From the NCBI RefSeq assembly GCF_001536285.1, contig NZ_FAOZ01000010.1:124001-188000 (forward strand): DNA of 64,000 nucleotides. The letters run 5' to 3'. This DNA comes from Parafrankia irregularis (GTDB lineage: Bacteria > Actinomycetota > Actinomycetes > Frankiales > Frankiaceae). The notes beneath the pieces are model-generated. The model made no database searches. It had not been told where the DNA came from and was given only the letters and a program-made list of their open reading frames with translations. Both the position numbers and the translations under genes were made by a program. Position 1 is the stretch's first letter. Each line of letters starts with the position of its first letter. Positions 1 to 64,000 of this stretch are shown one piece after another.

Positions 1-667
1 TCACGGCGCGGGTGGCACGTTCGGGATCCAGCTTCCAGGTCACCGTCAGCCGCTCGTAGGACGGGACGTTCCAGAAGACGTCCAGCATCGCGGCGGCCAG
101 CTCGGCCTCCTCGTCCGGCCAGTCCACGGCGGCGTCGGAGACGGCGGCGATGAGCGCGCGGCGCCGGCGTTCGTCGATGTCGGCGAAGGTCGGATCCTCC
201 GGCGGCGGCTGGGCCACCGGGAAGGAGGACAGGTAGGCGAACATCCGCCCGACGACGTCGCCGAACTCCTCCAGCCGGAGCCCTTCGAGGTCGACCCCGG
301 CCTCCTGCTCCAGGCGACGCATCACCGCGTCGCGCAGGCGCCGTTCGTTGGAGAAGTAGCGGTACACGGTGCTCTCGTTCACCTGGGCGCGGCGCGCCAC
401 CGCCCGGATGGTGAGGGCTCCCCAGTCCCAGGTCGGAAAACCGTGGACCATCTCGGTCGCCGCGGCCAGGATGCGATCCCGCGTCACCGCGGCCTGCTGG
501 CGGCGCAGCGGGCTCTCGTAGTGACGGCGACCGCCCGCGCCCCGGGCCCCCTCCGCCCGCTGCTCTGCCGACTGCTCCGCCGGCTGCTCCGACGGCTGCT
601 CTGCCGACTGCTCCGACGGCTGCTCTGCCGGCTGTTCCGACGGCCGTTCTGCCTCAGGCCCATCCAC
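1..667 (-). CDS. TetR-family transcriptional regulator (3' end off window)
   Basis: Reads leftward and runs off the left edge, so the C-terminus is missing. The translated strand contains a TetR DNA-binding domain: a helix beginning RDRILAAATEMV, then TIRAVARRAQVNESTVYRYF, whose last residues are the typical recognition helix. No conserved ligand-domain signature was recognised. No ATG lies in frame upstream; the candidate starts are GTG at 667 or GTG at 706, and 667 is a guess. Before the DNA-binding domain is an unusual low-complexity tract of about 30 residues built from four-residue units such as PSEQ and PAEQ, encoded by a 12-bp tandem repeat. If translation starts downstream of this tract the repeat would be untranslated. 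Target genes are unknown. Confidence 0.8.
   Translation of the reverse strand, partial: MDGPEAERPSEQPAEQPSEQSAEQPSEQPAEQSAEQRAEGARGAGGRRHYESPLRRQQAAVTRDRILAAATEMVHGFPTWDWGALTIRAVARRAQVNESTVYRYFSNERRLRDAVMRRLEQEAGVDLEGLRLEEFGDVVGRMFAYLSSFPVAQPPPEDPTFADIDERRRRALIAAVSDAAVDWPDEEAELAAAMLDVFWNVPSYERLTVTWKLDPERATRAV
556..650. repeat. 12-bp tandem repeat in the regulator's N-terminal region
   Basis: About eight imperfect copies of a 12-bp unit of the type CGGCTGCTCCGA. Read on the minus strand in the frame of the TetR gene they encode (S/A)EQ(P/S) repeats. Because the unit is a multiple of three, copy-number changes would alter length without a frameshift. Confidence 0.85.
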
Positions 668-800
668 GGTCAACGACCACCAGATCCTTCCGCGGCGTCG
701 CGTCACCGGCCGATGCCGGTCGAACCCGTACGCGGCTTCCTGCCATCGGAGGAGATGATGCCGGATCGGCCGCGGTGCGCGCGCATCCCTGCAGGTGAGA

Positions 801-1862
801 TCACGGCTGGCCGGCTGCCTCCGCGTCGAGGTCGCGGAACGCCGTCGCGTAGCGCCCCACCAGTGCCAGGGAGACGTCGTGGCGCTGCCAGCCGTCGGTG
901 CCCAGCGTCGACAGCCAGATCGCGAGGCCGTAGGCGGCGCTGGCCCGGTAGCCGCGCCAGGCCGACTCCCAGGACGGACGGGCGTCCGCCGGCAGGTCGA
1001 GCGCGTCGAGGTAATGCCGCAGCAGGTCGGTCTCGTGGTCCCGCCGGTCCGGCGTCGTCAGCGCGCCCATCAGGAAGTAGCCGACGTCCTGGGACCAGCC
1101 ACCGCGCCGGACGACCTGCCAGTCGAGGAAGCCCACGTCGTCACCGGGCAGGACGTAGGTGTTGCCGATGTGGGCGTCGGCGTGCAGCAGGGTCGGCGTC
1201 TCCTGCCCGACCGCGGCCACGTAGCGCGCCCACAGGTCGACGATGCCGTCGGCGCCGTACCGCGCAACCTCGGCGGGGAGCTGGCCGTCGGCCCGGTCGA
1301 GGCCGGTCGGGATGCGTGATCGCAGGCCGCCGGCGAAACCGTCCGTCGGCTCCCAGGTCCGCACCCAGGCGAGAGCGGGCTGGGTCGCCGCGTCGAAGTC
1401 CCAGTAGTGGCTGTGCAGCCGGGCCAGCCCGCGCAGCCCGGCCGCGGCCTGGTCGACCGTCAGGGGACGGGTCGCGTCCCGCGGGTCGGCGCCCCGCAGC
1501 GTGACGTCCTCCATCACGAGGAGCCAGTCGAGGCCGGGGCGGTCGACCAACGCCCGGTAGACGAGCGGGTGGTCGACGGGTAAGGGAACCTCGGAGGCGA
1601 ACAGGTCCACCTCGTTGAAGAGATTCCCGTTACGGCTGTGCACCAGCCGGTGCTCGCCCTCGGCCTTCAGGAACACCCGGCGAGGGCCCGACCCGGCGGC
1701 GAAGTCCAGCTCGAACCGCGCCCGCCGGTTGGTGCCGTCGTCACGCAGAACGAGGTGGACGTCGCCGACCCGCGCGCCGGGGTGATGACGCGCGAGCGCG
1801 GCCGTCATCCACTGCGGGGTCACCTCGTCCCAGTCGGCGGGAACTGTCAACGGTTGTGACAT
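801..1862 (-). CDS. Aminoglycoside phosphotransferase/EcKL-like kinase-fold protein
   Basis: 353 residues with a kinase-like fold of the APH/choline-kinase type, predicted to phosphorylate a small hydroxylated molecule in the cytoplasm. The C-terminal lobe shows the Brenner motif LLHADAHIGNTY (catalytic Asp, Mg-binding Asn) and the following VGFLDWQ, where Asp takes the DFG-like metal role. LLVMEDV is the hinge-like strand. The start at ATG 1862 is chosen because AGAAGG precedes it at good spacing; a longer frame upstream to about 2039 has no such site and low-complexity sequence. In related actinobacteria such kinases sit among CoA-dependent catabolic genes, but the substrate cannot be named. 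Transcribed toward the TetR gene, divergent from the esterase. Confidence 0.8.
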   Translation of the reverse strand: MSQPLTVPADWDEVTPQWMTAALARHHPGARVGDVHLVLRDDGTNRRARFELDFAAGSGPRRVFLKAEGEHRLVHSRNGNLFNEVDLFASEVPLPVDHPLVYRALVDRPGLDWLLVMEDVTLRGADPRDATRPLTVDQAAAGLRGLARLHSHYWDFDAATQPALAWVRTWEPTDGFAGGLRSRIPTGLDRADGQLPAEVARYGADGIVDLWARYVAAVGQETPTLLHADAHIGNTYVLPGDDVGFLDWQVVRRGGWSQDVGYFLMGALTTPDRRDHETDLLRHYLDALDLPADARPSWESAWRGYRASAAYGLAIWLSTLGTDGWQRHDVSLALVGRYATAFRDLDAEAAGQP

Positions 1863-2130
1863 GGCCTGGCCCTTCTCATCCGTGGCGGCTGCGTTCCCAG
1901 CCGCTGCGTTCCCGGCGGCTGCGCACGATCGCGGGCCCACCGCGCCAGGATGCCACCCCAGGGCCCGCCGCCGACCGGCCGTCGCCGTGCCCGAGCCTCG
2001 TCCAGGACGCAGCATCGCGCGATTCATGCAACATCTCATGGTCTAATTCGAGCACGGATTCCGGCCCGGGAACAGAAATGCGACACCGGGAGTCAGCGAG
2101 AGGTCGCACTGCCGGTACCGCGGCACCGCG

Positions 2131-2216
2131 TCGCGGCGGTTCCGCGGCGCCGGGGTTCCGCGTCGCGGCGGTTCCGCGGTGCCGGGGTTACATCGCGGCG
2201 GTTCCGCGGTGCCGCG
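2131..2216. repeat. Tandem repeat of about 30 bp in the divergent gap
   Basis: Three consecutive copies beginning TCGCGGCGGTTCCGCGG, of about 32, 30 and 24 bp, lie upstream of the esterase gene. The core GCGGTTCCGCGG is nearly palindromic and recurs in the perfect 36-bp palindrome near 22.07 kb. No promoter could be assigned in this gap (1863-2285). Confidence 0.75.
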
Positions 2217-2285
2217 TCGCGGGTGGCCGTGACCGCCGGAGCCCTGGAGGACGCACGGGCGCCGAATTGCTGGCAGTGTGGCGCC

Positions 2286-3320
2286 ATGAGCACTCGGGCG
2301 GTCGGACCTGACGAGCTGCCGCCAGCGTTGCACGTCCCCGAGCGAGTCGTGCCGGTGCCGGCGAGCGTGAGCCCCGAGGCGCAGGCGATGCTGGGGCTGG
2401 GGGTACTTACCCCCGCGACGCGGTGGCCCGCGCTCGACGACGTCGACGGCTGGCGCCGGGTGATCACCGAACGCGACCAGGCCGCGCTCGCCGCGGCCGG
2501 GGCCTCCCCGCTCCCGGCAGGTACCGAGGTCCGCGACATCGACCTCGGCGACTTCCCCGTCTACGAGATCGCCCCGGTCGGGGCGGCGGGCGACGACCGG
2601 CGGGTCTATCTCGACTTCCACGGTGGTGGCTTCGTGCAGGGCGGTGGCGCGGTCTGCCGGGCACGGACGTACAACACATCGCAGTGGATCGGTGCCCGGG
2701 TGTGGTCCGTCGACTACCGCATGCCGCCCGATCACCCATACCCAGCCGCGGTCACCGACTGCGTCACCGCCTACCGGGCGCTGCTTGATCAGTACCGGCC
2801 GCAGGACGTGGTCCTCGGCGGATCCTCCGCCGGTGCCTCACTCGTCGCGAGCACGATTCTGCGCGCCCGCGACGAGGGCCTGCCGCTACCGGCCGCAGCG
2901 GTGATGAACACGCCGGTCGTCGACCTCGGCACCTGGGGCGACACCTTCCACACCAACCACGGGATCGACTCCATCCTGGACCGGGACCTCGTGCAGGCCC
3001 TCCTGCTCTACGCCGGCGGCCACGACCTGCGCGATCCCTACCTCTCGCCGCTTCACGGCGATCTGGCCAAGGGCTTCCCACCGACCATCCTGCTCAGCGG
3101 GACCCGCGATCTCCTGCTGTCGGACACGGTGCGCTTCCATCGGGCGCTGCTGCGGGCCGGCCTCGAGGCCGAGCTGCATGTCTTCGAGGCCGCGGGGCAC
3201 GGGGGCTTCCTCGGAACCGCCCCGGAGGACCGGGAGCGACTCGCCCAGATGCGGCAGTTCGCGGAATCCGCCTGGGCCCGCGGCCAACAGGACCGGCGAC
3301 CGCGACCGCCACAGCCGTAG
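2286..3320 (+). CDS. Alpha/beta hydrolase, hormone-sensitive-lipase type
   Basis: 344 residues, a cytoplasmic esterase of the HSL/acetyl-hydrolase family. The oxyanion motif HGGGF follows VYLDF, the nucleophile elbow is GGSSAG (Ser catalytic), and the C-terminal TRDLLLSD and EAAGHGGF segments supply the Asp and His. This family hydrolyses short acyl esters of small alcohols; the native substrate is not evident. ATG 2286 places a normal N-terminal cap before the core; upstream frame sequence is the tandem repeat and was excluded. The gene ends 13 bp from the convergent glycerophosphodiesterase gene, so little room remains for a terminator. Confidence 0.88.
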   Translation: MSTRAVGPDELPPALHVPERVVPVPASVSPEAQAMLGLGVLTPATRWPALDDVDGWRRVITERDQAALAAAGASPLPAGTEVRDIDLGDFPVYEIAPVGAAGDDRRVYLDFHGGGFVQGGGAVCRARTYNTSQWIGARVWSVDYRMPPDHPYPAAVTDCVTAYRALLDQYRPQDVVLGGSSAGASLVASTILRARDEGLPLPAAAVMNTPVVDLGTWGDTFHTNHGIDSILDRDLVQALLLYAGGHDLRDPYLSPLHGDLAKGFPPTILLSGTRDLLLSDTVRFHRALLRAGLEAELHVFEAAGHGGFLGTAPEDRERLAQMRQFAESAWARGQQDRRPRPPQP

Positions 3321-3333
3321 AACCACCCGCCGC

Positions 3334-4146
3334 CTAGTTGGACCCCCACCACTGGCCGCGGCTGACCAGATGGGCTTTCAGTATCTCCGGGTAGTCGGTG
3401 ATCAGCCCCTGGACGCCCAGATCCAGCAGCCTTTCCATCTCGTCGGTGTCGTTGATCGTCCAGGCATGCACCGGTACGCCGAGCCGTGTCGCGCAGCGCA
3501 CGAAGCGCGCGTCGCATACGGGCACACCACGGAAGGCCGTCGGGACCTGCACGACATCGGCCCTCCCGCGCAGCCGCCCACGTTGGGCGGCCGCAGGCAA
3601 CAGGCTCTGCAGGCGCAGGGACCCGACAGTCCTGGTCCCACCGCCGACGCAGAGGTTCTCGCCGAGCAGACTGCGCACCTGGCGGATCGTGGCGTCCCGG
3701 AAGGAGGTGACACACACCCTGCTCACGGCGTTCGCCCGCCGGATGACGTCAACGGTGGGAGCCACGGCGCCCGGCTCCTTGATGTCGATGTTCAGGCGGA
3801 TGTCGGGCCACCGGTCGAGCAGCTGGTCCAGCCGCGGGATCTCCTGGTCCGCCTCCGTGCCCGGCTCGTGGGCGTTCCCGGGCGAGCGGAGCCTGATCCC
3901 GGCCGCCTCCCGGCAGGTCAGCGAACTGATCGGCCCGGTCGAGTCCGTCACCCTGTCGAGGGTCTCGTCGTGCAGGAGCAGCACCACCCCGTCGCTCGTT
4001 GCCCGGACGTCGGTCTCGAGGTACCGGTAGCCGAGCCCGACCGCGTTCTCGAAGGCGGGCCAGGAGTTCTCCGGCCAGCTCCCCCTGCCCCCGCGGTGCG
4101 CGAACGGGATGGGGCCCGGATGATCCAGAAACTCCAGATGCCGCAC
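3334..4146 (-). CDS. Glycerophosphodiester phosphodiesterase family protein
   Basis: 270 residues. GDPD-family TIM barrel hydrolysing glycerophosphodiesters to sn-glycerol-3-phosphate and an alcohol, using a divalent metal. N-terminal AHRGG with PENSWPAF supplies catalytic His-Arg and the Glu-Asn metal ligands; ETDVRATSDG and LLHD give further Glu, Asp and His residues. LNIDIKEP and GVQGLITDYP are typical later barrel strands. The start is GTG 4146, preceded by GGAAGGGAGA. No signal peptide, so intracellular. Same strand and 37 bp downstream of the TetR gene, so probably co-transcribed with it. Confidence 0.9.
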   Translation of the reverse strand: MRHLEFLDHPGPIPFAHRGGRGSWPENSWPAFENAVGLGYRYLETDVRATSDGVVLLLHDETLDRVTDSTGPISSLTCREAAGIRLRSPGNAHEPGTEADQEIPRLDQLLDRWPDIRLNIDIKEPGAVAPTVDVIRRANAVSRVCVTSFRDATIRQVRSLLGENLCVGGGTRTVGSLRLQSLLPAAAQRGRLRGRADVVQVPTAFRGVPVCDARFVRCATRLGVPVHAWTINDTDEMERLLDLGVQGLITDYPEILKAHLVSRGQWWGSN

Positions 4147-4183
4147 TGAATCTCCCTTCCTGCCGGCCGGGTGGCCTGGGCTG

Positions 4184-4765
4184 TCAGGCCGAGGCGGGCG
4201 GCCCGAGGTAGGCAAGCAGATCGTCCACCAGGTCGGACGGATCCGCGCGGCCCTTGCCGGCAGCGGCGAGGTGACCGGCGAGCGCGAGGTCGACAGCACC
4301 GTGGGCGAGCGCGAGCAGTAGCGCGGTCAGCCGTTCGGGATCCCCTGCCGGCAGCTGACCGGCCTGTTGGGCCTGGGCGACCGCCGACACGAACGCCGAT
4401 CGGGTCGCGGCCGCCGCCTCGCCCAGCTCCGCGGAGCCTCTGGTCCACGCCCCGTAGACGAGCTTGAACCGGGCCGGATGCGCCAGCGCCCAGGCGACGT
4501 AGGCATGCATGATCGATCGGACCACGCCGCCCGGCGGCTGCGGCCCGGCCAGCCGATCGTGGACGGCCCGGCCCTGGCCGGCGAGCTCCCGGGCCGCCAC
4601 GGCGGCCAGCAGCGCCTCCTTGTCGGCGAAGTGCTTGTAGGGCGCGTTGTGCGAGACCCCGGCCCGGCGCCCGACCTCGCGCAGGGTCACCGCGCCTGGG
4701 CCGCCCTCGTCGAGGAGCGCGACAGCGGCGGCGACCAGCGCCTCCCCCGTTTCACCCGCAGCCAT
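4184..4765 (-). CDS. TetR-family regulator, probably controlling the divergent lipoprotein gene
   Basis: 193 residues. The N-terminal DNA-binding domain contains VTLREVGRRAGVSHNAPYKH followed by FADKEALL; the C-terminal half (HPARFKLVYGAW onward) resembles the WHG/TetR_C_33-type ligand domain. ATG 4765 is preferred over upstream frame extension because family members start just before the first helix. Two near-identical inverted repeats lie in the gap before the divergent lipoprotein gene and are the obvious operators, implying autoregulation plus control of the neighbour. The effector is unknown. Confidence 0.88.
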   Translation of the reverse strand: MAAGETGEALVAAAVALLDEGGPGAVTLREVGRRAGVSHNAPYKHFADKEALLAAVAARELAGQGRAVHDRLAGPQPPGGVVRSIMHAYVAWALAHPARFKLVYGAWTRGSAELGEAAAATRSAFVSAVAQAQQAGQLPAGDPERLTALLLALAHGAVDLALAGHLAAAGKGRADPSDLVDDLLAYLGPPASA

Positions 4766-4804
4766 GCTCACCCGCAGCCATACCGCAAGCATAGGACGCA
4801 TCCA

Positions 4805-4821
4805 GGTTGACGCCGTCAACC
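4805..4821. promoter_or_regulatory. Inverted repeat, putative TetR operator 1
   Basis: GGTTGACGCCGTCAACC, a perfect 7-bp inverted repeat around a 3-bp centre, between the divergent TetR and lipoprotein genes. Its centre is 29 bp from that of operator 2. Confidence 0.75.
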
Positions 4822-4829
4822 ACAATCAT

Positions 4830-4854
4830 CTAAGGTTGACAGCGTCAACCTTAG
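4830..4854. promoter_or_regulatory. Inverted repeat, putative TetR operator 2 abutting the lipoprotein start
   Basis: Perfect 11-bp arms CTAAGGTTGAC and GTCAACCTTAG around AGC. The core is the same as operator 1. The arm ends directly before the first ATG (4855) of the lipoprotein frame, so either that mRNA is leaderless or the true start is the internal ATG at 4930. Confidence 0.78.
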
Positions 4855-5535
4855 ATGCCGGAACTACCGCACCCGAGGTTCTTCCCACTACTTCCCCGAA
4901 AGGCGCTGCCTGCCGTGCCGGCGAAATGGATGTTCCGATCACCAACGCTTCTCGCCACCCTGCTGGGAACCCTTGTCATTGCCACTCTGTCCGGCTGCGC
5001 CGGCACTTCCGGCCCAGCCGAGGAGGAATCCAGCCCACACACGACGTCAGCTCGGGCGACCGGGGCCCCGGAAGGTCAGCCCGGCGTCGTTCCGCAGCGG
5101 ACGCTGGATTTCTTTCGCGCGATGGAACGGCGCGAGACGGCGACCATGGAGGCGATGCTGGCGCCCGACGCCACCTGGCGGGTCGCGATGAGCTTCTCGG
5201 GTGATCGGGCGGACCAGTCGTACTTCGGCGACCGGGCGGCGGCCCTGGCCAACCTCCGGCAGATCTCCACCATGGTGAGCACGGTCCGATTCGTCGACAC
5301 CCGGGTGAGCGTCACCGGCGACGGGGCGACATCGTTCATGCAGGCCAACGGCGACTTCGTCACGGCCGCCGGAAAACCGTACCGGAACACGTATGTCTTC
5401 CGCCTCGACTGGCGAAACGGCCTGATCACCCAGGTGGAGGAATACACGAACCCGATCACGATCTGCGCGAGCTTCGGCCTGCCACTGTGCGTTCCCGATG
5501 ATTCCGGCGCCCAGCAGTCACCGGCCGCCGGCTGA
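4855..5535 (+). CDS. Lipoprotein with SnoaL/NTF2-like domain
   Basis: 226 residues from the first ATG. From Met26 (4930) there is a canonical lipoprotein signal: FRSPTLLATLLGTLVIA then LSGC, with Cys as lipid anchor, so the protein is extracytoplasmic and membrane-attached. The mature part has a single cone-shaped NTF2/SnoaL-like domain (LDFFRAMERRETATMEAMLA, then VRFVDTRVSVTGDGA and RLDWRNGLITQVEEYTNP). No catalytic residues can be assigned; such domains may bind ligands or act as cyclases or hydrolases. No good ribosome-binding site precedes either start. Its promoter overlaps two putative TetR operators, so it is probably induced by the ligand of the divergent regulator. Confidence 0.82.
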   Translation: MPELPHPRFFPLLPRKALPAVPAKWMFRSPTLLATLLGTLVIATLSGCAGTSGPAEEESSPHTTSARATGAPEGQPGVVPQRTLDFFRAMERRETATMEAMLAPDATWRVAMSFSGDRADQSYFGDRAAALANLRQISTMVSTVRFVDTRVSVTGDGATSFMQANGDFVTAAGKPYRNTYVFRLDWRNGLITQVEEYTNPITICASFGLPLCVPDDSGAQQSPAAG

Positions 5536-5560
5536 ACCCGGCGGTTCGAGGCGGCGGTTC

Positions 5561-5608
5561 GAGAGTTGAGGATTGGTCGTTCCGACAACCGCAATCCTCG
5601 GCTCTTGC
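5561..5608 (-). repeat. Conserved intergenic palindromic element, copy 1
   Basis: Imperfect long hairpin with arms GAGAGTTGAGGATTGG and CCGCAATCCTCGGCTCTTGC. In the minus orientation it matches copies at about 23.1 and 31.1 kb, including the leader CTGCTGCCGAGCAAGA shared with copy 2. Arm differences from the other copies include G-T pairs. It lies between two convergent genes and may also serve as a terminator. Confidence 0.8.
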
Positions 5609-5765
5609 TCGGCAGCAGCGACCGAGAACTCGGCCTGGCAAGGGTCAGAAGCAGCCGCAGTGGCGTGCGCCATGACCGCAACAGGCGTTCGGCTTCGCTC
5701 CAGCAGGTCACGTCGGCCGACCGCAGCGCGCGTCCGCGCCGCCACAGAGGACGTCCACGGCGCCC

Positions 5766-6560
5766 TCACCGACCTGCTCGACTGTGCTCGCGCCGTCGAA
5801 CCTCCGAGGCCGCAACGTTCCCTGCTCCGGCGCTGATCCGGGCCGTGGCCGCGGCGACCAGGGCGTCAAGCCGTCTCGCATGGGCCCCCCGCCAGAACAC
5901 GCGCCCGCACCCGGCGCAGCGCGTGAACCGCGTCGCGGTCCGCCGGGTGCCCGGCGCCAGCTCGTCCAGCACCTGCTCCCTGGTCGCCGGCCGCAGCCAC
6001 GCGCCGCAGGACAGGCAGCGGGTGAAGGGTGCCAACGGCGGCGCGAACCGTGTCAGGACGTCACGCACCTGCTCGTCGGGCAGCTGGCCGCGCACGTAGG
6101 CGCCCCGTGGGAGAGCCCGCCGCAGCAGGAGGCCACGGTCGCGTGTCAGCAGTACCCGGTGCTCGCGCCGGGCCCACGCGACCAGGTCGTCATCCGCCGC
6201 GTCGTTGCGGTAGGCCACGTCCAGTCCGAGCAGGCGCAGCCGGCGCGCCAGCGCACCGAGGTGGACGTCGAGGAGGAACCGCGGGTCGACCAGAAGCTGC
6301 GGACGTGACAGCGGCATGACCCGCACGACCTCGTCGGGAGCAGGACGGTAGGACGGGACGAGAGCCGTCCCGTCGCACCGCCGCAAGGCGCCGACCTCGG
6401 TCAGCGGCACGCCGACGGACTGTACGACGTGCCCGAGCGACGCATGCGGATCGGCGGGCAGGCCGCGGATCACGCCGTGCACGCAGGCCCGGCGCCCGGA
6501 CGCGTACAGCAGCGGACGCAGCTCCTCGGCGACTTCCAGCACGACCACGACGCAAGGCAT
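5766..6560 (-). CDS. Mut7-C RNase-domain protein with ubiquitin-like N-terminus
   Basis: 264 residues. The C-terminal half is a Mut7-C (DUF82) PIN-like domain: FLLDVHLGALARRLRLLGLD, then LLTRDRGLL carrying conserved acidic residues, and two Cys pairs (CLSCG and CAGCG) forming a zinc ribbon. The N-terminal part resembles the Mut7-C ubiquitin-like domain (VVQSVGVPLTEVG). Family members are thought to be nucleases acting on RNA; the substrate is unproved. It lies 22 bp downstream of a TetR gene on the same strand, so it may be co-transcribed. The start at 6560 is the longest available and lacks a strong ribosome-binding site. Confidence 0.85.
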   Translation of the reverse strand: MPCVVVVLEVAEELRPLLYASGRRACVHGVIRGLPADPHASLGHVVQSVGVPLTEVGALRRCDGTALVPSYRPAPDEVVRVMPLSRPQLLVDPRFLLDVHLGALARRLRLLGLDVAYRNDAADDDLVAWARREHRVLLTRDRGLLLRRALPRGAYVRGQLPDEQVRDVLTRFAPPLAPFTRCLSCGAWLRPATREQVLDELAPGTRRTATRFTRCAGCGRVFWRGAHARRLDALVAAATARISAGAGNVAASEVRRREHSRAGR

Positions 6561-6582
6561 ACCCGGTGGGCGTCGCGGCCGT

Positions 6583-7185
6583 TCACTCCTCGGGCGGGCC
6601 CGCCCGGCGGGCCTCCAGGCGGGCCACCAGGCGGGTCATCGCGGCGGTGGCCTCCTCGTGGGCGGTGTCGTGGCCGGCCGCCCGGTCGGCGACGACCGCG
6701 AACGCGAGGCCCTGGACGGCGGCGGTGACCAGCGCGGGCGGGAAGTCGTCCAGGTCGAGTCCGTACTCGCCGAGGATCGACGTCATGGCCTCCATCTGCA
6801 TCCGCCGCAGTTCGCGCGCCACCCGGCCGACCTCCGTCCGCAGCGCCGGCCGATGGTTCGCGGCCGCGACGAACTCCACGGTCAGCCCGGTTCCGCGTGG
6901 GTCGGAGACCAGCTCCCACCAGGCACCCAGCGGCTGTGGGGAGGTCAGTGCCGCTTCCGTCCGCGCCAGGGTCTCCTCCGCGCGCCGCCGCAGGACCGCG
7001 ACGAACAGATCGTCGATCGTCGCGAAGTAGTAGTGCAGGAGCGGCGCGGTGATCTCGGCGCGGGCGGCGACGCTGCGGGAGCTGACCGCCGCGTAACCCT
7101 CCGCCAGCATGATCTCCTCGGTCACGTCGAGGAGCCGGGTGACCTTCTCCGCGGTCGCCGCCCGGCGTCGGCGGGGCTCGGCCAT
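6583..7185 (-). CDS. TetR-family regulator
   Basis: 200 residues. The DNA-binding domain is at residues about 10-55: VTRLLDVTEEIMLAEGYAAV, then SVAARAEITAPLLHYYFATI. It shares style and probable C-terminal fold with the TetR at 17302 (both have HYYF/YYYF recognition helices, PQPL-W linkers and NHR segments), so the two are paralogues. ATG 7185 is chosen for its GGAGGTGG site; a longer frame to 7242 lacks one. Divergent from the mycofactocin-type SDR, the likely target, across a 294-bp gap with a sigma-70-like promoter. Confidence 0.88.
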   Translation of the reverse strand: MAEPRRRRAATAEKVTRLLDVTEEIMLAEGYAAVSSRSVAARAEITAPLLHYYFATIDDLFVAVLRRRAEETLARTEAALTSPQPLGAWWELVSDPRGTGLTVEFVAAANHRPALRTEVGRVARELRRMQMEAMTSILGEYGLDLDDFPPALVTAAVQGLAFAVVADRAAGHDTAHEEATAAMTRLVARLEARRAGPPEE

Positions 7186-7398
7186 GCACCCCACCTCCAG
7201 GACAGGTCGTCCGGCTCCGGGCGCCGGCGGACGTCCCATCATGACGGATCCGCCCGTTCGGGAGCCGGTTCCGTGGCCGCGGCGTGACCTGGGCGACAGC
7301 GGCTATGGCCGGCGACCGGCTCGCGAATCGGACCGGCCCGTCGGGCCGAGCGGGTCCGTCGAACCCGTGCACGCGACCTTCGCGGCCCGGCGATTTGG

Positions 7399-7427
7399 TT
7401 GACATGGGCCACCGGCAAAGTTAGAAC
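7399..7427 (+). promoter_or_regulatory. Putative sigma-70-type promoter for the SDR gene
   Basis: TTGACA (7399-7404), a 17-bp spacer and TAGAAC (7422-7427), about 50 bp before the SDR start. An AAC...GTT inverted half-site pair overlaps the -10 region and could be an operator for the divergent TetR. Confidence 0.6.
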
Positions 7428-7479
7428 GACTGTTAAAAATCCAGACACAGCACGACACGGCGGGACTCAGGGAGAAGTG

Positions 7480-8295
7480 ATGGGAAAGCTTGACGGCAAG
7501 GTCGCCTTCATCACCGGTGCAGCCCGCGGCCAGGGCCGTAGCCACGCGCTGCGGTTGGCGCAGGAGGGCGCCGACATCATCGCCGTGGACCTCTGCGGCC
7601 CGGTGCGCTCGGTCGCCTACCCGATGCCCACGCTGGACGACCTGCAGCAGACCGCGAAGGACGTCGAGGCCCTCGGCCGGCGGGTCGTCGCGCGCCAGGC
7701 CGACGTCCGGGACTTCGCCGGGCTGGAGGCGGCGTTCAAGGAGGGCGTGGCCGAGCTCGGCCCGGTCCAGCTCGTCGTCGCCAACGCCGGGATCGGCGCC
7801 GGCGGTGTCGCCACCGACGATGAGCAGTGGGAGGACGTCGTCGCGGTCAACCTGACCGGGGTGTGGAACACCGGCCGGGTCGCGATCCCGCAGATGCTGG
7901 AGCTGAACCAGGGCGGGTCGATCGTCCTGACCAGCTCCACCGGCGGCCTGGTCGGCGTCGGCATCCCCACCGCCGGGTTCCTCGGCTACACCGCCGCCAA
8001 GCACGGCGTCATCGGCCTGATGCGGTCGTGGGCGAACTTCCTCGCGCCGTTCAACATCCGGGTGAACAGCGTCGCCCCGACCGCTGTGCGCACGCCGATG
8101 GCCGGTGACGGGAACCTGCAGAAGATCCTCGAGCACGCCCCGCAGCTGGCCAACGCGCTCACCAACGCGATGCCGGTCGACCTGGTCGAGCCGATCGACG
8201 TCTCCAACGCCGTCGCCTGGCTGGTGTCGGAGGACGCGCGGTACATCACCGGCACGGTCGTCCCCGTCGACGCGGGCCTGCTCAACAAGCGGTAG
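7480..8295 (+). CDS. Mycofactocin-coupled SDR-family oxidoreductase
   Basis: 271 residues. Classical SDR with the TITGAARGQGRSHA-type glycine-rich loop (here ITGAARGQGRSHALRLA), the VDLC strand, NAGIG, catalytic Ser in TSSTGG and YTAAK (Tyr/Lys). The GQGRSHA loop and the insertion after VDLC are hallmarks of the mycofactocin-dependent subfamily, in which NAD is bound non-exchangeably and mycofactocin is the presumed electron acceptor. It probably oxidises a secondary alcohol. ATG 7480 follows GGGAGAAG. Mycofactocin biosynthesis genes are not in this window. The last codons and stop are within a 17-bp tandem duplication continuing into the gap. Confidence 0.9.
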   Translation: MGKLDGKVAFITGAARGQGRSHALRLAQEGADIIAVDLCGPVRSVAYPMPTLDDLQQTAKDVEALGRRVVARQADVRDFAGLEAAFKEGVAELGPVQLVVANAGIGAGGVATDDEQWEDVVAVNLTGVWNTGRVAIPQMLELNQGGSIVLTSSTGGLVGVGIPTAGFLGYTAAKHGVIGLMRSWANFLAPFNIRVNSVAPTAVRTPMAGDGNLQKILEHAPQLANALTNAMPVDLVEPIDVSNAVAWLVSEDARYITGTVVPVDAGLLNKR

Positions 8296-8321
8296 CACCT
8301 CCGGAGCGGTAGCACCTCCCC
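8288..8321. repeat. 17-bp tandem duplication across a stop codon
   Basis: Two copies of AGCGGTAGCACCTCC plus two bases lie head-to-tail, the first containing the SDR stop codon. Looks like a local slippage duplication. Confidence 0.7.
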
Positions 8322-8417
8322 GCCGCCGAGGCGGTGAGCACCCAGGCTCAGGACGTACTCGGGTGGCAGCCTGCGGGCCATGGCCGGTTCGCGGCTGCCA
8401 CTCAGCCTGACGTCATG

Positions 8418-9455
8418 TCACGGGCGGACCACGACCTTCAGGGCGTGGCGGGAGTCCATGGCCTGGTAGGCGTCGGCGACGTGGTCGAGGTCAACGGTTC
8501 GGTCGAACACCCGGCCGGGGTCGATCCGGCCTTCGAGCACGTCGGGCAGAGCCCGCTCGATGTAGGCGCGGACGGGGGCCGGCCCGCCGTTGAGGGTGGC
8601 GTTCTTGCGGAACAGGGAGCCGAACCCGACCGGTGCCTGCTCGTACTGCGGCACCCCGACCCGGGAGATGGTGCCGCCGGGGCGCAGCACGCCGTACGCC
8701 TGCTCGTAGGCGGGCAGGTGCCCGACGGCTTCGAGCACGACGTGGCTGCCCGCGCCGCCGGTGAGCGCGAGGACCGCGGCGACGCCCTCCTCGCCGCGGG
8801 CGGCGACGACGTCGGTGGCACCGAACTCACGCCCGAGGTCGGTGCGGTCGGTGTGCCGACCCATGAGGATGATCCGCTCGGCGCCCATCCGCTTCGAGGC
8901 CAGCACCGCGGACAGCCCCACCGCGCCGTCACCGATCACGGTGACGGTCCGCCCGGGCGCGACCCGGGCCATGTGCGCGGCGTGCCAGCCGGTGAGGTAG
9001 ACGTCCGAAAGGGTCAGCAGCGAGGGCCACAACGCCTCGTCGACGTCGGCGGGGAGCTTCACCAGGGTGCCGGCGGCCTGCGGGACCCGCACCGCCTCGG
9101 CCTGCGCGCCGCCGACCCCGCCGACGCCGTACCAGCCGCCGTGCACGCAGGAGGTGTGGAAGCCCTCGCGGCAGAACTCACAGGTGTTGTCGGAGAACGC
9201 GAACGGGGACACGACGAAGTCACCGGGCGCCAGGCCCGTCACCGCCGCGCCGACCTCCTCCACCACGCCGATGAACTCGTGCCCCATCGGAACACCGTCG
9301 CCGGTGGCGAGCATGGAGCGGTACGGATGCAGGTCCGACCCGCACACGCACGCCAGCACCACCCGCACGACGGCGTCCGTCGGCTCGTGCAGCTTCGCGT
9401 CCGGGACGTCCTCGACGCGGACGTCACCGGGGCCGTACATGAATGTTGCTCGCAT
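8418..9455 (-). CDS. Zinc-dependent alcohol dehydrogenase (MDR family)
   Basis: 345 residues, cytoplasmic medium-chain dehydrogenase. Catalytic zinc ligands sit in CVCGSDLHPYR and MGHEFIG. A shortened structural-zinc region is visible (NTCEFCREGFHTSCVHG, four Cys). The nucleotide-binding fold is VTVIGDGAVGLSAV. The closing segment HVADAYQAMDSRHALKVVV is typical of the family. Expected to interconvert an alcohol and a carbonyl with NAD(P); substrate unknown. It converges with the mycofactocin-type SDR, which may act on a related alcohol. ATG 9455 is the conserved family start. Confidence 0.9.
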   Translation of the reverse strand: MRATFMYGPGDVRVEDVPDAKLHEPTDAVVRVVLACVCGSDLHPYRSMLATGDGVPMGHEFIGVVEEVGAAVTGLAPGDFVVSPFAFSDNTCEFCREGFHTSCVHGGWYGVGGVGGAQAEAVRVPQAAGTLVKLPADVDEALWPSLLTLSDVYLTGWHAAHMARVAPGRTVTVIGDGAVGLSAVLASKRMGAERIILMGRHTDRTDLGREFGATDVVAARGEEGVAAVLALTGGAGSHVVLEAVGHLPAYEQAYGVLRPGGTISRVGVPQYEQAPVGFGSLFRKNATLNGGPAPVRAYIERALPDVLEGRIDPGRVFDRTVDLDHVADAYQAMDSRHALKVVVRP

Positions 9456-9514
9456 GGAACGGTCACCTTCCGTGTACCGAGACAGCGCGGGACGGCAGCT
9501 GGACCAGCACGTGG

Positions 9515-9995
<481 letters not shown>

Positions 9996-10007
9996 GGTCG
10001 TCTCTCC

Positions 10008-10087
10008 CTTGCCTGCGTCGTGCCCTGCCTGCGTCGTGCCCTTCCTGCTTCGCGCCCTGCCTGCGTTGTGCCCTGTCCGCGTTGTGA
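10008..10087. repeat. Five 16-bp tandem repeats upstream of the AKR remnant
   Basis: Five copies of a unit like CCTGCCTGCGTCGTGC begin 12 bp upstream of the AKR start codon, between it and the divergent XRE gene. They separate promoter and coding sequence or lie in the 5' untranslated region. Confidence 0.85.
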
Positions 10088-10227
10088 CTCGCGGGCGGCA
10101 GGGGCCCGGTCGGGCAGTCCCCACTCTGGAGCCGGCCGGGACGTCCGGGGAGTGCCTGGCCTTCCAGGTAACGGCAGTACCTCCCTGCTCGCCGTTCCCC
10201 GGCGGCGGCCGTGCCTACCGTGGACGC

Positions 10228-11208
10228 ATGGACAACCAGGCGGGTGACCGGGCAGACGACCGCGCGGGCAACCGGGCGGACAACCGAGCCCAGGTCCGCG
10301 AGTTCCTCATCTCGCGGCGGGAGCGGATCACCCCCGAGCAGGCCGGGCTGCCCGCCTACGGGGGCGCCAACCGCCGCGTCAAGGGACTGCGCCGCGAAGA
10401 GGTCGCCCTGCTCGCCGGGGTGAGCGTCGACTACTACGTCCGGATGGAACGCGGGAACCTCACCGGTACGTCGGACGCCGTCCTCGGCTGCCTCGCCACC
10501 GCGCTGCAGCTCGACGACGCCGAGCGCGAGCACCTGTTCGACCTCGCCCGCGCCGCGCAGCCCGCTCCCACCCGGCAACGCCGAGCGGTGACACCGGATG
10601 TCACCGACGGGATCCAGCGGGTCCTCGACGCCATCACCGAAGCCCCGGCCTGGGTCCGCAACGCCCGCCACGACCTGCTGGCCACCAACCGGCTGGCCCG
10701 CGCGCTGTACGCCCCGGTGCTCGCCGACCCGCGGCGGCCGGCCAACACCGCCCGCTTCATCTACCTCGACCCCGCGTCGCGTGCGTTCTTCGCCGACTGG
10801 GAACGCGCCGCCGACGACACCGCGGGCATGCTGCGCTCCGAAGCCGGCCGCAACCCCCACGACCGGCAGCTGATCGAACTGATCGGCGAGCTGTCCACGC
10901 GCAGCGCGCAGTTCCGCACCCGCTGGGCCGCGCACAACGTCCGCTTCCACCGCACCGGCCGCAAACGGCTCCACCACCCCGTGATCGGCGCCCTCGACCT
11001 CACGTTCGAGGCCATGGAGTTCCCGTCCCACCCAGGCCTCACGCTGGTCGTCTACACCGCACCGACCGGCACCCCCGCCGCCGACGGCCTGCGGCTCCTC
11101 GCCAGCTGGGCCGCCACCACGGAGGCCGAGGCAGTGGACGGCGAAACCGCCGAGGCCGAAGCGGCCGACGGCGACAGCACGGCCGGGCGCCCCTGGAAGA
11201 CCGTCTGA
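10228..11208 (+). CDS. XRE-family regulator with MmyB-like ligand domain
   Basis: 326 residues. The N-terminus has short repeats of the form GDRADDRAGNRADNRA, then a helix-turn-helix (LRREEVALLAGVSVDYYVRM) at about residues 52-72. The C-terminal part (AWVRNARHDLLATNRLARAL, then LIGELSTRSAQFRTRWA and GLTLVVYTA) is the MmyB-like sensory domain, which in other actinobacteria can bind fatty acids or other small molecules. Such regulators usually repress an adjacent divergent oxidoreductase, here the broken AKR gene. The acidic Ala/Glu-rich tail is not conserved. ATG 10228 begins the frame just before the repeats. Confidence 0.88.
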   Translation: MDNQAGDRADDRAGNRADNRAQVREFLISRRERITPEQAGLPAYGGANRRVKGLRREEVALLAGVSVDYYVRMERGNLTGTSDAVLGCLATALQLDDAEREHLFDLARAAQPAPTRQRRAVTPDVTDGIQRVLDAITEAPAWVRNARHDLLATNRLARALYAPVLADPRRPANTARFIYLDPASRAFFADWERAADDTAGMLRSEAGRNPHDRQLIELIGELSTRSAQFRTRWAAHNVRFHRTGRKRLHHPVIGALDLTFEAMEFPSHPGLTLVVYTAPTGTPAADGLRLLASWAATTEAEAVDGETAEAEAADGDSTAGRPWKTV

Positions 11209-11230
11209 TCGTTCGGTCGGGGCTCGCCGG

Positions 11231-12100
11231 TCAGCCGGCGGAAGCGTACGGATTGCGCAGGGTCATCGGCGTGTGGGCGACGTCCAGCGCCGGCTGCGGG
11301 AAGCGGGCGCCAGCCGTGTAGTAGCGGGCCCGGGTGCGGCCGACCGGCTGCAGGACCTGGGCGGTGGTGAGGTCACGCAGGTCGCGTTGCGCCTGCTGCA
11401 GGCTCAGGCCTTCGGCGTGCTCGTAGCGCGCGCGGCGGACCCGTCCGGTCATGGCCACGTCGTGCAGGGCGGTCACGACCCTCTCGCCCAGCCCGGTGCT
11501 CACGGCGAACGCGGCGAGTGCCTCCCCCACCCGCCCGGAGCGGTCGAGTCGCCCCGCAACGGTCTGGGCCTGCTGGTGGTAAGCGGTCAGGCTGAACCGG
11601 ATCCAGCTGGAGACATCCTGGTCGGGAAGGTAGGTCGGGCCCCGGTCGGCGAGCTCGCGGTAGTACTCCCAGGTGTTGCCGGGGCGGCCGAGCCACGCCT
11701 CGATGGAGGAGAACTCCGGGGCGAGGACACCTTCACGGGCGATCATGAGCGTCTGCAGCGAGCGGGACATCCGGCCGTTCCCGTCGGCCCACGGGTGGAT
11801 GGATACCAGGTGCAGGTGGGCCATGGCCGCCCGCACCAGCGGGTGGGTGCCGTCGTCGGCGTTGAGCCAGTCGACGAGTTCCCGCATCAGGGTGGGGACG
11901 GCGTCGGCGCCCGGGGCGGTGTAGGCCGCGATGCTGGGATCGCGGGCGTCGGTGACGTAGACGGGGGCCCGGCGCCACTGCCCCGCCGGCCTGCGCACCG
12001 CGTGGCGGTGCCCCTGCAGCATCCAGTGCAGCGCGTTGAGCAGGCCCTTGCTGTAGGTGAAGTCCTCAGCGTCGTGGAGCGTCTGGATGTAGGTCATCAT
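11231..12100 (-). CDS. Fic-domain protein, apparently 5'-truncated
   Basis: 289 residues. The Fic motif HPWADGNGRMSR (conserved HPFxxGNGR) follows MAHLHLVSI, and a C-terminal winged-helix-like segment (EHAEGLSLQQAQRDLRDLTT) follows the catalytic core. Fic proteins usually transfer AMP to a target hydroxyl, or act as toxins or regulators. The same frame continues upstream of ATG 12100 for about 30 codons of protein-like sequence (GDTFRALGLPVGPNREETLA) before an in-frame TGA, with no ATG, GTG or TTG start in it. This suggests that the original N-terminal region has been lost. No inhibitory helix or antitoxin gene was recognised nearby. Confidence 0.75.
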   Translation of the reverse strand: MMTYIQTLHDAEDFTYSKGLLNALHWMLQGHRHAVRRPAGQWRRAPVYVTDARDPSIAAYTAPGADAVPTLMRELVDWLNADDGTHPLVRAAMAHLHLVSIHPWADGNGRMSRSLQTLMIAREGVLAPEFSSIEAWLGRPGNTWEYYRELADRGPTYLPDQDVSSWIRFSLTAYHQQAQTVAGRLDRSGRVGEALAAFAVSTGLGERVVTALHDVAMTGRVRRARYEHAEGLSLQQAQRDLRDLTTAQVLQPVGRTRARYYTAGARFPQPALDVAHTPMTLRNPYASAG

Positions 12101-12183
12101 CCGCTGGTACGCGAGGGTCTCCTCGCGGTTTGGGCCGACAGGGAGGCCGAGCGCCCGGAAGGTGTCGCCACCGGGGAGGGCTC

Positions 12184-12217
12184 AGCGGGTTTCGCCAGCC
12201 CTCCCGGGCGACCCGCT
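12184..12217 (-). terminator. Possible stem-loop terminator of the ferredoxin-Rieske operon
   Basis: AGCGGGT and ACCCGCT arms with a 20-base GC-rich loop begin at the stop codon of the last operon gene. Short stem and no T-run, so modest evidence. Confidence 0.4.
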
Positions 12218-12536
12218 AGGCGTCCTGCCCGATGGCGCCGAGCTGGCTGAAGAAGCGAACGGTCGGAGGCGGGGTCAGTTCCACTCCGACCGGACGTGAC
12301 ATCGCCCCGGAGCCCAGCGCCTGGCCCAGCGCGGCCTTGGCCGCCTCGACATCACCGTCGATCTCGTAGATCGCGATGAAGGTGTCACCGCCGAGGGCCG
12401 CGAGCCGCCGGGCGGCGACGAAGCCGTCCACCTTGAGCATCTCGGGCAGGTGCGTGTTGTCGTACCAGTCGTGGTAGGCCGCGGCCTCCTGCGGCGAGGC
12501 GGGACGCGATTCGACGATCAGAACACCGCTTGCCAT
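12216..12536 (-). CDS. Small EthD/DUF4286-like protein
   Basis: 106 residues. The sequence YHDWYDNTHLPEMLKVDGFV is characteristic of dimeric alpha-beta barrel proteins of the EthD/DUF4286 type; TFIAIYEIDGD is a later core strand. Such proteins may be small hydroxylase accessory or cyclase/decarboxylase-like enzymes, but no function can be assigned. It is the last gene of the minus-strand operon starting with ferredoxin, 29 bp after the amidohydrolase. ATG 12536. Confidence 0.8.
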   Translation of the reverse strand: MASGVLIVESRPASPQEAAAYHDWYDNTHLPEMLKVDGFVAARRLAALGGDTFIAIYEIDGDVEAAKAALGQALGSGAMSRPVGVELTPPPTVRFFSQLGAIGQDA

Positions 12537-12565
12537 TCCTGCTCCGTTCGGATCGATGACGATGA

Positions 12566-13852
12566 TCAGACCTGTTTGTGGACGTGCCCGTCCTTCATGA
12601 CGAACCGGACGTCCTGGGTGCGGGTGATGTCCTGGGCGGGGTCGCCGGGGACGGCGATGATGTCGGCGAGGTAGCCCTCCCGCAGCCGGCCGAGCTCGTG
12701 GTCCAGCCCGATCAGCTCCGCACTGGTCACGGTGGCGGCCCGCAGCGCCTGTACCGGGGTCATACCCCGCGACACCAGCGCGACCAGCTCCTTGGCGTTG
12801 TCGCCGTGCGGAACCGCCGGGGCGTCGGTGCCGCAGGCGATCCTGACGCCGGCGGCGACGGCTCTGGGCAGCATCGCCTTGGCGCGGGGGAACACCTCGG
12901 CCGCCTTCTTCCGCAGCTCGGGTGCTGCCCGCGCGATATCCATGCCGTCGGTCAGGTACGTCGTCGACACCAGGAAGGTGCCGTGATCGACCATCATCCG
13001 CAGCGTCTCGTCGCTGGCGAGGAAGCCGTGCTCGATGCAGTCGATGCCGGCCCGGACGCAGGCCTGAACCGCCCGGTCGCCGACGGCGTGCGCGGCGACG
13101 CGGATGTCGGCCCGGTGCGCCTCGTCGGCGATCGCCGCCAGCTCCTCGTCGGAGTACTGCTGGGCTCCCGGGCCGGTGCTGTGCGACATCACGCCGCCGG
13201 ACGCCGACACCTTGATCACCTTGGCGCCGTGGCGGATCTGGTAGCGGACGCAGGCCCGCACGTCGGCCACCCCGTTCGCGATCCCCTCCGCGACGCTCAA
13301 CGGCATGATCCCGGGCGCCAGGCGCTGGAAGACGGTCGGGTCGAGATGCCCGCCGTACGGCGTGACCGCGTGACCGGCCGGAATGATCCGTGGCCCTTCC
13401 ACCCAGCCCTGCTCGATCGAGCGCGCCAACGCGACGTCGAGCAGGTAGCCCCCGGTCTTGACCATCAGCCCGAGGTTGCGGACCGTGGTGAAGCCGGCGT
13501 GCAGCGTCGTGCGGGCGTTCACGGTCGCCCGCAGCGTGCGGTACGCGGGGTCGTCCTGGACGCCGTGCATCGGCAGCGGCAGGCCCGTCGGGGTCTCCGG
13601 CCCGCCGATGAGCAGGTTGAGCTCCATGTCCATCAGCCCGGGCAGCAGGGTGACATCGCCCAGGTCGATCTCGACCGCGTCAGCGCCCGCGTGCGCATCC
13701 ACGTCCATGCCCACGGGGAGATCGGTCGGGTTGACCGCGCTGATCCGGTCACCCACGACGACGATCACCGCCGGCGACCGGACCTCCCCGGCGTCGACGT
13801 CCAGCCAGCGCCGCGCGCGCAGGATGATGGTCGGGGCCGTCGCCGTCGCCAT
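12566..13852 (-). CDS. Amidohydrolase (imidazolonepropionase/prolidase-like)
   Basis: 428 residues, metal-dependent TIM barrel. PGLMDMELNL corresponds to the usual GLIDxHxH site but lacks both His residues. Later ligand motifs are present: KVIKVSASGG (position usually occupied by a carboxylated Lys), VAAHAVGDRA, CIEHGF and CGTDAPAVPHGD (catalytic Asp). MTPVQALRAATVTSAELIGL and DIIAVPGDP are typical of the family. Substitution of the first metal site suggests altered metal content or substrate. Overlaps the upstream 115-aa gene by one base (TGATG), so translation is coupled; ATG 13852. Within this operon it may open or hydrolyse a ring product of the Rieske enzyme (inference). Confidence 0.88.
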   Translation of the reverse strand: MATATAPTIILRARRWLDVDAGEVRSPAVIVVVGDRISAVNPTDLPVGMDVDAHAGADAVEIDLGDVTLLPGLMDMELNLLIGGPETPTGLPLPMHGVQDDPAYRTLRATVNARTTLHAGFTTVRNLGLMVKTGGYLLDVALARSIEQGWVEGPRIIPAGHAVTPYGGHLDPTVFQRLAPGIMPLSVAEGIANGVADVRACVRYQIRHGAKVIKVSASGGVMSHSTGPGAQQYSDEELAAIADEAHRADIRVAAHAVGDRAVQACVRAGIDCIEHGFLASDETLRMMVDHGTFLVSTTYLTDGMDIARAAPELRKKAAEVFPRAKAMLPRAVAAGVRIACGTDAPAVPHGDNAKELVALVSRGMTPVQALRAATVTSAELIGLDHELGRLREGYLADIIAVPGDPAQDITRTQDVRFVMKDGHVHKQV

Positions 13853-14199
13853 CAGGGCACTGGCTCGACGAAGCAGTCGAAGGACGCCGATCCGGTGTCG
13901 GGGACCCGGGGCTGGCGCCACACCTCGACCGGGAACGACACCTCGATCGTGGAGTACAGCAGGTGCAGGAGGTTCACCGCGTCCTCGGGTAACGCGTCGA
14001 ACGGGAGCTTCTCCAGGTACACCATGGCGCCTTCGACCCGAGGTTTCGCGGCGTCGTACAGCGCCTGCATCTCGTCCATGGTGGAGGCCAGCCGGGTGTG
14101 GTACCGCTCGTGTTCGGTCGGCAGGCACCATTTCGCGGCGAAGGGTTCGAGGTCGGCGAACTCCGCCGGCAGCAGCGCGGTCATCGGCGGCGTGGTCAT
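13852..14199 (-). CDS. 115-aa Rieske-associated protein, copy 1
   Basis: 115 residues, no recognised family. Strongly similar in sequence and length to the protein at 18728-19075: both have LLPAEF(A/S)DLEPFA, an internal helical part with STM-(D/A)(E/D)M-A-YDAA, and (S)FPVEVW-QPRV-D(T/S)G. Both start inside the stop of a Rieske oxygenase gene (here ATGA) and end in a one- or two-base overlap with the next enzyme gene. No signal peptide or membrane segment; rich in charged and aromatic residues. The tight coupling suggests a subunit, assembly factor or stabiliser of the Rieske oxygenase, but this is inference. It is not the usual beta subunit of ring-hydroxylating dioxygenases, which is longer (about 160-190 residues). 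Confidence 0.88.
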   Translation of the reverse strand: MTTPPMTALLPAEFADLEPFAAKWCLPTEHERYHTRLASTMDEMQALYDAAKPRVEGAMVYLEKLPFDALPEDAVNLLHLLYSTIEVSFPVEVWRQPRVPDTGSASFDCFVEPVP

Positions 14200-15455
14200 C
14201 GGCGGGCCCCCTCGAAGTCCGCGACCCAGTCACGGACGACCTTGTGCAGGTGTCGGCAGAGGATTTCCTGGTCGTTGAGCAGGAACTCGCTGACGTAGTC
14301 GTTCTCGAGCATCATCTGGGTGGCCTCGAGCGTGTTGGAGTCCTGCAGCGCGAACTCCTTGAACGTCACCGCCGCCATCTCCTGCGCGACCCGTTCCCTG
14401 ATGTTCGTGGCCGGCGGGAAATACGCGCTGCCCTCGAAGACGTGGGTGTTGTACGCCGTCGGCCAGTACTGGTAGGTGATGTACCAGCCCTGGCTCCAGA
14501 TCAGGATCACGAAGTTCGGGAACAGCTGGAACGAGTCCAGCCCCCACGGGTCGCACCCGGCCGGGTTGAGCCCGGGTGGCATCTCCCCCAGCTCGGCCTT
14601 CTCCCACGGACCGAACAGCCCGCTGCGAGTGATGATCTCCATCGGCTTGAGCAGGTCCGCGTCCATCTCCCAGAAACGGACGCCGGAGGTGCTCACCAGC
14701 CGGTGCGGCCCGTCGAGCTGGTAGTGCGGTGCCTCGAAGCCGGCCTGCGCGGCGGCCGCCGAGTACTTCTCCGGCGACTGCTTCGCGTGCAGGATCGGCG
14801 CGTGGTAGAACTCGGCGAACGCGTCCATGTACAGCTTCCAGTTCGACTGGATCGTCGTGCTGTATCCGAAGCGGGCCGTGAGCTTCTCGAAGGGATAGCC
14901 TTCGAGCGCCGTCACCATCGGGCCGAGGAACTCGCGCAGCGACTGCTCCGGCTCCGGGGCGAAGTTCACGAAGACGAATCCGGCCCAGACGTCGCAGTGC
15001 ACCGGCGCCAGGCCGTACCGGCTCCTGTCGACGTCGAAGAACTCCCCCTCCTGCTGGATGAACTTCAGCGCGCCGTCGAGGTCGTAACGCCAGCCGTGGT
15101 ACTTGCAGGTGAACTGCCGGCAGATGCCCTGGCTGTCGAGCTTCGGGTCCTCCGTCCAGACGAGCTTGTTACCACGGTGGCGGCAGACGTTGTGGAACGC
15201 GCGGACCTGCCCCGCCCGGTCTCGGACGACGACGATCGACGCGTTGGCGGCACGGATGTCCTTGGTGAAGTAGCTGCCGACACGGGGCAGCTGTTCCACC
15301 CGGCCGACATGCAGCCACGCACGCTTGAAGACCGCCTTCTTCTCCCGCTGGTAGTACTCGGGTGAGGTCGAGTCCTCGTAGGACACCGGGGCCGTTCCAA
15401 GCTCCGGGTAATGCTGGGTCCAGCTGCCTTCCGGTGGTTTCGGGAAACGCGGCAC
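14196..15455 (-). CDS. Rieske non-haem iron oxygenase, alpha subunit 1
   Basis: 419 residues. The N-terminal Rieske domain has CRHRGN and, 20 residues on, CKYHGW, giving two Cys and two His for the [2Fe-2S] cluster. The catalytic domain has FAEFYHAPILH with His ligands for mononuclear iron and Asp further on. It should use electrons from ferredoxin, O2 and a hydrophobic substrate to hydroxylate or demethylate a ring or alkyl group. GTG 15455 is chosen because GAAGGAGG precedes it by about seven bases. It is followed by the 115-aa protein (ATGA overlap) and preceded by the CMD-like gene 26 bp upstream. The paralogue at 19072 is about half identical. Substrate unknown. Confidence 0.93.
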   Translation of the reverse strand: MPRFPKPPEGSWTQHYPELGTAPVSYEDSTSPEYYQREKKAVFKRAWLHVGRVEQLPRVGSYFTKDIRAANASIVVVRDRAGQVRAFHNVCRHRGNKLVWTEDPKLDSQGICRQFTCKYHGWRYDLDGALKFIQQEGEFFDVDRSRYGLAPVHCDVWAGFVFVNFAPEPEQSLREFLGPMVTALEGYPFEKLTARFGYSTTIQSNWKLYMDAFAEFYHAPILHAKQSPEKYSAAAAQAGFEAPHYQLDGPHRLVSTSGVRFWEMDADLLKPMEIITRSGLFGPWEKAELGEMPPGLNPAGCDPWGLDSFQLFPNFVILIWSQGWYITYQYWPTAYNTHVFEGSAYFPPATNIRERVAQEMAAVTFKEFALQDSNTLEATQMMLENDYVSEFLLNDQEILCRHLHKVVRDWVADFEGARR

Positions 15456-15481
15456 GGGCCGCCTCCTTCGCAGGATCGGTG

Positions 15482-16072
15482 TCAGGGAACGGGCTTGGTC
15501 GCCGGTTCCAGCCCAACGCTGTTCAGCACCATGGCGAGACACGTGTAGCTTCCGACCACGAAGATCGCCTCAAGGAGCTGTCGTTCGTCGAGAAAGGAGG
15601 CCAGTCGCGCCCAGAGAGCGTCGTCGAGGGCGTGGTCGGCAACGAGCTGATCGGTGGCGCGCAGCAGGTCGCGGTCCCGCTCGGCCCACCCGGCGGCCTC
15701 GGGGCCCTCGGTGACGGCGGCGGTTCGCTCCCGCGTCAGCCCTGCCGAGCGGGCGAGACCGACGTGTTCCGCCCACAGGTAGCGGCAGCCCGTCCGGGAA
15801 GCGACCCGCAGAATCAGCAGTTCCCGGTCGCGCGGGTCGAGCGTCCCGGCGTCGAGCAGGCGGCCGTTGAAGGCGAGCCAGGGCCCACCCACCCGCGAGT
15901 GCCGGGCGAGAAGGCCGAGGATGGGTGGCATCGGTGGCGCGTCGGCGTCACCGGAGAGGTAGCGATCGGCGCGGGCGAAACTGCCGCGCAGCGTCTCGCG
16001 GTCCTGTTCGGACCATTGCGCGACCGGCAGCGGGCCCAGCCGGGGCGCGGCGGAGCGGGTCGATGACGTCAA
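15482..16072 (-). CDS. Carboxymuconolactone decarboxylase/AhpD-like protein
   Basis: 196 residues. AhpD/CMD helical family: RDRELLILRVASRTGCRYLW then AEHVGLARSAGL. The usual redox CxxC is reduced to a single Cys (TGCRYLW), so it resembles CMD-type decarboxylases more than AhpD. The second helical half ends with LLEAIFVVGSYTCLAMVLNS. Start TTG 16072 overlaps the SDR stop (TTGA) and lacks a strong site of its own, implying translational coupling; confidence in the exact start is low. As part of the Rieske operon it may act on an unstable lactone or peroxide product (inference). Confidence 0.82.
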   Translation of the reverse strand: MTSSTRSAAPRLGPLPVAQWSEQDRETLRGSFARADRYLSGDADAPPMPPILGLLARHSRVGGPWLAFNGRLLDAGTLDPRDRELLILRVASRTGCRYLWAEHVGLARSAGLTRERTAAVTEGPEAAGWAERDRDLLRATDQLVADHALDDALWARLASFLDERQLLEAIFVVGSYTCLAMVLNSVGLEPATKPVP

Positions 16073-16851
16073 AGCACGGACCCGCCGTTGACCCCGAGGA
16101 CCTGCCCGGTGATGAAACCGGCCTCTTCGGAGGCGAGGAACACGGCCGCCGCGGCGATGTCGTCGGGAGTCCCGAGATGGCCGAGCGGGATGGTCCCGGC
16201 CATCACCTCGTTGCTGGGGAGGTTCCCCTCGGCCTGCGACTGGTGCTGCATCGGCGTCTCGATGCCCGACGGCGGGATGCTGTTGACGGTGATTCCGTGC
16301 GAGGCGTACGCACGGGCCAGCGACTTGGTCAGGACGATCACACCGCCCTTGGCCGCGGCGTAGTGCGCCATGTTCGGCGACCCGCGCTGGGCGCTCGACG
16401 ACGCGATCGTGACGATGCGGCCCCAGCGCGCCGTGACCATGTCGGGGATCGCCGCCTGGCAGCTGTGGAACGTGCCGGTGAGGTTCACGTCGAGGACGCG
16501 GTTCCACTGGTCGAGCGTGATCTGCTCGAACGGGTCGAACGCGACGAGGCCCGCGCTGGTCACCAGGATCTCCGTCGGCCCCAGCGTCGAACGGATCTCG
16601 GCGAAGGCCGCGTCGAGGGCTGGCCGGTCGGTGACATCCGCGGCGAGGCCGATGGCCTGCCCGCCGGCGGCCCGCACCTGCTTGGCCACCCGGTCCGCCG
16701 TCTCGCGGTCGAGGTCGAGCACGGCGACGCGGTGGCCTCGTTCGGCCAGCTGGTGGCAGGTGGCCTCGCCGATGCCCGACGCCCCGCCGGTGACCACCGC
16801 CACCCGGGACCTGGGCGGCCTGGCGCCTGGCCCTGGCCTGGTACCTGACAT
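16069..16851 (-). CDS. SDR-family oxidoreductase
   Basis: 260 residues. VVTGGASGIGEATCHQLA is the NAD(P) loop; LDLDRE indicates an NAD-binding Asp; SAGL replaces NAGx; catalytic Ser lies in IASSSAQRG and Tyr/Lys in HYAAAKGG. C-terminal FITGQVLGVNGG is standard. Probably a dihydrodiol- or alcohol-dehydrogenase step following the Rieske oxygenation. ATG 16851 with GAGGAGG eight bases before; the upstream extension to 16869 was not used. It lies 14 bp after ferredoxin and overlaps the CMD-like gene. Confidence 0.9.
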   Translation of the reverse strand: MSGTRPGPGARPPRSRVAVVTGGASGIGEATCHQLAERGHRVAVLDLDRETADRVAKQVRAAGGQAIGLAADVTDRPALDAAFAEIRSTLGPTEILVTSAGLVAFDPFEQITLDQWNRVLDVNLTGTFHSCQAAIPDMVTARWGRIVTIASSSAQRGSPNMAHYAAAKGGVIVLTKSLARAYASHGITVNSIPPSGIETPMQHQSQAEGNLPSNEVMAGTIPLGHLGTPDDIAAAAVFLASEEAGFITGQVLGVNGGSVL

Positions 16852-16865
16852 ACCCGTCTGCCTCC

Positions 16866-17147
16866 TCACTCGTAGACCACTTCGACGGTCGGGGTGGCGG
16901 GCTCGGCCTGGCAGGTGAGCACCCAGCCCTCGGCGACCTCGTCGAGGGTCAGCGCGTCGTTGTTACGCATCTCGGCCCGCCCCCGCACGATCTGCGCCAT
17001 GCAGGTGGCGCAGCTTCCCGTCTCGCACGACGAGGGGGGCCGCAGGCCCGCGGACCGCGCGGTCTGCAGCAGCGTGGCGCCCCGGCGGTAGGCGGTCGTG
17101 ATCGTCCTGCCGCCGAGCCTGATGGTCACCTCGACGTCCTCTGACAC
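16866..17147 (-). CDS. [2Fe-2S] plant-type ferredoxin
   Basis: 93 residues. CETGSCATCMAQ (CxxxxCxxC) plus a fourth Cys in VLTCQAEP bind one [2Fe-2S] cluster. Likely electron donor to the two Rieske oxygenases; no ferredoxin reductase gene is in the window, so that is supplied elsewhere. Start is GTG 17147. First gene of the seven-gene minus-strand operon; a 23-bp motif shared with the second Rieske operon begins two bases upstream. Confidence 0.92.
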   Translation of the reverse strand: MSEDVEVTIRLGGRTITTAYRRGATLLQTARSAGLRPPSSCETGSCATCMAQIVRGRAEMRNNDALTLDEVAEGWVLTCQAEPATPTVEVVYE

Positions 17148-17148
17148 G

Positions 17149-17171
17149 TGTTCTCCATATGACTAACATCA
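17149..17171. promoter_or_regulatory. Shared operator-like motif, copy 1
   Basis: Matches TGTTCTnCAnnTGACTAACA then TnA. It immediately precedes the ferredoxin start, and the same 23-bp motif is at 20428-20450. Probably bound by the adjacent TetR (17302), or partly a promoter element. Confidence 0.65.
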
Positions 17172-17220
17172 CGATGGCCGGGTGTGCGAGCAGCCCACCG
17201 GTGCCGGCGGCGTAACACTG

Positions 17221-17260
17221 GAAGCGCAGTTGAGGGCAGCGAAGCGCAGTTGAGGGCAGC
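17221..17260. repeat. Two 19-20-bp direct repeats upstream of the TetR gene
   Basis: GAAGCGCAGTTGAGGGCAGC occurs twice, adjacent to each other, in the 154-bp gap between ferredoxin and TetR; a third partial copy (AGCTGAGTGCGG) follows. Confidence 0.75.
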
Positions 17261-17301
17261 TGAGTGCGGCTGCGGCACCGCCGACCAGCAGGAGGACGTT
17301 C

Positions 17302-17952
17302 ATGGCGCCGGCACGGCGGAGCACCGTCGAGGACTCGATCACCCGCACGGCGCTTCTCGACGCCACCGAGAGCCTGATGCTGGAAGAGGGCTACGCCGCC
17401 GTCACCACCCGCCGGCTGGCCAGCAAGGCCGGTGTCAACAACGGGCTCGTCTACTACTACTTCGGGACGATGGACGGCCTGTACATCGAGCTGTTCCGGC
17501 GTGGCGCCGAGCGGAGCCTGGCGCGCCTGCGGCTCATCCTGCAGTCCCCGCAACCACTGTGGGCGCTCTGGGACCTGACCCACGACTTCTCCAGCAACGC
17601 GCTCACCATGGAGTTCACCGCGCTGGCCAATCACCGCAAGGCGATCCGGGCCGAGATAGCGGCCTACTCGCGTACCTTCCGCAAGCTGGAGCTCGACGCC
17701 CTCACCGAGGTGCTCAAGGACTACGGAGTGGACCGCGAGCGATGGCCGCCGGTGTCGCTGATCCTCGCCATGACCGCGATCTCCCGATTCCTGCAGATCG
17801 AGGAGGACTTCGACGTCACCGTCGGCCACGCCGAGATGGTCGCCGTGATCGAACGTGAGATCCGCGCCCTGGAGGGAGAGCGCCGTCAACGGATCGGCTC
17901 GTCACCGAAGACCGTCGTCCGCAGCATCTCCCGCGGCGAGCCCGGGTCGTAG
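17302..17952 (+). CDS. TetR-family regulator of the flanking Rieske operons
   Basis: 216 residues. TALLDATESLMLEEGYAAVT and RLASKAGVNNGLVYYYF form the DNA-binding domain; the all-helical remainder is the ligand domain. Resembles the TetR at 6583. Site AGGAGG precedes ATG 17302. Location between the two Rieske operons and the shared 23-bp motif at both operon fronts support it as their common repressor (inference). Its 3' end overlaps the convergent TauD-like gene by 67 bp, so readthrough from either gene would be antisense to the other. Confidence 0.9.
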   Translation: MAPARRSTVEDSITRTALLDATESLMLEEGYAAVTTRRLASKAGVNNGLVYYYFGTMDGLYIELFRRGAERSLARLRLILQSPQPLWALWDLTHDFSSNALTMEFTALANHRKAIRAEIAAYSRTFRKLELDALTEVLKDYGVDRERWPPVSLILAMTAISRFLQIEEDFDVTVGHAEMVAVIEREIRALEGERRQRIGSSPKTVVRSISRGEPGS

Positions 17953-18731
17953 GGCGCCGCCCGGTGCACCACCCCGGTGTTGTCCCAGATGACGGTGTCA
18001 CCGACGGACCACCGGTGGCGGTAGACCCGTTCGGGCGCCGTCGCCCGGTCGAGCAGGTCCTGCAGCAGCCGCCGGCCCTCGGCGAGATCCATGTCGACGA
18101 CGTGGCCGGCCTGGACGCCGATGACGAGCGACCGCCGGCCGGTGCGGCGCCGCCACACCAGCGGGTGGACGGACGTCGGGCGGGCCCGCCACCGCGCGAG
18201 CTGCTCAGGGGTCGGATCGGGGGTGACCCGGCGTTGGGAGGCCTCCATGGCGTGGACGACCCGCAGGGCGGCGAACGCCTCCTTCTCCTCGCCACCGAGC
18301 GCGTCGTGGGCGGCGTAGGTGCTGGCGAACTCGGTCTCCCCGCCGGTCGCCGCCACCGCCTTGGCGCTGAGCACCGTGGCCTTCTGCGGTGGCTCTCCGT
18401 GCAGCGGGGTGCAGCCGTCCATATGCCACTCGAACGTGGCTTTCAGGTAGTCCGCCGAGGAGTTCTTCGACGCGTCGAGGGTGACCCGGTAGATCCCGGG
18501 GACGGGGTGGTGCCCGGGCTCGTAGTCGATCTCGCCGAGGCGCCGGGAGAAGGCGACCTGGGATTCCGGGTCGAGGTCCAGACCGCGGAAGACGAGCACT
18601 CCGTACTGCTCGAGTGCCGCCAGGACGGCTCCGGCGACCTTGTCGTCCCGGCCGAGCTGTTCCGCGTCGACCCCGCTGACCTCGGCGCCGACCGTCGCGG
18701 CCAGCGGCTCACAGATGATGGTCGGCGTCAC
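17886..18731 (-). CDS. TauD/TfdA-family Fe(II)/2-oxoglutarate dioxygenase
   Basis: 281 residues. Double-stranded beta-helix fold with metal ligands His and Asp in EWHMDG and distal His in NTGVVHRAAPYD; LRTTVFGDEP carries a conserved Arg for 2-oxoglutarate. TauD relatives hydroxylate sulphonates, aryloxyalkanoates or other acids. Start GTG 18731 overlaps the stop of the 115-aa gene (GTGA). It is the last gene of the second Rieske operon, so it may oxidise or cleave the Rieske product; substrate not known. Confidence 0.9.
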   Translation of the reverse strand: MTPTIICEPLAATVGAEVSGVDAEQLGRDDKVAGAVLAALEQYGVLVFRGLDLDPESQVAFSRRLGEIDYEPGHHPVPGIYRVTLDASKNSSADYLKATFEWHMDGCTPLHGEPPQKATVLSAKAVAATGGETEFASTYAAHDALGGEEKEAFAALRVVHAMEASQRRVTPDPTPEQLARWRARPTSVHPLVWRRRTGRRSLVIGVQAGHVVDMDLAEGRRLLQDLLDRATAPERVYRHRWSVGDTVIWDNTGVVHRAAPYDPGSPREMLRTTVFGDEPIR

Positions 18732-19075
18732 GGTGCGGGCTCCAGGTAACGGTCGAAGTAGGCGGTCCCGGAATCGATGACCCGCGGCTGGTGCCAGACC
18801 TCGACGGGCAGCGACACCATGATGAGCGAATAGACCAGGTGGAGAAGATTCTCCTGCGTCGCGGAAAGCTCCTGCAGGGGGAACTTGTCGAGATAGGCCA
18901 TGGCGTCCCGTACCCGCCCGAACGCGGCGTCGTAGAAGGCCTCCATGTCGGCCATCGTGCTGTTGAGCCGCTCGGCGTATCGGGCCGGCTCGGTCGCGAG
19001 GCACCAGCGCCGCGCGAAGGGCTCGAGGTCGGAGAACTCCGCCGGGAGTAACGGCCCGGCCGACATGTCACTCAC
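18728..19075 (-). CDS. 115-aa Rieske-associated protein, copy 2
   Basis: 115 residues from GTG 19075, which overlaps the Rieske stop (GTGA); an internal ATG at 19066 is an alternative. Paralogue of the protein at 13852-14199: GPLLPAEFSDLEPFARRWCL, EAFYDAAFGRV, FPLQELSATQENLLHLVYSL and LPVEVWHQPRVIDSG can be aligned along the whole length. No known family, no signal or membrane segment. The conserved placement immediately after a Rieske alpha subunit in two different operons is the main functional clue. Confidence 0.88.
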   Translation of the reverse strand: MSDMSAGPLLPAEFSDLEPFARRWCLATEPARYAERLNSTMADMEAFYDAAFGRVRDAMAYLDKFPLQELSATQENLLHLVYSLIMVSLPVEVWHQPRVIDSGTAYFDRYLEPAP

Positions 19076-20361
19076 GCCCGGACCGCCTTTTCGTCACGAA
19101 GGTAGGACTGCACCCAGTTCTCGGCGACCTTGTGGAGATGACGAACAGTGATCTCCTGGTCGGAGAGCGGGTACCGGTCGATGACCCGGGATTCCAGGCC
19201 CATCTGGGTGCCGTCGAGGGTGCCGGCGTCCTGCAGACCGGCTTCCTTCGAGATGACGGCGGTGAGCTCGTGCCGGATCCGTTCGCTGGCGTTCCGCGAC
19301 TGCGGGAAGTAGTACGACATCTCCCATGAATGGGTGTTGTGGGAGGTCGGCCAGTACTGGTACGTGAGGTACCAGCCCCGCTCGTAGACCAGAATCACGA
19401 AGTTCGGGAAGATCTGGAAGTTCGAGATCGACCAGGGGTCGAGACCGCCCGGATTGAGACCCGCCGGCAGGTTCGCCGGGTCGAGCTCGGGAATGTCCGG
19501 GCGCTGCCAGGGCCCCATGAGCCCGGCCTCGATGTTGGGCTCGATCGGGTACATCTGGTCGCGCGGCAGCAGATGGCGTGGCACGCCCTTCCAGCCACCG
19601 GTGCTCACCAGCCGGTGCGGCCCGTCGGTCTGGTAGTACGGGGCCTTGAAACCGGACTCGAAGCTTCGCAGGCTCGGGACCTGCTGCTGCGAGTGCAGGA
19701 CGGAGGCGTGGTAGTACTCCTGGAACGCGTCCAGGTAGATCTTCCAGTTGCTGAGGAGATCGGCCTTGTACGCGTACCGCTCGGTGACGAGGTGGAACGG
19801 ATAGCCTTCGAGCCCGCGCACCATCGGCCCGAGAAACTCGGGCAGCGTCTGGCTGGGCTCGTCCGCCAGGTTGATGAAGATGAATCCTTCCCAGACCTCG
19901 CAGTGGACGGACACCAGCGGGAAGTCCGCCTTGTCGAAGTCGAAGAACTCCTCCTCCTGGAGAACGAACTTCAGCTGCCCGTCAAGCCCGTAACGCCAGC
20001 CGTGGTATCGGCACATGAACTGGCGACACACACCGCTCGTCTCGTGCTTCGGGGTGTTCTCCCACACCAGTTTGTTACCCCGGTGCCGGCAGACGTTGTG
20101 GAAGGCCCGAACCCGGCCGTCCAGGTCGCGCGCGATGATCACGGCCGTCTTCGCGACGTCCAGGTTCTTGGTGAAGAAGCTTCCTTTGCGGGGCAGCTGC
20201 TCGACTCGGCCGACGTTCAGCCAGGCTCGCTTGAAGATCGCCTCGCGTTCGAGCTCGTAGAACTCCGGGGAGATCGAGTCCTCGTACGACACGAGCCCGG
20301 TGCCCAGGTCCGGGTAGCGCCCGGTCCAGCTGGCCTCCGCCGGCTTGCCGGCATGCGCCAT
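19072..20361 (-). CDS. Rieske non-haem iron oxygenase, alpha subunit 2
   Basis: 429 residues. Cluster ligands in CRHRGN and CRYHGW; catalytic iron His residues in FQEYYHASVLH. It follows the same plan as the enzyme at 14196 (WT-YP-LGT-VSYEDS near the N-terminus and INL/VNFA strands), so both belong to one subfamily. Start ATG 20361 with GGAGGG site. First gene of a three-gene operon with the 115-aa protein and TauD-like dioxygenase. Electron donor probably the ferredoxin at 16866. Substrate unknown. Confidence 0.93.
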   Translation of the reverse strand: MAHAGKPAEASWTGRYPDLGTGLVSYEDSISPEFYELEREAIFKRAWLNVGRVEQLPRKGSFFTKNLDVAKTAVIIARDLDGRVRAFHNVCRHRGNKLVWENTPKHETSGVCRQFMCRYHGWRYGLDGQLKFVLQEEEFFDFDKADFPLVSVHCEVWEGFIFINLADEPSQTLPEFLGPMVRGLEGYPFHLVTERYAYKADLLSNWKIYLDAFQEYYHASVLHSQQQVPSLRSFESGFKAPYYQTDGPHRLVSTGGWKGVPRHLLPRDQMYPIEPNIEAGLMGPWQRPDIPELDPANLPAGLNPGGLDPWSISNFQIFPNFVILVYERGWYLTYQYWPTSHNTHSWEMSYYFPQSRNASERIRHELTAVISKEAGLQDAGTLDGTQMGLESRVIDRYPLSDQEITVRHLHKVAENWVQSYLRDEKAVRA

Positions 20362-20427
20362 GGCTAGCCCTCCGTTCGCATCCGTGGAGATCACCAGATC
20401 GGCATGTTCAACACTCGACTAACTTTC

Positions 20428-20450
20428 TGTTCTACAAGTGACTAACATGA
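20428..20450. promoter_or_regulatory. Shared operator-like motif, copy 2
   Basis: TGTTCT, ACAAG and TGACTAACATGA align with copy 1 at 17149. An additional GACTAAC half-site is at 20417-20423. The motif is about 65 bp upstream of the second Rieske operon and 150 bp before the divergent aldehyde dehydrogenase, so it may control both. Confidence 0.65.
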
Positions 20451-20486
20451 GGACCCGCCGGGCCGCAAGGTCCCGGCTCGGCTCGC

Positions 20487-20582
20487 GGCCGGCATCGGCG
20501 GAGGCCGTGGCAGGTCCCGGTGGCGCCTCCGGTCGGCATCGGCGGAGCCCGCGGTAGGCATCGGCGCAGCCCGCGGTTGGCA
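20487..20582. repeat. GGCATCGGCGGAGCC-type tandem repeats
   Basis: Several imperfect units of about 20 bp (GGCATCGGCGGAG, GGCATCGGCGGAGCCCGCGG and similar) fill the space upstream of the aldehyde dehydrogenase. Confidence 0.65.
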
Positions 20583-20599
20583 TGGACGAGGGAGCAGGC

Positions 20600-22048
20600 A
20601 TGTGGGATCGGCAGCACCTGTTCATCGGGGGCGCCTGGGTCGCGCCGAGCACCGACCGGCAGATCGAGATGATCTCTCCGCACTCCGAGGAACCGATCGG
20701 CCAGGTGGCGGCGGCGAGCGTCGCCGACGTCGACCGCGCCGTCGCCGCGGCCCGGCAGGCCTTCGACGAGGGGCCCTGGCCGCGCACGGATCCGGCCGAG
20801 CGGGTCGAGGCGATCCGCCGGCTGGCCGCGCGCTACGGAAAGCGCGGTGACGAACTGGCCGCGCTCATCTGCGCCGAGCTGGGCGCACCGATCTCGTTTG
20901 CCAGGCGGGCGCAGGTCGCCCTGCCGGGCATGATGATGACCGCGTTCGCCGACATCGCGGCCGGCTACCCGTGGCAGGAGAAACGACCGGGCGTGTACGG
21001 CCAGGACGTCATCCTGCGCCGGGAGCCGGTCGGTGTCGTGGCCGCGGTGGTCCCCTGGAACATGCCCCAGTTCCTGACCGTGACAAAGGTGATCCCGGCG
21101 CTGCTCGCGGGCTGCGCGGTCATTCTGAAGCCAGCCCCCGAATCATCCCTGGACGCGCTTTTCTTCGCCGATCTCGTCGAGGAGATCGGCCTGCCCGCGG
21201 GCGTCCTGAACGTCGTTCCCGCGGACCGCGACGTGAGCGCCTACCTGGTCGGCCATCCCGGTATCGACAAGGTCTCGTTCACCGGCTCCTCGGGCGCCGG
21301 CCGGCAGGTGGCCGCGGCGTGCGCCGCCCAGCTCACCAAGGTCAGCCTGGAGCTCGGCGGCAAGTCGGCGGCCATCGCGCTGGCGGACGCCGACCCGGCC
21401 GCCGTGGCGCTGGCAGTCCGACTCTCGGGCATGGGCATGGCCGGGCAGATCTGCAACTCCCTCACCCGGGTGGTGGTGCCCGCGAGCCGCATCGACGACC
21501 ACGCCGACGCGCTCGCGGCGACCCTGTCCGCAATCAGGGTCGGCGACCCGGCCGATCCCGCGACCCAGATGGGCCCGCTGGTCGCCAGGCGCCAGCAGGA
21601 GCGGGTGCGCGGGTACATCGACACCGGCATTCGGGAAGGCGCCCGGCTCGTCACCGGTGGCACCGCGCTGCCCGACGGTGTCGACCGCGGGTGGTACGTA
21701 CGCCCGACCGTCTTCAGCGATGTCGACAACGCGATGACGATCGCCCAGGAGGAGATCTTCGGCCCGGTCGTGGTCGTCATTCCCTACCACGACGAGAACG
21801 AGGCCGTCCGAATCGCCAACGACTCCGAGTACGGGCTGGCCGGATCGGTCTTCACCGCCGATGTCGAGCGGGGGCTCGCGGTGGCGGCCCAGGTCAGAAC
21901 CGGCACCTTCGGCGTGAACCAGGGTTATGCGATGGACCCCGCGGCCCCGTTCGGGGGCGTGAAGGCCAGCGGCTACGGCCGCGAGCTCGGCCGGGAGGGC
22001 ATCGAGAGCTACCTCGACGTCAAATCCATCTCCGTCGCGGCCCCGTGA
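20600..22048 (+). CDS. Aldehyde dehydrogenase
   Basis: 482 residues, NAD(P)-dependent. VVPWNMPQ cofactor strand, LELGGKS with the general-base Glu, and GMAGQICNS with catalytic Cys. FTGSSGAGR contains the coenzyme-binding loop. C-terminal PFGGVKASGYGRELGREG is typical. Oxidises an aldehyde to a carboxylate, plausibly following the dehydrogenases of this island. ATG 20600 is preferred to 20582 because GAGGGAG sits close upstream of the former. Divergent from Rieske operon 2 and convergent with the SDR at 22125. Confidence 0.93.
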   Translation: MWDRQHLFIGGAWVAPSTDRQIEMISPHSEEPIGQVAAASVADVDRAVAAARQAFDEGPWPRTDPAERVEAIRRLAARYGKRGDELAALICAELGAPISFARRAQVALPGMMMTAFADIAAGYPWQEKRPGVYGQDVILRREPVGVVAAVVPWNMPQFLTVTKVIPALLAGCAVILKPAPESSLDALFFADLVEEIGLPAGVLNVVPADRDVSAYLVGHPGIDKVSFTGSSGAGRQVAAACAAQLTKVSLELGGKSAAIALADADPAAVALAVRLSGMGMAGQICNSLTRVVVPASRIDDHADALAATLSAIRVGDPADPATQMGPLVARRQQERVRGYIDTGIREGARLVTGGTALPDGVDRGWYVRPTVFSDVDNAMTIAQEEIFGPVVVVIPYHDENEAVRIANDSEYGLAGSVFTADVERGLAVAAQVRTGTFGVNQGYAMDPAAPFGGVKASGYGRELGREGIESYLDVKSISVAAP

Positions 22049-22052
22049 CGCC

Positions 22053-22088
22053 GGTGCCGCCGCGGTTCCGCGGAACCGCGGCGGCACC
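22053..22088. terminator. Perfect 36-bp palindrome, likely bidirectional terminator
   Basis: Each arm is GGTGCCGCCGCGGTTCCG with no loop, five bases after the aldehyde dehydrogenase stop and before the convergent SDR stop. The GCGGTTCCGCGG core also occurs in the tandem repeats near 2.15 kb, so it may be a repeat-family member as well. Confidence 0.7.
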
Positions 22089-22124
22089 AAACCGCGGAAC
22101 CAGCACCGGCACCGTTCACTCCCG

Positions 22125-22985
22125 TCACTCTGACGGATCGGTTCCCGGTGCGGCAGCCGCGTCGGCCGCGTGGCTGGTGGCGGGGGCGTGGCTGGTGGCG
22201 GGGGCGCTGGCTCGGCTCATCGCGAGCACCGCGTCCCGGCGGGGCATCGCGCCGAACGGCGAACCGCCGGTCGGGTCCGCGCTCCCGAAGATCCAGGTCG
22301 GTCCGTCGGCGAGGTGGTCGAGCGCCTCCCGGGCGACGTCGGAAGGGTCGGCGGCGTCCCCGTACGGCTCGCCCTTGGCGTCGAACACCCGGCGCATCGA
22401 CGGTGTGTCGGTCTTGCCGAGCACCAGGCCCAGCACGGCGACCCCACTGGAACGCCATTCGGCCCACAGCGCCTCCGCCAGGACGAGGTCGAACGCCTTG
22501 GTGGCACCGTAGGCGGCGAGCGTGGCGCCACCCACCCAGGCCGCTCCCGACGTCACGAGAACCACGCCGCCCCGCCCGCGCGCCACCATCGGCCCGCCGA
22601 AGCGGTAGGCCGCCTCGAGCACGCTGTCGCAGTTTCGGTGGATCAGCTGCAGGTGGGTGTCGAGATCCTTGTCGAGGAACGGGGTGCTGAAGTCGTCGCC
22701 GCCGGCGTTGTACACGAAGAGCCCGACCTCGAGTTCGGCGGTCGCGCTCGCGAGCTCCGCCAGCGCGCCCGGGGCACTGAGATCAAGCGCGACCGCGCGG
22801 ACCTCGACGCCGTGCTTCGCCCGGATCTCCTCGGCGAACGCCTCCAGCACGGGAACCCGCCGCGCCACCAGCACGACGTTCAGGCCCCTGGCGGCCATCT
22901 CGTGAGCGAACGCCGCCCCGACTCCGTCAGATCCGCCGGCCACGATCCCCCACGGCCCGTACTCATTCGTCATCGCGGTATCCAT
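22125..22985 (-). CDS. SDR-family NAD(P)-dependent oxidoreductase
   Basis: 286 residues. IVAGGSDGVGAAFAHEMA binding loop, VYNAGG, LVTSGAA (Ser) and YGATKAFD (Tyr/Lys). Resembles 17-beta-hydroxysteroid/ketoacyl reductases of the DltE-like group. The C-terminus has an 18-bp DNA repeat giving SHAPATSHAPATSHA, a probable flexible tail. ATG 22985 with GGGAGA site. Possible role is reduction or oxidation of a hydroxyacyl intermediate. Preceded upstream by repeat element copy 2. Confidence 0.88.
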   Translation of the reverse strand: MDTAMTNEYGPWGIVAGGSDGVGAAFAHEMAARGLNVVLVARRVPVLEAFAEEIRAKHGVEVRAVALDLSAPGALAELASATAELEVGLFVYNAGGDDFSTPFLDKDLDTHLQLIHRNCDSVLEAAYRFGGPMVARGRGGVVLVTSGAAWVGGATLAAYGATKAFDLVLAEALWAEWRSSGVAVLGLVLGKTDTPSMRRVFDAKGEPYGDAADPSDVAREALDHLADGPTWIFGSADPTGGSPFGAMPRRDAVLAMSRASAPATSHAPATSHAADAAAAPGTDPSE

Positions 22986-23026
22986 GCTCGTCTCCCGGGG
23001 TATTCGAGTCGTCCAGTGCCAGCGAT

Positions 23027-23047
23027 CAGTGATCAGTGATCAGTGAG
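23027..23047. repeat. Three 7-bp repeats of ATCAGTG
   Basis: GATCAGTGATCAGTGATCAG at the left boundary of intergenic element copy 2, upstream of the SDR gene. Function not evident. Confidence 0.7.
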
Positions 23048-23049
23048 CC

Positions 23050-23203
23050 CGTCGCGGAATCCCGGGCTTCGGGCTTCGACTGCTGCCGAGCAAGAATTGA
23101 GGATTTCGGTCGTTCCGACAGCCGAAATCCTCAACTCTTGCGGATTAGCAAGCGACTCTACGCCGCATTTGTACTATTAGCGGAAATTGCCGATGCTGCG
23201 CGG
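23050..23203 (+). repeat. Conserved intergenic palindromic element, copy 2
   Basis: Central hairpin at 23090-23141: arms GCAAGAATTGAGGATTTC and GAAATCCTCAACTCTTGC with one mismatch, extended by two GC pairs at the loop end, and a 12-base loop. Flanks match copy 3: left CGTCGCGGAATCCCGGGC and right ATTGCCGATGCTGCG. The element is intergenic, upstream of a minus-strand SDR gene. Confidence 0.85.
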
Positions 23204-23291
23204 CGACGCGGGATCCCCGGTGGGCCGCCGCGCGGCGGGTGGGAACGCGGACCGGCGGGTCCCAGTCCCAGACGGTTCTCAGGGTCTGCTG

Positions 23292-24143
23292 TCAGGCCCC
23301 GGCCTCAGGTCCGCTCCCCCGCCCGAGCACCTTCTCCGCGACCACCTCCGACGCGAGGACCGTGCCGATGATCCCGAGCTCCGCGCCCGCGTTGCGGGCG
23401 ACCTCGCGCACCACCGTGACGTCCTTGAGCATGAGGTCGCCGATGCGGCCCGCGACGGCGTCGACCGAGCCGCCACCGGCGACGACGCCAAGGCCACGGC
23501 TGGCACCACTGCCGTGTTGGAGGGCAGCCAGAATCGCCGACTCCTCGATCCCGAGGGAACCCGCGAGACGCACCGCGTCGATCGCGAGCCCCACCTGCGC
23601 CACGAACAGCGCGTTGTTCACCAGCTTCACCCGCTGGCCGTTACCGACCGGCCCGACGGACATGACCGGTGACGCGTACGTGCCGAGCACCGGACGCATC
23701 CGGTCCAGCAGGGCCTCGTCGCCACCCACCCACAGCGTCAGCCGGCCCGCGGCGATGTCGTGCGGGCCGCCCGAGAGCGCGGCGTCGAGTACCCCGATCC
23801 CCCGGCCTGATCCCGCCGCGCCCGCCGCGGCGAGCAGGTGTGCGGTCCGCGGATCGGACGTCGTGTGCTGGACGAGCGTCGCGCCCGGCCTCATGGCCGC
23901 GATGGCGCCGTCCGGGCCGAGGCACGCCGAGCGGACCTGATCGTCGGTCAGGACGACGACGAACACCGCGTCGGCGTCGCGGACCGTGGCCGACACCGTG
24001 TCGGCAACGGTCAGCCCGTCGGCCTGCGCCGCCGCCCGGGCCTGCGGGCTGCGCACCAGGACGGTCACCTCGTGGCCCGCGGCCATCAGCCGGTCGACCA
24101 TCGGCCGGCCCATGCGACCCGCGCCGATGAACCCGATCTTCAT
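23292..24143 (-). CDS. Beta-hydroxyacid dehydrogenase (3-hydroxyisobutyrate dehydrogenase-like)
   Basis: 283 residues. N-terminal Rossmann motif KIGFIGAGRMGRPMVDRL, substrate-binding DAALSGGPHDIAAGRL, and catalytic Lys in QRVKLVNNALF. These enzymes oxidise 3-hydroxyacids or reduce small aldehydes with NAD(P). ATG 24143. Downstream of the NTF2-like gene on the same strand, 46 bp gap. A poly-Gly-containing loop (VVAGGGSVDAV) is not unusual in the family. Confidence 0.9.
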   Translation of the reverse strand: MKIGFIGAGRMGRPMVDRLMAAGHEVTVLVRSPQARAAAQADGLTVADTVSATVRDADAVFVVVLTDDQVRSACLGPDGAIAAMRPGATLVQHTTSDPRTAHLLAAAGAAGSGRGIGVLDAALSGGPHDIAAGRLTLWVGGDEALLDRMRPVLGTYASPVMSVGPVGNGQRVKLVNNALFVAQVGLAIDAVRLAGSLGIEESAILAALQHGSGASRGLGVVAGGGSVDAVAGRIGDLMLKDVTVVREVARNAGAELGIIGTVLASEVVAEKVLGRGSGPEAGA

Positions 24144-24189
24144 TGATCCTCGATCCTTGGAGTGTGCTGGTCACCGTGCCGACGCGCGG

Positions 24190-24732
24190 TCAGGTCGACC
24201 CGCGGTCGCCGGCAGGAACGGACGACTGTGCCGGCGGGGGCTGCCGCGGCGGTGCCAGCATCTCGCGGTGTTCGGCCGTGCCGTCGAGGTTGGCGTTGAT
24301 CCGCTCGGTGATGCGCCAGCCCTGCGCGGTGCGCGCCCAGCGCCAGGTGTTCGCGGAGACCCGGGCCACCCAGAACCGGTCTGCGCCGGCATCCCAGCGG
24401 ATGTTGAGCGCGTAGCTGCGGCCGGTCGCCTCATCGCCGTCGACCACGATGTGCGGCACCGTCAGGACGTGGCCGCAGCCGTTGCGGATCAGGCTCTGGT
24501 GGCCGCCGTTGACCATGTCGACGATGTCACTCCGCCCCCGCATCCGCAGGTGGGGAACGGCGTCGAAGGCGCCGTCCTCGGTCCACAGCGCCGCGGCGGC
24601 CTCGGCCGAGCCGCTGTCGACGGCGGGCCCGTACTGGGCGACGAGCTGCATGATCTCGACCTGGTCCTCCAGGGCGTGGACCCGGGCCGCCAGCTTCTCG
24701 ACCACGGCACGAAGATCGTCGATCTCGCTCAT
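24190..24732 (-). CDS. NTF2/SnoaL-like protein with N-terminal coiled coil
   Basis: 180 residues. After a helix (LRAVVEKLAARVHALEDQV), the NTF2/SnoaL_4-like fold shows IMQLVAQYGPAVDSGSAEAA, AALWTEDGAFD and WRWARTAQGWRITE. In this fold a conserved His/Asp pair can act in isomerase, dehydratase or hydrolase chemistry, but a catalytic role is not certain. Pro/Gly-rich tail of about 20 residues. Same strand as the zinc dehydrogenase and beta-hydroxyacid dehydrogenase, probably one operon. A similar fold is encoded at 26651. Confidence 0.82.
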   Translation of the reverse strand: MSEIDDLRAVVEKLAARVHALEDQVEIMQLVAQYGPAVDSGSAEAAAALWTEDGAFDAVPHLRMRGRSDIVDMVNGGHQSLIRNGCGHVLTVPHIVVDGDEATGRSYALNIRWDAGADRFWVARVSANTWRWARTAQGWRITERINANLDGTAEHREMLAPPRQPPPAQSSVPAGDRGST

Positions 24733-24819
24733 ACGCGACAGCCTTTCCGGGACGACGACGCGGTGCAGGGACTGGCACGCGGCTCGGGGACTGCGCGCGG
24801 CTCAGGGAGTGGATGCGGC

Positions 24820-25875
24820 TCAGGGGACGACGACGATGCGGACCGGCCCGTCGGCGTCGCGGGACGCGTCGAGGGCCGCCGCGACGCCGTCGAGCCCGAC
24901 CGTCCGGCCGAGCATCGGGGTGACGTCGAGGCTGCCCGAGCAGACCGCTTCGAACGCCTCGTCCCAGTGCTGCAGCGACGGGCCACCGCCGAACTGGATG
25001 TTCAGGCCCTTCCGCTTGGCGATCAGGGTGCTCAGGTGGTCGCCCTCCGGCGGGCCGCCCATGGAGAAGATCCGGGTGCCGCGCTCGCACCCCCTGATGA
25101 TCGAGTCGAGGACACCGGGGACACCGACGCACTCGAAGACGACACAGCCGGGCAGGCCGGCCATCGCGATCATCTCCTTCGTCGACTCGGGTGAGCCGTG
25201 GGCGACGTCCCGCCAGGCCTGGTACGGCGAGATCTCGGCGGGGTCGATGACCACGTCGGCACCCATGGCCAGCGCGGTCCCGCGCCGGGAGGCCACGAAG
25301 TCGACCGCGATGATCGGGCCCACGCCGAGGCGCCTGAGCTGGGCGATCACTGAGAGGGCGATCGCCCCGCAGCCGATGACCAGCGGCACCTCCTTCGTCG
25401 TCAGCTGGGCCCGGGAGGCGGCCGACCAGCCGACCGAGATCGCGTCGGCGATGCACACGATCTCGCTCGGGAGCTCCGAGGCCGCGACGCGGGTGAGGGA
25501 CTCGTCCAGCAGGAGGTACTCGCCGAACCCGCCGGGCGACTCGGGGTTCTGGCCGATGATCCTGCGGCCGGTGCCGGTGGACAGGACCGGCAGGGAGCTC
25601 ACCCGGGTGCCGATCGGGATCCGGCGCTCGGTGCCCGGGCCGTGGTCGACGACCTCGGCGCAGTACTCGTGACCCATGACGATGTCGACGTCCCGGTCGT
25701 AGGTCGACATGCCGCTGTCGTCGTCGGCGCCGGCTTCCAAATGATCCATGAAGTGGATGTCCGACGCGCAGATCCCGCAGGCGAGCGATCGGACGAGGAG
25801 CTGCCCCGGCCCCGGGACCGGATCGTCGATGACGCGCGCCTGCACCGTTCCGCCCCGCAGTACCGCAGCACGCAT
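24820..25875 (-). CDS. Zinc-binding MDR dehydrogenase
   Basis: 351 residues. ACGICASDIHFMDH and VMGHEYCAE give the catalytic-zinc Cys, His and Glu; the four-Cys structural zinc cluster is absent, unlike the enzyme at 8418. Nucleotide loop LVIGCGAIALSVIAQLR is imperfect (GCGAIA). FECVGVPGVL and GGPPEGDHLS are family-like. Probably oxidises a secondary alcohol. Divergent from TetR 26044, whose likely operators lie between; first gene of a minus-strand set with the NTF2-like and beta-hydroxyacid dehydrogenase genes. ATG 25875. Confidence 0.88.
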   Translation of the reverse strand: MRAAVLRGGTVQARVIDDPVPGPGQLLVRSLACGICASDIHFMDHLEAGADDDSGMSTYDRDVDIVMGHEYCAEVVDHGPGTERRIPIGTRVSSLPVLSTGTGRRIIGQNPESPGGFGEYLLLDESLTRVAASELPSEIVCIADAISVGWSAASRAQLTTKEVPLVIGCGAIALSVIAQLRRLGVGPIIAVDFVASRRGTALAMGADVVIDPAEISPYQAWRDVAHGSPESTKEMIAMAGLPGCVVFECVGVPGVLDSIIRGCERGTRIFSMGGPPEGDHLSTLIAKRKGLNIQFGGGPSLQHWDEAFEAVCSGSLDVTPMLGRTVGLDGVAAALDASRDADGPVRIVVVP

Positions 25876-25942
25876 CGGCCGCTCCCTCTCGTTCGTGTGA
25901 CGGGGACTGCCCTGCCACGGGACTGTAGCGACCGTTCTGGAG

Positions 25943-25987
25943 TTATAGAAGAGACCGTCCTAAAAAAATTATAGAAGATCTTGTCCT
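25943..25987. promoter_or_regulatory. Pair of direct repeats, putative TetR operators
   Basis: TTATAGAAGAGACCGTCCT (25943-25961) and TTATAGAAGATCTTGTCCT (25969-25987) are 26 bp apart, in the AT-richer gap between the zinc dehydrogenase and TetR genes. AAGATCTT is a further inner palindrome. Confidence 0.65.
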
Positions 25988-26043
25988 GTAAATCGGCGCC
26001 GGCGGCGCTGGCCGGAGGCGCCGCCGGCGTTACGATCGCTGGC

Positions 26044-26661
26044 ATGACAGAGCCCGCCCGCCGGCGCCCGGGTCGTCCCCGCGACACGAGCATCGACGAG
26101 CGGGCGCTGGCCTCGACCCGCGAGCTGCTCGTGCAGCGCGGCTTCGACGCGACGACCATCCAGGCGGTCGCCGGGCACTCCGGGGTCCACGCCTCCGCCA
26201 TCTACCGCCGCTGGGGGTCGCGGATCGAGCTGATCGAGGAGGCCACGTTCCCCGGCCTCAGCCCGCTCAGCGTCCGGCCGACCGGGGACCTCCGGCGCGA
26301 CCTGCGCCGCTTCATCCGCGCCTATGTGGCGGCCTTCGACGCACCGGCGGCACGCGCGGCCGCCGCCGGCCTGCTCGCCCATTACCAGACCGGTGGCCGG
26401 CAACGCCCGCCGGAGCTCTACCTGCGGGTGTCGGCGCGGCCGCAGTTCCAGGACATCCTGTGCGCCGCCCCGGCGGGAAGCGTCGACCCCGCCGTGGACC
26501 CGGACGACGTCTTCGACCTGCTCCTCGGCGCCGTCCTGACCCGCACGCTGCTGTTCAACGCCACCGCCCGCCGCCGCCCCATCGAGCGCACCGTCGAAAT
26601 GATCCTCCGGGTGCTGCAGCCTCAGGCGGTCCCCATCCGAACGGAGAGCCATGACCAGTGA
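26044..26661 (+). CDS. TetR-family regulator
   Basis: 205 residues. Arg/Pro-rich N-terminus RRRPGRPRDTSI precedes the DNA-binding domain (ALASTRELLVQRGFDATTIQ and VAGHSGVHASAIYRRW); the ligand domain is of TetR_C_11/16 type. ATG 26044 is selected in a frame that opens earlier but has no better start. Likely regulates itself and the divergent zinc dehydrogenase operon through the direct repeats at 25943-25987. Overlaps the following NTF2-like gene by 11 bases. Confidence 0.88.
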   Translation: MTEPARRRPGRPRDTSIDERALASTRELLVQRGFDATTIQAVAGHSGVHASAIYRRWGSRIELIEEATFPGLSPLSVRPTGDLRRDLRRFIRAYVAAFDAPAARAAAAGLLAHYQTGGRQRPPELYLRVSARPQFQDILCAAPAGSVDPAVDPDDVFDLLLGAVLTRTLLFNATARRRPIERTVEMILRVLQPQAVPIRTESHDQ

Positions 26662-27082
26662 CCGCGACGCGATCGCCGACGTGCTGCTGCGCTACTCGAC
26701 CGGTATCGATCGCCGCGACTGGGATCTGTTCCGCTCCTGCTTCACCGACGACTGCGACCTGGACTACGGCGAGATCGGCACGTGGCGAGGCGCGGCGGCG
26801 TTCACCGAGGTCTTCACCGCCCTGCACGCCCCCCTCGGCCACACCATGCACAGTCTCAGCAACATCGACATCCGCCTCGAGGGCGACCACGCCCAGGCAC
26901 GCACCCACGTCAACGCACTGATCATGTCGACGGACGGGCGCAGCGGCGTCACCGCGCACGGCGTCTACGACGACGACCTCGTCCGGACCGCGGGCGGCTG
27001 GCGGATCGCCCGGCGGCACTTCACCTCGGTCCACACCGGCGCCATCGGGGCTCCCGCGGACCCGGCCGGCGACGGTTCCTGA
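26651..27082 (+). CDS. NTF2/SnoaL-like family protein
   Basis: 143 residues. SnoaL_4-type fold: DVLLRYSTGIDRRDWDLFRS, CFTDDCDLDYGEIG, HTMHSLSNIDI and GWRIARRHFTSVH. Resembles scytalone-dehydratase/ring-hydroxylating-dioxygenase beta-like folds, but too short and lacking partners for a beta-subunit call. ATG 26651 lies within the TetR 3' end, implying co-expression. Confidence 0.83.
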   Translation: MTSDRDAIADVLLRYSTGIDRRDWDLFRSCFTDDCDLDYGEIGTWRGAAAFTEVFTALHAPLGHTMHSLSNIDIRLEGDHAQARTHVNALIMSTDGRSGVTAHGVYDDDLVRTAGGWRIARRHFTSVHTGAIGAPADPAGDGS

Positions 27083-27255
27083 CCCTCACCCAGGTCACCG
27101 GTTGCGGGCGCCGGTCGCTGGCGCCCGCGAAGGCGTCGGCCCGGCGGCCGCCGCGGGCCATCGGCGCGATGTTCCTGGTCGTGGGCTCGCCGGGGCGCGC
27201 CGCCACAGCAGTGGTTGACACCGCCGGCAGCTGACGGCAGGCTGACAGCCAGAAA

Positions 27256-27269
27256 TAAGCGGTCGCTTA
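27256..27269. promoter_or_regulatory. Operator-like palindrome upstream of acyl-CoA dehydrogenases
   Basis: TAAGCG-GT-CGCTTA, 58 bp before the first acyl-CoA dehydrogenase start. The form resembles binding sites of TetR/FadR-type lipid regulators; no such gene is directly adjacent. Confidence 0.55.
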
Positions 27270-27326
27270 GTCAGTCGCTGTGCCGGACGGCGACGGCATC
27301 CCACCGACCAGTCCCTGGAGGGGCCG

Positions 27327-28562
27327 ATGGAGTTCTCGCTCGACGCCCGCACCGAGGATCTGCGCGCCGACCTGCTCGACTTCGTGGCGACCTGCGTCGA
27401 GCCGGCGGAGGCGGAATTCGACTCCCAGCTCGCAGCACGGCCGGACCGGTGGGCGTGGGACACCGTCGCAGCGCTCGTGGATCTGCGTACGCAGGCGCGT
27501 AAGCGGGGCCTGTGGAACCTCTTCCTGCCCGGCGACGACGGTGCCGGCCTGACCAACCTGCAGTACGCGCCGCTCGCCGAGATCACCGGTCACAGCCGTC
27601 TCGCGCCAGCCGCGGTCAACTGCTCCGCCCCCGACACGGGCAACATGGAGGTACTGCGCGACTTCGGCACACCGGAACAGAAGCGGGCGTGGCTGGAGCC
27701 GCTGCTGGCCGGCGAGATCCGCAGCGCCTTCGCCATGACCGAGCCCGACGTGGCCTCCTCCGACGCGACCAACATCGCCACCCGGATCACCCGGGACGGC
27801 GACGAGTACGTCGTCAACGGCCGCAAGTGGTGGATCACCGGGGCGATGAACCCCAACGCGCAGATCTTCATCGTCATGGGGAAGACCGACCCCTCCGCCG
27901 ACCGCCACCGGCAGCAGTCGATGATCCTCGTCCCCCGTGACACCCCCGGCGTGGAGATCAGACGTGGCCTGGAGGTCTACGGGTACGACGACCACGACCA
28001 CGGTGGCCACGCCGAGCTGGCCTTCCACGACGTCCGGGTGCCCGCCGCGAACCTGGTCGGCGAGCAGGGGTCGGGGTTCGCGATCGCGCAGGCCCGCCTC
28101 GGCCCCGGCCGGATCCACCACTGCATGCGCTCCATCGGCGTCGCGGAGAAGGCGATCGCGCTGATGTGCGAGCGGGTGGAGGGCCGGGTCGCGTTCGGCC
28201 GGCCGCTCTCGGAGCAGGGCGTGATCAGGGACTGGATCGCGCAGGCCCGGGTCCGGGTCGAACAGCTGCGTCTGCTGGTGCTCAAGACGGCCTGGCTGAT
28301 GGACACGGTCGGCAACAAGGGCGCGCACACCGAGATCCAGGCCATCAAGATCGCGACGCCGGCGACCGTCCAGTGGATCCTCGACAAGGCCATCCAGGCC
28401 CACGGCGCCGGTGGGCTCTCGCCGGACTTTCCGCTCGCCCGCCAGTACGCCGGCATTCGAACCCTGCGGTTCGCCGACGGCCCCGACGAGGTCCACAAGA
28501 ACGCCCTGGCGCGGGCCGAGCTGCGCCGCCAGGCCAAGGCACGGGAGGCCCGCCATGGCTGA
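27327..28562 (+). CDS. Acyl-CoA dehydrogenase 1
   Basis: 411 residues, FAD enzyme. AFAMTEPDVASSDATNI and KWWITGA form the FAD/substrate region; the C-terminus has FADGPDEVH where Asp/Glu replaces the usual EGT/EGG catalytic segment, as in the FADGPDEVH-type subfamily. IRSAF and QAHGAGGLSPDFPLARQYA are also characteristic. It should introduce a trans-2 double bond into an acyl-CoA. ATG 27327 with GGAGGGG site. First of three overlapping dehydrogenase genes. Confidence 0.92.
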   Translation: MEFSLDARTEDLRADLLDFVATCVEPAEAEFDSQLAARPDRWAWDTVAALVDLRTQARKRGLWNLFLPGDDGAGLTNLQYAPLAEITGHSRLAPAAVNCSAPDTGNMEVLRDFGTPEQKRAWLEPLLAGEIRSAFAMTEPDVASSDATNIATRITRDGDEYVVNGRKWWITGAMNPNAQIFIVMGKTDPSADRHRQQSMILVPRDTPGVEIRRGLEVYGYDDHDHGGHAELAFHDVRVPAANLVGEQGSGFAIAQARLGPGRIHHCMRSIGVAEKAIALMCERVEGRVAFGRPLSEQGVIRDWIAQARVRVEQLRLLVLKTAWLMDTVGNKGAHTEIQAIKIATPATVQWILDKAIQAHGAGGLSPDFPLARQYAGIRTLRFADGPDEVHKNALARAELRRQAKAREARHG

Positions 28563-29769
28563 CGAGCACGCGATTCAGGCGATCCACGCGGACCTGCGCA
28601 CACGGGTTCGGACGTTCCTCGCGGACCATGACCCGGCAGGCGTGCGCACCGACGCGGACCGGCTGGAGTTCCTGCGTGCCCGGTACGACGCCGGCCTGGC
28701 CTGGGTCGCGTACCCCGTCGGCCACGGCGGCCTGGGACTGGGGCAGTCGTACCAGTCCGAGGTGGACGCGAGCTTCGCCGCCGCCGGCGCGCCCGACAAC
28801 CGGCCGCACGCCAACGGCATCGGGCTCGGCATGGCCGCGCCCACGATCGCCGCCTTCGGGACCCAGGAGCAGAAGCGGCGGTACCTGCGCCCGTTGTGGA
28901 CCGGCGAGGAGATCTGGTGCCAGCTGTTCAGCGAGCCGGGCGCCGGTTCGGACCTCGCCAATGTCGCCACCCGCGCCGTACGTGACGGCGACACCTGGAT
29001 CGTCAACGGGCAGAAGGTGTGGACGTCGGGTGCCCATCATTCCGACCTGGCGATCCTCGTCGCCCGCACCGACATCGACCTGCCCAAGCACCGCGGGCTG
29101 ACCTACTTCCTGTGCGACATGCACGATCCGGGGGTCGACGTGCGCCCGCTGCGGCAGATCACCGGCGAGGCGGAGTTCAACGAGGTGTTCCTCACCGACG
29201 TCCGCATCCCGGACAGCCAGCGCCTCGGGGCCGTCGGGGACGGCTGGCGGGTGGCCACCGGCACGCTCAACAACGAGCGCGTCTCGATCGGCGGCAAGGC
29301 GACCGTGCGCGAGGCCGGAATGATCGGAGTCGTCGCGCAGACCTGGCGGGCGCGCCCCGAGCTGCGTACACCCGAGCTGCACGACCGTCTGATGAAGCTC
29401 TGGGTCGAGGCGGAGGTCGCCCGGCTGACCGGTCGGCGGCTGGCGCAGAAGCTGGCCCAGGGGCAGCCCGGCCCGGAAGGCTCCGCCATCAAGCTGGCTT
29501 TCGCCCGCATCAACCAGCAGCTGTCCGGCCTCGAGCTTGAACTGCTCGGGGAGGAAGGCCTGCGTTACTCCGACTGGACGATGGTCCGACCGGAGCGGGT
29601 CGAGTTCACCGCCCGCGACGCCGGCTACCGGTACCTGCGTGCCAAGGGGAACTCGATCGAGGGCGGCACCTCGGAGATCCTGCGCAACATCCTGGCCGAG
29701 CGGGTGCTCGGCCTGCCCGGTGAGCCACGCGTCGACAAGGACGTTCCCTGGAAGGACACAGCGCGTTGA
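28555..29769 (+). CDS. Acyl-CoA dehydrogenase 2
   Basis: 404 residues. QLFSEPGAGSDLANV, QKVWTSGA and C-terminal GNSIEGGTSEILRN with the predicted catalytic Glu/Gly segment are classical. RVSIGG and WVEAEVARLTGRRLAQ are midsection markers. Overlaps gene 1 by eight bases and gene 3 by TTGA, so all three are coupled. It is a plausible catalytic partner for the third enzyme in an alpha-beta type heteromer, as known for steroid-degrading FadE pairs (inference). Confidence 0.93.
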   Translation: MADEHAIQAIHADLRTRVRTFLADHDPAGVRTDADRLEFLRARYDAGLAWVAYPVGHGGLGLGQSYQSEVDASFAAAGAPDNRPHANGIGLGMAAPTIAAFGTQEQKRRYLRPLWTGEEIWCQLFSEPGAGSDLANVATRAVRDGDTWIVNGQKVWTSGAHHSDLAILVARTDIDLPKHRGLTYFLCDMHDPGVDVRPLRQITGEAEFNEVFLTDVRIPDSQRLGAVGDGWRVATGTLNNERVSIGGKATVREAGMIGVVAQTWRARPELRTPELHDRLMKLWVEAEVARLTGRRLAQKLAQGQPGPEGSAIKLAFARINQQLSGLELELLGEEGLRYSDWTMVRPERVEFTARDAGYRYLRAKGNSIEGGTSEILRNILAERVLGLPGEPRVDKDVPWKDTAR

Positions 29770-30956
29770 CAGATCTCGATCTGCTCTACACCGAGGTCGA
29801 GGACGACCTGCGCTCGACCGTGCGCGACCTGCTCGCGGATCGTTGCCCGCCGGCGGCGGTCACCGCCGTGTACGACGGCGACCGCACGCTGGTCGACCCG
29901 CTCTGGCAGGCCCTGGCGGTCGACCTCGGCCTGGCAGGGCTGCTCGTTCCCGAGGACCGGGGCGGCGCCGGGGCCTCGGCACGGGAGGCCGCCGTCGTGC
30001 TGGAGGAGCTCGGCCGTGTGGCGGCGCCGGTCCCCTTCCTGACCAGCGCGGTCGTCGCGACGACGGTGCTGCTGGCGGCCGGTTCCGAACTCGCGGCCAG
30101 GTTCACGGCGTCGCTCGCGGCCGGTGAGCGGACCGCGGCGCTGACCGTGCCGTTCACGGCGGCGCCGTTCACTGCCGCGCTGTCCGCGGCGGCGTCGGGC
30201 GCGCAGGCGCGGGGCGTGGAGGCGCGGGGCGCGCGGCTGGCCACTGTCGACGTTGTCAGGCCGCACACGCTCACCGGCACGGTGACCACCGTGGCCGGTG
30301 CACTGGAGGCGGACCTGCTGCTGGTACCGGCGTCCCGGGATGGACGTGTCGTGCTCTACGCCGTCGACGCCGCCGCGGTGGATCGGCCGCCCGTGGTCTC
30401 GTTCGACATGACCCGCCAGCTTGCCGATGTGCACCTGGTGGACGTCGAGGCCACGCCCGTGCTCGACGACCCCGCCGACCCTGGCGCCGCGGAGCGGGCG
30501 ATTCGCGGCGGGCTGACCGCGGGCGCCGCCCTGCTCGCCTCCGAGCAGCTCGGCGTTGCGAGCTGGTGCCTGGACGAGACCGTTAAGTACCTGAAGACAC
30601 GTCGCCAGTTCGGCCGGGTGGTCGGTGGCTTCCAGGCGCTCAAGCACAGGCTGGCCGACCTCTACGCCGGCGTCGAGTCCGCGGCCGCGGCCGCCCGCTA
30701 CGCCGCCGCGGCACTGGCGTCCGGCGACCCGGATCTGGCTGTGGCCACCAGCGTCGCGGCGGCGTTCTGCGGCGACCTCGCGGTCGTCGCCGCGGAGGAG
30801 GCGGTGCAGCTGCACGGCGGCATCGGCATGACCTGGGAGTACCCGGCGCACCTTTACCTGAAGAAGGCCAAGGCCGACCAGATCGCGTTCGGCACCCCGG
30901 GTGCCCATCGCGCCCTGCTGGCATCGCTGGTGCACCTGCCGGAGGCTCCGCGCTAG
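29766..30956 (+). CDS. Acyl-CoA dehydrogenase 3, possibly non-catalytic partner
   Basis: 396 residues. A divergent FadE: ASEQLGVASWCLDETVKYLK and TRRQFGRVVGGFQALKHRLAD are conserved, and the C-terminus has QLHGGIGMTWEYPAHLYLKK, but the usual catalytic Glu segment after the FAD helix is not evident and the middle region is Ala-rich and variable. Similar short-EGG-lacking proteins occur as structural halves of alpha2-beta2 acyl-CoA dehydrogenases in steroid catabolism. Start TTG 29766 overlaps the preceding stop (TTGA). A terminator is not obvious; repeat element copy 3 follows. Confidence 0.88.
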   Translation: MTDLDLLYTEVEDDLRSTVRDLLADRCPPAAVTAVYDGDRTLVDPLWQALAVDLGLAGLLVPEDRGGAGASAREAAVVLEELGRVAAPVPFLTSAVVATTVLLAAGSELAARFTASLAAGERTAALTVPFTAAPFTAALSAAASGAQARGVEARGARLATVDVVRPHTLTGTVTTVAGALEADLLLVPASRDGRVVLYAVDAAAVDRPPVVSFDMTRQLADVHLVDVEATPVLDDPADPGAAERAIRGGLTAGAALLASEQLGVASWCLDETVKYLKTRRQFGRVVGGFQALKHRLADLYAGVESAAAAARYAAAALASGDPDLAVATSVAAAFCGDLAVVAAEEAVQLHGGIGMTWEYPAHLYLKKAKADQIAFGTPGAHRALLASLVHLPEAPR

Positions 30957-31020
30957 CGCCCGGTGCGCCGTCGGGGCCCAGCCCGTCCGACGATCTGGAG
31001 ATGTTCGTCGCCCCGGCAGC

Positions 31021-31208
31021 CGTCGCAGAATCCCGAGCTTTGGGCTTCCACCACCACCGCCGTTGTCCACCATCGCCGCCGTTGTCGCTGAGCAAGAAGC
31101 GAGGATATTGGCTGCGGCAACAACCGAAATCCTCACTTCTTGCGAGCCGTCAAGCCGGCTCCAGGCCCCACTTGCCCCTATTAAGGTTGAATTGCCGATG
31201 CTTTGCGG
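31021..31208 (+). repeat. Conserved intergenic palindromic element, copy 3
   Basis: Hairpin at 31092-31143: arms GCAAGAAGCGAGGATATTGG and CCGAAATCCTCACTTCTTGC around a 12-base loop, with two mismatches and one G-T pair. Left flank CGTCGCAGAATCCCGAGC and right flank ATTGCCGATGCTTTG match copy 2 although the intervening spacers differ in length. Located between convergent genes. Confidence 0.85.
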
Positions 31209-31249
31209 TGCCCGGTGGCAGCCGACCACCCCTCGGGTAGCGCGGGCTG

Positions 31250-32605
31250 TCAGGCGATCTGGGGGCTCGGGGAGTAGAGCCGGGTCACCGCGTCGTGGAA
31301 CTCCGCGGACTTCTCGGCGTAGTTCGCGTACCGGTCGTAGCTCGGCGCGCCCGGCGAGAGAATCACGTGGCTGCCCAGCGAACCCAGGCGGGCCGCCAGG
31401 GCCACCGCTTCCCGCAGCCCGCGGGCTGGGTGGACCCGATCCGGGTGGCGCTCGCCGAACTCCGCGACCACCGCGAGGCCGTTCGAGGGAATCGCGATGA
31501 CGTCCACCCTGCGGGGGCTGCCCAGCAGGAAGTCGTTGAGCGGCTGGTAGGAGATGCCGCGGTCCTGACCGCCGACGATGAGGATCGTGTGCTCGGCGTC
31601 GAACGCCTCGACCGCGGCGACGACGCTGTTCGCGGTGGTGGACAACGTGTCGTCGACCCAGACGAGCCCGCCGTCGCGGCTGATCGTCTCCAGCCGGTGT
31701 GGGAGGGGCGCATGCCCGGCGAGGCCTCGGTGCACGGCGTCCGGCGACAGCGGTGTTTCGAGGGCCGCGCCGGCGGCCAGCACCGCCAGTCGCACGCTGG
31801 AGACCAGATGACCGGCCCGCAGGTGCGGCGGCAGCTCGCGCACCGTCAGCAGGCGGGTGCCGTCACGATCCACGATGTCTTCGCCGGACGTGGCGGCCAA
31901 CAGGGTGGGCAGCCCGCGCACCCGCGGCTCGACCGAGACCAGCTTCGCCAGGGTCGGCTCGTCGCAGACCAGCACCGCGGCGCCGTGCACCGCGATCCGC
32001 GCCTTGTCCTGCCAGTACCGCTCCAGTGAGCCGTGCCAGGGAAGGTGCTCCTCGTAGAGGTTGGTGACGACGGCCACCCGCGGCGACCGGGTGATCCAGA
32101 AGCACTGGTAGCTCGACAGCTCCGCGACGACCGCGGCCGGGCCCGGCGGCACGGCCAGCAGCGGCAGGCCGATGTTCCCGGCGAGCACGGCGCCCGCGTC
32201 GGTGCCGGTCGGCTGGCTCAGGATGGCGTGGATGAGGGACGCCGTGGTGCTCTTGCCCTTGGTGCCGGTGACCCCGACCGCCCGCTCGGCCTCGGACTCG
32301 AGCCAGACCGCGGAGCCCGAGGTCAGGTGGATCTCCTTCGCCCGCAGCGTCTCCAGGAACGGGTGGGTCCTCGGTATCCCGGGGCTCACCACGACGAGGT
32401 CGCAGTCGAGCAGCCGCTCCAGGCTGCCGGCGCCCCAGTTGTACTCGACCCCGGGGAGAGTCTCGGCCACGTCCGCGGACGCCTCCCGCTCATCCACGAC
32501 GACCACCCCGGCGGGCGAAGCCGCGACGGCGCCGAGGACGGCGCGCCCCTCCAGGCCGAGACCCCAGATCCCGACGCGCCTGGTGGCGATCTCAGCCAAG
32601 CGCAT
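31250..32605 (-). CDS. murD2: MurD2-type UDP-MurNAc-L-Ala:L-Glu ligase
   Basis: 451 residues, Mur ligase. N-terminal Rossmann-like VGIWGLGLEGRAVLGAV, then the ATP P-loop GVTGTKGKSTTASLI, central VAELSSYQ and the LYEEHLPWHGS segment (LDHxxxHG position). C-terminal domain includes VDDTLSTTANSVVAA and LIVGGQDRGISYQPL. In Xanthomonas-type systems MurD2 adds L-Glu rather than D-Glu to UDP-MurNAc-L-Ala, and MurL then inverts the Glu. Start ATG 32605 lies inside the MurL end (14-bp overlap), a strong linkage. Acts in the cytoplasm. Specificity for L-Glu is inferred from the MurL pairing, not from residues. Confidence 0.88.
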   Translation of the reverse strand: MRLAEIATRRVGIWGLGLEGRAVLGAVAASPAGVVVVDEREASADVAETLPGVEYNWGAGSLERLLDCDLVVVSPGIPRTHPFLETLRAKEIHLTSGSAVWLESEAERAVGVTGTKGKSTTASLIHAILSQPTGTDAGAVLAGNIGLPLLAVPPGPAAVVAELSSYQCFWITRSPRVAVVTNLYEEHLPWHGSLERYWQDKARIAVHGAAVLVCDEPTLAKLVSVEPRVRGLPTLLAATSGEDIVDRDGTRLLTVRELPPHLRAGHLVSSVRLAVLAAGAALETPLSPDAVHRGLAGHAPLPHRLETISRDGGLVWVDDTLSTTANSVVAAVEAFDAEHTILIVGGQDRGISYQPLNDFLLGSPRRVDVIAIPSNGLAVVAEFGERHPDRVHPARGLREAVALAARLGSLGSHVILSPGAPSYDRYANYAEKSAEFHDAVTRLYSPSPQIA

Positions 32606-34031
32606 CGAGTGCCTCGCGGAAGGGCCGCGGGATGAAGTGGGTGGCCGAGGGCTCGAGCAACGCGGCGTCGAGCCCCGGGGCCGGGGTCTGGCCCTTGGCG
32701 TGCATCTCGTCGGTGAGCGGCCCCACCAGCCGGGCCTGGACCCACCCGGGATCGCGCCCCAGCAGGGCCAGGGCGACCAGAGCCTCGTCGTACTCGCCGA
32801 CGCATTCGAAGGGCTTGTGCCCGCGAAGACCCAGGATCTCCAGGTAGCCGTCGAGGTTCGCCGGGTCGTCGAGCATGTTTCCCCCGAAGATCTCCGTCAG
32901 CCGACCGCTCGAAAGGAAAGGGGCGAGCACCAGGAAGACGAACTGGCACTTCGGGCATTCACGGCACCAGGACGACGCCCGCTTGGACTCGTCGATCCGG
33001 AAGCTGCGGTTACAGCTGGTGAAAGCCTCGAAATAGGCCGGCAACCCGGCGAACCGACGGGCGATCTCCAGCTCCGAGAGCGGGCGAAGCAGCGAGAAGT
33101 ACGCGTCGGCACCGGTTCCTCCGGAAGCAGCTCCCCCGGAACTCTCCAGCGCCGAACGGAGCAAAGCCTCGAAATGAATGCTCTTCGACCACTGATGATT
33201 GATGGTGTGGCCGTTCCAGGAGAGGTTTCCGTATTCCGCCGACCGCTCGTTGGACATGACCACCGGGCCGAGGCCCAGGCGCTCCGCGGCCATCAGGGCG
33301 ATCAGGCTGACGACCGCGGTGACGGGCACATGGCCGTTGTGAGCCCCCTGCCGGTTGGCCTCGAGCAGGGCGGGGTCGATCGACCTCTGGGCGGAGACCA
33401 GTGGCTGCCCGCTGACCCGCGCGCAGCGGGTGATCGGCGCGAACGTGTTGACGGAGAAGAGCACCGGGTCGAAGCCCGCGGCCTTCAGCGACTCGATCGT
33501 GACCACGGAGTCCTTGCCGCCGCCGACCGGAACGAGCGGCGCGGCCGGCGCCGCGGCCACCGCGCCGCCAGCTTCGCCACCGCCGCGAGCTCCGCTGCCG
33601 CCGCCGGCAGCTCCGCCGCCGACCGCGCCCGTGATCTCGTCGGGGACCTCGTCCAGGCGCTTGCCCGTGATCTGGGGCGTGAGGGCGCCGGGCAGCTGGT
33701 TGCGGAACGCGAATTCGCCGAGCCCGTTCCTGATCAGCTCCGACAGGAACGTGTGCTCTCCGTCGGTGAGACCGAACCCCACCCGGACGGTGCCGGGAGC
33801 GGCCGCCTTGTAGTAGCTCAGGCCACTCGCCAGTGCCAGCAGCCGAGCCGTCCGCGCCGACGGCACTCCAGCGGGCCGGCCCTGGTTCCCGTTCGGGAGG
33901 CGGATCGTCTCGACGAACTCGATGCTCCCAGCCTGCCCCAGCAGTGAGTAGAAGGCGCGAAAGGTCTCCCCGGTCGAATCGAAGGAATAGCCCTCATAGG
34001 AGAATTCGCTGAATCCAGCCGGATCGAACAT
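32592..34031 (-). CDS. murL: MurL-type UDP-MurNAc-L-Ala-L-Glu epimerase
   Basis: 479 residues. The PP-loop-like segment VPVGGGKDSVVTIESLK and the strings NGHVPVTAVVS, SNERSAEYGN, NHQWSKSIHFE and WCRECPKCQFVFL (Cys-rich) are diagnostic of MurL. The family uses ATP and Mg to epimerise L-Glu to D-Glu within UDP-MurNAc-L-Ala-L-Glu. A Gly/Ala-rich linker (GGGAAGGGSGARGGG) between the N-terminal and PP-loop parts looks variable. ATG 34031 with GGAGGAAA upstream but at a long distance. Overlaps murD2 and is 158 bp after the radical-SAM gene. Confidence 0.92.
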   Translation of the reverse strand: MFDPAGFSEFSYEGYSFDSTGETFRAFYSLLGQAGSIEFVETIRLPNGNQGRPAGVPSARTARLLALASGLSYYKAAAPGTVRVGFGLTDGEHTFLSELIRNGLGEFAFRNQLPGALTPQITGKRLDEVPDEITGAVGGGAAGGGSGARGGGEAGGAVAAAPAAPLVPVGGGKDSVVTIESLKAAGFDPVLFSVNTFAPITRCARVSGQPLVSAQRSIDPALLEANRQGAHNGHVPVTAVVSLIALMAAERLGLGPVVMSNERSAEYGNLSWNGHTINHQWSKSIHFEALLRSALESSGGAASGGTGADAYFSLLRPLSELEIARRFAGLPAYFEAFTSCNRSFRIDESKRASSWCRECPKCQFVFLVLAPFLSSGRLTEIFGGNMLDDPANLDGYLEILGLRGHKPFECVGEYDEALVALALLGRDPGWVQARLVGPLTDEMHAKGQTPAPGLDAALLEPSATHFIPRPFREALDALG

Positions 34032-34059
34032 CGTGCTCGGATTTCCTCCCGCGCTCGAC

Positions 34060-34104
34060 CGTGCAGTTTATCGTCGTGCAGCTTATCGTCGTGCGACTCA
34101 TCAC
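34060..34104. repeat. Three 15-bp tandem repeats before murL
   Basis: CGTGCAGTTTATCGT, CGTGCAGCTTATCGT and the diverged CGTGCGACTCATCAC are head-to-tail, 30-70 bp upstream of the murL start on the minus strand. Confidence 0.7.
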
Positions 34105-34189
34105 CGTGCCAGCACTGGAGGCCAATCCTACCAGCGAGCCACAGTGAGCACGGAGCGCACCCGACCCGGCCGGGCCCGCGCCGGTTTTC

Positions 34190-35554
34190 TTACCGCGCCA
34201 GGGGAATATCAGGGCCGTGGTCCGCGCCCCAGGACGACCAGGGCACTCCGGGCGCCGCGCCAACCGGTGGGCGCAGGTCGTCCCACCAGCACGCCCGCGG
34301 ATCATACCGGGCCAGAAACGGCCGGTTCACCAGTCCCGGATCACGGCATTGCAGGAATCTCAGCGCGATGTACTTCTCCGCACCCACGGTATGAACACCG
34401 TCGACCACCACCTTTCCCGGCGTGGCGGACATCACCGGCCCACGGACGGTGCGTCCCAGACCGGACACGGAGCGGTAGGCGGCGCTGAAGATCTCGTAGG
34501 CGCGCAGCAGCGCGACCTCGAAGTAGCCACGCGGCCCGGTGTCACGCTCCACGAACATGTAGTACGGAACCATGCCGAGCCGCACCTGGCGCTGCCACAT
34601 GGCCGCCCAGGACCCGGCGTCGTCGTTCACGGAGCGGATGACCGGGCCCTGGGTCCGGATCACCGCGCCGGTCGCGAGCACCCGGCGCACCGCGTGCTCG
34701 GCGAGGTCGGTCTCCAGCTCACGCGGGTGTGAGTAGTGGGCCATCAGGGCGAGGCTGCGCCCGCTGGCCACAACTCGTTCGAACAGCCGCAGGGTGTCGT
34801 CGGCCCCCGGATCCGTGACGAACCGCGCGGGCCAGTACGACAACGACTTCGTGCCGATCCGGATCGACTGCAGATGCCCGAGCCCGGGTTCGTCGAGCAG
34901 CGGCAGCACGCACCGCGCCAGCATCTCGGCCGACATCACCATCGGGTCGCCCCCGGTGATCAGGACGTCGGTGACCTCGGGATGCGCATGTACGTACCTC
35001 ACGAGGTCGTCCACGTTCCGCGAGGCCATCCGCAGGTGCGGCTCCTGGACGAACTGCGCCCACCGGAAGCAGTAGGTGCAGTACGCGTGGCAGGTCTGCC
35101 CGTGGGCGGGGAAGTACAGGACGGTCTCGGGATACTTGTGCTGGAGCCCGTCCAGGCGGGTGCCGGCGAGCTCCGGGACGTTGAGCTCCCGCTGGCCCGC
35201 CGGATGCGGGTTGAGCGCCGCACGCACCGCCGCCGCGGCGGCCTGGACCTCACGCGTGGGCGCGCCGCGCGCCAGGAGCTGGGCGATCGGCGCCACCTGC
35301 TCGGCGGGCAGCATGTCCGGCTGCGGGAAGACCAGCCGGTAGATCGGGTCGTCGGGGGCCGCGTCCCAGTCGATGAGCGCGTCGACCACGTAGTCGTTGA
35401 CGCGGAACGGCAGCACAGCCGCGACGGCGCGGGCCATCAGGCGGTCGGGACCGGCGAGCCCGGCCCGCCTGAGCAGGCCGTCGAGCGATGCGGCGTTGTA
35501 GAAGCGGGGGATGGCAGGCGCCGAGATCGGCCTGAGCGTTTCGCGTGTGGTCAA
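34190..35554 (-). CDS. KamA-family radical SAM aminomutase-like protein
   Basis: 454 residues. Radical SAM cluster motif CHAYCTYCF with CxxxCxxC spacing, preceded by ETVLYFPAHGQT; VLITGGDPMVMS is the GGE-like SAM-binding strand. Later parts include RIGTKSLSYWPARFVTD and GKVVVDGVH. The family includes lysine and glutamate 2,3-aminomutases and EpmB, which use PLP and SAM to move an amino group. Substrate cannot be deduced; given the MurL/MurD2 neighbours, glutamate is one possibility. Start TTG 35554 with AGGAG about nine bases upstream; an upstream extension lacks a site. Needs a [4Fe-4S] cluster and low-potential electron donor. Confidence 0.88.
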   Translation of the reverse strand: MTTRETLRPISAPAIPRFYNAASLDGLLRRAGLAGPDRLMARAVAAVLPFRVNDYVVDALIDWDAAPDDPIYRLVFPQPDMLPAEQVAPIAQLLARGAPTREVQAAAAAVRAALNPHPAGQRELNVPELAGTRLDGLQHKYPETVLYFPAHGQTCHAYCTYCFRWAQFVQEPHLRMASRNVDDLVRYVHAHPEVTDVLITGGDPMVMSAEMLARCVLPLLDEPGLGHLQSIRIGTKSLSYWPARFVTDPGADDTLRLFERVVASGRSLALMAHYSHPRELETDLAEHAVRRVLATGAVIRTQGPVIRSVNDDAGSWAAMWQRQVRLGMVPYYMFVERDTGPRGYFEVALLRAYEIFSAAYRSVSGLGRTVRGPVMSATPGKVVVDGVHTVGAEKYIALRFLQCRDPGLVNRPFLARYDPRACWWDDLRPPVGAAPGVPWSSWGADHGPDIPLAR

Positions 35555-35597
35555 GAGGAGCGCTCCTGTGTGGCGGCTCGGGTATGACGGTGCCTGG

Positions 35598-37106
35598 TCA
35601 GCCGACCCAGACGGGCGGCACGCGGTTCGCCCAGGGGGCGAGCCGTTCCAGCCGCAGGGCCAGCCCGAGCAGGCCCGCCAGGTCTCGGGGCCGTGCCATG
35701 AGCTGGACCCCGACCGGAACGGGTCCACCGACGCCCGGTGCAGCCACAGCACCCGGCGCACCCGGCGCGACCGGCGCGATCAGCGGTAGCGAGACCGCGC
35801 ACAGGCCCGCGAGGTTGGCGAACGCGGCGAACGGCGCGAAGTGCGCGGCGCGCCGGAAGACGTCCGCCGGATGTGCGGGGGCGGTGACCCAGCCGTGCGG
35901 GACCGACGGCCTCGCGACCGTCGGGGTCAGCAGGACGTCGCCTTCGGCGAGCACGCGGCTGGCCCGCTGGGTGTACGCGCCGAGCCGTGCGATGGCCCGG
36001 TGCAGGTCGAGCGCGCTGGTCCGGCCGGCGAGCTCGATGCCCGCCCGCGTCGTCGCGTCCAGCAGTTCGGGCCGAGGATCCCCGTACGCCACCGGAACCG
36101 TGCTGCGCACCAGCATCAGATCGTCGAGAACCGCGTCGGCCGACCAGTCCGGTGCCGCCTCCTCGACGCGGCACCCCTCCCCTGCCAACAGGTTCGCGGC
36201 CGCCACCGCGGCGGCGGTGCATGCCGGGTCGACCTCGCAGTCGACCGGCGGGACGTTCGTCAGCACGATCCGGTGGTCGTCCGCCGGCCACGGATCCTCG
36301 GACACGGCCAGGGCCACCTCGTCGAGGTCGAGCGCACCCAGCGCGGTCAGCCAGTAGATCGCGTCCGCGACCGTGCGGCTGACGACACCGTCCTGGGCGC
36401 CCGCGCCCAGAGTCGGGCGCGGGGTCGCGGGGAGGCGGCCCGGCCCCGGCATGACCGCGAAGACCCCGCAGCACGAGGCGGGGATGCGCAACGACCCAGC
36501 CCCGTCGCTTCCGTGCGCGACAGCGGTGACCCCGGCCGCGACACTCGCGGCGGCGCCTCCGCTCGATCCGCCGGCGCTGAGCGTGTGATCCCAGGGATTT
36601 CGGCAGACACCGTTCAGCTCGGGCTCGGTGACCGGGAGGATGCCGAACTCGGACGTACTCGTCTTCGCGAACACGGCCGCGCCGGCGGCCTTCATCCGTC
36701 CGACCACCGGCGCGTCGTGCGGCGGTACGTGCTCCGCGAACGCACGGGACGCGAAGGTCGTGCGCATTCCCGCGGTGGGGGTCAGGTCCTTGACGGACGT
36801 CGGGATTCCCCACAGCAGGGGCCGCTCGTCCGGCGCGCTGGTGCGGAAGCGGGAAAGCGACTGCTCGAGTGCCTGTTCCAGGGCCTGCTCCGCGCCGATG
36901 GTGACGTAGCAGTTCAGCGCGGCGTTCGCCCGGGTCGCGCGCCGGTGGCAGTCGTCGAGGACCTGCCGCGGGGAGAGTTCCCCCGCGCGCAGCAGCCGGG
37001 CGGTCTCCTGGAGGCTGCCGGGGGTGGCGTTCTCCGCCAGTCTCCGCATCGCCCGCTGCCCGAGAACGCGGGCCGGGATCGTCACGGGGCGCTCAGGCCC
37101 GCTCAC
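35598..37106 (-). CDS. Amidase (amidase-signature family)
   Basis: 502 residues. Catalytic Ser-cisSer-Lys set: Lys in TSVKDL, and GGSSGGAAASVAAG then GSDGAGSLRIPA for the two Ser residues. The N-terminal helix pair and the insertion near ELNGVCRNPW are normal. Hydrolyses carboxamides, or acts as an acyl-transfer amidase. Start GTG 37106 overlaps the GNAT stop (GTGA). In this cluster it could trim or form an amide of a glutamate-derived product (inference). Confidence 0.9.
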   Translation of the reverse strand: MSGPERPVTIPARVLGQRAMRRLAENATPGSLQETARLLRAGELSPRQVLDDCHRRATRANAALNCYVTIGAEQALEQALEQSLSRFRTSAPDERPLLWGIPTSVKDLTPTAGMRTTFASRAFAEHVPPHDAPVVGRMKAAGAAVFAKTSTSEFGILPVTEPELNGVCRNPWDHTLSAGGSSGGAAASVAAGVTAVAHGSDGAGSLRIPASCCGVFAVMPGPGRLPATPRPTLGAGAQDGVVSRTVADAIYWLTALGALDLDEVALAVSEDPWPADDHRIVLTNVPPVDCEVDPACTAAAVAAANLLAGEGCRVEEAAPDWSADAVLDDLMLVRSTVPVAYGDPRPELLDATTRAGIELAGRTSALDLHRAIARLGAYTQRASRVLAEGDVLLTPTVARPSVPHGWVTAPAHPADVFRRAAHFAPFAAFANLAGLCAVSLPLIAPVAPGAPGAVAAPGVGGPVPVGVQLMARPRDLAGLLGLALRLERLAPWANRVPPVWVG

Positions 37107-37669
37107 CGGTCACCGTGTCCGCCGTGGTCGGCCGTGGTCCGCTGTGAGCGCCAGCCGTCGTAGAACGCGATCAGGTCGTGGGCGTCGAAAAGGATGACGT
37201 TCTCCTCCTCGCCGTAGGCCTGGATCGGGCCGGAGAGCGGCACCAGGGGAACGCCCGCCCGGGCCAGGGCTCGCCAGAAGGGTGCGATGGTCAGGCCGTA
37301 CATCATCGGCCGTTGTAACTCGACGCAGTGCCGGGCGGCGTTGACCATCAGCTCGTACAGGTTCCTGGCGTCGGCGGTCTCCCGCCGCAGCACACAAAGC
37401 CGGCCGAACTCCGCGCCCCTCGTCTGCTCCAGGGGGCCGTCATAGCGGTCCTGCAGCGGCCAGCGGCCTTCGAGGACGACCCGCACCGCGGCGACCGGAG
37501 CACCGGTGTCGTCCGTCATCACGATGTGCCGGCAGGCGCGGTCGTACGTGTCCGACGCCCAGGCGTCGAGATGGGCCGGATCGCGCCGGCTGCCGGAGAA
37601 CGCGGCCCTCCGAAACGAGAGGACCGTGGCGAGGCGGGCCGCGTCACTCCCGTCGAAGATTTCAATCAT
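37103..37669 (-). CDS. GNAT/FeeM-like acyltransferase
   Basis: 188 residues. Features of the N-acyl amino-acid synthase/autoinducer-synthase branch of the GNAT fold: VLSFRRAAFSG (N-terminal helix), VAAVRVVLEG, GAEFGRLCVLRRETA (GRLxV core), NLYELMVNAARHC and FWRALARAGVPLVPLSG near the end. Such enzymes N-acylate amino acids from acyl-ACP or acyl-CoA. The acyl donor is unknown. ATG 37669 has AAGGAT upstream, but that site lies in an inverted repeat which can pair with the 3' end of the TauD-like gene (see regulatory feature). Confidence 0.7.
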   Translation of the reverse strand: MIEIFDGSDAARLATVLSFRRAAFSGSRRDPAHLDAWASDTYDRACRHIVMTDDTGAPVAAVRVVLEGRWPLQDRYDGPLEQTRGAEFGRLCVLRRETADARNLYELMVNAARHCVELQRPMMYGLTIAPFWRALARAGVPLVPLSGPIQAYGEEENVILFDAHDLIAFYDGWRSQRTTADHGGHGDR

Positions 37670-37718
37670 GACCGATCCTTTTCCGTCGTCGACTCGGACC
37701 TGCGGCGTCCCCGGTCAT
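37662..37718 (-). CDS. Possible 18-aa leader peptide overlapping the acyltransferase start
   Basis: Frame from ATG 37718 encodes MTGDAAGPSRRRKRIGHD, ending at a stop that overlaps the GNAT start codon by eight bases. The peptide is Arg/Lys-rich at the end. No strong ribosome-binding site was found before it, so it is uncertain that it is translated; if it is, ribosomes would open the hairpin covering the GNAT site. Confidence 0.3.
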   Translation of the reverse strand: MTGDAAGPSRRRKRIGHD

Positions 37719-37741
37719 GCACCGTAAGACGAAAAAGGATC
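37674..37741 (-). promoter_or_regulatory. Hairpin sequestering the acyltransferase ribosome-binding site
   Basis: On the transcript, the 5' arm GATCCTTTTTCGTC (from 37741 down) pairs with GACGGAAAAGGATC (37687-37674) at 13 of 14 positions, across a 40-base loop. The latter arm holds the AAGGA ribosome-binding site of the GNAT gene, so the structure could lower translation. Confidence 0.6.
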
Positions 37742-38618
37742 ACTGGTTCCTGAGATGACCCATCCTGATGAGGACCCGGCGACCCGTGTCATCGAACCCC
37801 GTGCGGCCGTGCATGAAACGGGAGTTGTCGAAGACCGCGAGGTTCCCGGGTTCCCAGGAGACCCGCACGGAGACCGTCTCCGCGACCTCGCGGATCTCGG
37901 CGAGGAGATCGGCCGGGAATGGGCTCCCGTCCGCCAGCGCGACACGGAAGCTGTCCCTGGCGTAATAGTCGCTTTTCTCCCGATAGGCATAGATCATCAG
38001 CGAGTTACAGAAGGACGGAACACCACTTTTTGACGGGATCACCGCCTTTGTGCGGAACCGGCCATGGAGCACATCCCCCTGGAAGTCGCCGTCAAGCCGC
38101 TCGTAGGGGCGCAGCAAACTCCCGACCCGAGCCAGCGCCACCCGGGCCTGCGCCACATCGGTCACGCCGAAGGTCTGCTGCCAGCGTGCCGGCGTAGCCT
38201 CCCAGCTCCAGTAAAGGTCCAGGTCGCAGACGTACGTACGGGTCGACTCGTCGAGGCGCCGCAGCAGTTCCGCCCCGTCGCACAGGACAGTCTCACCACC
38301 GGCGGCGGCGGGGCGCTCGCAGTAGAGGACGAGCAGGTCCGGGCAGCCCGGCGCGTAGGAGCCCTCCCGGTGCAGCGGAATCGCGTCCATACCCTTGTTG
38401 ACGGTGGACGTGCTTGGATCCGCCCCCACCGGGTCACGTTCGATGGTGTTGGTTGCGTGGTGAACCATCGGGACCATGAGCGCCTCGGTGAACTCCCTGA
38501 AGTCGAACAGGGTGGTTCCTGGCCTTTTGATGAACGCCGCGCCGTGCTCGATGACAGCCGTAAGCGCCACACCTGGGTCGACGTCGTCGAGGACGGGAAT
38601 ATGAACACCGGCGACCAT
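37740..38618 (-). CDS. TauD/TfdA-family Fe(II)/2-oxoglutarate dioxygenase, first gene of the murL cluster
   Basis: 292 residues. Metal ligands: His in PLHREGSYAPGCPD (HxE variant), distal His in NSRFMHGRTGF; Arg in RRVLIRMGHLRNQ for 2-oxoglutarate. GTTLFDFREFTEALMVP and LFCERPAAAGGETVLCDG-like segment (here YCERPAAAGGETVLCDGA) are typical of clavaminate-synthase-like enzymes. These hydroxylate amino acids or peptides, so a hydroxylated glutamate or amino-acid derivative is plausible, without proof. ATG 38618 preceded by AAAGGGGGA. Upstream is a gene-poor kilobase; no clear promoter seen. Confidence 0.85.
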   Translation of the reverse strand: MVAGVHIPVLDDVDPGVALTAVIEHGAAFIKRPGTTLFDFREFTEALMVPMVHHATNTIERDPVGADPSTSTVNKGMDAIPLHREGSYAPGCPDLLVLYCERPAAAGGETVLCDGAELLRRLDESTRTYVCDLDLYWSWEATPARWQQTFGVTDVAQARVALARVGSLLRPYERLDGDFQGDVLHGRFRTKAVIPSKSGVPSFCNSLMIYAYREKSDYYARDSFRVALADGSPFPADLLAEIREVAETVSVRVSWEPGNLAVFDNSRFMHGRTGFDDTGRRVLIRMGHLRNQ

Positions 38619-39644
38619 GATGAATCCCCCTTTGGAACCGTCCGCACGGAACGGGCCACCACCGCCGGCGGATGCACCTGGCGGGACTTCTGTCGGCACC
38701 ATCAGTCCGAGAATTCCAGATCGGAACAGTAGCATCGCCGAAGGCCGCCGAACAGAGTTTTCAAGTACGGCCCCGGTTTGGCGGCCACGGCAGACGAGTA
38801 CCCGCGGGCGCAACGCCGGGAGGTCAGTCAGATATCGGCCGCGCTGGCATCTGGCCGAAGGGTGCCCTCATCGACCTGAGCCCGTTCCACCGGCTGCTCC
38901 GGCGTCTGTGGACGGTCGCGCTTCCCGGACCCGGCCGGAGAGGATCTGCTCCAGGACGCCGCGCAGGACCGCGACCGGCTCCATGCCGGCGATCCGCCAG
39001 CGGCCTCCCGCGACGGATTGCGTCCTCCACCCGACCACAACCCGGCGACGCGGAGCTTGCCGGCACGGTGGGCGGTCGGCTGGCGGCCGGCGGCCGGCGG
39101 CCGGTCTTGCCGACGGCGCGGCGGGACGGGTGGTGGCCGTCCCGCCGTCCGCGCTGGACCCCTCGACACGAGCTCGACCAGTGGTCTTCGGCCCAGTGGA
39201 CTTCGACAGGGCGTCGTCCAGATCGGTCCTACGACGTCCGCCCTCAGTGCGGAACGATTGATCAGCTAGCTAGAAGTGCGGGTCGATGTCGTCGTGGTTG
39301 CCGTGCAGAACGGACAGGACGGTGATAAGCCGGATGACGATGGTGCCGATCGCCAGTGCCGTGCGCACCGGGCGAAGGCGTCCCTCCGTCGGGTTGTCGC
39401 AACTGGCAGTCGCGGCCGGCCGTGGAACGCCGGGTCCGTCGCTGCACCTGTGTGGCGGGCGTGGTCTACTCAAAGCGGCCTCTCTCGTTGAGGTTGCAGG
39501 TGGGAAGACCTCTGGTTCCGGCGTCTTGATCTCTTGGCGGGGAATGGGACGCCGGTCCAGAGCATGAGATGTCAGCTGCCGCGGGCGGTTCGGCCTGTTG
39601 GGCGCTGACTGGGTGACTGCCTTCTTCGACAGTTGCGACGACGA
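38619..39644. other. Gene-poor region of about 1 kb
   Basis: No intact gene is supported. On the minus strand between about 39080 and 38880 an open stretch VVVGWRTQSVAGGRWRIAGM followed by EPVAVLRGVLEQILSGRV looks like coding sequence, but has no start or clear upstream continuation. Another minus-strand fragment ending near 39270 (ALAIGTIVIRLITVLSVLHG then NHDDIDPHF) also looks protein-like. Both may be remnants of decayed genes. Confidence 0.45.
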
Positions 39645-39911
39645 TCAGCATGCCGGCCTGACGGTCGGGCTCGAAGTGAGCCATCGGCCGGTCGTCCGAT
39701 CCGCGGCCCGCCTGGAACCGGCGAGTCGGTGCCGGCTGGCGGCTGCCTCGTTATCCGTGAGCCATCCCTGTTGGGCGGCCCAGGCGCGAGCCGCGCGCTC
39801 GGTCGGAGCGAGCCGGTGGAACGGGTCGATCTCGTGCACCCACCACGCGAAGTCGTCGGGTTCGACGTCCGGCTGAGGCGGGTTGTGGGTGATGGCTGAG
39901 CGCATGCGCAT
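39645..39911 (-). CDS. Small protein with FAWWVHEIDPFHRL core, copy 1
   Basis: 88 residues. No known family. N-terminal ITHNPPQPD then EPDDFAWWVHEIDPFHRL, ARAWAAQQGWLTDNEAAA and RHRLAGSR. Copy 2 at 41167 aligns through all of this; the last 20 residues here are an unmatched Thr/Ser-rich tail. Start ATG 39911 with GGAGAAG site. The upstream sequences of both copies are also similar, including a CTAGTC(A/C)GATGT motif and a TAGGAT/TACGAT-like -10 candidate, so both copies look expressed. No membrane or signal segment. Confidence 0.75.
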   Translation of the reverse strand: MRMRSAITHNPPQPDVEPDDFAWWVHEIDPFHRLAPTERAARAWAAQQGWLTDNEAAASRHRLAGSRRAADRTTGRWLTSSPTVRPAC

Positions 39912-39984
39912 CTCGACTTCTCCAGTGAATGGCACTGATGGACTACTCAATCCTAGTCACATCTGACTAGGTCGAAGGGTGTGC

Positions 39985-40173
39985 CGGGCTCACGGGTGGC
40001 CGCGAACTGGCATCGCCTCGAAGAGACCCTGGTCAGCGCCTTTCAGGCGCCGACACGCCGCGCGTCGTGCCGGCCGGGACCGACAACCGTCCTCGCGCCC
40101 AGTAGCCATCGGCAGGGAGGTTCCGGCCGTACGGCCGGGGCGTGGAGGTGCGGCTGCCGGAGTGGGCTCCGAC
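39985..40173. other. Gap between small protein 1 and SDR
   Basis: Short GC-rich gap with no supported gene. The 3' ends of the SDR at 40174 and the upstream region of the small-protein gene (39912-39975) bound it. No terminator was recognised. Confidence 0.35.
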
Positions 40174-40947
40174 CTACAGTGCCGAGCCGCCGGTGGTGTC
40201 GATGGTCTGGCCGGTGACCCAGCGGGCGTCAGGAGAGGCCACAAAGGCGACCACATCAGCGACGTCCTGCGGCTGACCCACCCGGCCGAAGACCGAGAGG
40301 GAGGCGGCGGACCGCGCCGCGGGGGCCTGCTCGTCGCCGCGCAGCCAGTCGGCGTTCACATCGGTGTCGATGATGCCGGGGTTCACCGAGTTCACGGTGA
40401 TGCCGCGCACGCCGAGATCCTTGGCCAGCGCGAGGCTGAACGTGTCGAGCGCGCCCTTGGTCATGGCGTAGGCCAGGATGTCCGGGGTGGCGATGCGGGT
40501 GACGCCCGAGGAGATGTTGATGATCCTCCCGCCGTCACGCAGCCGGACCAGGCCGTGCTGCACGATGAAGAACGGTGCCCGCACATTCACCGCGAACAGC
40601 TGGTCGAACTCCGCCGGCGTGACGTTCCTGATGTCCTCCGACCGGCCGATGCCCGCGTTGTTCACGATGACGTCGACCCCGGGGTCGAGGCCGGCTGCCG
40701 CGAGCCCCGCGTCGAAGGCGGCCCAGAGCGCCGCCGCGTCGCCGGGCGCGCCCAGCGTTGCGTGCACCGGAAACGCGCGACCACCGGAAGCGATGATCAT
40801 TTCAACGGTCTGCTTCGCCGCGGCCTCACTGCTGCCGAAGTGGACGGCCACGACCGCCCCGTCCGCGGCGAGCCGCCGCGCAATCGCCCGACCGATGCCA
40901 CGGCTGGCCCCGGTGACCAGCGCCGTCCTGCCGTCAAGCACACCCAT
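40174..40947 (-). CDS. SDR-family oxidoreductase
   Basis: 257 residues. ALVTGASRGIGRAIARRL, VNNAGIGR, NISSGV (Ser) and YAMTKGA (Tyr/Lys) are complete; WVTGQTIDTTGGSAL is the usual C-terminus. Close to 3-oxoacyl-ACP reductase/glucose-dehydrogenase-like SDRs; substrate unknown. ATG 40947. It lies alone between the two small-protein copies, so it may have been part of the segment that was duplicated or inserted. Confidence 0.92.
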   Translation of the reverse strand: MGVLDGRTALVTGASRGIGRAIARRLAADGAVVAVHFGSSEAAAKQTVEMIIASGGRAFPVHATLGAPGDAAALWAAFDAGLAAAGLDPGVDVIVNNAGIGRSEDIRNVTPAEFDQLFAVNVRAPFFIVQHGLVRLRDGGRIINISSGVTRIATPDILAYAMTKGALDTFSLALAKDLGVRGITVNSVNPGIIDTDVNADWLRGDEQAPAARSAASLSVFGRVGQPQDVADVVAFVASPDARWVTGQTIDTTGGSAL

Positions 40948-41074
40948 TGTGCCGATCACCGTCTCTCGGTCGCCGCGCGGCCGCATGCTCCCATGCGCCG
41001 TGCGGGCGCGCAGCGCGGAAACCGGGGAGCCCAAGCCACGGCCACCTGCCTGGCCTGGCCACCTGTCCGGCGAT

Positions 41075-41160
41075 TGGTGACCTGCCCCTACGGCTGGTGA
41101 CCTGCCCCTGCGCCTGGCGACCTCCGCCCGGGCGGCCTGGTGACCTCAGCCCGGGCGGTG
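41075..41160. repeat. GGTGACCTGCCC-type tandem repeats
   Basis: Four imperfect units of about 20 bp, including GGTGACCTGCCCC twice and GGTGACCTCAGCCCGGGCGG at the end, lie just downstream of small-protein copy 2. Confidence 0.7.
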
Positions 41161-41166
41161 CGCCGG

Positions 41167-41370
41167 CTACCTGCTCTCGGCGAGGCGGCAGCGGATGGCG
41201 GCAGCCTCGTTGTCGGCGAGCCAATGGCGGCGGGCGGCTCGGGCGCGGGCCTGGCGGACAGGCGGCGAGAGCCGGTGGAACGGGTCGATCTCGTGTACCC
41301 ACCACGCGAAGTCGTCCGGGCCGGCGTCTGGTTGCGGCGGCACGTAGGAGACGTCAGAGCGGTTGCTCAT
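41167..41370 (-). CDS. Small protein with FAWWVHEIDPFHRL core, copy 2
   Basis: 67 residues. YVPPQPDAGPDDFAWWVHEI, DPFHRLSPPVRQARARAA and WLADNEAAAIRCRLAESR match copy 1 at 39645. ATG 41370 with AGGGAG site. Highly charged with aromatic cluster, not a membrane protein. Function unknown; repeated occurrence with conserved upstream DNA suggests a regulatory or toxin-antitoxin-like role, without direct evidence. Confidence 0.75.
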   Translation of the reverse strand: MSNRSDVSYVPPQPDAGPDDFAWWVHEIDPFHRLSPPVRQARARAARRHWLADNEAAAIRCRLAESR

Positions 41371-41652
41371 GTCGCAGCTCCCTCTCGGATGGCACTGGCC
41401 GACCACCATCGTAGCTACATCGGACTAGTGCTTTTGGGGCAGGTAGCCGACACCTGAGGCCAGGCCGCTCGGCGGCGAACCGCGGATGGGGGGTGCCGGC
41501 GTCCTCGTGGCCGTCGTGACCTCGGACGTCTCTGCGATGCTGGACCCCGGGACGTGCGGGGGGCAGCGCAATCTCAGGTAGTTTCTGGCCTACTGTCACG
41601 CCTCGGGCCGTGGCAGCCGTGCGGTCTCTGACAACGACGAAGGGACGCTCCT

Positions 41653-42279
41653 ATGGGCCTCCGCCTGGGCGACATCGCGCCCGATTTCACCGCCACGACC
41701 ACCGATGGCGAGATCTCGTTCCACGACTGGAAGCAGGGCTCGTGGGCGGTGCTGTTCAGCCACCCGGCCGACTTCACCCCCGTGTGCACCACCGAGCTCG
41801 GGCGTACCGCGGCTCTGCATGGTGAGTTCGACAAGCGCAACACGAAGGCGATCGCGCTGTCGGTCGACTCGGTCGAGGACCACCGCGGCTGGGCACCCGA
41901 CATCGCCGAGGTGAGCGGGACGGCGCTGAACTTCCCGATCATCGCGGACCCGAACCGTGCCGTCGCCGAGCTGTACGACATGATCCACCCCGGCGAGGGT
42001 GACACGTCCACCGTTCGTTCGGTCTTCATCATCGACCCGAACAACAAGATCCGTCTGACTCTCACCTACCCCAAGTCGGTGGGGCGCAACTTCGACGAGA
42101 TCATTCGGATCATCGACGCGCTGCAGGCGACCGACAAGAACCCGATCTCCACGCCGGTCGACTGGAAGCCCGGCGACCGGGTGATCGTCGCGCCGACGCT
42201 GTCGACCGAGGACGCCAAGGGCAAGTTCAGCAACGTCGAAGAGGTCAAGCCCTACCTCCGGTACGCCGACGCTCCCTGA
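41653..42279 (+). CDS. 1-Cys peroxiredoxin (Prx6 type)
   Basis: 208 residues. FTPVCTTE contains peroxidatic Cys45; no second resolving Cys in the usual C-terminal place. KAIALSVDSVEDHRGW, NFPIIADPNR and KIRLTLTYPKSVGRNFDE (then IIRIIDALQ) are Prx6 markers. Reduces peroxides using an unidentified thiol donor. ATG 41653 after AAGGGACGC. Followed by a strong terminator hairpin. Confidence 0.95.
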   Translation: MGLRLGDIAPDFTATTTDGEISFHDWKQGSWAVLFSHPADFTPVCTTELGRTAALHGEFDKRNTKAIALSVDSVEDHRGWAPDIAEVSGTALNFPIIADPNRAVAELYDMIHPGEGDTSTVRSVFIIDPNNKIRLTLTYPKSVGRNFDEIIRIIDALQATDKNPISTPVDWKPGDRVIVAPTLSTEDAKGKFSNVEEVKPYLRYADAP

Positions 42280-42305
42280 GCTGCCTGACGGCTCGGGTTC
42301 GTCCG

Positions 42306-42347
42306 CGCCGCTGCCAGCCCGTACATCGCCACGGGCCGGCAGCGGCG
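42306..42347 (+). terminator. Stem-loop terminator after the peroxiredoxin
   Basis: 17-bp stem (CGCCGCTGCCAGCCCGT with ACGGGCCGGCAGCGGCG, one mismatch), 8-base loop, followed by a T-containing run TTCGTGTTTTC. Confidence 0.85.
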
Positions 42348-42463
42348 TTCGTGTTTTCGGCGCCCATGGGCAGGAAACGCGGTGAGTCCGACCCGCATCC
42401 GGGTAGCGGCGTCGCTTCCGGCACGTCTGAAACGTCTGTGCCCGGCACCGCGGACTCCCCTGC

Positions 42464-42850
42464 TCAGCGGGCCTGCCCGAGACTCGCCTCGTCCAGGTCG
42501 CTCACCAGCTCCTCGGGTGCGCGCATCCGCCAGGCGTCGGTCACCAGCTCCGCCAGCCGCTCGGCCGTCACCTTCGCCAGGCGCACCATCAGCACCGGCC
42601 AGCCGTCGTAACCGGGCGCGGTGAAGAAGCGGTCCGGTTCGCCGAGCAGAAGCGCCTGCTTCTCCGCCTCGTCGCCCACGAAGAGCACGGCGATGTCAGT
42701 TCGGATCACCCGCGGCTTCCCCGGCACACGTTCCGGGTAGGACCAGACGAATCCCTTGTCCGCGACCCGGAAGTCGAAACCGTCGCTGTCGATCTCCACG
42801 ACATGCGGCAGGCTCATCGCGAGGCGCCGCACATCGTCGGCATCAGCCAC
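42464..42850 (-). CDS. MmcQ/YjbR-family protein
   Basis: 128 residues. RRLAMSLPHVVEIDSDG, GFVWSYPERV, LVFVGDEAEKQ-type segment (here VLFVGDEAEKQALLL) and PGYDGWPVLMVRLAKV fit this DNA-binding-like fold, whose function is unknown. GTG 42850 is chosen over TTG 42853 since GGAGG is at normal distance to it. Same strand as the two-component genes but downstream of them, 78 bp after the response regulator. Confidence 0.85.
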   Translation of the reverse strand: MADADDVRRLAMSLPHVVEIDSDGFDFRVADKGFVWSYPERVPGKPRVIRTDIAVLFVGDEAEKQALLLGEPDRFFTAPGYDGWPVLMVRLAKVTAERLAELVTDAWRMRAPEELVSDLDEASLGQAR

Positions 42851-42928
42851 CAAGGCCCTCCTTCGGACGCACAGTTCGAACCTTGACGAGGCTACGACGA
42901 GCCTGTCTGACGGGCCGAGACACCGGTC

Positions 42929-43606
42929 TCACCGGCCGATGTCGTGGTCGCCAGCCTCGACCAGCCCGCTTTCGTAGGCGAAGACCACGACCTGGGCGCG
43001 GTCGCGAAGGCCGAGTTTGGTGAGGATGCTCGACACATGCGACTTGACTGTCGCGGGCCCGATGAAGAGTTCCTTGGCGATCTCCGAATTGCTGGACCCG
43101 CGGGCGACCGCGACCACCACGTCACGTTCGCGGTCGGTCAGACGTTCCACGCGGCGCGCGACCGTCGAGCTGACAGGCCTGCGTTCGGTGAACCGGCCGA
43201 TGAGGCGCCGGGTGATCGACGGCGCGATCAGTGCGCCACCGTCGGCGACGGTGCGGACCGCGACGGCGAGCTGGTCGGCCGGAATGTCCTTCAGCACAAA
43301 GGCGCTCGCTCCGGCGCGGAGCGCCTCATAGACGTACTCGTCCGGATCGAAGGTGGTGAGAATCAGTACCCGCACGCCCCAGTCGGCCTCGGCGAGAATT
43401 CTCGACGTGGCTTCCAGGCCATCCATCTCCGGCATCCGGATGTCCATGAGGATGACGTCGGGACGATGCTCCCGGGCGGCCTCCATCGCCTCCAGCCCGT
43501 TGCCTGCCTCGGCCACCACGTCGATGTCGCTGTGGATCCGCAGCACCATGGCCAGGCCACCACGGACCAGGGCCTGGTCGTCGACGATGAGAACACGAAC
43601 AGTCAA
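42929..43606 (-). CDS. NarL/LuxR-family response regulator
   Basis: 225 residues. Receiver domain: VLIVDDQ with acidic pocket, VILMDIRMPEMDG with phospho-acceptor Asp, VLILTTF and VLKDIP (Lys). C-terminal LuxR helix-turn-helix: LTDRERDVVVAVARGSSNSE and IAKELFIGPATVKSHVSSIL. TTG 43606 overlaps the histidine-kinase stop (TTGA); the frame has no closer alternative. Likely regulates the divergent MMPL transporter, a common arrangement in actinobacteria. Confidence 0.93.
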   Translation of the reverse strand: MTVRVLIVDDQALVRGGLAMVLRIHSDIDVVAEAGNGLEAMEAAREHRPDVILMDIRMPEMDGLEATSRILAEADWGVRVLILTTFDPDEYVYEALRAGASAFVLKDIPADQLAVAVRTVADGGALIAPSITRRLIGRFTERRPVSSTVARRVERLTDRERDVVVAVARGSSNSEIAKELFIGPATVKSHVSSILTKLGLRDRAQVVVFAYESGLVEAGDHDIGR

Positions 43607-44820
43607 CCCGGTTTCCCTCCGAAAGGCAGGTGGGCAGCGACCTGGAACCCGCCGCCCACGCGAGGTCCTGCGTCCAGGCTCCCGCCCAGCAGCAGAGCCC
43701 GCTCCCGCATCCCGACGAGGCCGTGGCCTCCCGGATGGTCGCCATCGGCGTCTGACCTGGGGGCGACGGTGCTGCCGCGACCATCATCGCGGACCTCGAT
43801 GACCATGCCGTTGCGCCCGGTACGCAGACTCACCTCAGCCCGGGTTCCAGGGCCGGCGTGCTTGAGGACGTTGGTCAGCGCCTCCTGGATGATGCGGTAG
43901 GCGAACAGATCCGTCCGGGCAGAGAGCTCCGCTGACGGCAGGTCCATCGCCAGTTGCACGACCACACCGGCTCCGCGCAGCTGCTCGATCAGCCGGGGGA
44001 GCTCCGCGAGGCTGGGTTGGGGGCCCAGGCCGTCATGGCCTGTCTCGGGACGCAGGACGCCGAGAAGATGGCGAAGCTCGTCGAGGGCCTGGCGCCCCGC
44101 CTCCTCGACCGCTGTCATCGCGTGCAGCGCGGCCTGTGGGTCCTGCGCCGCGACAGCCCGGGCTCCGCTCGCCTGCACGGTCATGAGGCTCACCCGGTGG
44201 GCGACGACGTCGTGGAGCTCCCGCGCGATGCGGGCCCGCTCCTCCATGACGATCCGCCGGTTCTCCGCCGCGTGCTCGCGGCGGCGCTCGACGGTGCGGG
44301 CACGGCGCAGCTGGATGCGGCGCCCGGCATACCACGCCCCGGCCATGAAGAGGCCGCCGAACGCGGGCTCCTGCCACCACGGGCCCGGATCGTCGAGGCC
44401 ATCGAGACCGACCAGGCCGGTCGCGACGACAACTCCGACAGCGCCCTGCCAGTCCGCCGAGCTGTACCGCCCCGCGGCGTACAGCGCGATGATCGACACG
44501 CAGCCCAGCTGGGTGTCGCTGCCGACCAGCGCGGCCCAGCAGACCAACGTCAGGCCGAGCACACGCAGCGGCGCGCGCCGGCGCCAGAACAGGGCCGGAC
44601 TGGCCACCGCGCAGACCAGCAGGACGAGGATCGGGACATCGCCGAGCGGGCGGATCGTTATCGCGTCTCCAGGCCCGTCGGCCATGAAAGCGGCCATGAA
44701 GTAGAGCGCGAGGACGAGCACGGTGTCGGCGGCGCGCGGCCAGCGGGCGAAGGGCCCTCGGAACCTCCGCGGGACGTCCTCATGCGGCGTCGGGGTAATC
44801 GGCATCGCACGGCTTTCCAT
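43603..44820 (-). CDS. HisKA_3-type sensor histidine kinase
   Basis: 405 residues. Several hydrophobic segments in the first half (VLVLALYFMAAFMA, ILVLLVCAVASPALFW, VLGLTLVCWAALVGSD and others) anchor it in the membrane. The dimerisation/phospho-acceptor motif is ARELHDVVAHRVSLM (His), and the HATPase has EALTNVLKHA and GHGLVGMRERALLLGG. ATG 44820 or 44805; the latter has GGAAAG seven bases upstream, so the start is uncertain. Overlaps the response regulator. Confidence 0.92.
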   Translation of the reverse strand: MESRAMPITPTPHEDVPRRFRGPFARWPRAADTVLVLALYFMAAFMADGPGDAITIRPLGDVPILVLLVCAVASPALFWRRRAPLRVLGLTLVCWAALVGSDTQLGCVSIIALYAAGRYSSADWQGAVGVVVATGLVGLDGLDDPGPWWQEPAFGGLFMAGAWYAGRRIQLRRARTVERRREHAAENRRIVMEERARIARELHDVVAHRVSLMTVQASGARAVAAQDPQAALHAMTAVEEAGRQALDELRHLLGVLRPETGHDGLGPQPSLAELPRLIEQLRGAGVVVQLAMDLPSAELSARTDLFAYRIIQEALTNVLKHAGPGTRAEVSLRTGRNGMVIEVRDDGRGSTVAPRSDADGDHPGGHGLVGMRERALLLGGSLDAGPRVGGGFQVAAHLPFGGKPG

Positions 44821-45185
44821 CGGGTTCTCAGCGAGGTGAACCGCGACTGGTCGCGGCTTCGTCAGTGGGCACGGGCTCACGGTATGCCAGTGCGGCAGTG
44901 CGGTCTCCGGCCTTCCGGCGGGGACGGTTCTCCCCCGCCAGACGGAGAACGGCTCGGAATCCACACGACGCAATCCTTCTCGCGGCGGGTTGCCGAATCC
45001 GCTCCCAGGCGGGCGACAGCTTCGGGGCACAGCCAGCACAGTTGAGCCCGCACGGCGCTCGGGTCGAGGGCCGGGCCAGGCCGGCCCACCTTCCGCGCAC
45101 AGGGCACCGCCTCCGGGCGGTCCCGGCCGGCCCTGCCTTCAGAACCACCGGTCGAACCACGCCGAATCCCGCAGGAGAGGTAGCC
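44821..45185. other. Divergent gap between sensor kinase and MMPL transporter
   Basis: No gene seen. A near-perfect palindrome CCGCGACTGGTCGCGG (44841-44856, 7-bp arms) is 20 bp upstream of the kinase start and could be an operator. The MMPL ribosome site GGAGAGG lies at the end. No convincing -10 boxes were found. Confidence 0.45.
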
Positions 45186-47306
45186 ATGAATCGGCTCACC
45201 CGCCACATCGCAGCAGTGAGCGCACGCAGGCCTCGGCGCACGGTCGCGGCCTGGGTATTCGCCGCCGTCCTCGCCCTCGCCCTGGCCAGCACGGTCGGAG
45301 GGTCGTTCGTCGACGACTTCGTCGCTCCCGGCAGCCAGAGCGAGAAGGCGACGGATCTGCTGGAGCAGCGCTTTCCCGACGCCGCCGATGGCAGCGCGCA
45401 GGCAGTGTTCGCCGTGCCGGCGGGCCAACGACTCGACCACCACCGTGCGGCCGTCACCGCCGCCGTCGCGCGGATCGCGGAGGTGGATCACGTCACCGCG
45501 GTGGCCAGCCCGTTCGCCGCCGGTACCACCTCACCGGACGGCCGGATCGGCTACGCCCAGATCACGTTCGATGTGCCGGCGACCGATCTCGGTCCAGGAG
45601 CACTCACCGCGATAAGCGACGCCATGCGGCCGGCGCGCGACGCGGGTGTCGTGACAGAGCTGGGCGGCGACGCCGCGTTCATCAACGGTGAGGCGGCTAC
45701 GTCAGGTGCGGAGGCAATCGGCCTGCTGGCCGCACTGGTGGTCCTGCTCCTGGCCTTCGGCACGATCGTGGCCGCGCTGATCCCGGTCGCGCTCGCGCTG
45801 ATCACGGTGGCCGTGGGGCTGGGGAGCGTGCTGCTGCTGGCGAACGTCCTGGAGGTCTCCTCCGCGGCGCCGACGATCGGCGCGATGATCGGTCTTGGCG
45901 TCGGCATCGACTACGCCCTGTTCATCGTGGCCCGCTATCGGGAGAACCGTGGCGCCGGCCAGGACAACGCCGCCGCGCTCTCCGCGGCGATGGCGACCTC
46001 AGGCACCGCCGTCGTGCTGGCCGGTGGGACGGTCGTCGCCGCGATGGCGGCCCTCGCACTGACCGGTCTGGGCTTCCTGACCTCGGTCGGTCTGAGCACG
46101 GCGCTGGTGGTGGTTTGCGCGGTAGCGAGTGCGCTGACCCTGCTGCCAGCGATGCTTTCGTTGCTCGGTGACCGGGTCGACGCGGGTCGAGTCCCGGGCC
46201 GCCGCCTCCACTCGCTGCCTGAGAGCACCGTGTGGTGGCGCTTCGCTCACCGGGTCGCCCGCCGGCCGTGGCCGTTTCTGATCCTCTCGGTAACCGTGCT
46301 GCTCGTGCTGGCCGCCCCCGCACTGCGCCTGCAGACGGGCTTCCCGGACGCAGGTGATGACTCGCCCAGCAGCAGTTCCGCCCGCCGGGCCTACGATCTG
46401 CTCGCCGAAGGCTTCGGTCCGGGCGTCAACGCACCGTTACTGCTGGTCGCCGACCTGCGCAGCCCAGGTGTGGATCGTGGCGCACTCACCGCGCTGTCCG
46501 ATCGGGTCGAAGCCGACCCCGGCATCGCGGAGGTCGGTGATCCCCGGTTCTCACCCGACGGCGACACGGCTGTGCTGTCGATGCTGCCCACCACTGCACC
46601 CGCGGACGACGCGACCTCGGAGACACTCGCCCGCGTCCGTGATCTCGTCCCGGGCAACGTCGCGGTCGCGGGCCTGACCGCGATGACCGACGACCTCGAC
46701 CGGCAGCTGAGCGACACTCTTCCGATCTTCATCGCGGCGATTCTGGCGGCGTCGTTCCTTCTGCTGATGGTGATGTTCCGTTCCATCGCGGTGCCACTGA
46801 AGGCCGTCGCGTTGAACCTGCTGTCGATCGGTGGCGCGTACGGCGTCGTCGTCGCCGTGTTCCAGTGGGGGTGGTTCGGGAGTGTGTTCGGCCTGGAGGA
46901 GACCTACCAGATCGCCTCTCCACTGCCGACGATCTTCTTCGCGGTGCTCTTCGGCCTCTCCGTCGACTACGAGGTGTTCCTCCTCTCCCGGATCCGCGAG
47001 GAGTACGACGCCAGCGGCGACAACGTCGAGTCAGTCGCCCGGGGCCTGGCCGGCACCGGGCGCGTGATCACCTCGGCCGCCCTGATCATGACGGTGGTGT
47101 TCCTGGGTTTCGTCGCCGACCCGTCGCCGTTGGTGCGGATGCTGGGCCTCGGGCTGGCGACGGCGATCGTGCTCGACGCGACGATCGTCCGCATGATCCT
47201 GGTCCCCGCGATCATGACGTTGCTGGGCAGGGCGAACTGGTGGCTGCCCCGCTGGGGTGGCCACCGGGCCCCGCGCCCGCGCGCCGGCGTCGTCGAACAC
47301 GGCTGA
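45186..47306 (+). CDS. MMPL-family transporter
   Basis: 706 residues, RND-superfamily membrane transporter. About 12 predicted membrane segments in two halves, with two soluble domains after TM1 (about residues 33-165) and TM7 (about 385-510). AIGLLAALVVLLLAFGTIVA and GLGVGIDYALFIVARYRE (with the conserved Asp-Tyr pair for proton transfer) occur in the first half; FAVLFGLSVDYEVFLLSRIR in the second. Exports lipids or drugs in mycobacteria, cargo here unknown. Probably regulated by the divergent two-component system. ATG 45186 after GGAGAGG. Confidence 0.95.
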   Translation: MNRLTRHIAAVSARRPRRTVAAWVFAAVLALALASTVGGSFVDDFVAPGSQSEKATDLLEQRFPDAADGSAQAVFAVPAGQRLDHHRAAVTAAVARIAEVDHVTAVASPFAAGTTSPDGRIGYAQITFDVPATDLGPGALTAISDAMRPARDAGVVTELGGDAAFINGEAATSGAEAIGLLAALVVLLLAFGTIVAALIPVALALITVAVGLGSVLLLANVLEVSSAAPTIGAMIGLGVGIDYALFIVARYRENRGAGQDNAAALSAAMATSGTAVVLAGGTVVAAMAALALTGLGFLTSVGLSTALVVVCAVASALTLLPAMLSLLGDRVDAGRVPGRRLHSLPESTVWWRFAHRVARRPWPFLILSVTVLLVLAAPALRLQTGFPDAGDDSPSSSSARRAYDLLAEGFGPGVNAPLLLVADLRSPGVDRGALTALSDRVEADPGIAEVGDPRFSPDGDTAVLSMLPTTAPADDATSETLARVRDLVPGNVAVAGLTAMTDDLDRQLSDTLPIFIAAILAASFLLLMVMFRSIAVPLKAVALNLLSIGGAYGVVVAVFQWGWFGSVFGLEETYQIASPLPTIFFAVLFGLSVDYEVFLLSRIREEYDASGDNVESVARGLAGTGRVITSAALIMTVVFLGFVADPSPLVRMLGLGLATAIVLDATIVRMILVPAIMTLLGRANWWLPRWGGHRAPRPRAGVVEHG

Positions 47307-47310
47307 ACAG

Positions 47311-47351
47311 CCCTGCCCGGCCTTCGTGTTGTCTCCGAAGGCCGGGCAGGG
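47311..47351. terminator. Bidirectional stem-loop terminator
   Basis: Perfect 16-bp arms CCCTGCCCGGCCTTCG and CGAAGGCCGGGCAGGG around a 9-base loop, between the convergent MMPL and binding-protein genes. Confidence 0.9.
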
Positions 47352-47392
47352 GTTCGCGTCCGGTCAGCTGGCGGGCTTGCAGGAGTCGTATC

Positions 47393-48673
47393 TCACTGGG
47401 CCGGCAGCACGCTCCCGCAGAGCCTGCGGTCCACCACGTCGAACGAGTTGCCGGCGTCGTTGACGCGGACGAAGGCCAGACAGTTCTGCGGTTGGCTGCG
47501 GCGACCGCTGATGTCCGTGGGCTGGATCAGCCCGCCCGCGTCGTAGTCGCGCATACTGTCGAGCGCCCTGATCACGCTCTCCCGGTCGGGGCACTCCCCC
47601 GCGGCCGCCACCGCGCGCAGCAGCATGTCCGTCTCGATGTAGGAACGGATCGTGAACTCCTGTTCCGGGTTCCCCACCTGCGGGGCGTAGTGGGCGATCG
47701 CGGCCGCGTACTGCTCCGCGGCGGGCCCACCCAGCTCCAGCGGCGTCACATAGCTCATGATCGACACCCCGGCCAGCGCTGGACCGTACCGGCCGAGCAG
47801 GTTCGCGTTGTAGCCGGGGACGGAGAGCGTCGCGCGCAGCGTCGCGCCGGCATTGCGCAGGGCGTTGAGAATGCCGGCGAGCACCGGCGGGTCGATGATG
47901 CTGACAAGGACGTCGGCGTCGGTGGCGGCGAAGGCCTCGGCGACCCGTTGCGGGCTCTGTGATGCCTCGGCGAACTGCACGATGCCCGCCGGAACGACAC
48001 CGGCCGCCCGTAGGCCGAGCGAAATCCGGTCGGCATAGATGGCCGTCGACGCGACGTTCTCCGGGATGACGATCAGCGCCCGGGTGCCCCCGTTGTTTCT
48101 GAGGTACCGCCCCCAGGTGTCGACGGAGCCACTCATGTTGGCGAACACGAACATGTTCTCGTACTGGGACCAGACCGGCTCGGTGCCCGCACCTGTCACC
48201 GGGACGCCCCGCTCGGCCAGATAGGCCGCGGAGCCGCTCATCGTGAAGCTGGTCGCGACGAGCCCCGCGATACTGACATCCTCGACGAGCTCGCCGACGA
48301 CACGGCGGTTCGTCTCCGTCGACATCTGGTCGTCGCGCCATTCGTAACTGACTTCGCGGCCGTTGATGCCACCCTGTTCGTTGGCCAGCCCGACCCGCGC
48401 CTCCACCCCGCCGCGCGCCGCGGAGAACGCACCGGCATCCGTGCCCGTGTCGGGGTAGACGAAGCCGATCTTCACCTGGTCCGCGGTGACTCCCGGAGCG
48501 ACGCAGCTCTCGGCGGCCGGTGCACCGCTGCTCCCCGAACAGGCGGACGTCGTCGCGAGAAGCAGCGGAAGGGTGACCGCCACGGCGCACCGGCCGGCCA
48601 GAGCGCGCACAGGTCCCCCGCCACGCCGCCGCCGAGTCGCGGCACCGGAGCCGGCTCGCGATCCATTTCGCAT
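47393..48673 (-). CDS. Branched-chain amino-acid-type substrate-binding lipoprotein
   Basis: 426 residues from ATG 48673 (48691 also possible, neither with a strong site). Signal sequence with Arg-rich start, hydrophobic LAGRCAVAVTLPLLLATTSA and a Cys, so probably a lipoprotein. The mature part is a type-1 periplasmic binding fold: VKIGFVYPDTGTDAG, LANEQGGINGREVSYEW, DTWGRYLRNNGGTRALIV and SYIETDMLLRAVAAAGECP. It binds amino acids or small organic acids for an ABC transporter or as a sensor; no permease genes are adjacent. Confidence 0.88.
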   Translation of the reverse strand: MRNGSRAGSGAATRRRRGGGPVRALAGRCAVAVTLPLLLATTSACSGSSGAPAAESCVAPGVTADQVKIGFVYPDTGTDAGAFSAARGGVEARVGLANEQGGINGREVSYEWRDDQMSTETNRRVVGELVEDVSIAGLVATSFTMSGSAAYLAERGVPVTGAGTEPVWSQYENMFVFANMSGSVDTWGRYLRNNGGTRALIVIPENVASTAIYADRISLGLRAAGVVPAGIVQFAEASQSPQRVAEAFAATDADVLVSIIDPPVLAGILNALRNAGATLRATLSVPGYNANLLGRYGPALAGVSIMSYVTPLELGGPAAEQYAAAIAHYAPQVGNPEQEFTIRSYIETDMLLRAVAAAGECPDRESVIRALDSMRDYDAGGLIQPTDISGRRSQPQNCLAFVRVNDAGNSFDVVDRRLCGSVLPAQ

Positions 48674-49311
48674 GGACGAATCGCCGCGCATTGATGGCGA
48701 GTCTGTTAATCTAAGGTTGTCGTTTTGTACTGATAGCCTCCCGGACGCTGGACGGACCTGTGACGACGGCGGGATCTGTGGGGGCGGCAGGATCTGCGGC
48801 AACGTGAGGTTCCTCTCGATTCGGGCACGCCGAAGTCGCGCACTCGGCAGCATTCAGCAGACCGAGCCCAGTTCTCCACGCACCCCGGAACGCCGGATTT
48901 TACTGATTACCGAATCACCGAATTGACTATCAGAAACAAACGGGACCACACCGGCACGCGCACCCGGACCGTCACCCTCGGCAAACATGCCCACGGAAAC
49001 CCTGTCGCCGATCGCCGGATCGCCGGATCGCCGGGCAGGAAACCCAAAGCATGGGCGACCAAACTCGGCAAATCGGATTATTTGCCGAGTCGCGCGACAT
49101 TCGGCCACGCTCCGCGCAAGGTCGCCTGCCTGGGCCGGACGACCAGCCCACACCGAGCCGGGACAGTGCACGCCGCGCGGCCGACTGGCACCTTCGGGTG
49201 AACCCGAAGGTGTTGCCGCCCGCCGGATGCCCGACGGCCGGCCAGCGAAGGCGCCTCAGTGCCAGGATCAGCGACGTCCCTCCCGATTCGGCGAAAAGCG
49301 GTGAGACGAGC
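48674..49311. other. Structured 5' region upstream of the SGNH hydrolase
   Basis: About 640 bp without a supported gene. Contains three 8-bp tandem repeats ATCGCCGG (49011-49034), an 11-bp-armed inverted repeat ACTCGGCAAAT/ATTTGCCGAGT (49063-49090) and a perfect 10-bp hairpin CACCTTCGGG-TGAA-CCCGAAGGTG (49189-49212). The latter two lie in the likely leader of the SGNH hydrolase gene. No known riboswitch class was recognised. Confidence 0.6.
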
Positions 49312-50442
49312 GTGGGCAGACACCGCCGCGTCCAGCCCAGCCCCGGCGCGCGGTTGCGGCAGCCGATCCGCAGGGCGGCCGGGGTGGCAGGCACGACGAT
49401 CGTGCTCACCGGCACCGTGACCCTGGCCGGAACGGTTGTGACCAGCCCGGCGGCCGTGGCCGCCGCGCAGACCCGGGTGATGATCCTGGGTGACTCGGTC
49501 ACCCACCAGACCGCCGGGGACTACACCTGGCGTTACCGGCTCGCCCAGCACCTGAGCCTCAGCGCGCCCGGCGCCGTCGACTTCGTCGGGGACCGCATCG
49601 ACGTCTGGGACAACACCGCCAACACGGCCGGCTCGAACGACTACGTCGACGCCTGGTTCGACCGCGACCACCACTCCATCTGGGGCGACGCCACGCGGAC
49701 CGAGCGCGACGCGGTCGAGGGCCTGCTGCGAGCGACCCCCGCCGACGTGCTCATCGTGGCGCTCGGCGCAAATGACCTCACCTACTTCTCGACCCCGCAG
49801 CAGGCCGCCGACGACATGCTGGCGCTGATCAACAACGCCCGCCGGGTGAACCCCGACATCGACGTCGTCGTCGCCCAGGTCCTCGACCGCACGGACTACA
49901 CCGGCGGTCGGAACCTGCAGCCCCAGGCCACCGCCTACAACACCCTGCTCGACCAGCAGCTCGGCAACTGGCAGACCGCGACGTCCAAGGTGGTCGTCGC
50001 GCGGGACTACGCCGACTGGAACCCCTACCAGCACACCTGGGACGGGTCGCATCCGAACCCGACCGGCGACTTCGTCATCGCCCGCGGGGTCGCGAACGCC
50101 CTGGCACAGCTCGGGATCGGCACGGCCTTCGGCCCGCTGTACGGCACCGTGCCCTGGCCCGGCACCGGCCGCGCGGTCACCGCCGTCGGGAAGCCCGGCC
50201 AGCACACGCTGACCTGGGCGGCGACGCCCGGCGCGTCCGCCTACCTCGTCGAGCAGCGGGTGCTCTCCTACGGTGAGCAGACGTTCTACCGCCTGCCGTA
50301 CCCGCTGGCGGCGAAGCCCGGGACGAACACGTGGACGACCGGCACCCTGCCAGCCGGGCTGAGGAGCGAGTACCGGATCGTCCCGGTCAAGGGCAGCATG
50401 ATCGGCCAGGCCGGCCCGTCGGGCACCGCCACCGCGCAGTAG
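49312..50442 (+). CDS. Secreted SGNH/GDSL-family hydrolase with C-terminal beta domain
   Basis: 376 residues. An N-terminal signal with basic start, hydrophobic VAGTTIVLTGTVTLAGTVV and Ala-rich cleavage region. SGNH blocks are VMILGDSVTHQ (Ser), GANDLTYF (Asn) and DGSHPNPTGDFV (catalytic Asp/His). The C-terminal about 100 residues (GKPGQHTLTWAATPGASAYL onward) look like a fibronectin-type beta domain. Likely extracellular esterase or carbohydrate deacylase. Start GTG 49312 is the only likely start in this frame close to the signal; the ribosome site is weak (GAGACGAGC). Confidence 0.85.
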   Translation: MGRHRRVQPSPGARLRQPIRRAAGVAGTTIVLTGTVTLAGTVVTSPAAVAAAQTRVMILGDSVTHQTAGDYTWRYRLAQHLSLSAPGAVDFVGDRIDVWDNTANTAGSNDYVDAWFDRDHHSIWGDATRTERDAVEGLLRATPADVLIVALGANDLTYFSTPQQAADDMLALINNARRVNPDIDVVVAQVLDRTDYTGGRNLQPQATAYNTLLDQQLGNWQTATSKVVVARDYADWNPYQHTWDGSHPNPTGDFVIARGVANALAQLGIGTAFGPLYGTVPWPGTGRAVTAVGKPGQHTLTWAATPGASAYLVEQRVLSYGEQTFYRLPYPLAAKPGTNTWTTGTLPAGLRSEYRIVPVKGSMIGQAGPSGTATAQ

Positions 50443-50770
50443 CGGCGCGACCGCCCGACAGTCTCGGCTGGACGCCGAACGGCCCGGCACTGCTCACGGA
50501 CATCGCCGCGGGCGCCTGTGCGCCGGCCAGCTGACGACACGCCCTCACCGTGTGCACGTGACATGACCAGCCGTGGCCAGATCCAGGCACCGCACCCGGC
50601 GCAAGGGCAAGTACGGACAGGAACTGGTCAGCAATGAATACGTTCGGTGCACCTCGCGGCACCCGGGTCCGCGCGCGCGGGTCTCGTACGATGTCACGGC
50701 TCGCCAAGCGACGGGTATCAGCCGGGCCGGGGTCGGTCCCGCTCCGAAGATCTTGTGGAGGTGGGCCACC
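50443..50770. other. Gap before the molybdoenzyme gene
   Basis: About 330 bp with no supported gene. A TACGAT -10-like sequence (50687-50692) is about 80 bp before the start, with no convincing -35. The end has GGAGGTGGG, the ribosome site of the following gene. Confidence 0.4.
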
Positions 50771-53104
50771 GTGGCACGCGGACCGGTGAGCGCGGATCCG
50801 GGCGACGAGCAGCTGTCGGTACGCGGCCCGGCGGCGTCGGCCGCGGGGCTGCCCGCCGTCTCCCACGCGCTGGGGCAGGCCTGGAGCCAGATGGGCGTCC
50901 GGCGGACGGTGACCACCCTGCGGCTGCTCAACCAGACGTCCGGCTTCGACTGCCCGGGCTGCGCCTGGCCGGACCCGGACCACGAGCGCCGCCACCTGGC
51001 CGAGTTCTGCGAGAACGGCGCGAAGGCGGTGGCCGAGGAGGCCACGCTTCGGCGGCTGACACCGGAGTTCTTCGCCACCCACTCGCTGACGGATCTCGCC
51101 GGCCGGTCGGGCTACTGGCTGGGCCAGCAGGGCCGCCTGACCGAGCCGATGTTCCGGCCGGCCGGTAGCGACCACTACCAGCCGATCGGCTGGGACGAGG
51201 CGTTCGGGATCATCGCCGCCGAGCTGAACGGGCTGGCGAGCCCGGACGAGGCCGCCTTCTACACCTCCGGTCGGACCAGCAACGAGGCCGCTTTCGCGTA
51301 CCAGCTGTTCGTCCGCGCGTTCGGAACGAACAACCTGCCGGACTGCTCGAACATGTGCCACGAGTCGTCCGGGGCCGCCCTCGTCGAGACGATCGGGATC
51401 GGCAAGGGCAGCGTCACCCTGGACGACCTGGAAACAGCCGACCTGGTGCTCGTCGTCGGGCAGAATCCCGGGACGAACCATCCGCGGATGCTGACCTCGC
51501 TGGAGAAGGTCAAACGGAACGGCGGCAGCATCGTCGCGGTGAACCCGCTGCCGGAGCCGTCGCTGCTGCGCTTCCGCAACCCGCAGCGGCCCGCCGGCGT
51601 CCTCGGCCGTGGCACCACCCTCGCCGACCAGTTCCTGCAGATCCGGCTGAACGGCGACCTGGCCCTGTTCCAGGCGGTGTCCCGCCGCCTGCTGGACGCG
51701 GAGGACGCGAACCCGGGCACCGTGCTCGACCACGACTTCCTCCGCGTGCACACCACCGGTTTCGAGGCCTTCGCGGCGCACCTGCGCACCCTGTCCGACG
51801 ACGAGGTACGGGCGGCCACCGGCCTGACCGACGCCGAGATCGACGAGCTGACCCGCCGGGTGCTGGCCGCCGAGCGGATCGTCGTGTGCTGGGCGATGGG
51901 CCTGACCCAGCACGCGAACTCGGTCGCCACCATCCGCGAGGTCGTCAACTTCCTGCTGCTGCGCGGCAACATCGGCCGGCCCGGCGCCGGGGTGTGCCCG
52001 GTGCGCGGGCACAGCAACGTGCAGGGCGACCGCACCATGGGCATCTGGGAGAAGATGCCGGACGCCTTCCTCGACGCGCTGGGTACCGAGTTCGCGTTCA
52101 CCCCGCCCCGTCGGCACGGCTACGACGTCGTCGACACGATCCGCGCGATGCGCGACGGCCGGGTCGGGGTCTTCGTCGGGATGGGCGGCAACTTCGTGGC
52201 CGCCGCACCCGACACCGCCGTCAGCGAGGCGGCGCTGCGCGGCTGCCGGCTCACCGTGCAGATCTCCACCAAGCTCAACCGGTCACATGTGGTCACCGGC
52301 GAGCAGGCCCTCATCCTGCCCACACTCGGCCGCACCGAGCTGGACGTCCAACCGGCCGGCCCGCAGTTCGTCACGGTCGAGGACTCCATGGGCGAGGTGC
52401 ACGCCTCCCGTGGCACGCTCACGCCGGCCGGGCCGGCACTGCGTTCCGAGGTCGCGATCGTCTGTGGGCTCGCCGCCGCCACCCTCGGGCCCACCACGCC
52501 TGTGGACTGGGCCGGCCTGGCCGCCGACTACCGGCGCATCCGTGGCCACATCGAGGCCGTGATCCCCGGGTTCGCCGACTACGAGCGGCGGGTGGCCGAG
52601 CCCGGCGGGTTCCGGCTGCCCCACCCGCCGCGGGACGGCCGGCGTTTCCCGACGCCGTCCGGTCGTGCGGTGCTGACGGTGAACGCGCTGGAGGTGCTGC
52701 GCCCACCGCCCGGTCACCTGCTGCTGCAGACGATCCGCTCGCACGACCAGTACAACACCACCATCTACGGGCTCGACGACCGCTACCGCGGTGTCCGCCA
52801 GGGCCGGCGGGTCGTCTTCGTCCACGCCGACGACCTCACCGCCGCCGGGCTGTCCGACGGACGCCGGGTGGACATCGTCAGTGTCTGGGCGGACGGCGTC
52901 GAACGCCGCGCCGAGGACTTCCGCCTCGTCGCCTACCCCACCGCCCGCGGCTGCGTCGCCGCCTACTTCCCCGAGACCAACGTTCTGGTGCCCCTGGACA
53001 GCACCGCGCGGCGCAGCAACACCCCCACCTCGAAATCCCTGGTCGTCCGGCTGGAGCCACGGCAGCCACGGCCGGCCCCGGCGCAGGATCCGGGGGCCTC
53101 GTGA
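50771..53104 (+). CDS. FdhF/YdeP-family molybdopterin oxidoreductase
   Basis: 777 residues, bis-MGD oxidoreductase. A CPGCAWPDPDHERRHLAEFC segment near the N-terminus is typical of YdeP/FdhF2; it carries Cys residues instead of a standard [4Fe-4S] CxxCxxxC. MGD-binding motifs include TSGRTSNEAAFAYQLF, NLPDCSNMCHESSG, VVGQNPGTNHPRM and PVRGHSNVQGDRTMGI. C-terminal MoCo domain includes RSHDQYNTTIYGLDDRYRGV. Family members are annotated as alternative formate dehydrogenases; redox partner and substrate need testing. GTG 50771 has GGAGGTGGG close upstream, so a longer upstream frame is rejected. Overlaps purU (GTGA). Confidence 0.92.
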   Translation: MARGPVSADPGDEQLSVRGPAASAAGLPAVSHALGQAWSQMGVRRTVTTLRLLNQTSGFDCPGCAWPDPDHERRHLAEFCENGAKAVAEEATLRRLTPEFFATHSLTDLAGRSGYWLGQQGRLTEPMFRPAGSDHYQPIGWDEAFGIIAAELNGLASPDEAAFYTSGRTSNEAAFAYQLFVRAFGTNNLPDCSNMCHESSGAALVETIGIGKGSVTLDDLETADLVLVVGQNPGTNHPRMLTSLEKVKRNGGSIVAVNPLPEPSLLRFRNPQRPAGVLGRGTTLADQFLQIRLNGDLALFQAVSRRLLDAEDANPGTVLDHDFLRVHTTGFEAFAAHLRTLSDDEVRAATGLTDAEIDELTRRVLAAERIVVCWAMGLTQHANSVATIREVVNFLLLRGNIGRPGAGVCPVRGHSNVQGDRTMGIWEKMPDAFLDALGTEFAFTPPRRHGYDVVDTIRAMRDGRVGVFVGMGGNFVAAAPDTAVSEAALRGCRLTVQISTKLNRSHVVTGEQALILPTLGRTELDVQPAGPQFVTVEDSMGEVHASRGTLTPAGPALRSEVAIVCGLAAATLGPTTPVDWAGLAADYRRIRGHIEAVIPGFADYERRVAEPGGFRLPHPPRDGRRFPTPSGRAVLTVNALEVLRPPPGHLLLQTIRSHDQYNTTIYGLDDRYRGVRQGRRVVFVHADDLTAAGLSDGRRVDIVSVWADGVERRAEDFRLVAYPTARGCVAAYFPETNVLVPLDSTARRSNTPTSKSLVVRLEPRQPRPAPAQDPGAS

Positions 53105-53973
53105 CCGCGCCCGCCGGCGCCCAGCACGGGGTGCTGCTGCTGTCCTGCCCGGACACGCCGGGCATCGTGCACGCCGTCGCCGAGCTGTTGCTGCACGAGA
53201 AGTGCACGATCGTGGCGAGCCACCAGTTCGGCAGCGCCGCCACCCGCACCTTCTACCTGCGGGTCGAGTTCGCCCACATCGACGGTTCCCGGCTCGACCT
53301 CGACGAGCTGCGGGCGCGGATCGCACCGCTGGGCGCCCGGTTCGGGATGACCTGGCGGCTGGCCGACACCGCGCATCGCACCCGCACGGTCATCATGGTC
53401 AGCAGGTTCGCGCACTGCCTCAACGACCTGCTGTTCCGGACGTCGATCGGCGAGCTGAACCTCGACGTCGTCGCGGTCGTGTCCAACCACCCCGATCTCG
53501 GCGGCATCGCCCGCCATTTCGACGCCCCGTTCCGGCACCTCCCGGTCACCCCCGCCACCAGGGCCGAGGCGGAGGCCGACCTGCTCGACCTCGTCCGCGC
53601 CGAGCAGGTCGACCTGGTCGTGCTGGCCCGCTACATGCAGATCCTCTCCCCGCGCCTGTGCGAGCAGCTCGCCGGCCGGGCGATCAACATCCACCACTCG
53701 ATGCTGCCGAGCTTCAAGGGCGCGAAGCCCTACCACCAGGCCTACGCCCGCGGGGTGAAGTTCATCGGAGCGACCGCCCACTACGTGACCGAGGACCTCG
53801 ACGAGGGCCCGATCATCGAGCAGGAGCTCATCCGGGTCGACCACACCCTCGACCCGGACCAGCTCGCCGCCCGCGGCCGCGAGGCGGAGACCCGGGCGCT
53901 GGCCCGCGCCGTGCGCTGGCACACCGAGAACCGCATCATCCTCAGCGACGGGAAGACCGTCATCCTGCACTGA
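53101..53973 (+). CDS. purU: Formyltetrahydrofolate deformylase PurU
   Basis: 290 residues. N-terminal ACT domain (about 1-80; LSCPDTPGIVHAVAELLL) and C-terminal formyl-transferase-like domain with MVSRFAHCLNDLLFR, LARYMQILSP, AINIHHSMLPSFKGAKPYHQ (catalytic Asn and His) and EDLDEGPIIEQ (Asp). Converts 10-formyl-THF to THF and formate. GTG 53101 overlaps the preceding molybdoenzyme stop, implying stoichiometric co-expression; formate from PurU could be oxidised by the FdhF-like enzyme. Confidence 0.96.
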   Translation: MTAPAGAQHGVLLLSCPDTPGIVHAVAELLLHEKCTIVASHQFGSAATRTFYLRVEFAHIDGSRLDLDELRARIAPLGARFGMTWRLADTAHRTRTVIMVSRFAHCLNDLLFRTSIGELNLDVVAVVSNHPDLGGIARHFDAPFRHLPVTPATRAEAEADLLDLVRAEQVDLVVLARYMQILSPRLCEQLAGRAINIHHSMLPSFKGAKPYHQAYARGVKFIGATAHYVTEDLDEGPIIEQELIRVDHTLDPDQLAARGREAETRALARAVRWHTENRIILSDGKTVILH

Positions 53974-54175
53974 GCCCGGCACCCGCACCGGGCGCGGCGC
54001 CCGGCTGGCGACGACACCCGCGGTCGGGGGCACACCTTGGTGCCATCGACCGACGATGACCTATACGCATCGTGACCACGCTCCTACCGTCAAGACATCC
54101 GTACTCACCGGTAGAACCCTGCGGTAACACCCGCCGGTAACCGTGCGGAGGCCTGTTCCGACGGCAGGAGAGATC

Positions 54176-55447
54176 ATGAACAGATCGGTTGGATCAGGGC
54201 GTCGAGCACGCCCGAGAGCGATGCGCCGCAAGGCGGGAGTCCTACCGTTAGCACTGGCCGTGACGGTGGCCGCGGTGCTGACGGCGTTCCCCGCCGGGCC
54301 GGCCCACGCCGACACGGCCCCTGCTCCCGGGTCGGTCGTCCCGGACGAGGACCCCTTCTACGACGCCCCCGCGGACATCGCCTCCTACCAACCCGGCGAG
54401 GTCGTGGCCACCAGACCGGTCACGCCCAAGGGCCTGACCGGCGTCAATGCCTGGCAGATCTCCTTCCGCACCAACGACGCCCACGACTCCCCCGAGCTCG
54501 CCGTCGCCACCCTGCTCGAGCCGAGAACACCCTGGCGTGGCACCGGTCCTCGGCCGGTCGTGTCCGTCCAGGTCGCCGAGGACTCCACCGGCACCCAGTG
54601 CGCCCCGTCGTACGGGCTGGCGTCCGGCAACGGAGTGGGCGCGATCATCGCCACCGGATCGGCGCAGCCGATCCTCGACCGGGGCTGGGCAGCGGTCCTG
54701 CCCGACTTCGAAGGCGCTGCCTCCGCCTTCATGGACGGACTACTGGCCGGCCATGTCGTGCTGGACAGCATCCGTGCCACCAGGAACGCGGGCCTGGGCG
54801 GCGTGGGAACGACCAACCCATGGGCGATCGAGGGCTATTCCGGCGGAGCCCAGGCCACCGGCTGGGCCGCTCAGCTACAGCGTTCCTATGCCCCTGACGT
54901 CCAGCTCGTGGGAGCGGCGATAGGCGGCATTCCCGCCGACCCGGCCGCGGTCAGCCGGTACATCGACGGCGGTCTGGTCGCCGGCTTCGTCTTCGCGGCC
55001 ACCGCCGGCTTCGACAGCCAGTACCCGGAGGCTGGCATAAGTGCAATCCTGAACGCCGCGGGCAGAAAGGCGATGGCCAATGCCCGCGGTATCTGCATCA
55101 CTGATCTGCTCGTCAGGTTCGCCTTCAGGAAGCTGGCCGACCACACCACGGTGCGCGACCCACTGGCCGTACCCTCGGTGGCTCGCGTCCTGGCCGCCAA
55201 CACTCTTGGTGCCGCGCCCCCCACGATGCCGATCTACGACTACCACGCCAACACCGACGAGATCGTTCCGGTCGCCCAGGACAACACTCTCGTGAGCCGC
55301 TGGTGCGCCGCCGGGGCCACGGTCCACACCGTCCGCGACCTCATCGGTGAACACGCCCTCGAGGCCATCGTCCGCCAGAACGACAAACTCGCCTTCCTCT
55401 CCGACCGTTTCAGCGGGCGAGCTCCCACGAACACCTGCCCACGCTGA
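54176..55447 (+). CDS. Secretory lipase (LIP family)
   Basis: 423 residues. Signal peptide: RR-rich start, GVLPLALAVTVAAVLTAFPA, likely cut after AHA. Mature alpha/beta hydrolase with nucleophile GYSGGAQATGWAA (GxSxG), Asp in YDYHANTDEIVP and His in IGEHALEA. Belongs to the fungal/actinobacterial secretory lipase (PF03583-like) group, acting on triglycerides or other esters outside the cell. ATG 54176 preceded by GGCAGGAGAG; the frame starts earlier but has no better site. Ends before a terminator hairpin. Confidence 0.92.
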   Translation: MNRSVGSGRRARPRAMRRKAGVLPLALAVTVAAVLTAFPAGPAHADTAPAPGSVVPDEDPFYDAPADIASYQPGEVVATRPVTPKGLTGVNAWQISFRTNDAHDSPELAVATLLEPRTPWRGTGPRPVVSVQVAEDSTGTQCAPSYGLASGNGVGAIIATGSAQPILDRGWAAVLPDFEGAASAFMDGLLAGHVVLDSIRATRNAGLGGVGTTNPWAIEGYSGGAQATGWAAQLQRSYAPDVQLVGAAIGGIPADPAAVSRYIDGGLVAGFVFAATAGFDSQYPEAGISAILNAAGRKAMANARGICITDLLVRFAFRKLADHTTVRDPLAVPSVARVLAANTLGAAPPTMPIYDYHANTDEIVPVAQDNTLVSRWCAAGATVHTVRDLIGEHALEAIVRQNDKLAFLSDRFSGRAPTNTCPR

Positions 55448-55458
55448 CAGCCCGCCTC

Positions 55459-55486
55459 CTCCCGCCGGCCCGGCGGCCGGCGGGAG
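55459..55486. terminator. GC-rich hairpin between convergent lipase and LLM genes
   Basis: CTCCCGCCGGCC and GGCCGGCGGGAG arms (12 bp, perfect) with loop CGGC; 12 bp after the lipase stop. Usable by both genes. Confidence 0.8.
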
Positions 55487-55533
55487 CCAGCGGTCGGCCG
55501 GAGGCAGAGGTCGGCCGGAGGTGGAGGTAAAGG

Positions 55534-56445
55534 TCAGGCGGCGGTGGCCAGCTCGCCCAGCAGGGCGCGGGTGCGGGCGGCGTCCGGGCCGGAGAACGCG
55601 GCGGCGACGAAGTCGGTGACGCCGGCGTCGCCGAACTCCTCAATCCGGGCGCGCACCGACTTCTCGTCGCCGATCAGCGCGATGTCCGCCGGGCCGGTGA
55701 CCCCCTCACGGTCGAGCATGGCCCGGTAGGACGGCAGCGTTCCGTACACCTCGAACTCACGGGCGGCCCGCTCACGCGCGGCTTCGGTGTCGTCGGTGAC
55801 AGCCACCGGCAGCATCGCCACGACCCGGGCCGGTGGCCGCCCGGCCTCGGACGCGGCCGTCTGCAGCGTCGGCATGACGTGGTCACGAACTGTGGACACG
55901 CCGGTCATCCACAGCACGGTGCCGTCGACCCGGGCGCCGGCCAGCCGCAGCATCTTCGGCCCGAGTGCCGCGACCAGCACCGGTACCCGGCCCACCCGGG
56001 GCGTGGTGAGGCCGGCGACGGCCCGTACCGTCTCGCGCCTGACGTCGACCGGCTCGCCGTCGAGCAGCGGCAGCAGCGCGTCCAGATAGTCGGAAAGGTG
56101 CCGCAGCGGGCGGTCGAAGCTGTAGCCGAGCATGTCCTCGATGACGATCCGGTGCGACAGCCCGATGCCCAGGGTGAGGCGCCCGCTCACCGCGAGTGCC
56201 GTGGTCAGCGCCTGCTGCGCGAGCGTCACCGGATGGCGCGGGAACGTCGGCACGACCGCGGTGCCGACCTCGATGCCGGGGACCTGGCTGCCGGCGACCG
56301 CCAGGGCGGTCAGCGCGTCCAGCCCGAAGATGTTCGACAACCACGCGGACTGCATACCGTTCGCCGCCGCGTCGGCGAGCTCGTCGCGCAGCCGTGTGAG
56401 CGCGTCCGGTCCGCGGGAATCCGTGAGGGTGATACCGATACGCAT
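55534..56445 (-). CDS. LLM-class (F420-type) oxidoreductase
   Basis: 303 residues. Bacterial luciferase-like TIM barrel: MRIGITLTD start, AWLSNIFGLDALTALAVAGS, IEVGTAVVPTFPRHPVTLAQ, SGRLTLGIGLSHRIV and VPVLVAALGPKMLRLAGA. VSTVRDHVMPTLQTAASEAG is a C-terminal helix. Likely uses F420 or FMN; substrate unknown. The start ATG 56445 is the conserved family position; a longer frame upstream is not supported. Confidence 0.9.
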   Translation of the reverse strand: MRIGITLTDSRGPDALTRLRDELADAAANGMQSAWLSNIFGLDALTALAVAGSQVPGIEVGTAVVPTFPRHPVTLAQQALTTALAVSGRLTLGIGLSHRIVIEDMLGYSFDRPLRHLSDYLDALLPLLDGEPVDVRRETVRAVAGLTTPRVGRVPVLVAALGPKMLRLAGARVDGTVLWMTGVSTVRDHVMPTLQTAASEAGRPPARVVAMLPVAVTDDTEAARERAAREFEVYGTLPSYRAMLDREGVTGPADIALIGDEKSVRARIEEFGDAGVTDFVAAAFSGPDAARTRALLGELATAA

Positions 56446-56734
56446 GATGACTCCGTCCGTCGCCGATCGTCTCGCCGTCGTGTCCGTGCCGGTTCCAGTT
56501 CCGTTCCCGATCGTCTCGCCACCCGCAGCACACAGCACACCGGCCACCCAAGATGCCGCGATAACCCCCGCCGGCGCACCACTATGTACACGGTGCGCCC
56601 ACATCGCTCCACAGGAGACACGCCCGGGGGCAGTTCACCCAAAGTATGATCCGGACGTCAGCGCGGGGTACGCCGTGATACCGAAAACGGCTTTCCACAC
56701 AAAGCAATCGCGGGCGGAGACGGGGGGATTGTCG

Positions 56735-57334
56735 ATGTTCCATGGACGCACCGGCGACGAGCTGCCCGCCGACGACCTGGGCCCTGACGACCTGGGCGCG
56801 CTCACCAGGACAATGGCCGACATCGAGCACCTCGCGCGCAGCGGTTCCGCGCTCGCGGCACAGGCCGAGGGCCAGTTCGTCGCCGCACCCGGTCTGGTCG
56901 AGCTCGCCGACACCGAGTGCCTCGACGGCCCGTCCGGCCTGCGGCCCTGGCTGGATGACCTGCGGGCCGCGCGAGAGGCCGGCCGCGACGAGAGAGACGT
57001 CGCCGCCGGCATCGCCGCCTGGCGCCTGCGGGCCGAGAGCACTCGCGAGATCGTGCGGACCATGGTCGACACCAACGACAGGGTCATCCGGGAGTCGACC
57101 GCGCTCATGAGCGAGCTGCGCCACCGCCTGGAGGGCTTCCAGGTCAAGGCGGGCCATCTCGGCGTCGCCGAGGAGCCGGAGCTGTTCCGGCTGCATGCCG
57201 CGGCGCAGGAGGCACTGGGTCGGCCACCGGTCGACCTGGGCCCGGCCGCCCGGCTGGTCGCGGAGTACGTCGCGGCCGTTAACCGGCACGGCCCGGACGC
57301 ACCGGATGCGCCCGCCAGTCCCGGGGCGCGCTGA
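56735..57334 (+). CDS. Helical protein of the PknG locus
   Basis: 199 residues, no known family. Predicted mostly alpha-helical, with long charged helices (GALTRTMADIEHLARSGSAL; RLRAESTREIVRTMVDTNDR; LMSELRHRLEGFQVKA). No transmembrane segment. Start ATG 56735 is 8 bases after a GGGGGGA run. The stop overlaps the FHA gene (TGATG), so it belongs to the PknG operon. Possibly a scaffold or regulator, unproved. Confidence 0.78.
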   Translation: MFHGRTGDELPADDLGPDDLGALTRTMADIEHLARSGSALAAQAEGQFVAAPGLVELADTECLDGPSGLRPWLDDLRAAREAGRDERDVAAGIAAWRLRAESTREIVRTMVDTNDRVIRESTALMSELRHRLEGFQVKAGHLGVAEEPELFRLHAAAQEALGRPPVDLGPAARLVAEYVAAVNRHGPDAPDAPASPGAR

Positions 57335-57942
57335 TGCCCGACGCGCCCGCGACACTGCGCCATCCGCGCTGCCCGGTCTGCGGCACCACGCGCCAGCAGG
57401 AGGAGCCGTTCTGCCTCGGCTGCCGGTTCGAGTTCGCCACCGGCAACCCGCCCCGGCCCCCGCGCCCGCCGCAGCCGCCCCGGCTGGTTCCTTTCCGCAG
57501 AAGGCGCTGGGAGCTGCACATCGAGGCCGATCGCGGGTACTACGACTCGCTCAGGCAGGATCCGGTCTTTCCCACCCCCCCGCCACCGATCCACGTCGCG
57601 CCGCTGCGGGCCGCGGTCGTCGTGCTGGGCTCGCGCCCGTCATCGCGCTTTCGCACCCAGGGGGTCGATCTCGTGAAGCCCCCGCCGGACCCGGGCATGT
57701 CGGCGTCCCACGCACAGCTCGACCTCCAGTACGACGGGCGGTACCTGCTGCATGACCTCGGTTCTCTCAACGGCATCCGGCTGCAGCCCGGCCACCCGAG
57801 GCTGGGCCGGGAGGAGTCCGTCTGGCTGCGCGACGGTGACCAGTTCTTCCTCGGTTCCTGGACCAGGGTGACCGTCCGCCACAGCTGGGATCCGCCGGCC
57901 CCGCCGAGCCCGGAGGGCAGCGAACGCCCCACCCGCGCCTGA
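57334..57942 (+). CDS. Zinc-ribbon/FHA-domain protein
   Basis: 202 residues. N-terminal zinc ribbon with CPVCGTT and FCLGCRFEF, a Pro-rich linker (PPRPPRPPQPPR), then a C-terminal FHA domain: GSRPSSRFRTQG, PGMSASHAQLDL and LHDLGSLNGIRLQPG (conserved Ser, His, Asn). FHA domains bind phosphothreonine; in mycobacteria the FHA protein GarA is a PknG substrate and controls glutamate metabolism. This is not GarA-length (about 160) and may be a related adaptor. Upstream coupled with the helical protein; followed by the short leader ORF and pknG. Confidence 0.88.
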   Translation: MPDAPATLRHPRCPVCGTTRQQEEPFCLGCRFEFATGNPPRPPRPPQPPRLVPFRRRRWELHIEADRGYYDSLRQDPVFPTPPPPIHVAPLRAAVVVLGSRPSSRFRTQGVDLVKPPPDPGMSASHAQLDLQYDGRYLLHDLGSLNGIRLQPGHPRLGREESVWLRDGDQFFLGSWTRVTVRHSWDPPAPPSPEGSERPTRA

Positions 57943-57998
57943 GACACCGCACCGAGCCGTCGCGCCCCGGAGCGAATCAGGAAAGGACCAGTTCTGAT

Positions 57999-58064
57999 AT
58001 GACTCTCCGCGTCAGATCGGCACGATTCCGGGGGTTGGCGATGTCCGGGGAACCTCGGCCATGA
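57999..58064 (+). CDS. Possible 21-aa leader ORF before pknG
   Basis: ATG 57999 follows AGGAAAGGA by nine bases, similar to the GGAAGGACC site before the VWA gene. The frame encodes 21 residues beginning MTLRVRSARFRGLAMSGEPR and stops in ATGA overlap with the pknG start. The pknG start itself has a weak site, suggesting that translation of this ORF feeds into it. Confidence 0.45.
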   Translation: MTLRVRSARFRGLAMSGEPRP

Positions 58065-60289
58065 GCAACGAGCCATCCGGCGTCGCCTGCGTCCGGCCGC
58101 GCTGCAACGGCAAGGGGATCATCGGGCCGCGTGGGCGTTGCACCGTCTGCGGGCACCCGCCGGAGCGGCAGCGCGAAACCAGAGGCGACCGGCCACCGCC
58201 CCACGAACGGTGGGAAGCCCCGATCGATCGGACCCGGCCGCCGTCGGTGGCGAACGACTCGGCCTCCGGCCCACCGCCGGTCATCTCGGACGAACGAGTT
58301 CCGCCGGATGACTGGCGATGCGAGGGATGCGGCCACAGTCTCGGCGCCGCCGCGGTGGCCGACGGCCGCTGCCCCGGCTGCGGGCATCCCCTTTCCCCGG
58401 CTCCGTCGACACTGGCGCTGCGCACCGACGACCTCGTGGAGGGCCGTTATCGGATCCTCGGCCGGATGGCCCGCGGCGGTCAGGGCTGGATCTACGCGGC
58501 GAAGGACGAGCGGTCCGGTATCTGGGTGGTCCTCAAGGGCCTGCTCGACACCGGGGACACCCGGGCGCGAATAGCCGCGGAACGCGAGCGCGTGTTCCTC
58601 ACCGCCGTGGAGCACCCCGACATCGTCCGTATCCGCGATTTCGTCACGCACAACGGCGCGGAATACATCGTGATGGACTACGTCCGCGGCGATTCCCTGG
58701 AGAAAATGCGACGGGACCAGAACGGCCGGCTGGACCCGGCCGACGCGACACGTCACGTGCAGCAGCTGTTACCCGCGCTGCGCTACCTGCATGAACGCGG
58801 TCTGGTCTACTGCGACCTGAAACCCGAGAACGTCATGGTCAGGTCGGACGCCATCACGCTGATCGACCTGGGCGGAGCACGCCGGGCCGACGACCTGGTC
58901 TCGCCCTATCTGAGCACGCCGGGCTTCCGCGCACCCGAGATCGACGACGCACACGCCTCGGGCGGCACCGGTTCCGCGCCGCGGGCGTACCCGTCGGTCG
59001 CCTCGGACATCTACGCCGTCGGGCGGACCCTCGCCGTTCTTCTCCTCGGCACGGGCTGGGGCCTGACCGGCGAGCATCGGCACAGCCTCCCGGCCCGCGA
59101 CGAGCACCAGGTGTTCCGCGACCACGAGTCGCTGCACCGGCTGCTGCTGCGAGCCACCGAGCAGGATCCGGCCGCCCGGTTCACCGACATCGCCGAGCTG
59201 GAGCACGAGGTGCTCGGCGTCACGCACGAGATCCTCGCCAGGCAGGGCTCCCGGCGGAAGATCGATCGCGCGCTGCCGCCGCCGCTGAGCCGCCGGTTCA
59301 CCCCGATGCCCTACCTGACCGGCGAGGATGACGACCCCCCACCGGACGCCATCCTCCCCAGCCCGCAGGTCGATCCGGATGACCCGGCCGCCGCGGCGCT
59401 CGCCGCGATCCCGGCCGACGGTGATCCGTCCACCATCGCCCGGATGCTGGCGGAGCTCACGCCGATGACGGCGGAGGTACAGCTGCGGCGGGTGCGTTTC
59501 GAGCTCGACGCCGGTCGGCCGGGCAAGGCCCGCGACCTGCTCGAGAAGATCGCCCGGGACGGTGGCGCCCGGGGCGGCCTGAACGACCCGTCGCGGCCGG
59601 CCGGCTGGCGGGTGGACTGGTACCGAGGTCTGGTGGCCCTCGCCGAGGGGAAGCCCGCGGACGCCGCGGAACCGTTCGACCGGGTCTTCTCCGCTGTTCC
59701 CGGGGAGCTCGCGCCCCGGCTGGCGCTGGCCGTCGCCTACGAACGTGCCGGCGACCACGACCGCGCGGCCGAGTACTACGACGTTGTCTCCGTCGCGGAC
59801 CGGTCGGCGATCGGTGCCGCCTTCGGGCTGGCCCGCTGCCGGTCGAAACCCACCGACCGGATCGCCGCGTACGCCCGGGTGCCGGAGACGTCGCGTTTCC
59901 ATCCCGAGGCCCGTGCCCGCATGGTCGAGGCACTCGTCGCCTCGCTCACGGCCGAGCTGGACACCTCGACCCCGCGCGATCGGTCGATGGAGCTGGCGGA
60001 GGAACGCCTGGACCGGGCCTGTCGGCTGCTCCGCAACGGCGAGCGGGAGATGACCGCGCCTCGGCGGCTCGGCCTGCGGCTGAGGATCTTCCGAGTCGCG
60101 AGTGCCCTGCTGGCCGCGGGTGCCCTCCCGGCGACGGGCACCGTTCTCGGCCACCCCTGTGATCCGGACAGTCTGCGCCTGGCGGTGGAGAAGACGCTGC
60201 TGGAGCTGGCCAGCCACACCGAGGACCGCCGCACCCGGGTTCGGCTCGTCGACGAGGCGACCCGGATCCGCCGCTGGACCTGGTACTGA
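58061..60289 (+). CDS. pknG: Serine/threonine kinase PknG
   Basis: 742 residues, close to the 750 of mycobacterial PknG. N-terminal rubredoxin-like Cys pairs (CTVCGHP; CEGCGHS; CPGCGHP). Kinase domain about 120-390: MARGGQGWIYAAKD Gly-loop, VVLKGL (Lys), YCDLKPENVM catalytic loop (Asp) and LIDLGGARR (DLG). C-terminal TPR region (about 420-742) with GWRVDWYRGLVALAEGKPAD and FSAVPGELAPRLALAVAYER, aligned to PknG in order. In mycobacteria PknG senses amino-acid availability via GlnX/GlnH and phosphorylates GarA. ATG 58061 in a coupled position after a possible leader ORF. Soluble cytoplasmic. Confidence 0.94.
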   Translation: MSNEPSGVACVRPRCNGKGIIGPRGRCTVCGHPPERQRETRGDRPPPHERWEAPIDRTRPPSVANDSASGPPPVISDERVPPDDWRCEGCGHSLGAAAVADGRCPGCGHPLSPAPSTLALRTDDLVEGRYRILGRMARGGQGWIYAAKDERSGIWVVLKGLLDTGDTRARIAAERERVFLTAVEHPDIVRIRDFVTHNGAEYIVMDYVRGDSLEKMRRDQNGRLDPADATRHVQQLLPALRYLHERGLVYCDLKPENVMVRSDAITLIDLGGARRADDLVSPYLSTPGFRAPEIDDAHASGGTGSAPRAYPSVASDIYAVGRTLAVLLLGTGWGLTGEHRHSLPARDEHQVFRDHESLHRLLLRATEQDPAARFTDIAELEHEVLGVTHEILARQGSRRKIDRALPPPLSRRFTPMPYLTGEDDDPPPDAILPSPQVDPDDPAAAALAAIPADGDPSTIARMLAELTPMTAEVQLRRVRFELDAGRPGKARDLLEKIARDGGARGGLNDPSRPAGWRVDWYRGLVALAEGKPADAAEPFDRVFSAVPGELAPRLALAVAYERAGDHDRAAEYYDVVSVADRSAIGAAFGLARCRSKPTDRIAAYARVPETSRFHPEARARMVEALVASLTAELDTSTPRDRSMELAEERLDRACRLLRNGEREMTAPRRLGLRLRIFRVASALLAAGALPATGTVLGHPCDPDSLRLAVEKTLLELASHTEDRRTRVRLVDEATRIRRWTWY

Positions 60290-60331
60290 GACCTGCGCGG
60301 TGCGCAGACCTGCACGCAAGGAAGGACCAAC

Positions 60332-61645
60332 TTGATCACCTTCGAGGTCGCCGTCGCCCAGAACCAGTTCCTGCCTTCGGGTGAGACCGAGATCGACGCC
60401 ATCGTGACCGTGCGGGCCCGCACGGACGGGGCCGCGGCCATCCCAGGGCAGCGGGCCATCGTGCTGATCATCGACGTCTCGAGCTCCATGGGAGCCGTGC
60501 CCGACCGGCAGATCGCCGCGAAGGCGGCGGCCCGGGCAGCGGTCGAGGCGCTCCCGGCCGGGACCCTCTTCGCCGTCATCGCGGGCAATCACCAGGCCGA
60601 GGCCGTCTACCCGCCCACCGGCCTGGCCAGGGCCGACCCGGAGACCCGGGAGGCGGCTAGATCGGCCATCCGCCGGCTCAGGTCCCAGGGCGGGACGGCG
60701 ATGGACACCTGGCTGACCCGGGCCCGGGAGGTGTTCGACCAGCACCCGGAAGCGACGATCCGGCAGGCGGTCCTGCTCACCGACGGCTACAACGAGTCCC
60801 CCCGGGAGGAACTCGAGGCGACGGTCAGCCACAGCGAAGGTCATTTCCGCTGCGACTGCCGGGGCATCGGTGTCGACTGGAAGGCCGAGGACCTGCTGTT
60901 GATCTCCGATCGGCTCCAGGGCACCTCCCTGGACGCGCCCACCGGCAGCGACCTGCAGCGCGACTTCCGCGGCCTGGTCACGGCGGCGGCGGACCGGGCG
61001 GCCAGCGCGGTACGGCTGCAGGTCTGGGTTCCTCTCGGCGCACACATCCGGTACGTCAAGCAGGTCGCACCGACCATCCAGGCCCTGACCGGGGTGCCGG
61101 ATCCCGACGACCCCCAGACGTTCGACTTCCCCATCGGCGACTGGGGCAACGAGCAGCGGGACTACCAGATCGGCATCGGCGGCCTGCAGGACCCGGACGA
61201 TGACGACGGCGACGCAAGCCTGGCCGGATGCGTCACAATCGTCCACGGCGGGCCGAGGTCCGGCGGTACGAGCGCCACGGCCACGAACACGGCCACGGCC
61301 ACCGGTGGCGAGATCTTCGCGCTGTGGACCGAGGACGCCTCCAGCTACTCGGTGGTGAACCGGGAGGTTGCCAGGTACGCGGGGCTGGTGGGGTATGGCG
61401 AGGCCGTTCGCCGCGGAGTCGCCGCGTACAGCGAACACGACCTGGCGCTGGCCGCCGAGCACCTCGGCCGCGCGGTCCAGCTCGCGTACGAGGCGGGTGA
61501 GCAGAAAAGGATCGATCAGCTGGAACGTGGGCTGCTCACCGTCATCGACGCCGCTGCCGGCAAGGTGCGGATCCGCGAGGACGTGAGCGCGCACAACCTC
61601 AACATCAACGAGCTGCGTTCACGCTGGACCGTACCCATCGGCTGA
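60332..61645 (+). CDS. VWA-domain protein of the PknG locus
   Basis: 437 residues. VWA domain with MIDAS: IVLIIDVSSSMGA (DxSxS), GGTAMDTW (Thr) and LLTDGYNES (Asp). The C-terminal half has beta-rich VRLQVWVPLGAHIRYVKQ and a helical tail (AEHLGRAVQLAYEAGEQKR). VWA proteins of this kind often assist protein complexes or chelatases. Start TTG 60332 after GGAAGGACC, consistent with other operon sites. Role in PknG signalling is inference from position. Confidence 0.9.
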   Translation: MITFEVAVAQNQFLPSGETEIDAIVTVRARTDGAAAIPGQRAIVLIIDVSSSMGAVPDRQIAAKAAARAAVEALPAGTLFAVIAGNHQAEAVYPPTGLARADPETREAARSAIRRLRSQGGTAMDTWLTRAREVFDQHPEATIRQAVLLTDGYNESPREELEATVSHSEGHFRCDCRGIGVDWKAEDLLLISDRLQGTSLDAPTGSDLQRDFRGLVTAAADRAASAVRLQVWVPLGAHIRYVKQVAPTIQALTGVPDPDDPQTFDFPIGDWGNEQRDYQIGIGGLQDPDDDDGDASLAGCVTIVHGGPRSGGTSATATNTATATGGEIFALWTEDASSYSVVNREVARYAGLVGYGEAVRRGVAAYSEHDLALAAEHLGRAVQLAYEAGEQKRIDQLERGLLTVIDAAAGKVRIREDVSAHNLNINELRSRWTVPIG

Positions 61646-61682
61646 ACACCCGTCGACTGACGGCCACACACAGGCGGGGAGG

Positions 61683-62882
61683 TCACCCCTCCGGCCAGGC
61701 GGGGTTCTGGGCCAGTGGGGTGACGATCTCTTCCGTGGGCTTCAACCAGGTCTGGTAGCTCGCCGTCCACGCCCCGCTGGTCATCATGTCCCGCAGCACG
61801 CCGTTGACGAACCGGACGAACTCTTCATCGCGCAACTTGTTCGCGTTCCGGTCATCGAGATGGCTGCGATGCAGCGCGACACCGTAAGGCTCGGCCAGAT
61901 CGTCGCCCGCGGCGGTGACGCCGCCTGGGGGGATATCCACATACTGGTCCCGTGCCTTCATTCCGGCGAGGATGATGTCATCGGTCGCGACCCCGTCCGC
62001 CTCGCCCTGCTGCACCGCGACGAGGCAGTCGGCGGCGCGGGGGCGCAGAGTGATTGTCAGCGGCGGGTCGCCCGGAGCCAACGCGCTGCGGGCCGCGTCC
62101 TCGAGCTTCCGCACAGAGGTCGCGCCCTCGGTCGAGCAGACCGTGTAACCCGCGAAGTCGCGAAGCGTCCTGAAGCCAGCCTTCGCCGGAACCAGCAGGG
62201 CGAAGCGCGACTCGAAGTACACCCCGGAGAACAGGATGTTCTCCTTTTCCTTCCGTTCGCAGGTGATCGTGTAGGTCGCGACGACGATATCCACGCCTGA
62301 GTTCGGGTCCGTCAGGAGCGCGGCACGGTCCTTCGTTGTCACCGCACGGAACCGGATCTTGCTTTTCCCCCCGTTACCGAACAGGGCGGTGGCGATGGCG
62401 CCGGCGATGTCGACGTCGAAGCCCTCCAGCGTGGGCTCCGTCCAGTTCATCGAGCCCGCGGGCGGAGCGTCGGTGACGATCGCGACGGTCAGGTCGCCCT
62501 TTCGCCAGATGTCGTCCATGATCGAGCCGGGGCGGAAGACTCCGGGCGCGGGCATCGACGCTGGCGGAGCCGGGCTCCAGCGAACGGGGTGCCCGTCCGC
62601 GCAGGGTTTCGCCGCGCCGGATCCGCCGCTGCCTGTGCCTGTGCCCGTGCCCGTGCCCGTGCCCGTGCCCGTGATATCGGCTGTCCTGGTGGCGGTGGCG
62701 GCGGGCCGCGGCTCAATCTCCGCCGGGAATCTCGCACCGGTCGTCCCGCAGGCGCCGAGCACGGCGGCGGCCACGACGACCACCAGGGCGGACACCCACC
62801 GACGGTGGGAGCGACGACCACCACGTGCCCACCGGCCCTGGGGCGGTGCCGGGGCAGGCGTTGGAGCGCCGGTGGTGTTCAC
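61683..62882 (-). CDS. glnH: GlnH-like amino-acid-binding lipoprotein
   Basis: 399 residues. Signal with RRWVSALVVVVAAAVLGA then Cys (lipoprotein). Extracytoplasmic type-2 binding fold (family 3): GDLTVAIVTDAPPAGSMNW, LEGFDVDIAGAIATALFG, VDIVVATYTITCERKE, and C-terminal YGVALHRSHLDDRNANK. A Gly/Thr dipeptide linker precedes it. In mycobacteria GlnH binds Asp or Glu and works with GlnX and PknG. GTG 62882 overlaps the glnX stop (GTGA). Convergent here with the pknG operon. Confidence 0.88.
   Translation of the reverse strand: MNTTGAPTPAPAPPQGRWARGGRRSHRRWVSALVVVVAAAVLGACGTTGARFPAEIEPRPAATATRTADITGTGTGTGTGTGTGSGGSGAAKPCADGHPVRWSPAPPASMPAPGVFRPGSIMDDIWRKGDLTVAIVTDAPPAGSMNWTEPTLEGFDVDIAGAIATALFGNGGKSKIRFRAVTTKDRAALLTDPNSGVDIVVATYTITCERKEKENILFSGVYFESRFALLVPAKAGFRTLRDFAGYTVCSTEGATSVRKLEDAARSALAPGDPPLTITLRPRAADCLVAVQQGEADGVATDDIILAGMKARDQYVDIPPGGVTAAGDDLAEPYGVALHRSHLDDRNANKLRDEEFVRFVNGVLRDMMTSGAWTASYQTWLKPTEEIVTPLAQNPAWPEG
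62635..62673. repeat. 6-bp tandem repeat in glnH
   Basis: Six and a half copies of GTGCCC (first one GTGCCT) encode a Thr-Gly repeat on the minus strand just after the lipidated Cys. Slippage would change linker length in units of two residues without frameshift. Confidence 0.85.
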
Positions 62883-64000
62883 CGCTGGAACCGGTAGGTC
62901 TGGAGGCGGTGCCGCATCCCCATGTGGACGAGGATCGCCGCGAGGAACAGCATGCAGCCGGCGGCCCAGCCCAGGGCCGTCGGCACCGGCGATTTGGCGG
63001 CAGCCATATGCGCCTGGAATCTCCCGGTGCTGGCGCTGACCGCGGTCTCGAAACTGTTGTCGAGATCCGCGAAGGCCGCCGCGCCCTCACCGACGGTCAG
63101 CCGCGCCGCTCTCAGGAACTCCGTGCCGGTTCCGGAGAGAGCTCTGGTGACCTCATCATGGTTCCGCTGCCAGCGCGCGATATTGCTCCTGATCTGGCTT
63201 ACGGTCTCCGCCGGCAACTCCTCGACGGTCATGGCCTCGCCGAGGTCGGCGAGCGAGTTGTTCCAGTCGTCTTCGGAGTCGTCGTTGACGCCCAGCGACA
63301 GCACCGCCAGATTCTCGTCGGCGCGGGCCTGCGAGGCGAAGACCCGTGCCTGCGACAGTGTCGTCATCGGGACGTACCCTTCGTTCACACTGCTGCTGGC
63401 CCTGGATTCCTGGAGCAGAGCACTGGCACCGAACAGGCTGGCCGCCGCCAGCACACACCCCGTCGCGGCTACCAGCCGGATCTCGAAAACCCGGCGGCTT
63501 CGTCGGGAGTAATAGACCTGCAGCCCGAGCAGCACTGTCCCGCCGCCGGCGACCAACACGACGAGAAGCAGGTCGACACGGCCGTCGGTCGCGGTGCGGA
63601 AGTCCGCGTCGACCTCGTTCCCCGCGATCCCGATCAGGCTGTCGACCCGCGGGATGATCTCCTGCCGAGCCAGGTCGGAGGCCCTGCGGAGATACGCCTC
63701 CGCGGTCGAGCTTCCCGTCCGTACGTAGGCCTGGGCGGTGTTCACCAGGCCTACGTACTGCGGGATCAGCTCGCCCAGCGTTTTCAGAAGGGTGCCGGCG
63801 CACTCCCCCCTGACCGACGGGCCGCTGGTGGGGCAGCCCTCGACACCGAGCTGCCGCATCTCAACCACGCCTGCCGCGGCCGCCGTGATGTCACCGTTGG
63901 TCGTGGAACGGTCGGCCGCGGTGCCGTACGCGGCCCGTTTTTCCTCTGGCGTGTCGTGAACGGGATCCGTCTGCGCCACGTGCGCGAACACCGATGCGGC
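62879..64000 (-). CDS. glnX: GlnX-like membrane sensor protein (5' end off window)
   Basis: At least 370 residues visible; the frame is open to the right edge, so the N-terminus is missing. Hydrophobic segments DLLLVVLVAGGGTVLLGLQV, VAATGCVLAAASLFGASALL and LGWAAGCMLFLAAILVHMGM flank two extracytoplasmic-looking parts with helical DNNFETA/TTLSQARVFASQARADE-type sequence resembling chemoreceptor-like sensory domains. In mycobacteria GlnX links external amino acids via GlnH to PknG. Overlap with glnH by GTGA supports a signalling pair. Confidence 0.83.
   Translation of the reverse strand, partial: AASVFAHVAQTDPVHDTPEEKRAAYGTAADRSTTNGDITAAAAGVVEMRQLGVEGCPTSGPSVRGECAGTLLKTLGELIPQYVGLVNTAQAYVRTGSSTAEAYLRRASDLARQEIIPRVDSLIGIAGNEVDADFRTATDGRVDLLLVVLVAGGGTVLLGLQVYYSRRSRRVFEIRLVAATGCVLAAASLFGASALLQESRASSSVNEGYVPMTTLSQARVFASQARADENLAVLSLGVNDDSEDDWNNSLADLGEAMTVEELPAETVSQIRSNIARWQRNHDEVTRALSGTGTEFLRAARLTVGEGAAAFADLDNSFETAVSASTGRFQAHMAAAKSPVPTALGWAAGCMLFLAAILVHMGMRHRLQTYRFQR

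Follow-up and report, generated by a model that had tools for sequence, protein, structure and literature searches.

A family of REP/BIME-like hairpin repeats in Parafrankia with a probable role at transcript 3' ends and as an IS110 landing site

Proteobacterial REPs sit behind genes and carry mismatches in their stems. ERIC, another unit found behind genes, is an intergenic palindromic element of about 130-180 bp, which forms an imperfect palindrome over its full length and shows a TA duplication. To our knowledge, descriptions of REP-type repeats, and of IS110 elements that target them, come almost entirely from Proteobacteria. REPs and BIMEs form mosaic arrays with regular spacing (PMC2817692), and the insertion of IS110-family elements into REPs is documented (PMC1525189; PMC11208160). 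Insertion at a single position of a repeated palindrome has been reported for the copies of ISPa11 (6/6), ISPpu9 (7/7), ISPpu10 (7/7), and ISRm19 (4/4) (PMC1525189), and IS621 uses a CT core when it inserts into REPs of E. coli (PMC11208160).

We analyzed a window of 64,000 nucleotides of the Parafrankia irregularis genome, in which three long-stemmed hairpins had been predicted from the sequence. All three were found at the predicted positions, the third one in inverse orientation, and all were intergenic according to a crude gene caller (Table 1). The arm pattern matched five times in the window, compared with 0.19 matches expected from shuffles. These hairpins appear to be a new case within the known REP-type class of repeats. 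Like REPs and BIMEs, they occur as many dispersed, mostly intergenic palindromes per genome, form mosaic clusters (arrays ~85-95 bp apart in Parafrankia), and are used as a specific target by an IS110 element, the last feature being shared rather than strictly defining. The Parafrankia palindromes differ from REPs in their longer arm (~24 bp), in the lack of a GTAG/GGTAG head, and in their host lineage, the Actinobacteria. They resemble ERIC in size class and in being palindromic, intergenic, and located behind genes; the two are set apart, by description only, in that the Parafrankia palindrome is confined to a 52-nt core whose two flanks differ from each other and the sequences are called unrelated. 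Taken together, the hairpins probably constitute a lineage-specific REP/BIME-like family that acts at transcript 3' ends and provides a landing site for an IS110-like element.

Table 1. Positions of the hairpin elements and adjoining genes in the 64-kb window.
Feature	Position	Strand	Remark
Copy 1, full element	~23045-23224		
Copy 1 hairpin, type A	23090..23141	+	Folding -32.6/-35.5 kcal/mol on the two strands
Copy 1 left flank module, GAGCCCGTCGCGGAATCCCGGGCTTCGGGC...CTGCTGCCGA	23045..23089	+	Common to dozens of copies
Copy 1 right flank module, GGATTAGCAAGCGACTC...GAAATTGCCGATGCTGCGCGGCGACGCGGGATCCCCGG	23142..23224	+	
Gene, 5' end toward copy 1	22125..22973	-	Crude gene caller
Gene, 3' end adjoining copy 1	23292..24143	-	Crude gene caller
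Copy 2, full element	~31018-31210		
Copy 2 hairpin, type A	31092..31143	+	Present at the orthologous site in sister species EUN1f
Copy 2 left flank module	31018..31091	+	
Copy 2 right flank module	31144..31210	+	
Gene, 3' end toward copy 2 (convergent)	29766..30956	+	Crude gene caller
Gene, 3' end toward copy 2 (convergent)	31250..32605	-	Crude gene caller
Copy 3 hairpin, inverse, without type-A right module	5561..5608	-	2-nt deletion vs sister species EUN1f
Gene ending shortly before copy 3 (convergent)	5122..5535	+	Crude gene caller
Gene, 3' end toward copy 3 (convergent)	5766..6560	-	Crude gene caller

The full element measures about 180 bp and consists of a hairpin of ~52 nt set between two conserved flank modules (consensus GAGCCCGTCGCGGAATCCCGAGCTTCGGGC...CTGCTGCCGA on the left and GGATTGCCAAGCGACTCTGCGCCCCTTTTGTCCCTATTGGNGTGAATTGCCGGCGC...GGGATCCCCGG on the right). 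Arms of about 20 bp around a 12-base loop had been proposed; the arms actually extend to ~24 bp and leave a loop of 4-6 nt, because the pairing runs inward past one C.A mismatch. This mismatch is located at one of two neighbouring near-tip pairs in most of the 78 oriented copies. The flanks noticed in two copies are real, and their modules are common to dozens of copies. Elements with both modules were classified as type A; those of a second type have no right module and form hairpin arrays spaced ~85-95 bp. Additionally, a half arm stopping at the hairpin tip precedes many type-A copies, as expected for mosaic elements. In many type-A copies, triplet runs (CTG/CCG) of variable length separate the left module from the hairpin (L020, L018, L050, L135), and GATCAGT is repeated three times in tandem at 23024-23046 of the window, immediately 5' of the left module of copy 1.

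The host genome (9.54 Mb in 82 contigs) contained 60 exact GAGGATT..AATCCTC palindromes and none of the reversed control pattern. A covariance model built from 41 copies identified at least 54 distinct full-length sites in this genome, and the density in random regions (4 sites in 400 kb) corresponds to ~95 per genome by extrapolation. The raw hit counts of the model, capped at 150 per genome, therefore include self-hits on the reverse strand. Parafrankia sp. EUN1f, like the host a soil bacterium and its close relative within the same genus, had ~96 full-length model sites among the matches listed and carries at least as many copies as the host, whereas the four other genomes of the genus (G002-G005) had 0-2 model sites each. 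The count of three copies in the original prediction thus stands for the window and falls far short of the genome, and its suggestion of a small non-autonomous repeat family agrees with the many genome-wide copies, their presence in the sister species, and their near absence elsewhere in the genus. This distribution is consistent with a family that may have spread in the common ancestor of the host and EUN1f, after its split from the other members of the genus. We found no description of such repeats in the covered literature on Frankia, Parafrankia, and Amycolatopsis, a coverage outside which most subscription journals lie.

Within ~90 kb of synteny between the host and EUN1f, the copies at 5561 and 31092 are common to both genomes. 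The copy at 23050 is absent from EUN1f, which, together with three other genomes, has a gene there instead, and one EUN1f copy in the syntenic region is absent from the host. At the site of this EUN1f-only copy, part of a gene of the window is missing. Comparison of C388:61164-61323 of EUN1f with positions 11862-12240 of the window revealed a putative Fic-like gene that is truncated in EUN1f, with a hairpin element at the deletion junction. At both one-species sites compared, the element has been exchanged for gene material, either a whole gene or a portion of one, and neither a clean empty site nor a readable target duplication, the latter having been proposed as a check, was found. Therefore, the mobility of the unit is inferred from copy number only, and the likely event at these sites is either movement or a recombination in which material was lost. 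A stretch of ~21 kb at C388:68230-89884 of EUN1f is also absent from the syntenic place in the host.

The arms of the hairpin are conserved as a paired structure. In alignment A1, 88.6% of the cells were paired, 37 cells were altered on both sides, and eight pairs showed two-sided changes. The covariation score of this alignment (0.166) was higher than those of all 500 shuffles (mean, 0.111) and of all slid versions (0.03-0.12); further copies and covarying arms, on which the prediction of a family depended, were thus both found. The comparison of orthologous sites is the test best protected from the relatedness of copies. In seven orthologous pairs between the host and EUN1f, stems had diverged by 7.9%, loops by 19.6%, and flanks of 80 nt by 27.1% (p=3e-14), the flank value being possibly inflated where these flanks align poorly, and compensated changes were present in two of the pairs (L166/L095 and L022/L194). 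Gene conversion between copies or template-switch repair could mimic such covariation and compensation.

The location of the elements, a bias that the original prediction had recommended checking, was assessed with gene ends from the crude gene caller, which may be misplaced. None of the 64 placed elements, some of which are orthologous copies counted once per species, was located inside a predicted gene. Convergent spacers accounted for 41% of element-bearing spacers vs 12% of the others (p=3e-7), and divergent spacers for 11% vs 29% (p=0.002). The median distance from an element to a gene 3' end was 53 nt, and the element was closer to the 3' end of the upstream gene in 28 of 31 tandem spacers. 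Based on this placement and the constraint on the arms, the element is predicted to act, probably, at transcript 3' ends; placement behind genes could also mirror only where insertion is tolerated.

Ten near-identical ends of one IS110-like element (TGACACGAAAAACTGACGTGAG...) break contigs of the host assembly (L225, L227-L235). Nine of the ten are preceded by a hairpin arm cut at one exact position (...ATCCTCANNTC/T, where the slash marks the cut), the insertion junction reading ...ATCCTCACTTC/TGACACG... and the intact arm ...ATCCTCACTTC/TTGC, and four of six diverged relics also abut a hairpin arm. This near-total use of a single site (9/10) is the same as that of ISPa11, ISPpu9, ISPpu10, ISRm19, and IS621, and the junction sequence would fit a CT core. 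On its opposite strand, this end codes for 86 C-terminal transposase residues. This fragment alone had no Pfam match; a relative in the host genome (76% DNA identity) matches Transposase_20 and DEDD_Tnp_IS110 (PF02371/PF01548). Compared with the REP-targeting IS110 elements, the Parafrankia element is known from the right end and these 86 residues, which are all that the assembly contains of it; the left end, the expected site of a guide RNA, was not found in the host assembly, and no guide RNA was seen there. If insertion is guide-directed, the target loop of the guide would pair with ATCCTCACTTCTTGC. In addition, larger decayed elements (L016, L027, L238-L245) lie beside the hairpins or are nested within them; they contain a related hairpin, GATCAAGGGATTTTGGTCGTTGTAACGACCAAAATCCCTTGATC, together with an IS110-like end that has diverged.

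Other explanations of the hairpins were weighed against these results. It is highly improbable that the element works on one strand as a structured non-coding RNA or in the manner of a riboswitch, even though the arms covary and the C.A mismatch near the tip is conserved in most oriented copies. The G-T pairs noticed in the arms do occur; in a structure-free alignment of the 78 oriented copies, however, G.U (117 cells) was about as frequent as A.C (143 cells), and therefore gives no pointer to constraint on one RNA strand. Moreover, the element takes no fixed orientation with respect to the adjoining gene (17 same, 14 opposite), and an Rfam search at the gathering score gave no match, so that the proposed RNA element receives no backing as a strand-specific structure. 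The suggestion of a terminator signal is supported indirectly by the location of the copies after gene 3' ends and by their excess in convergent spacers. These features, together with strong hairpins on both strands, would suit a dispersed bidirectional terminator kept by selection alone, with unrelated hairpins converging on one sequence. Nevertheless, the sequence 3' of the hairpin is CTTGCGG or CTTCGAG, not the U-tract that follows the hairpin of an intrinsic terminator, and the element is nearly missing from the other four Parafrankia genomes. The copies also share ~100 bp of non-hairpin flank, and pure convergence is therefore refuted; we regard this explanation as very unlikely.

The dispersed unit of ~180 bp with its conserved modules and the lineage-restricted expansion would also be compatible with a MITE of some IS, in which the hairpin is only a passive internal part. 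We consider this unlikely, as no terminal inverted repeats were seen in the copy alignment, in which the left and right ends differ, no autonomous parent was observed, and no target duplication was readable at the two one-species sites compared; besides, the hairpin is better conserved than the rest of the unit at orthologous sites, and hairpin-only arrays occur without the right module. That 9 of 10 IS copies touch a hairpin could alternatively mean that the palindromes are relic ends of the IS110-like element and not its target. However, EUN1f is equally rich in hairpins and yielded no match to the end of this IS, its own IS110 elements do not adjoin hairpins, and orthologous hairpins exist intact without the insertion, which leaves only a very slight probability for relic ends.

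Assignment of the family to RAYT-associated REPs in the strict sense was tried and rejected. A GTAG/GGTAG-like head beside the palindrome is absent from the consensus, neither of the two Y1 genes of the host genome is flanked on both sides by hairpins, and a Y1_Tnp search returned none in EUN1f. Palindromes of the same core design were found in Amycolatopsis (GGATTTGGGACGTTNAACGTCCCAAATCC and GGATTTTGGTGCGTTNAACGCACCAAAATCC; as many as 35 matches to the pattern in one genome), with no common flank modules seen. Since the searches selected the core, common descent of the Parafrankia and Amycolatopsis palindromes is a lead only. It is rather doubtful that both belong to one actinobacterial REP-like superfamily (core GGATTTTGG..CGTT / AACG..CCAAAATCC) with RAYT-free spread by an undescribed mobilising system. 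The high-copy palindromes of Amycolatopsis show covarying outer arms (L048, L057, L059, L060, L062, L115, and others).

As a REP/BIME-like family, the Parafrankia copies may have been mobilised by an enzyme provided in trans, and selection would have removed those that landed in genes and promoters. The retained palindromes may be kept for their folding at transcript ends from either side, which would shield 3' ends or aid the termination of convergent genes, and the IS110-like element would use the family as a landing site that recurs in the genome and does no harm. Here, a high-copy actinobacterial family has two carriers, in one of which no RAYT was detected, and this raises the question of what else spreads REP-type repeats. 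Additionally, the family and its own IS110-like occupant form a natural and independent set of targets for guide-RNA-directed recombinases, and close relatives without the family make its gain and function testable.
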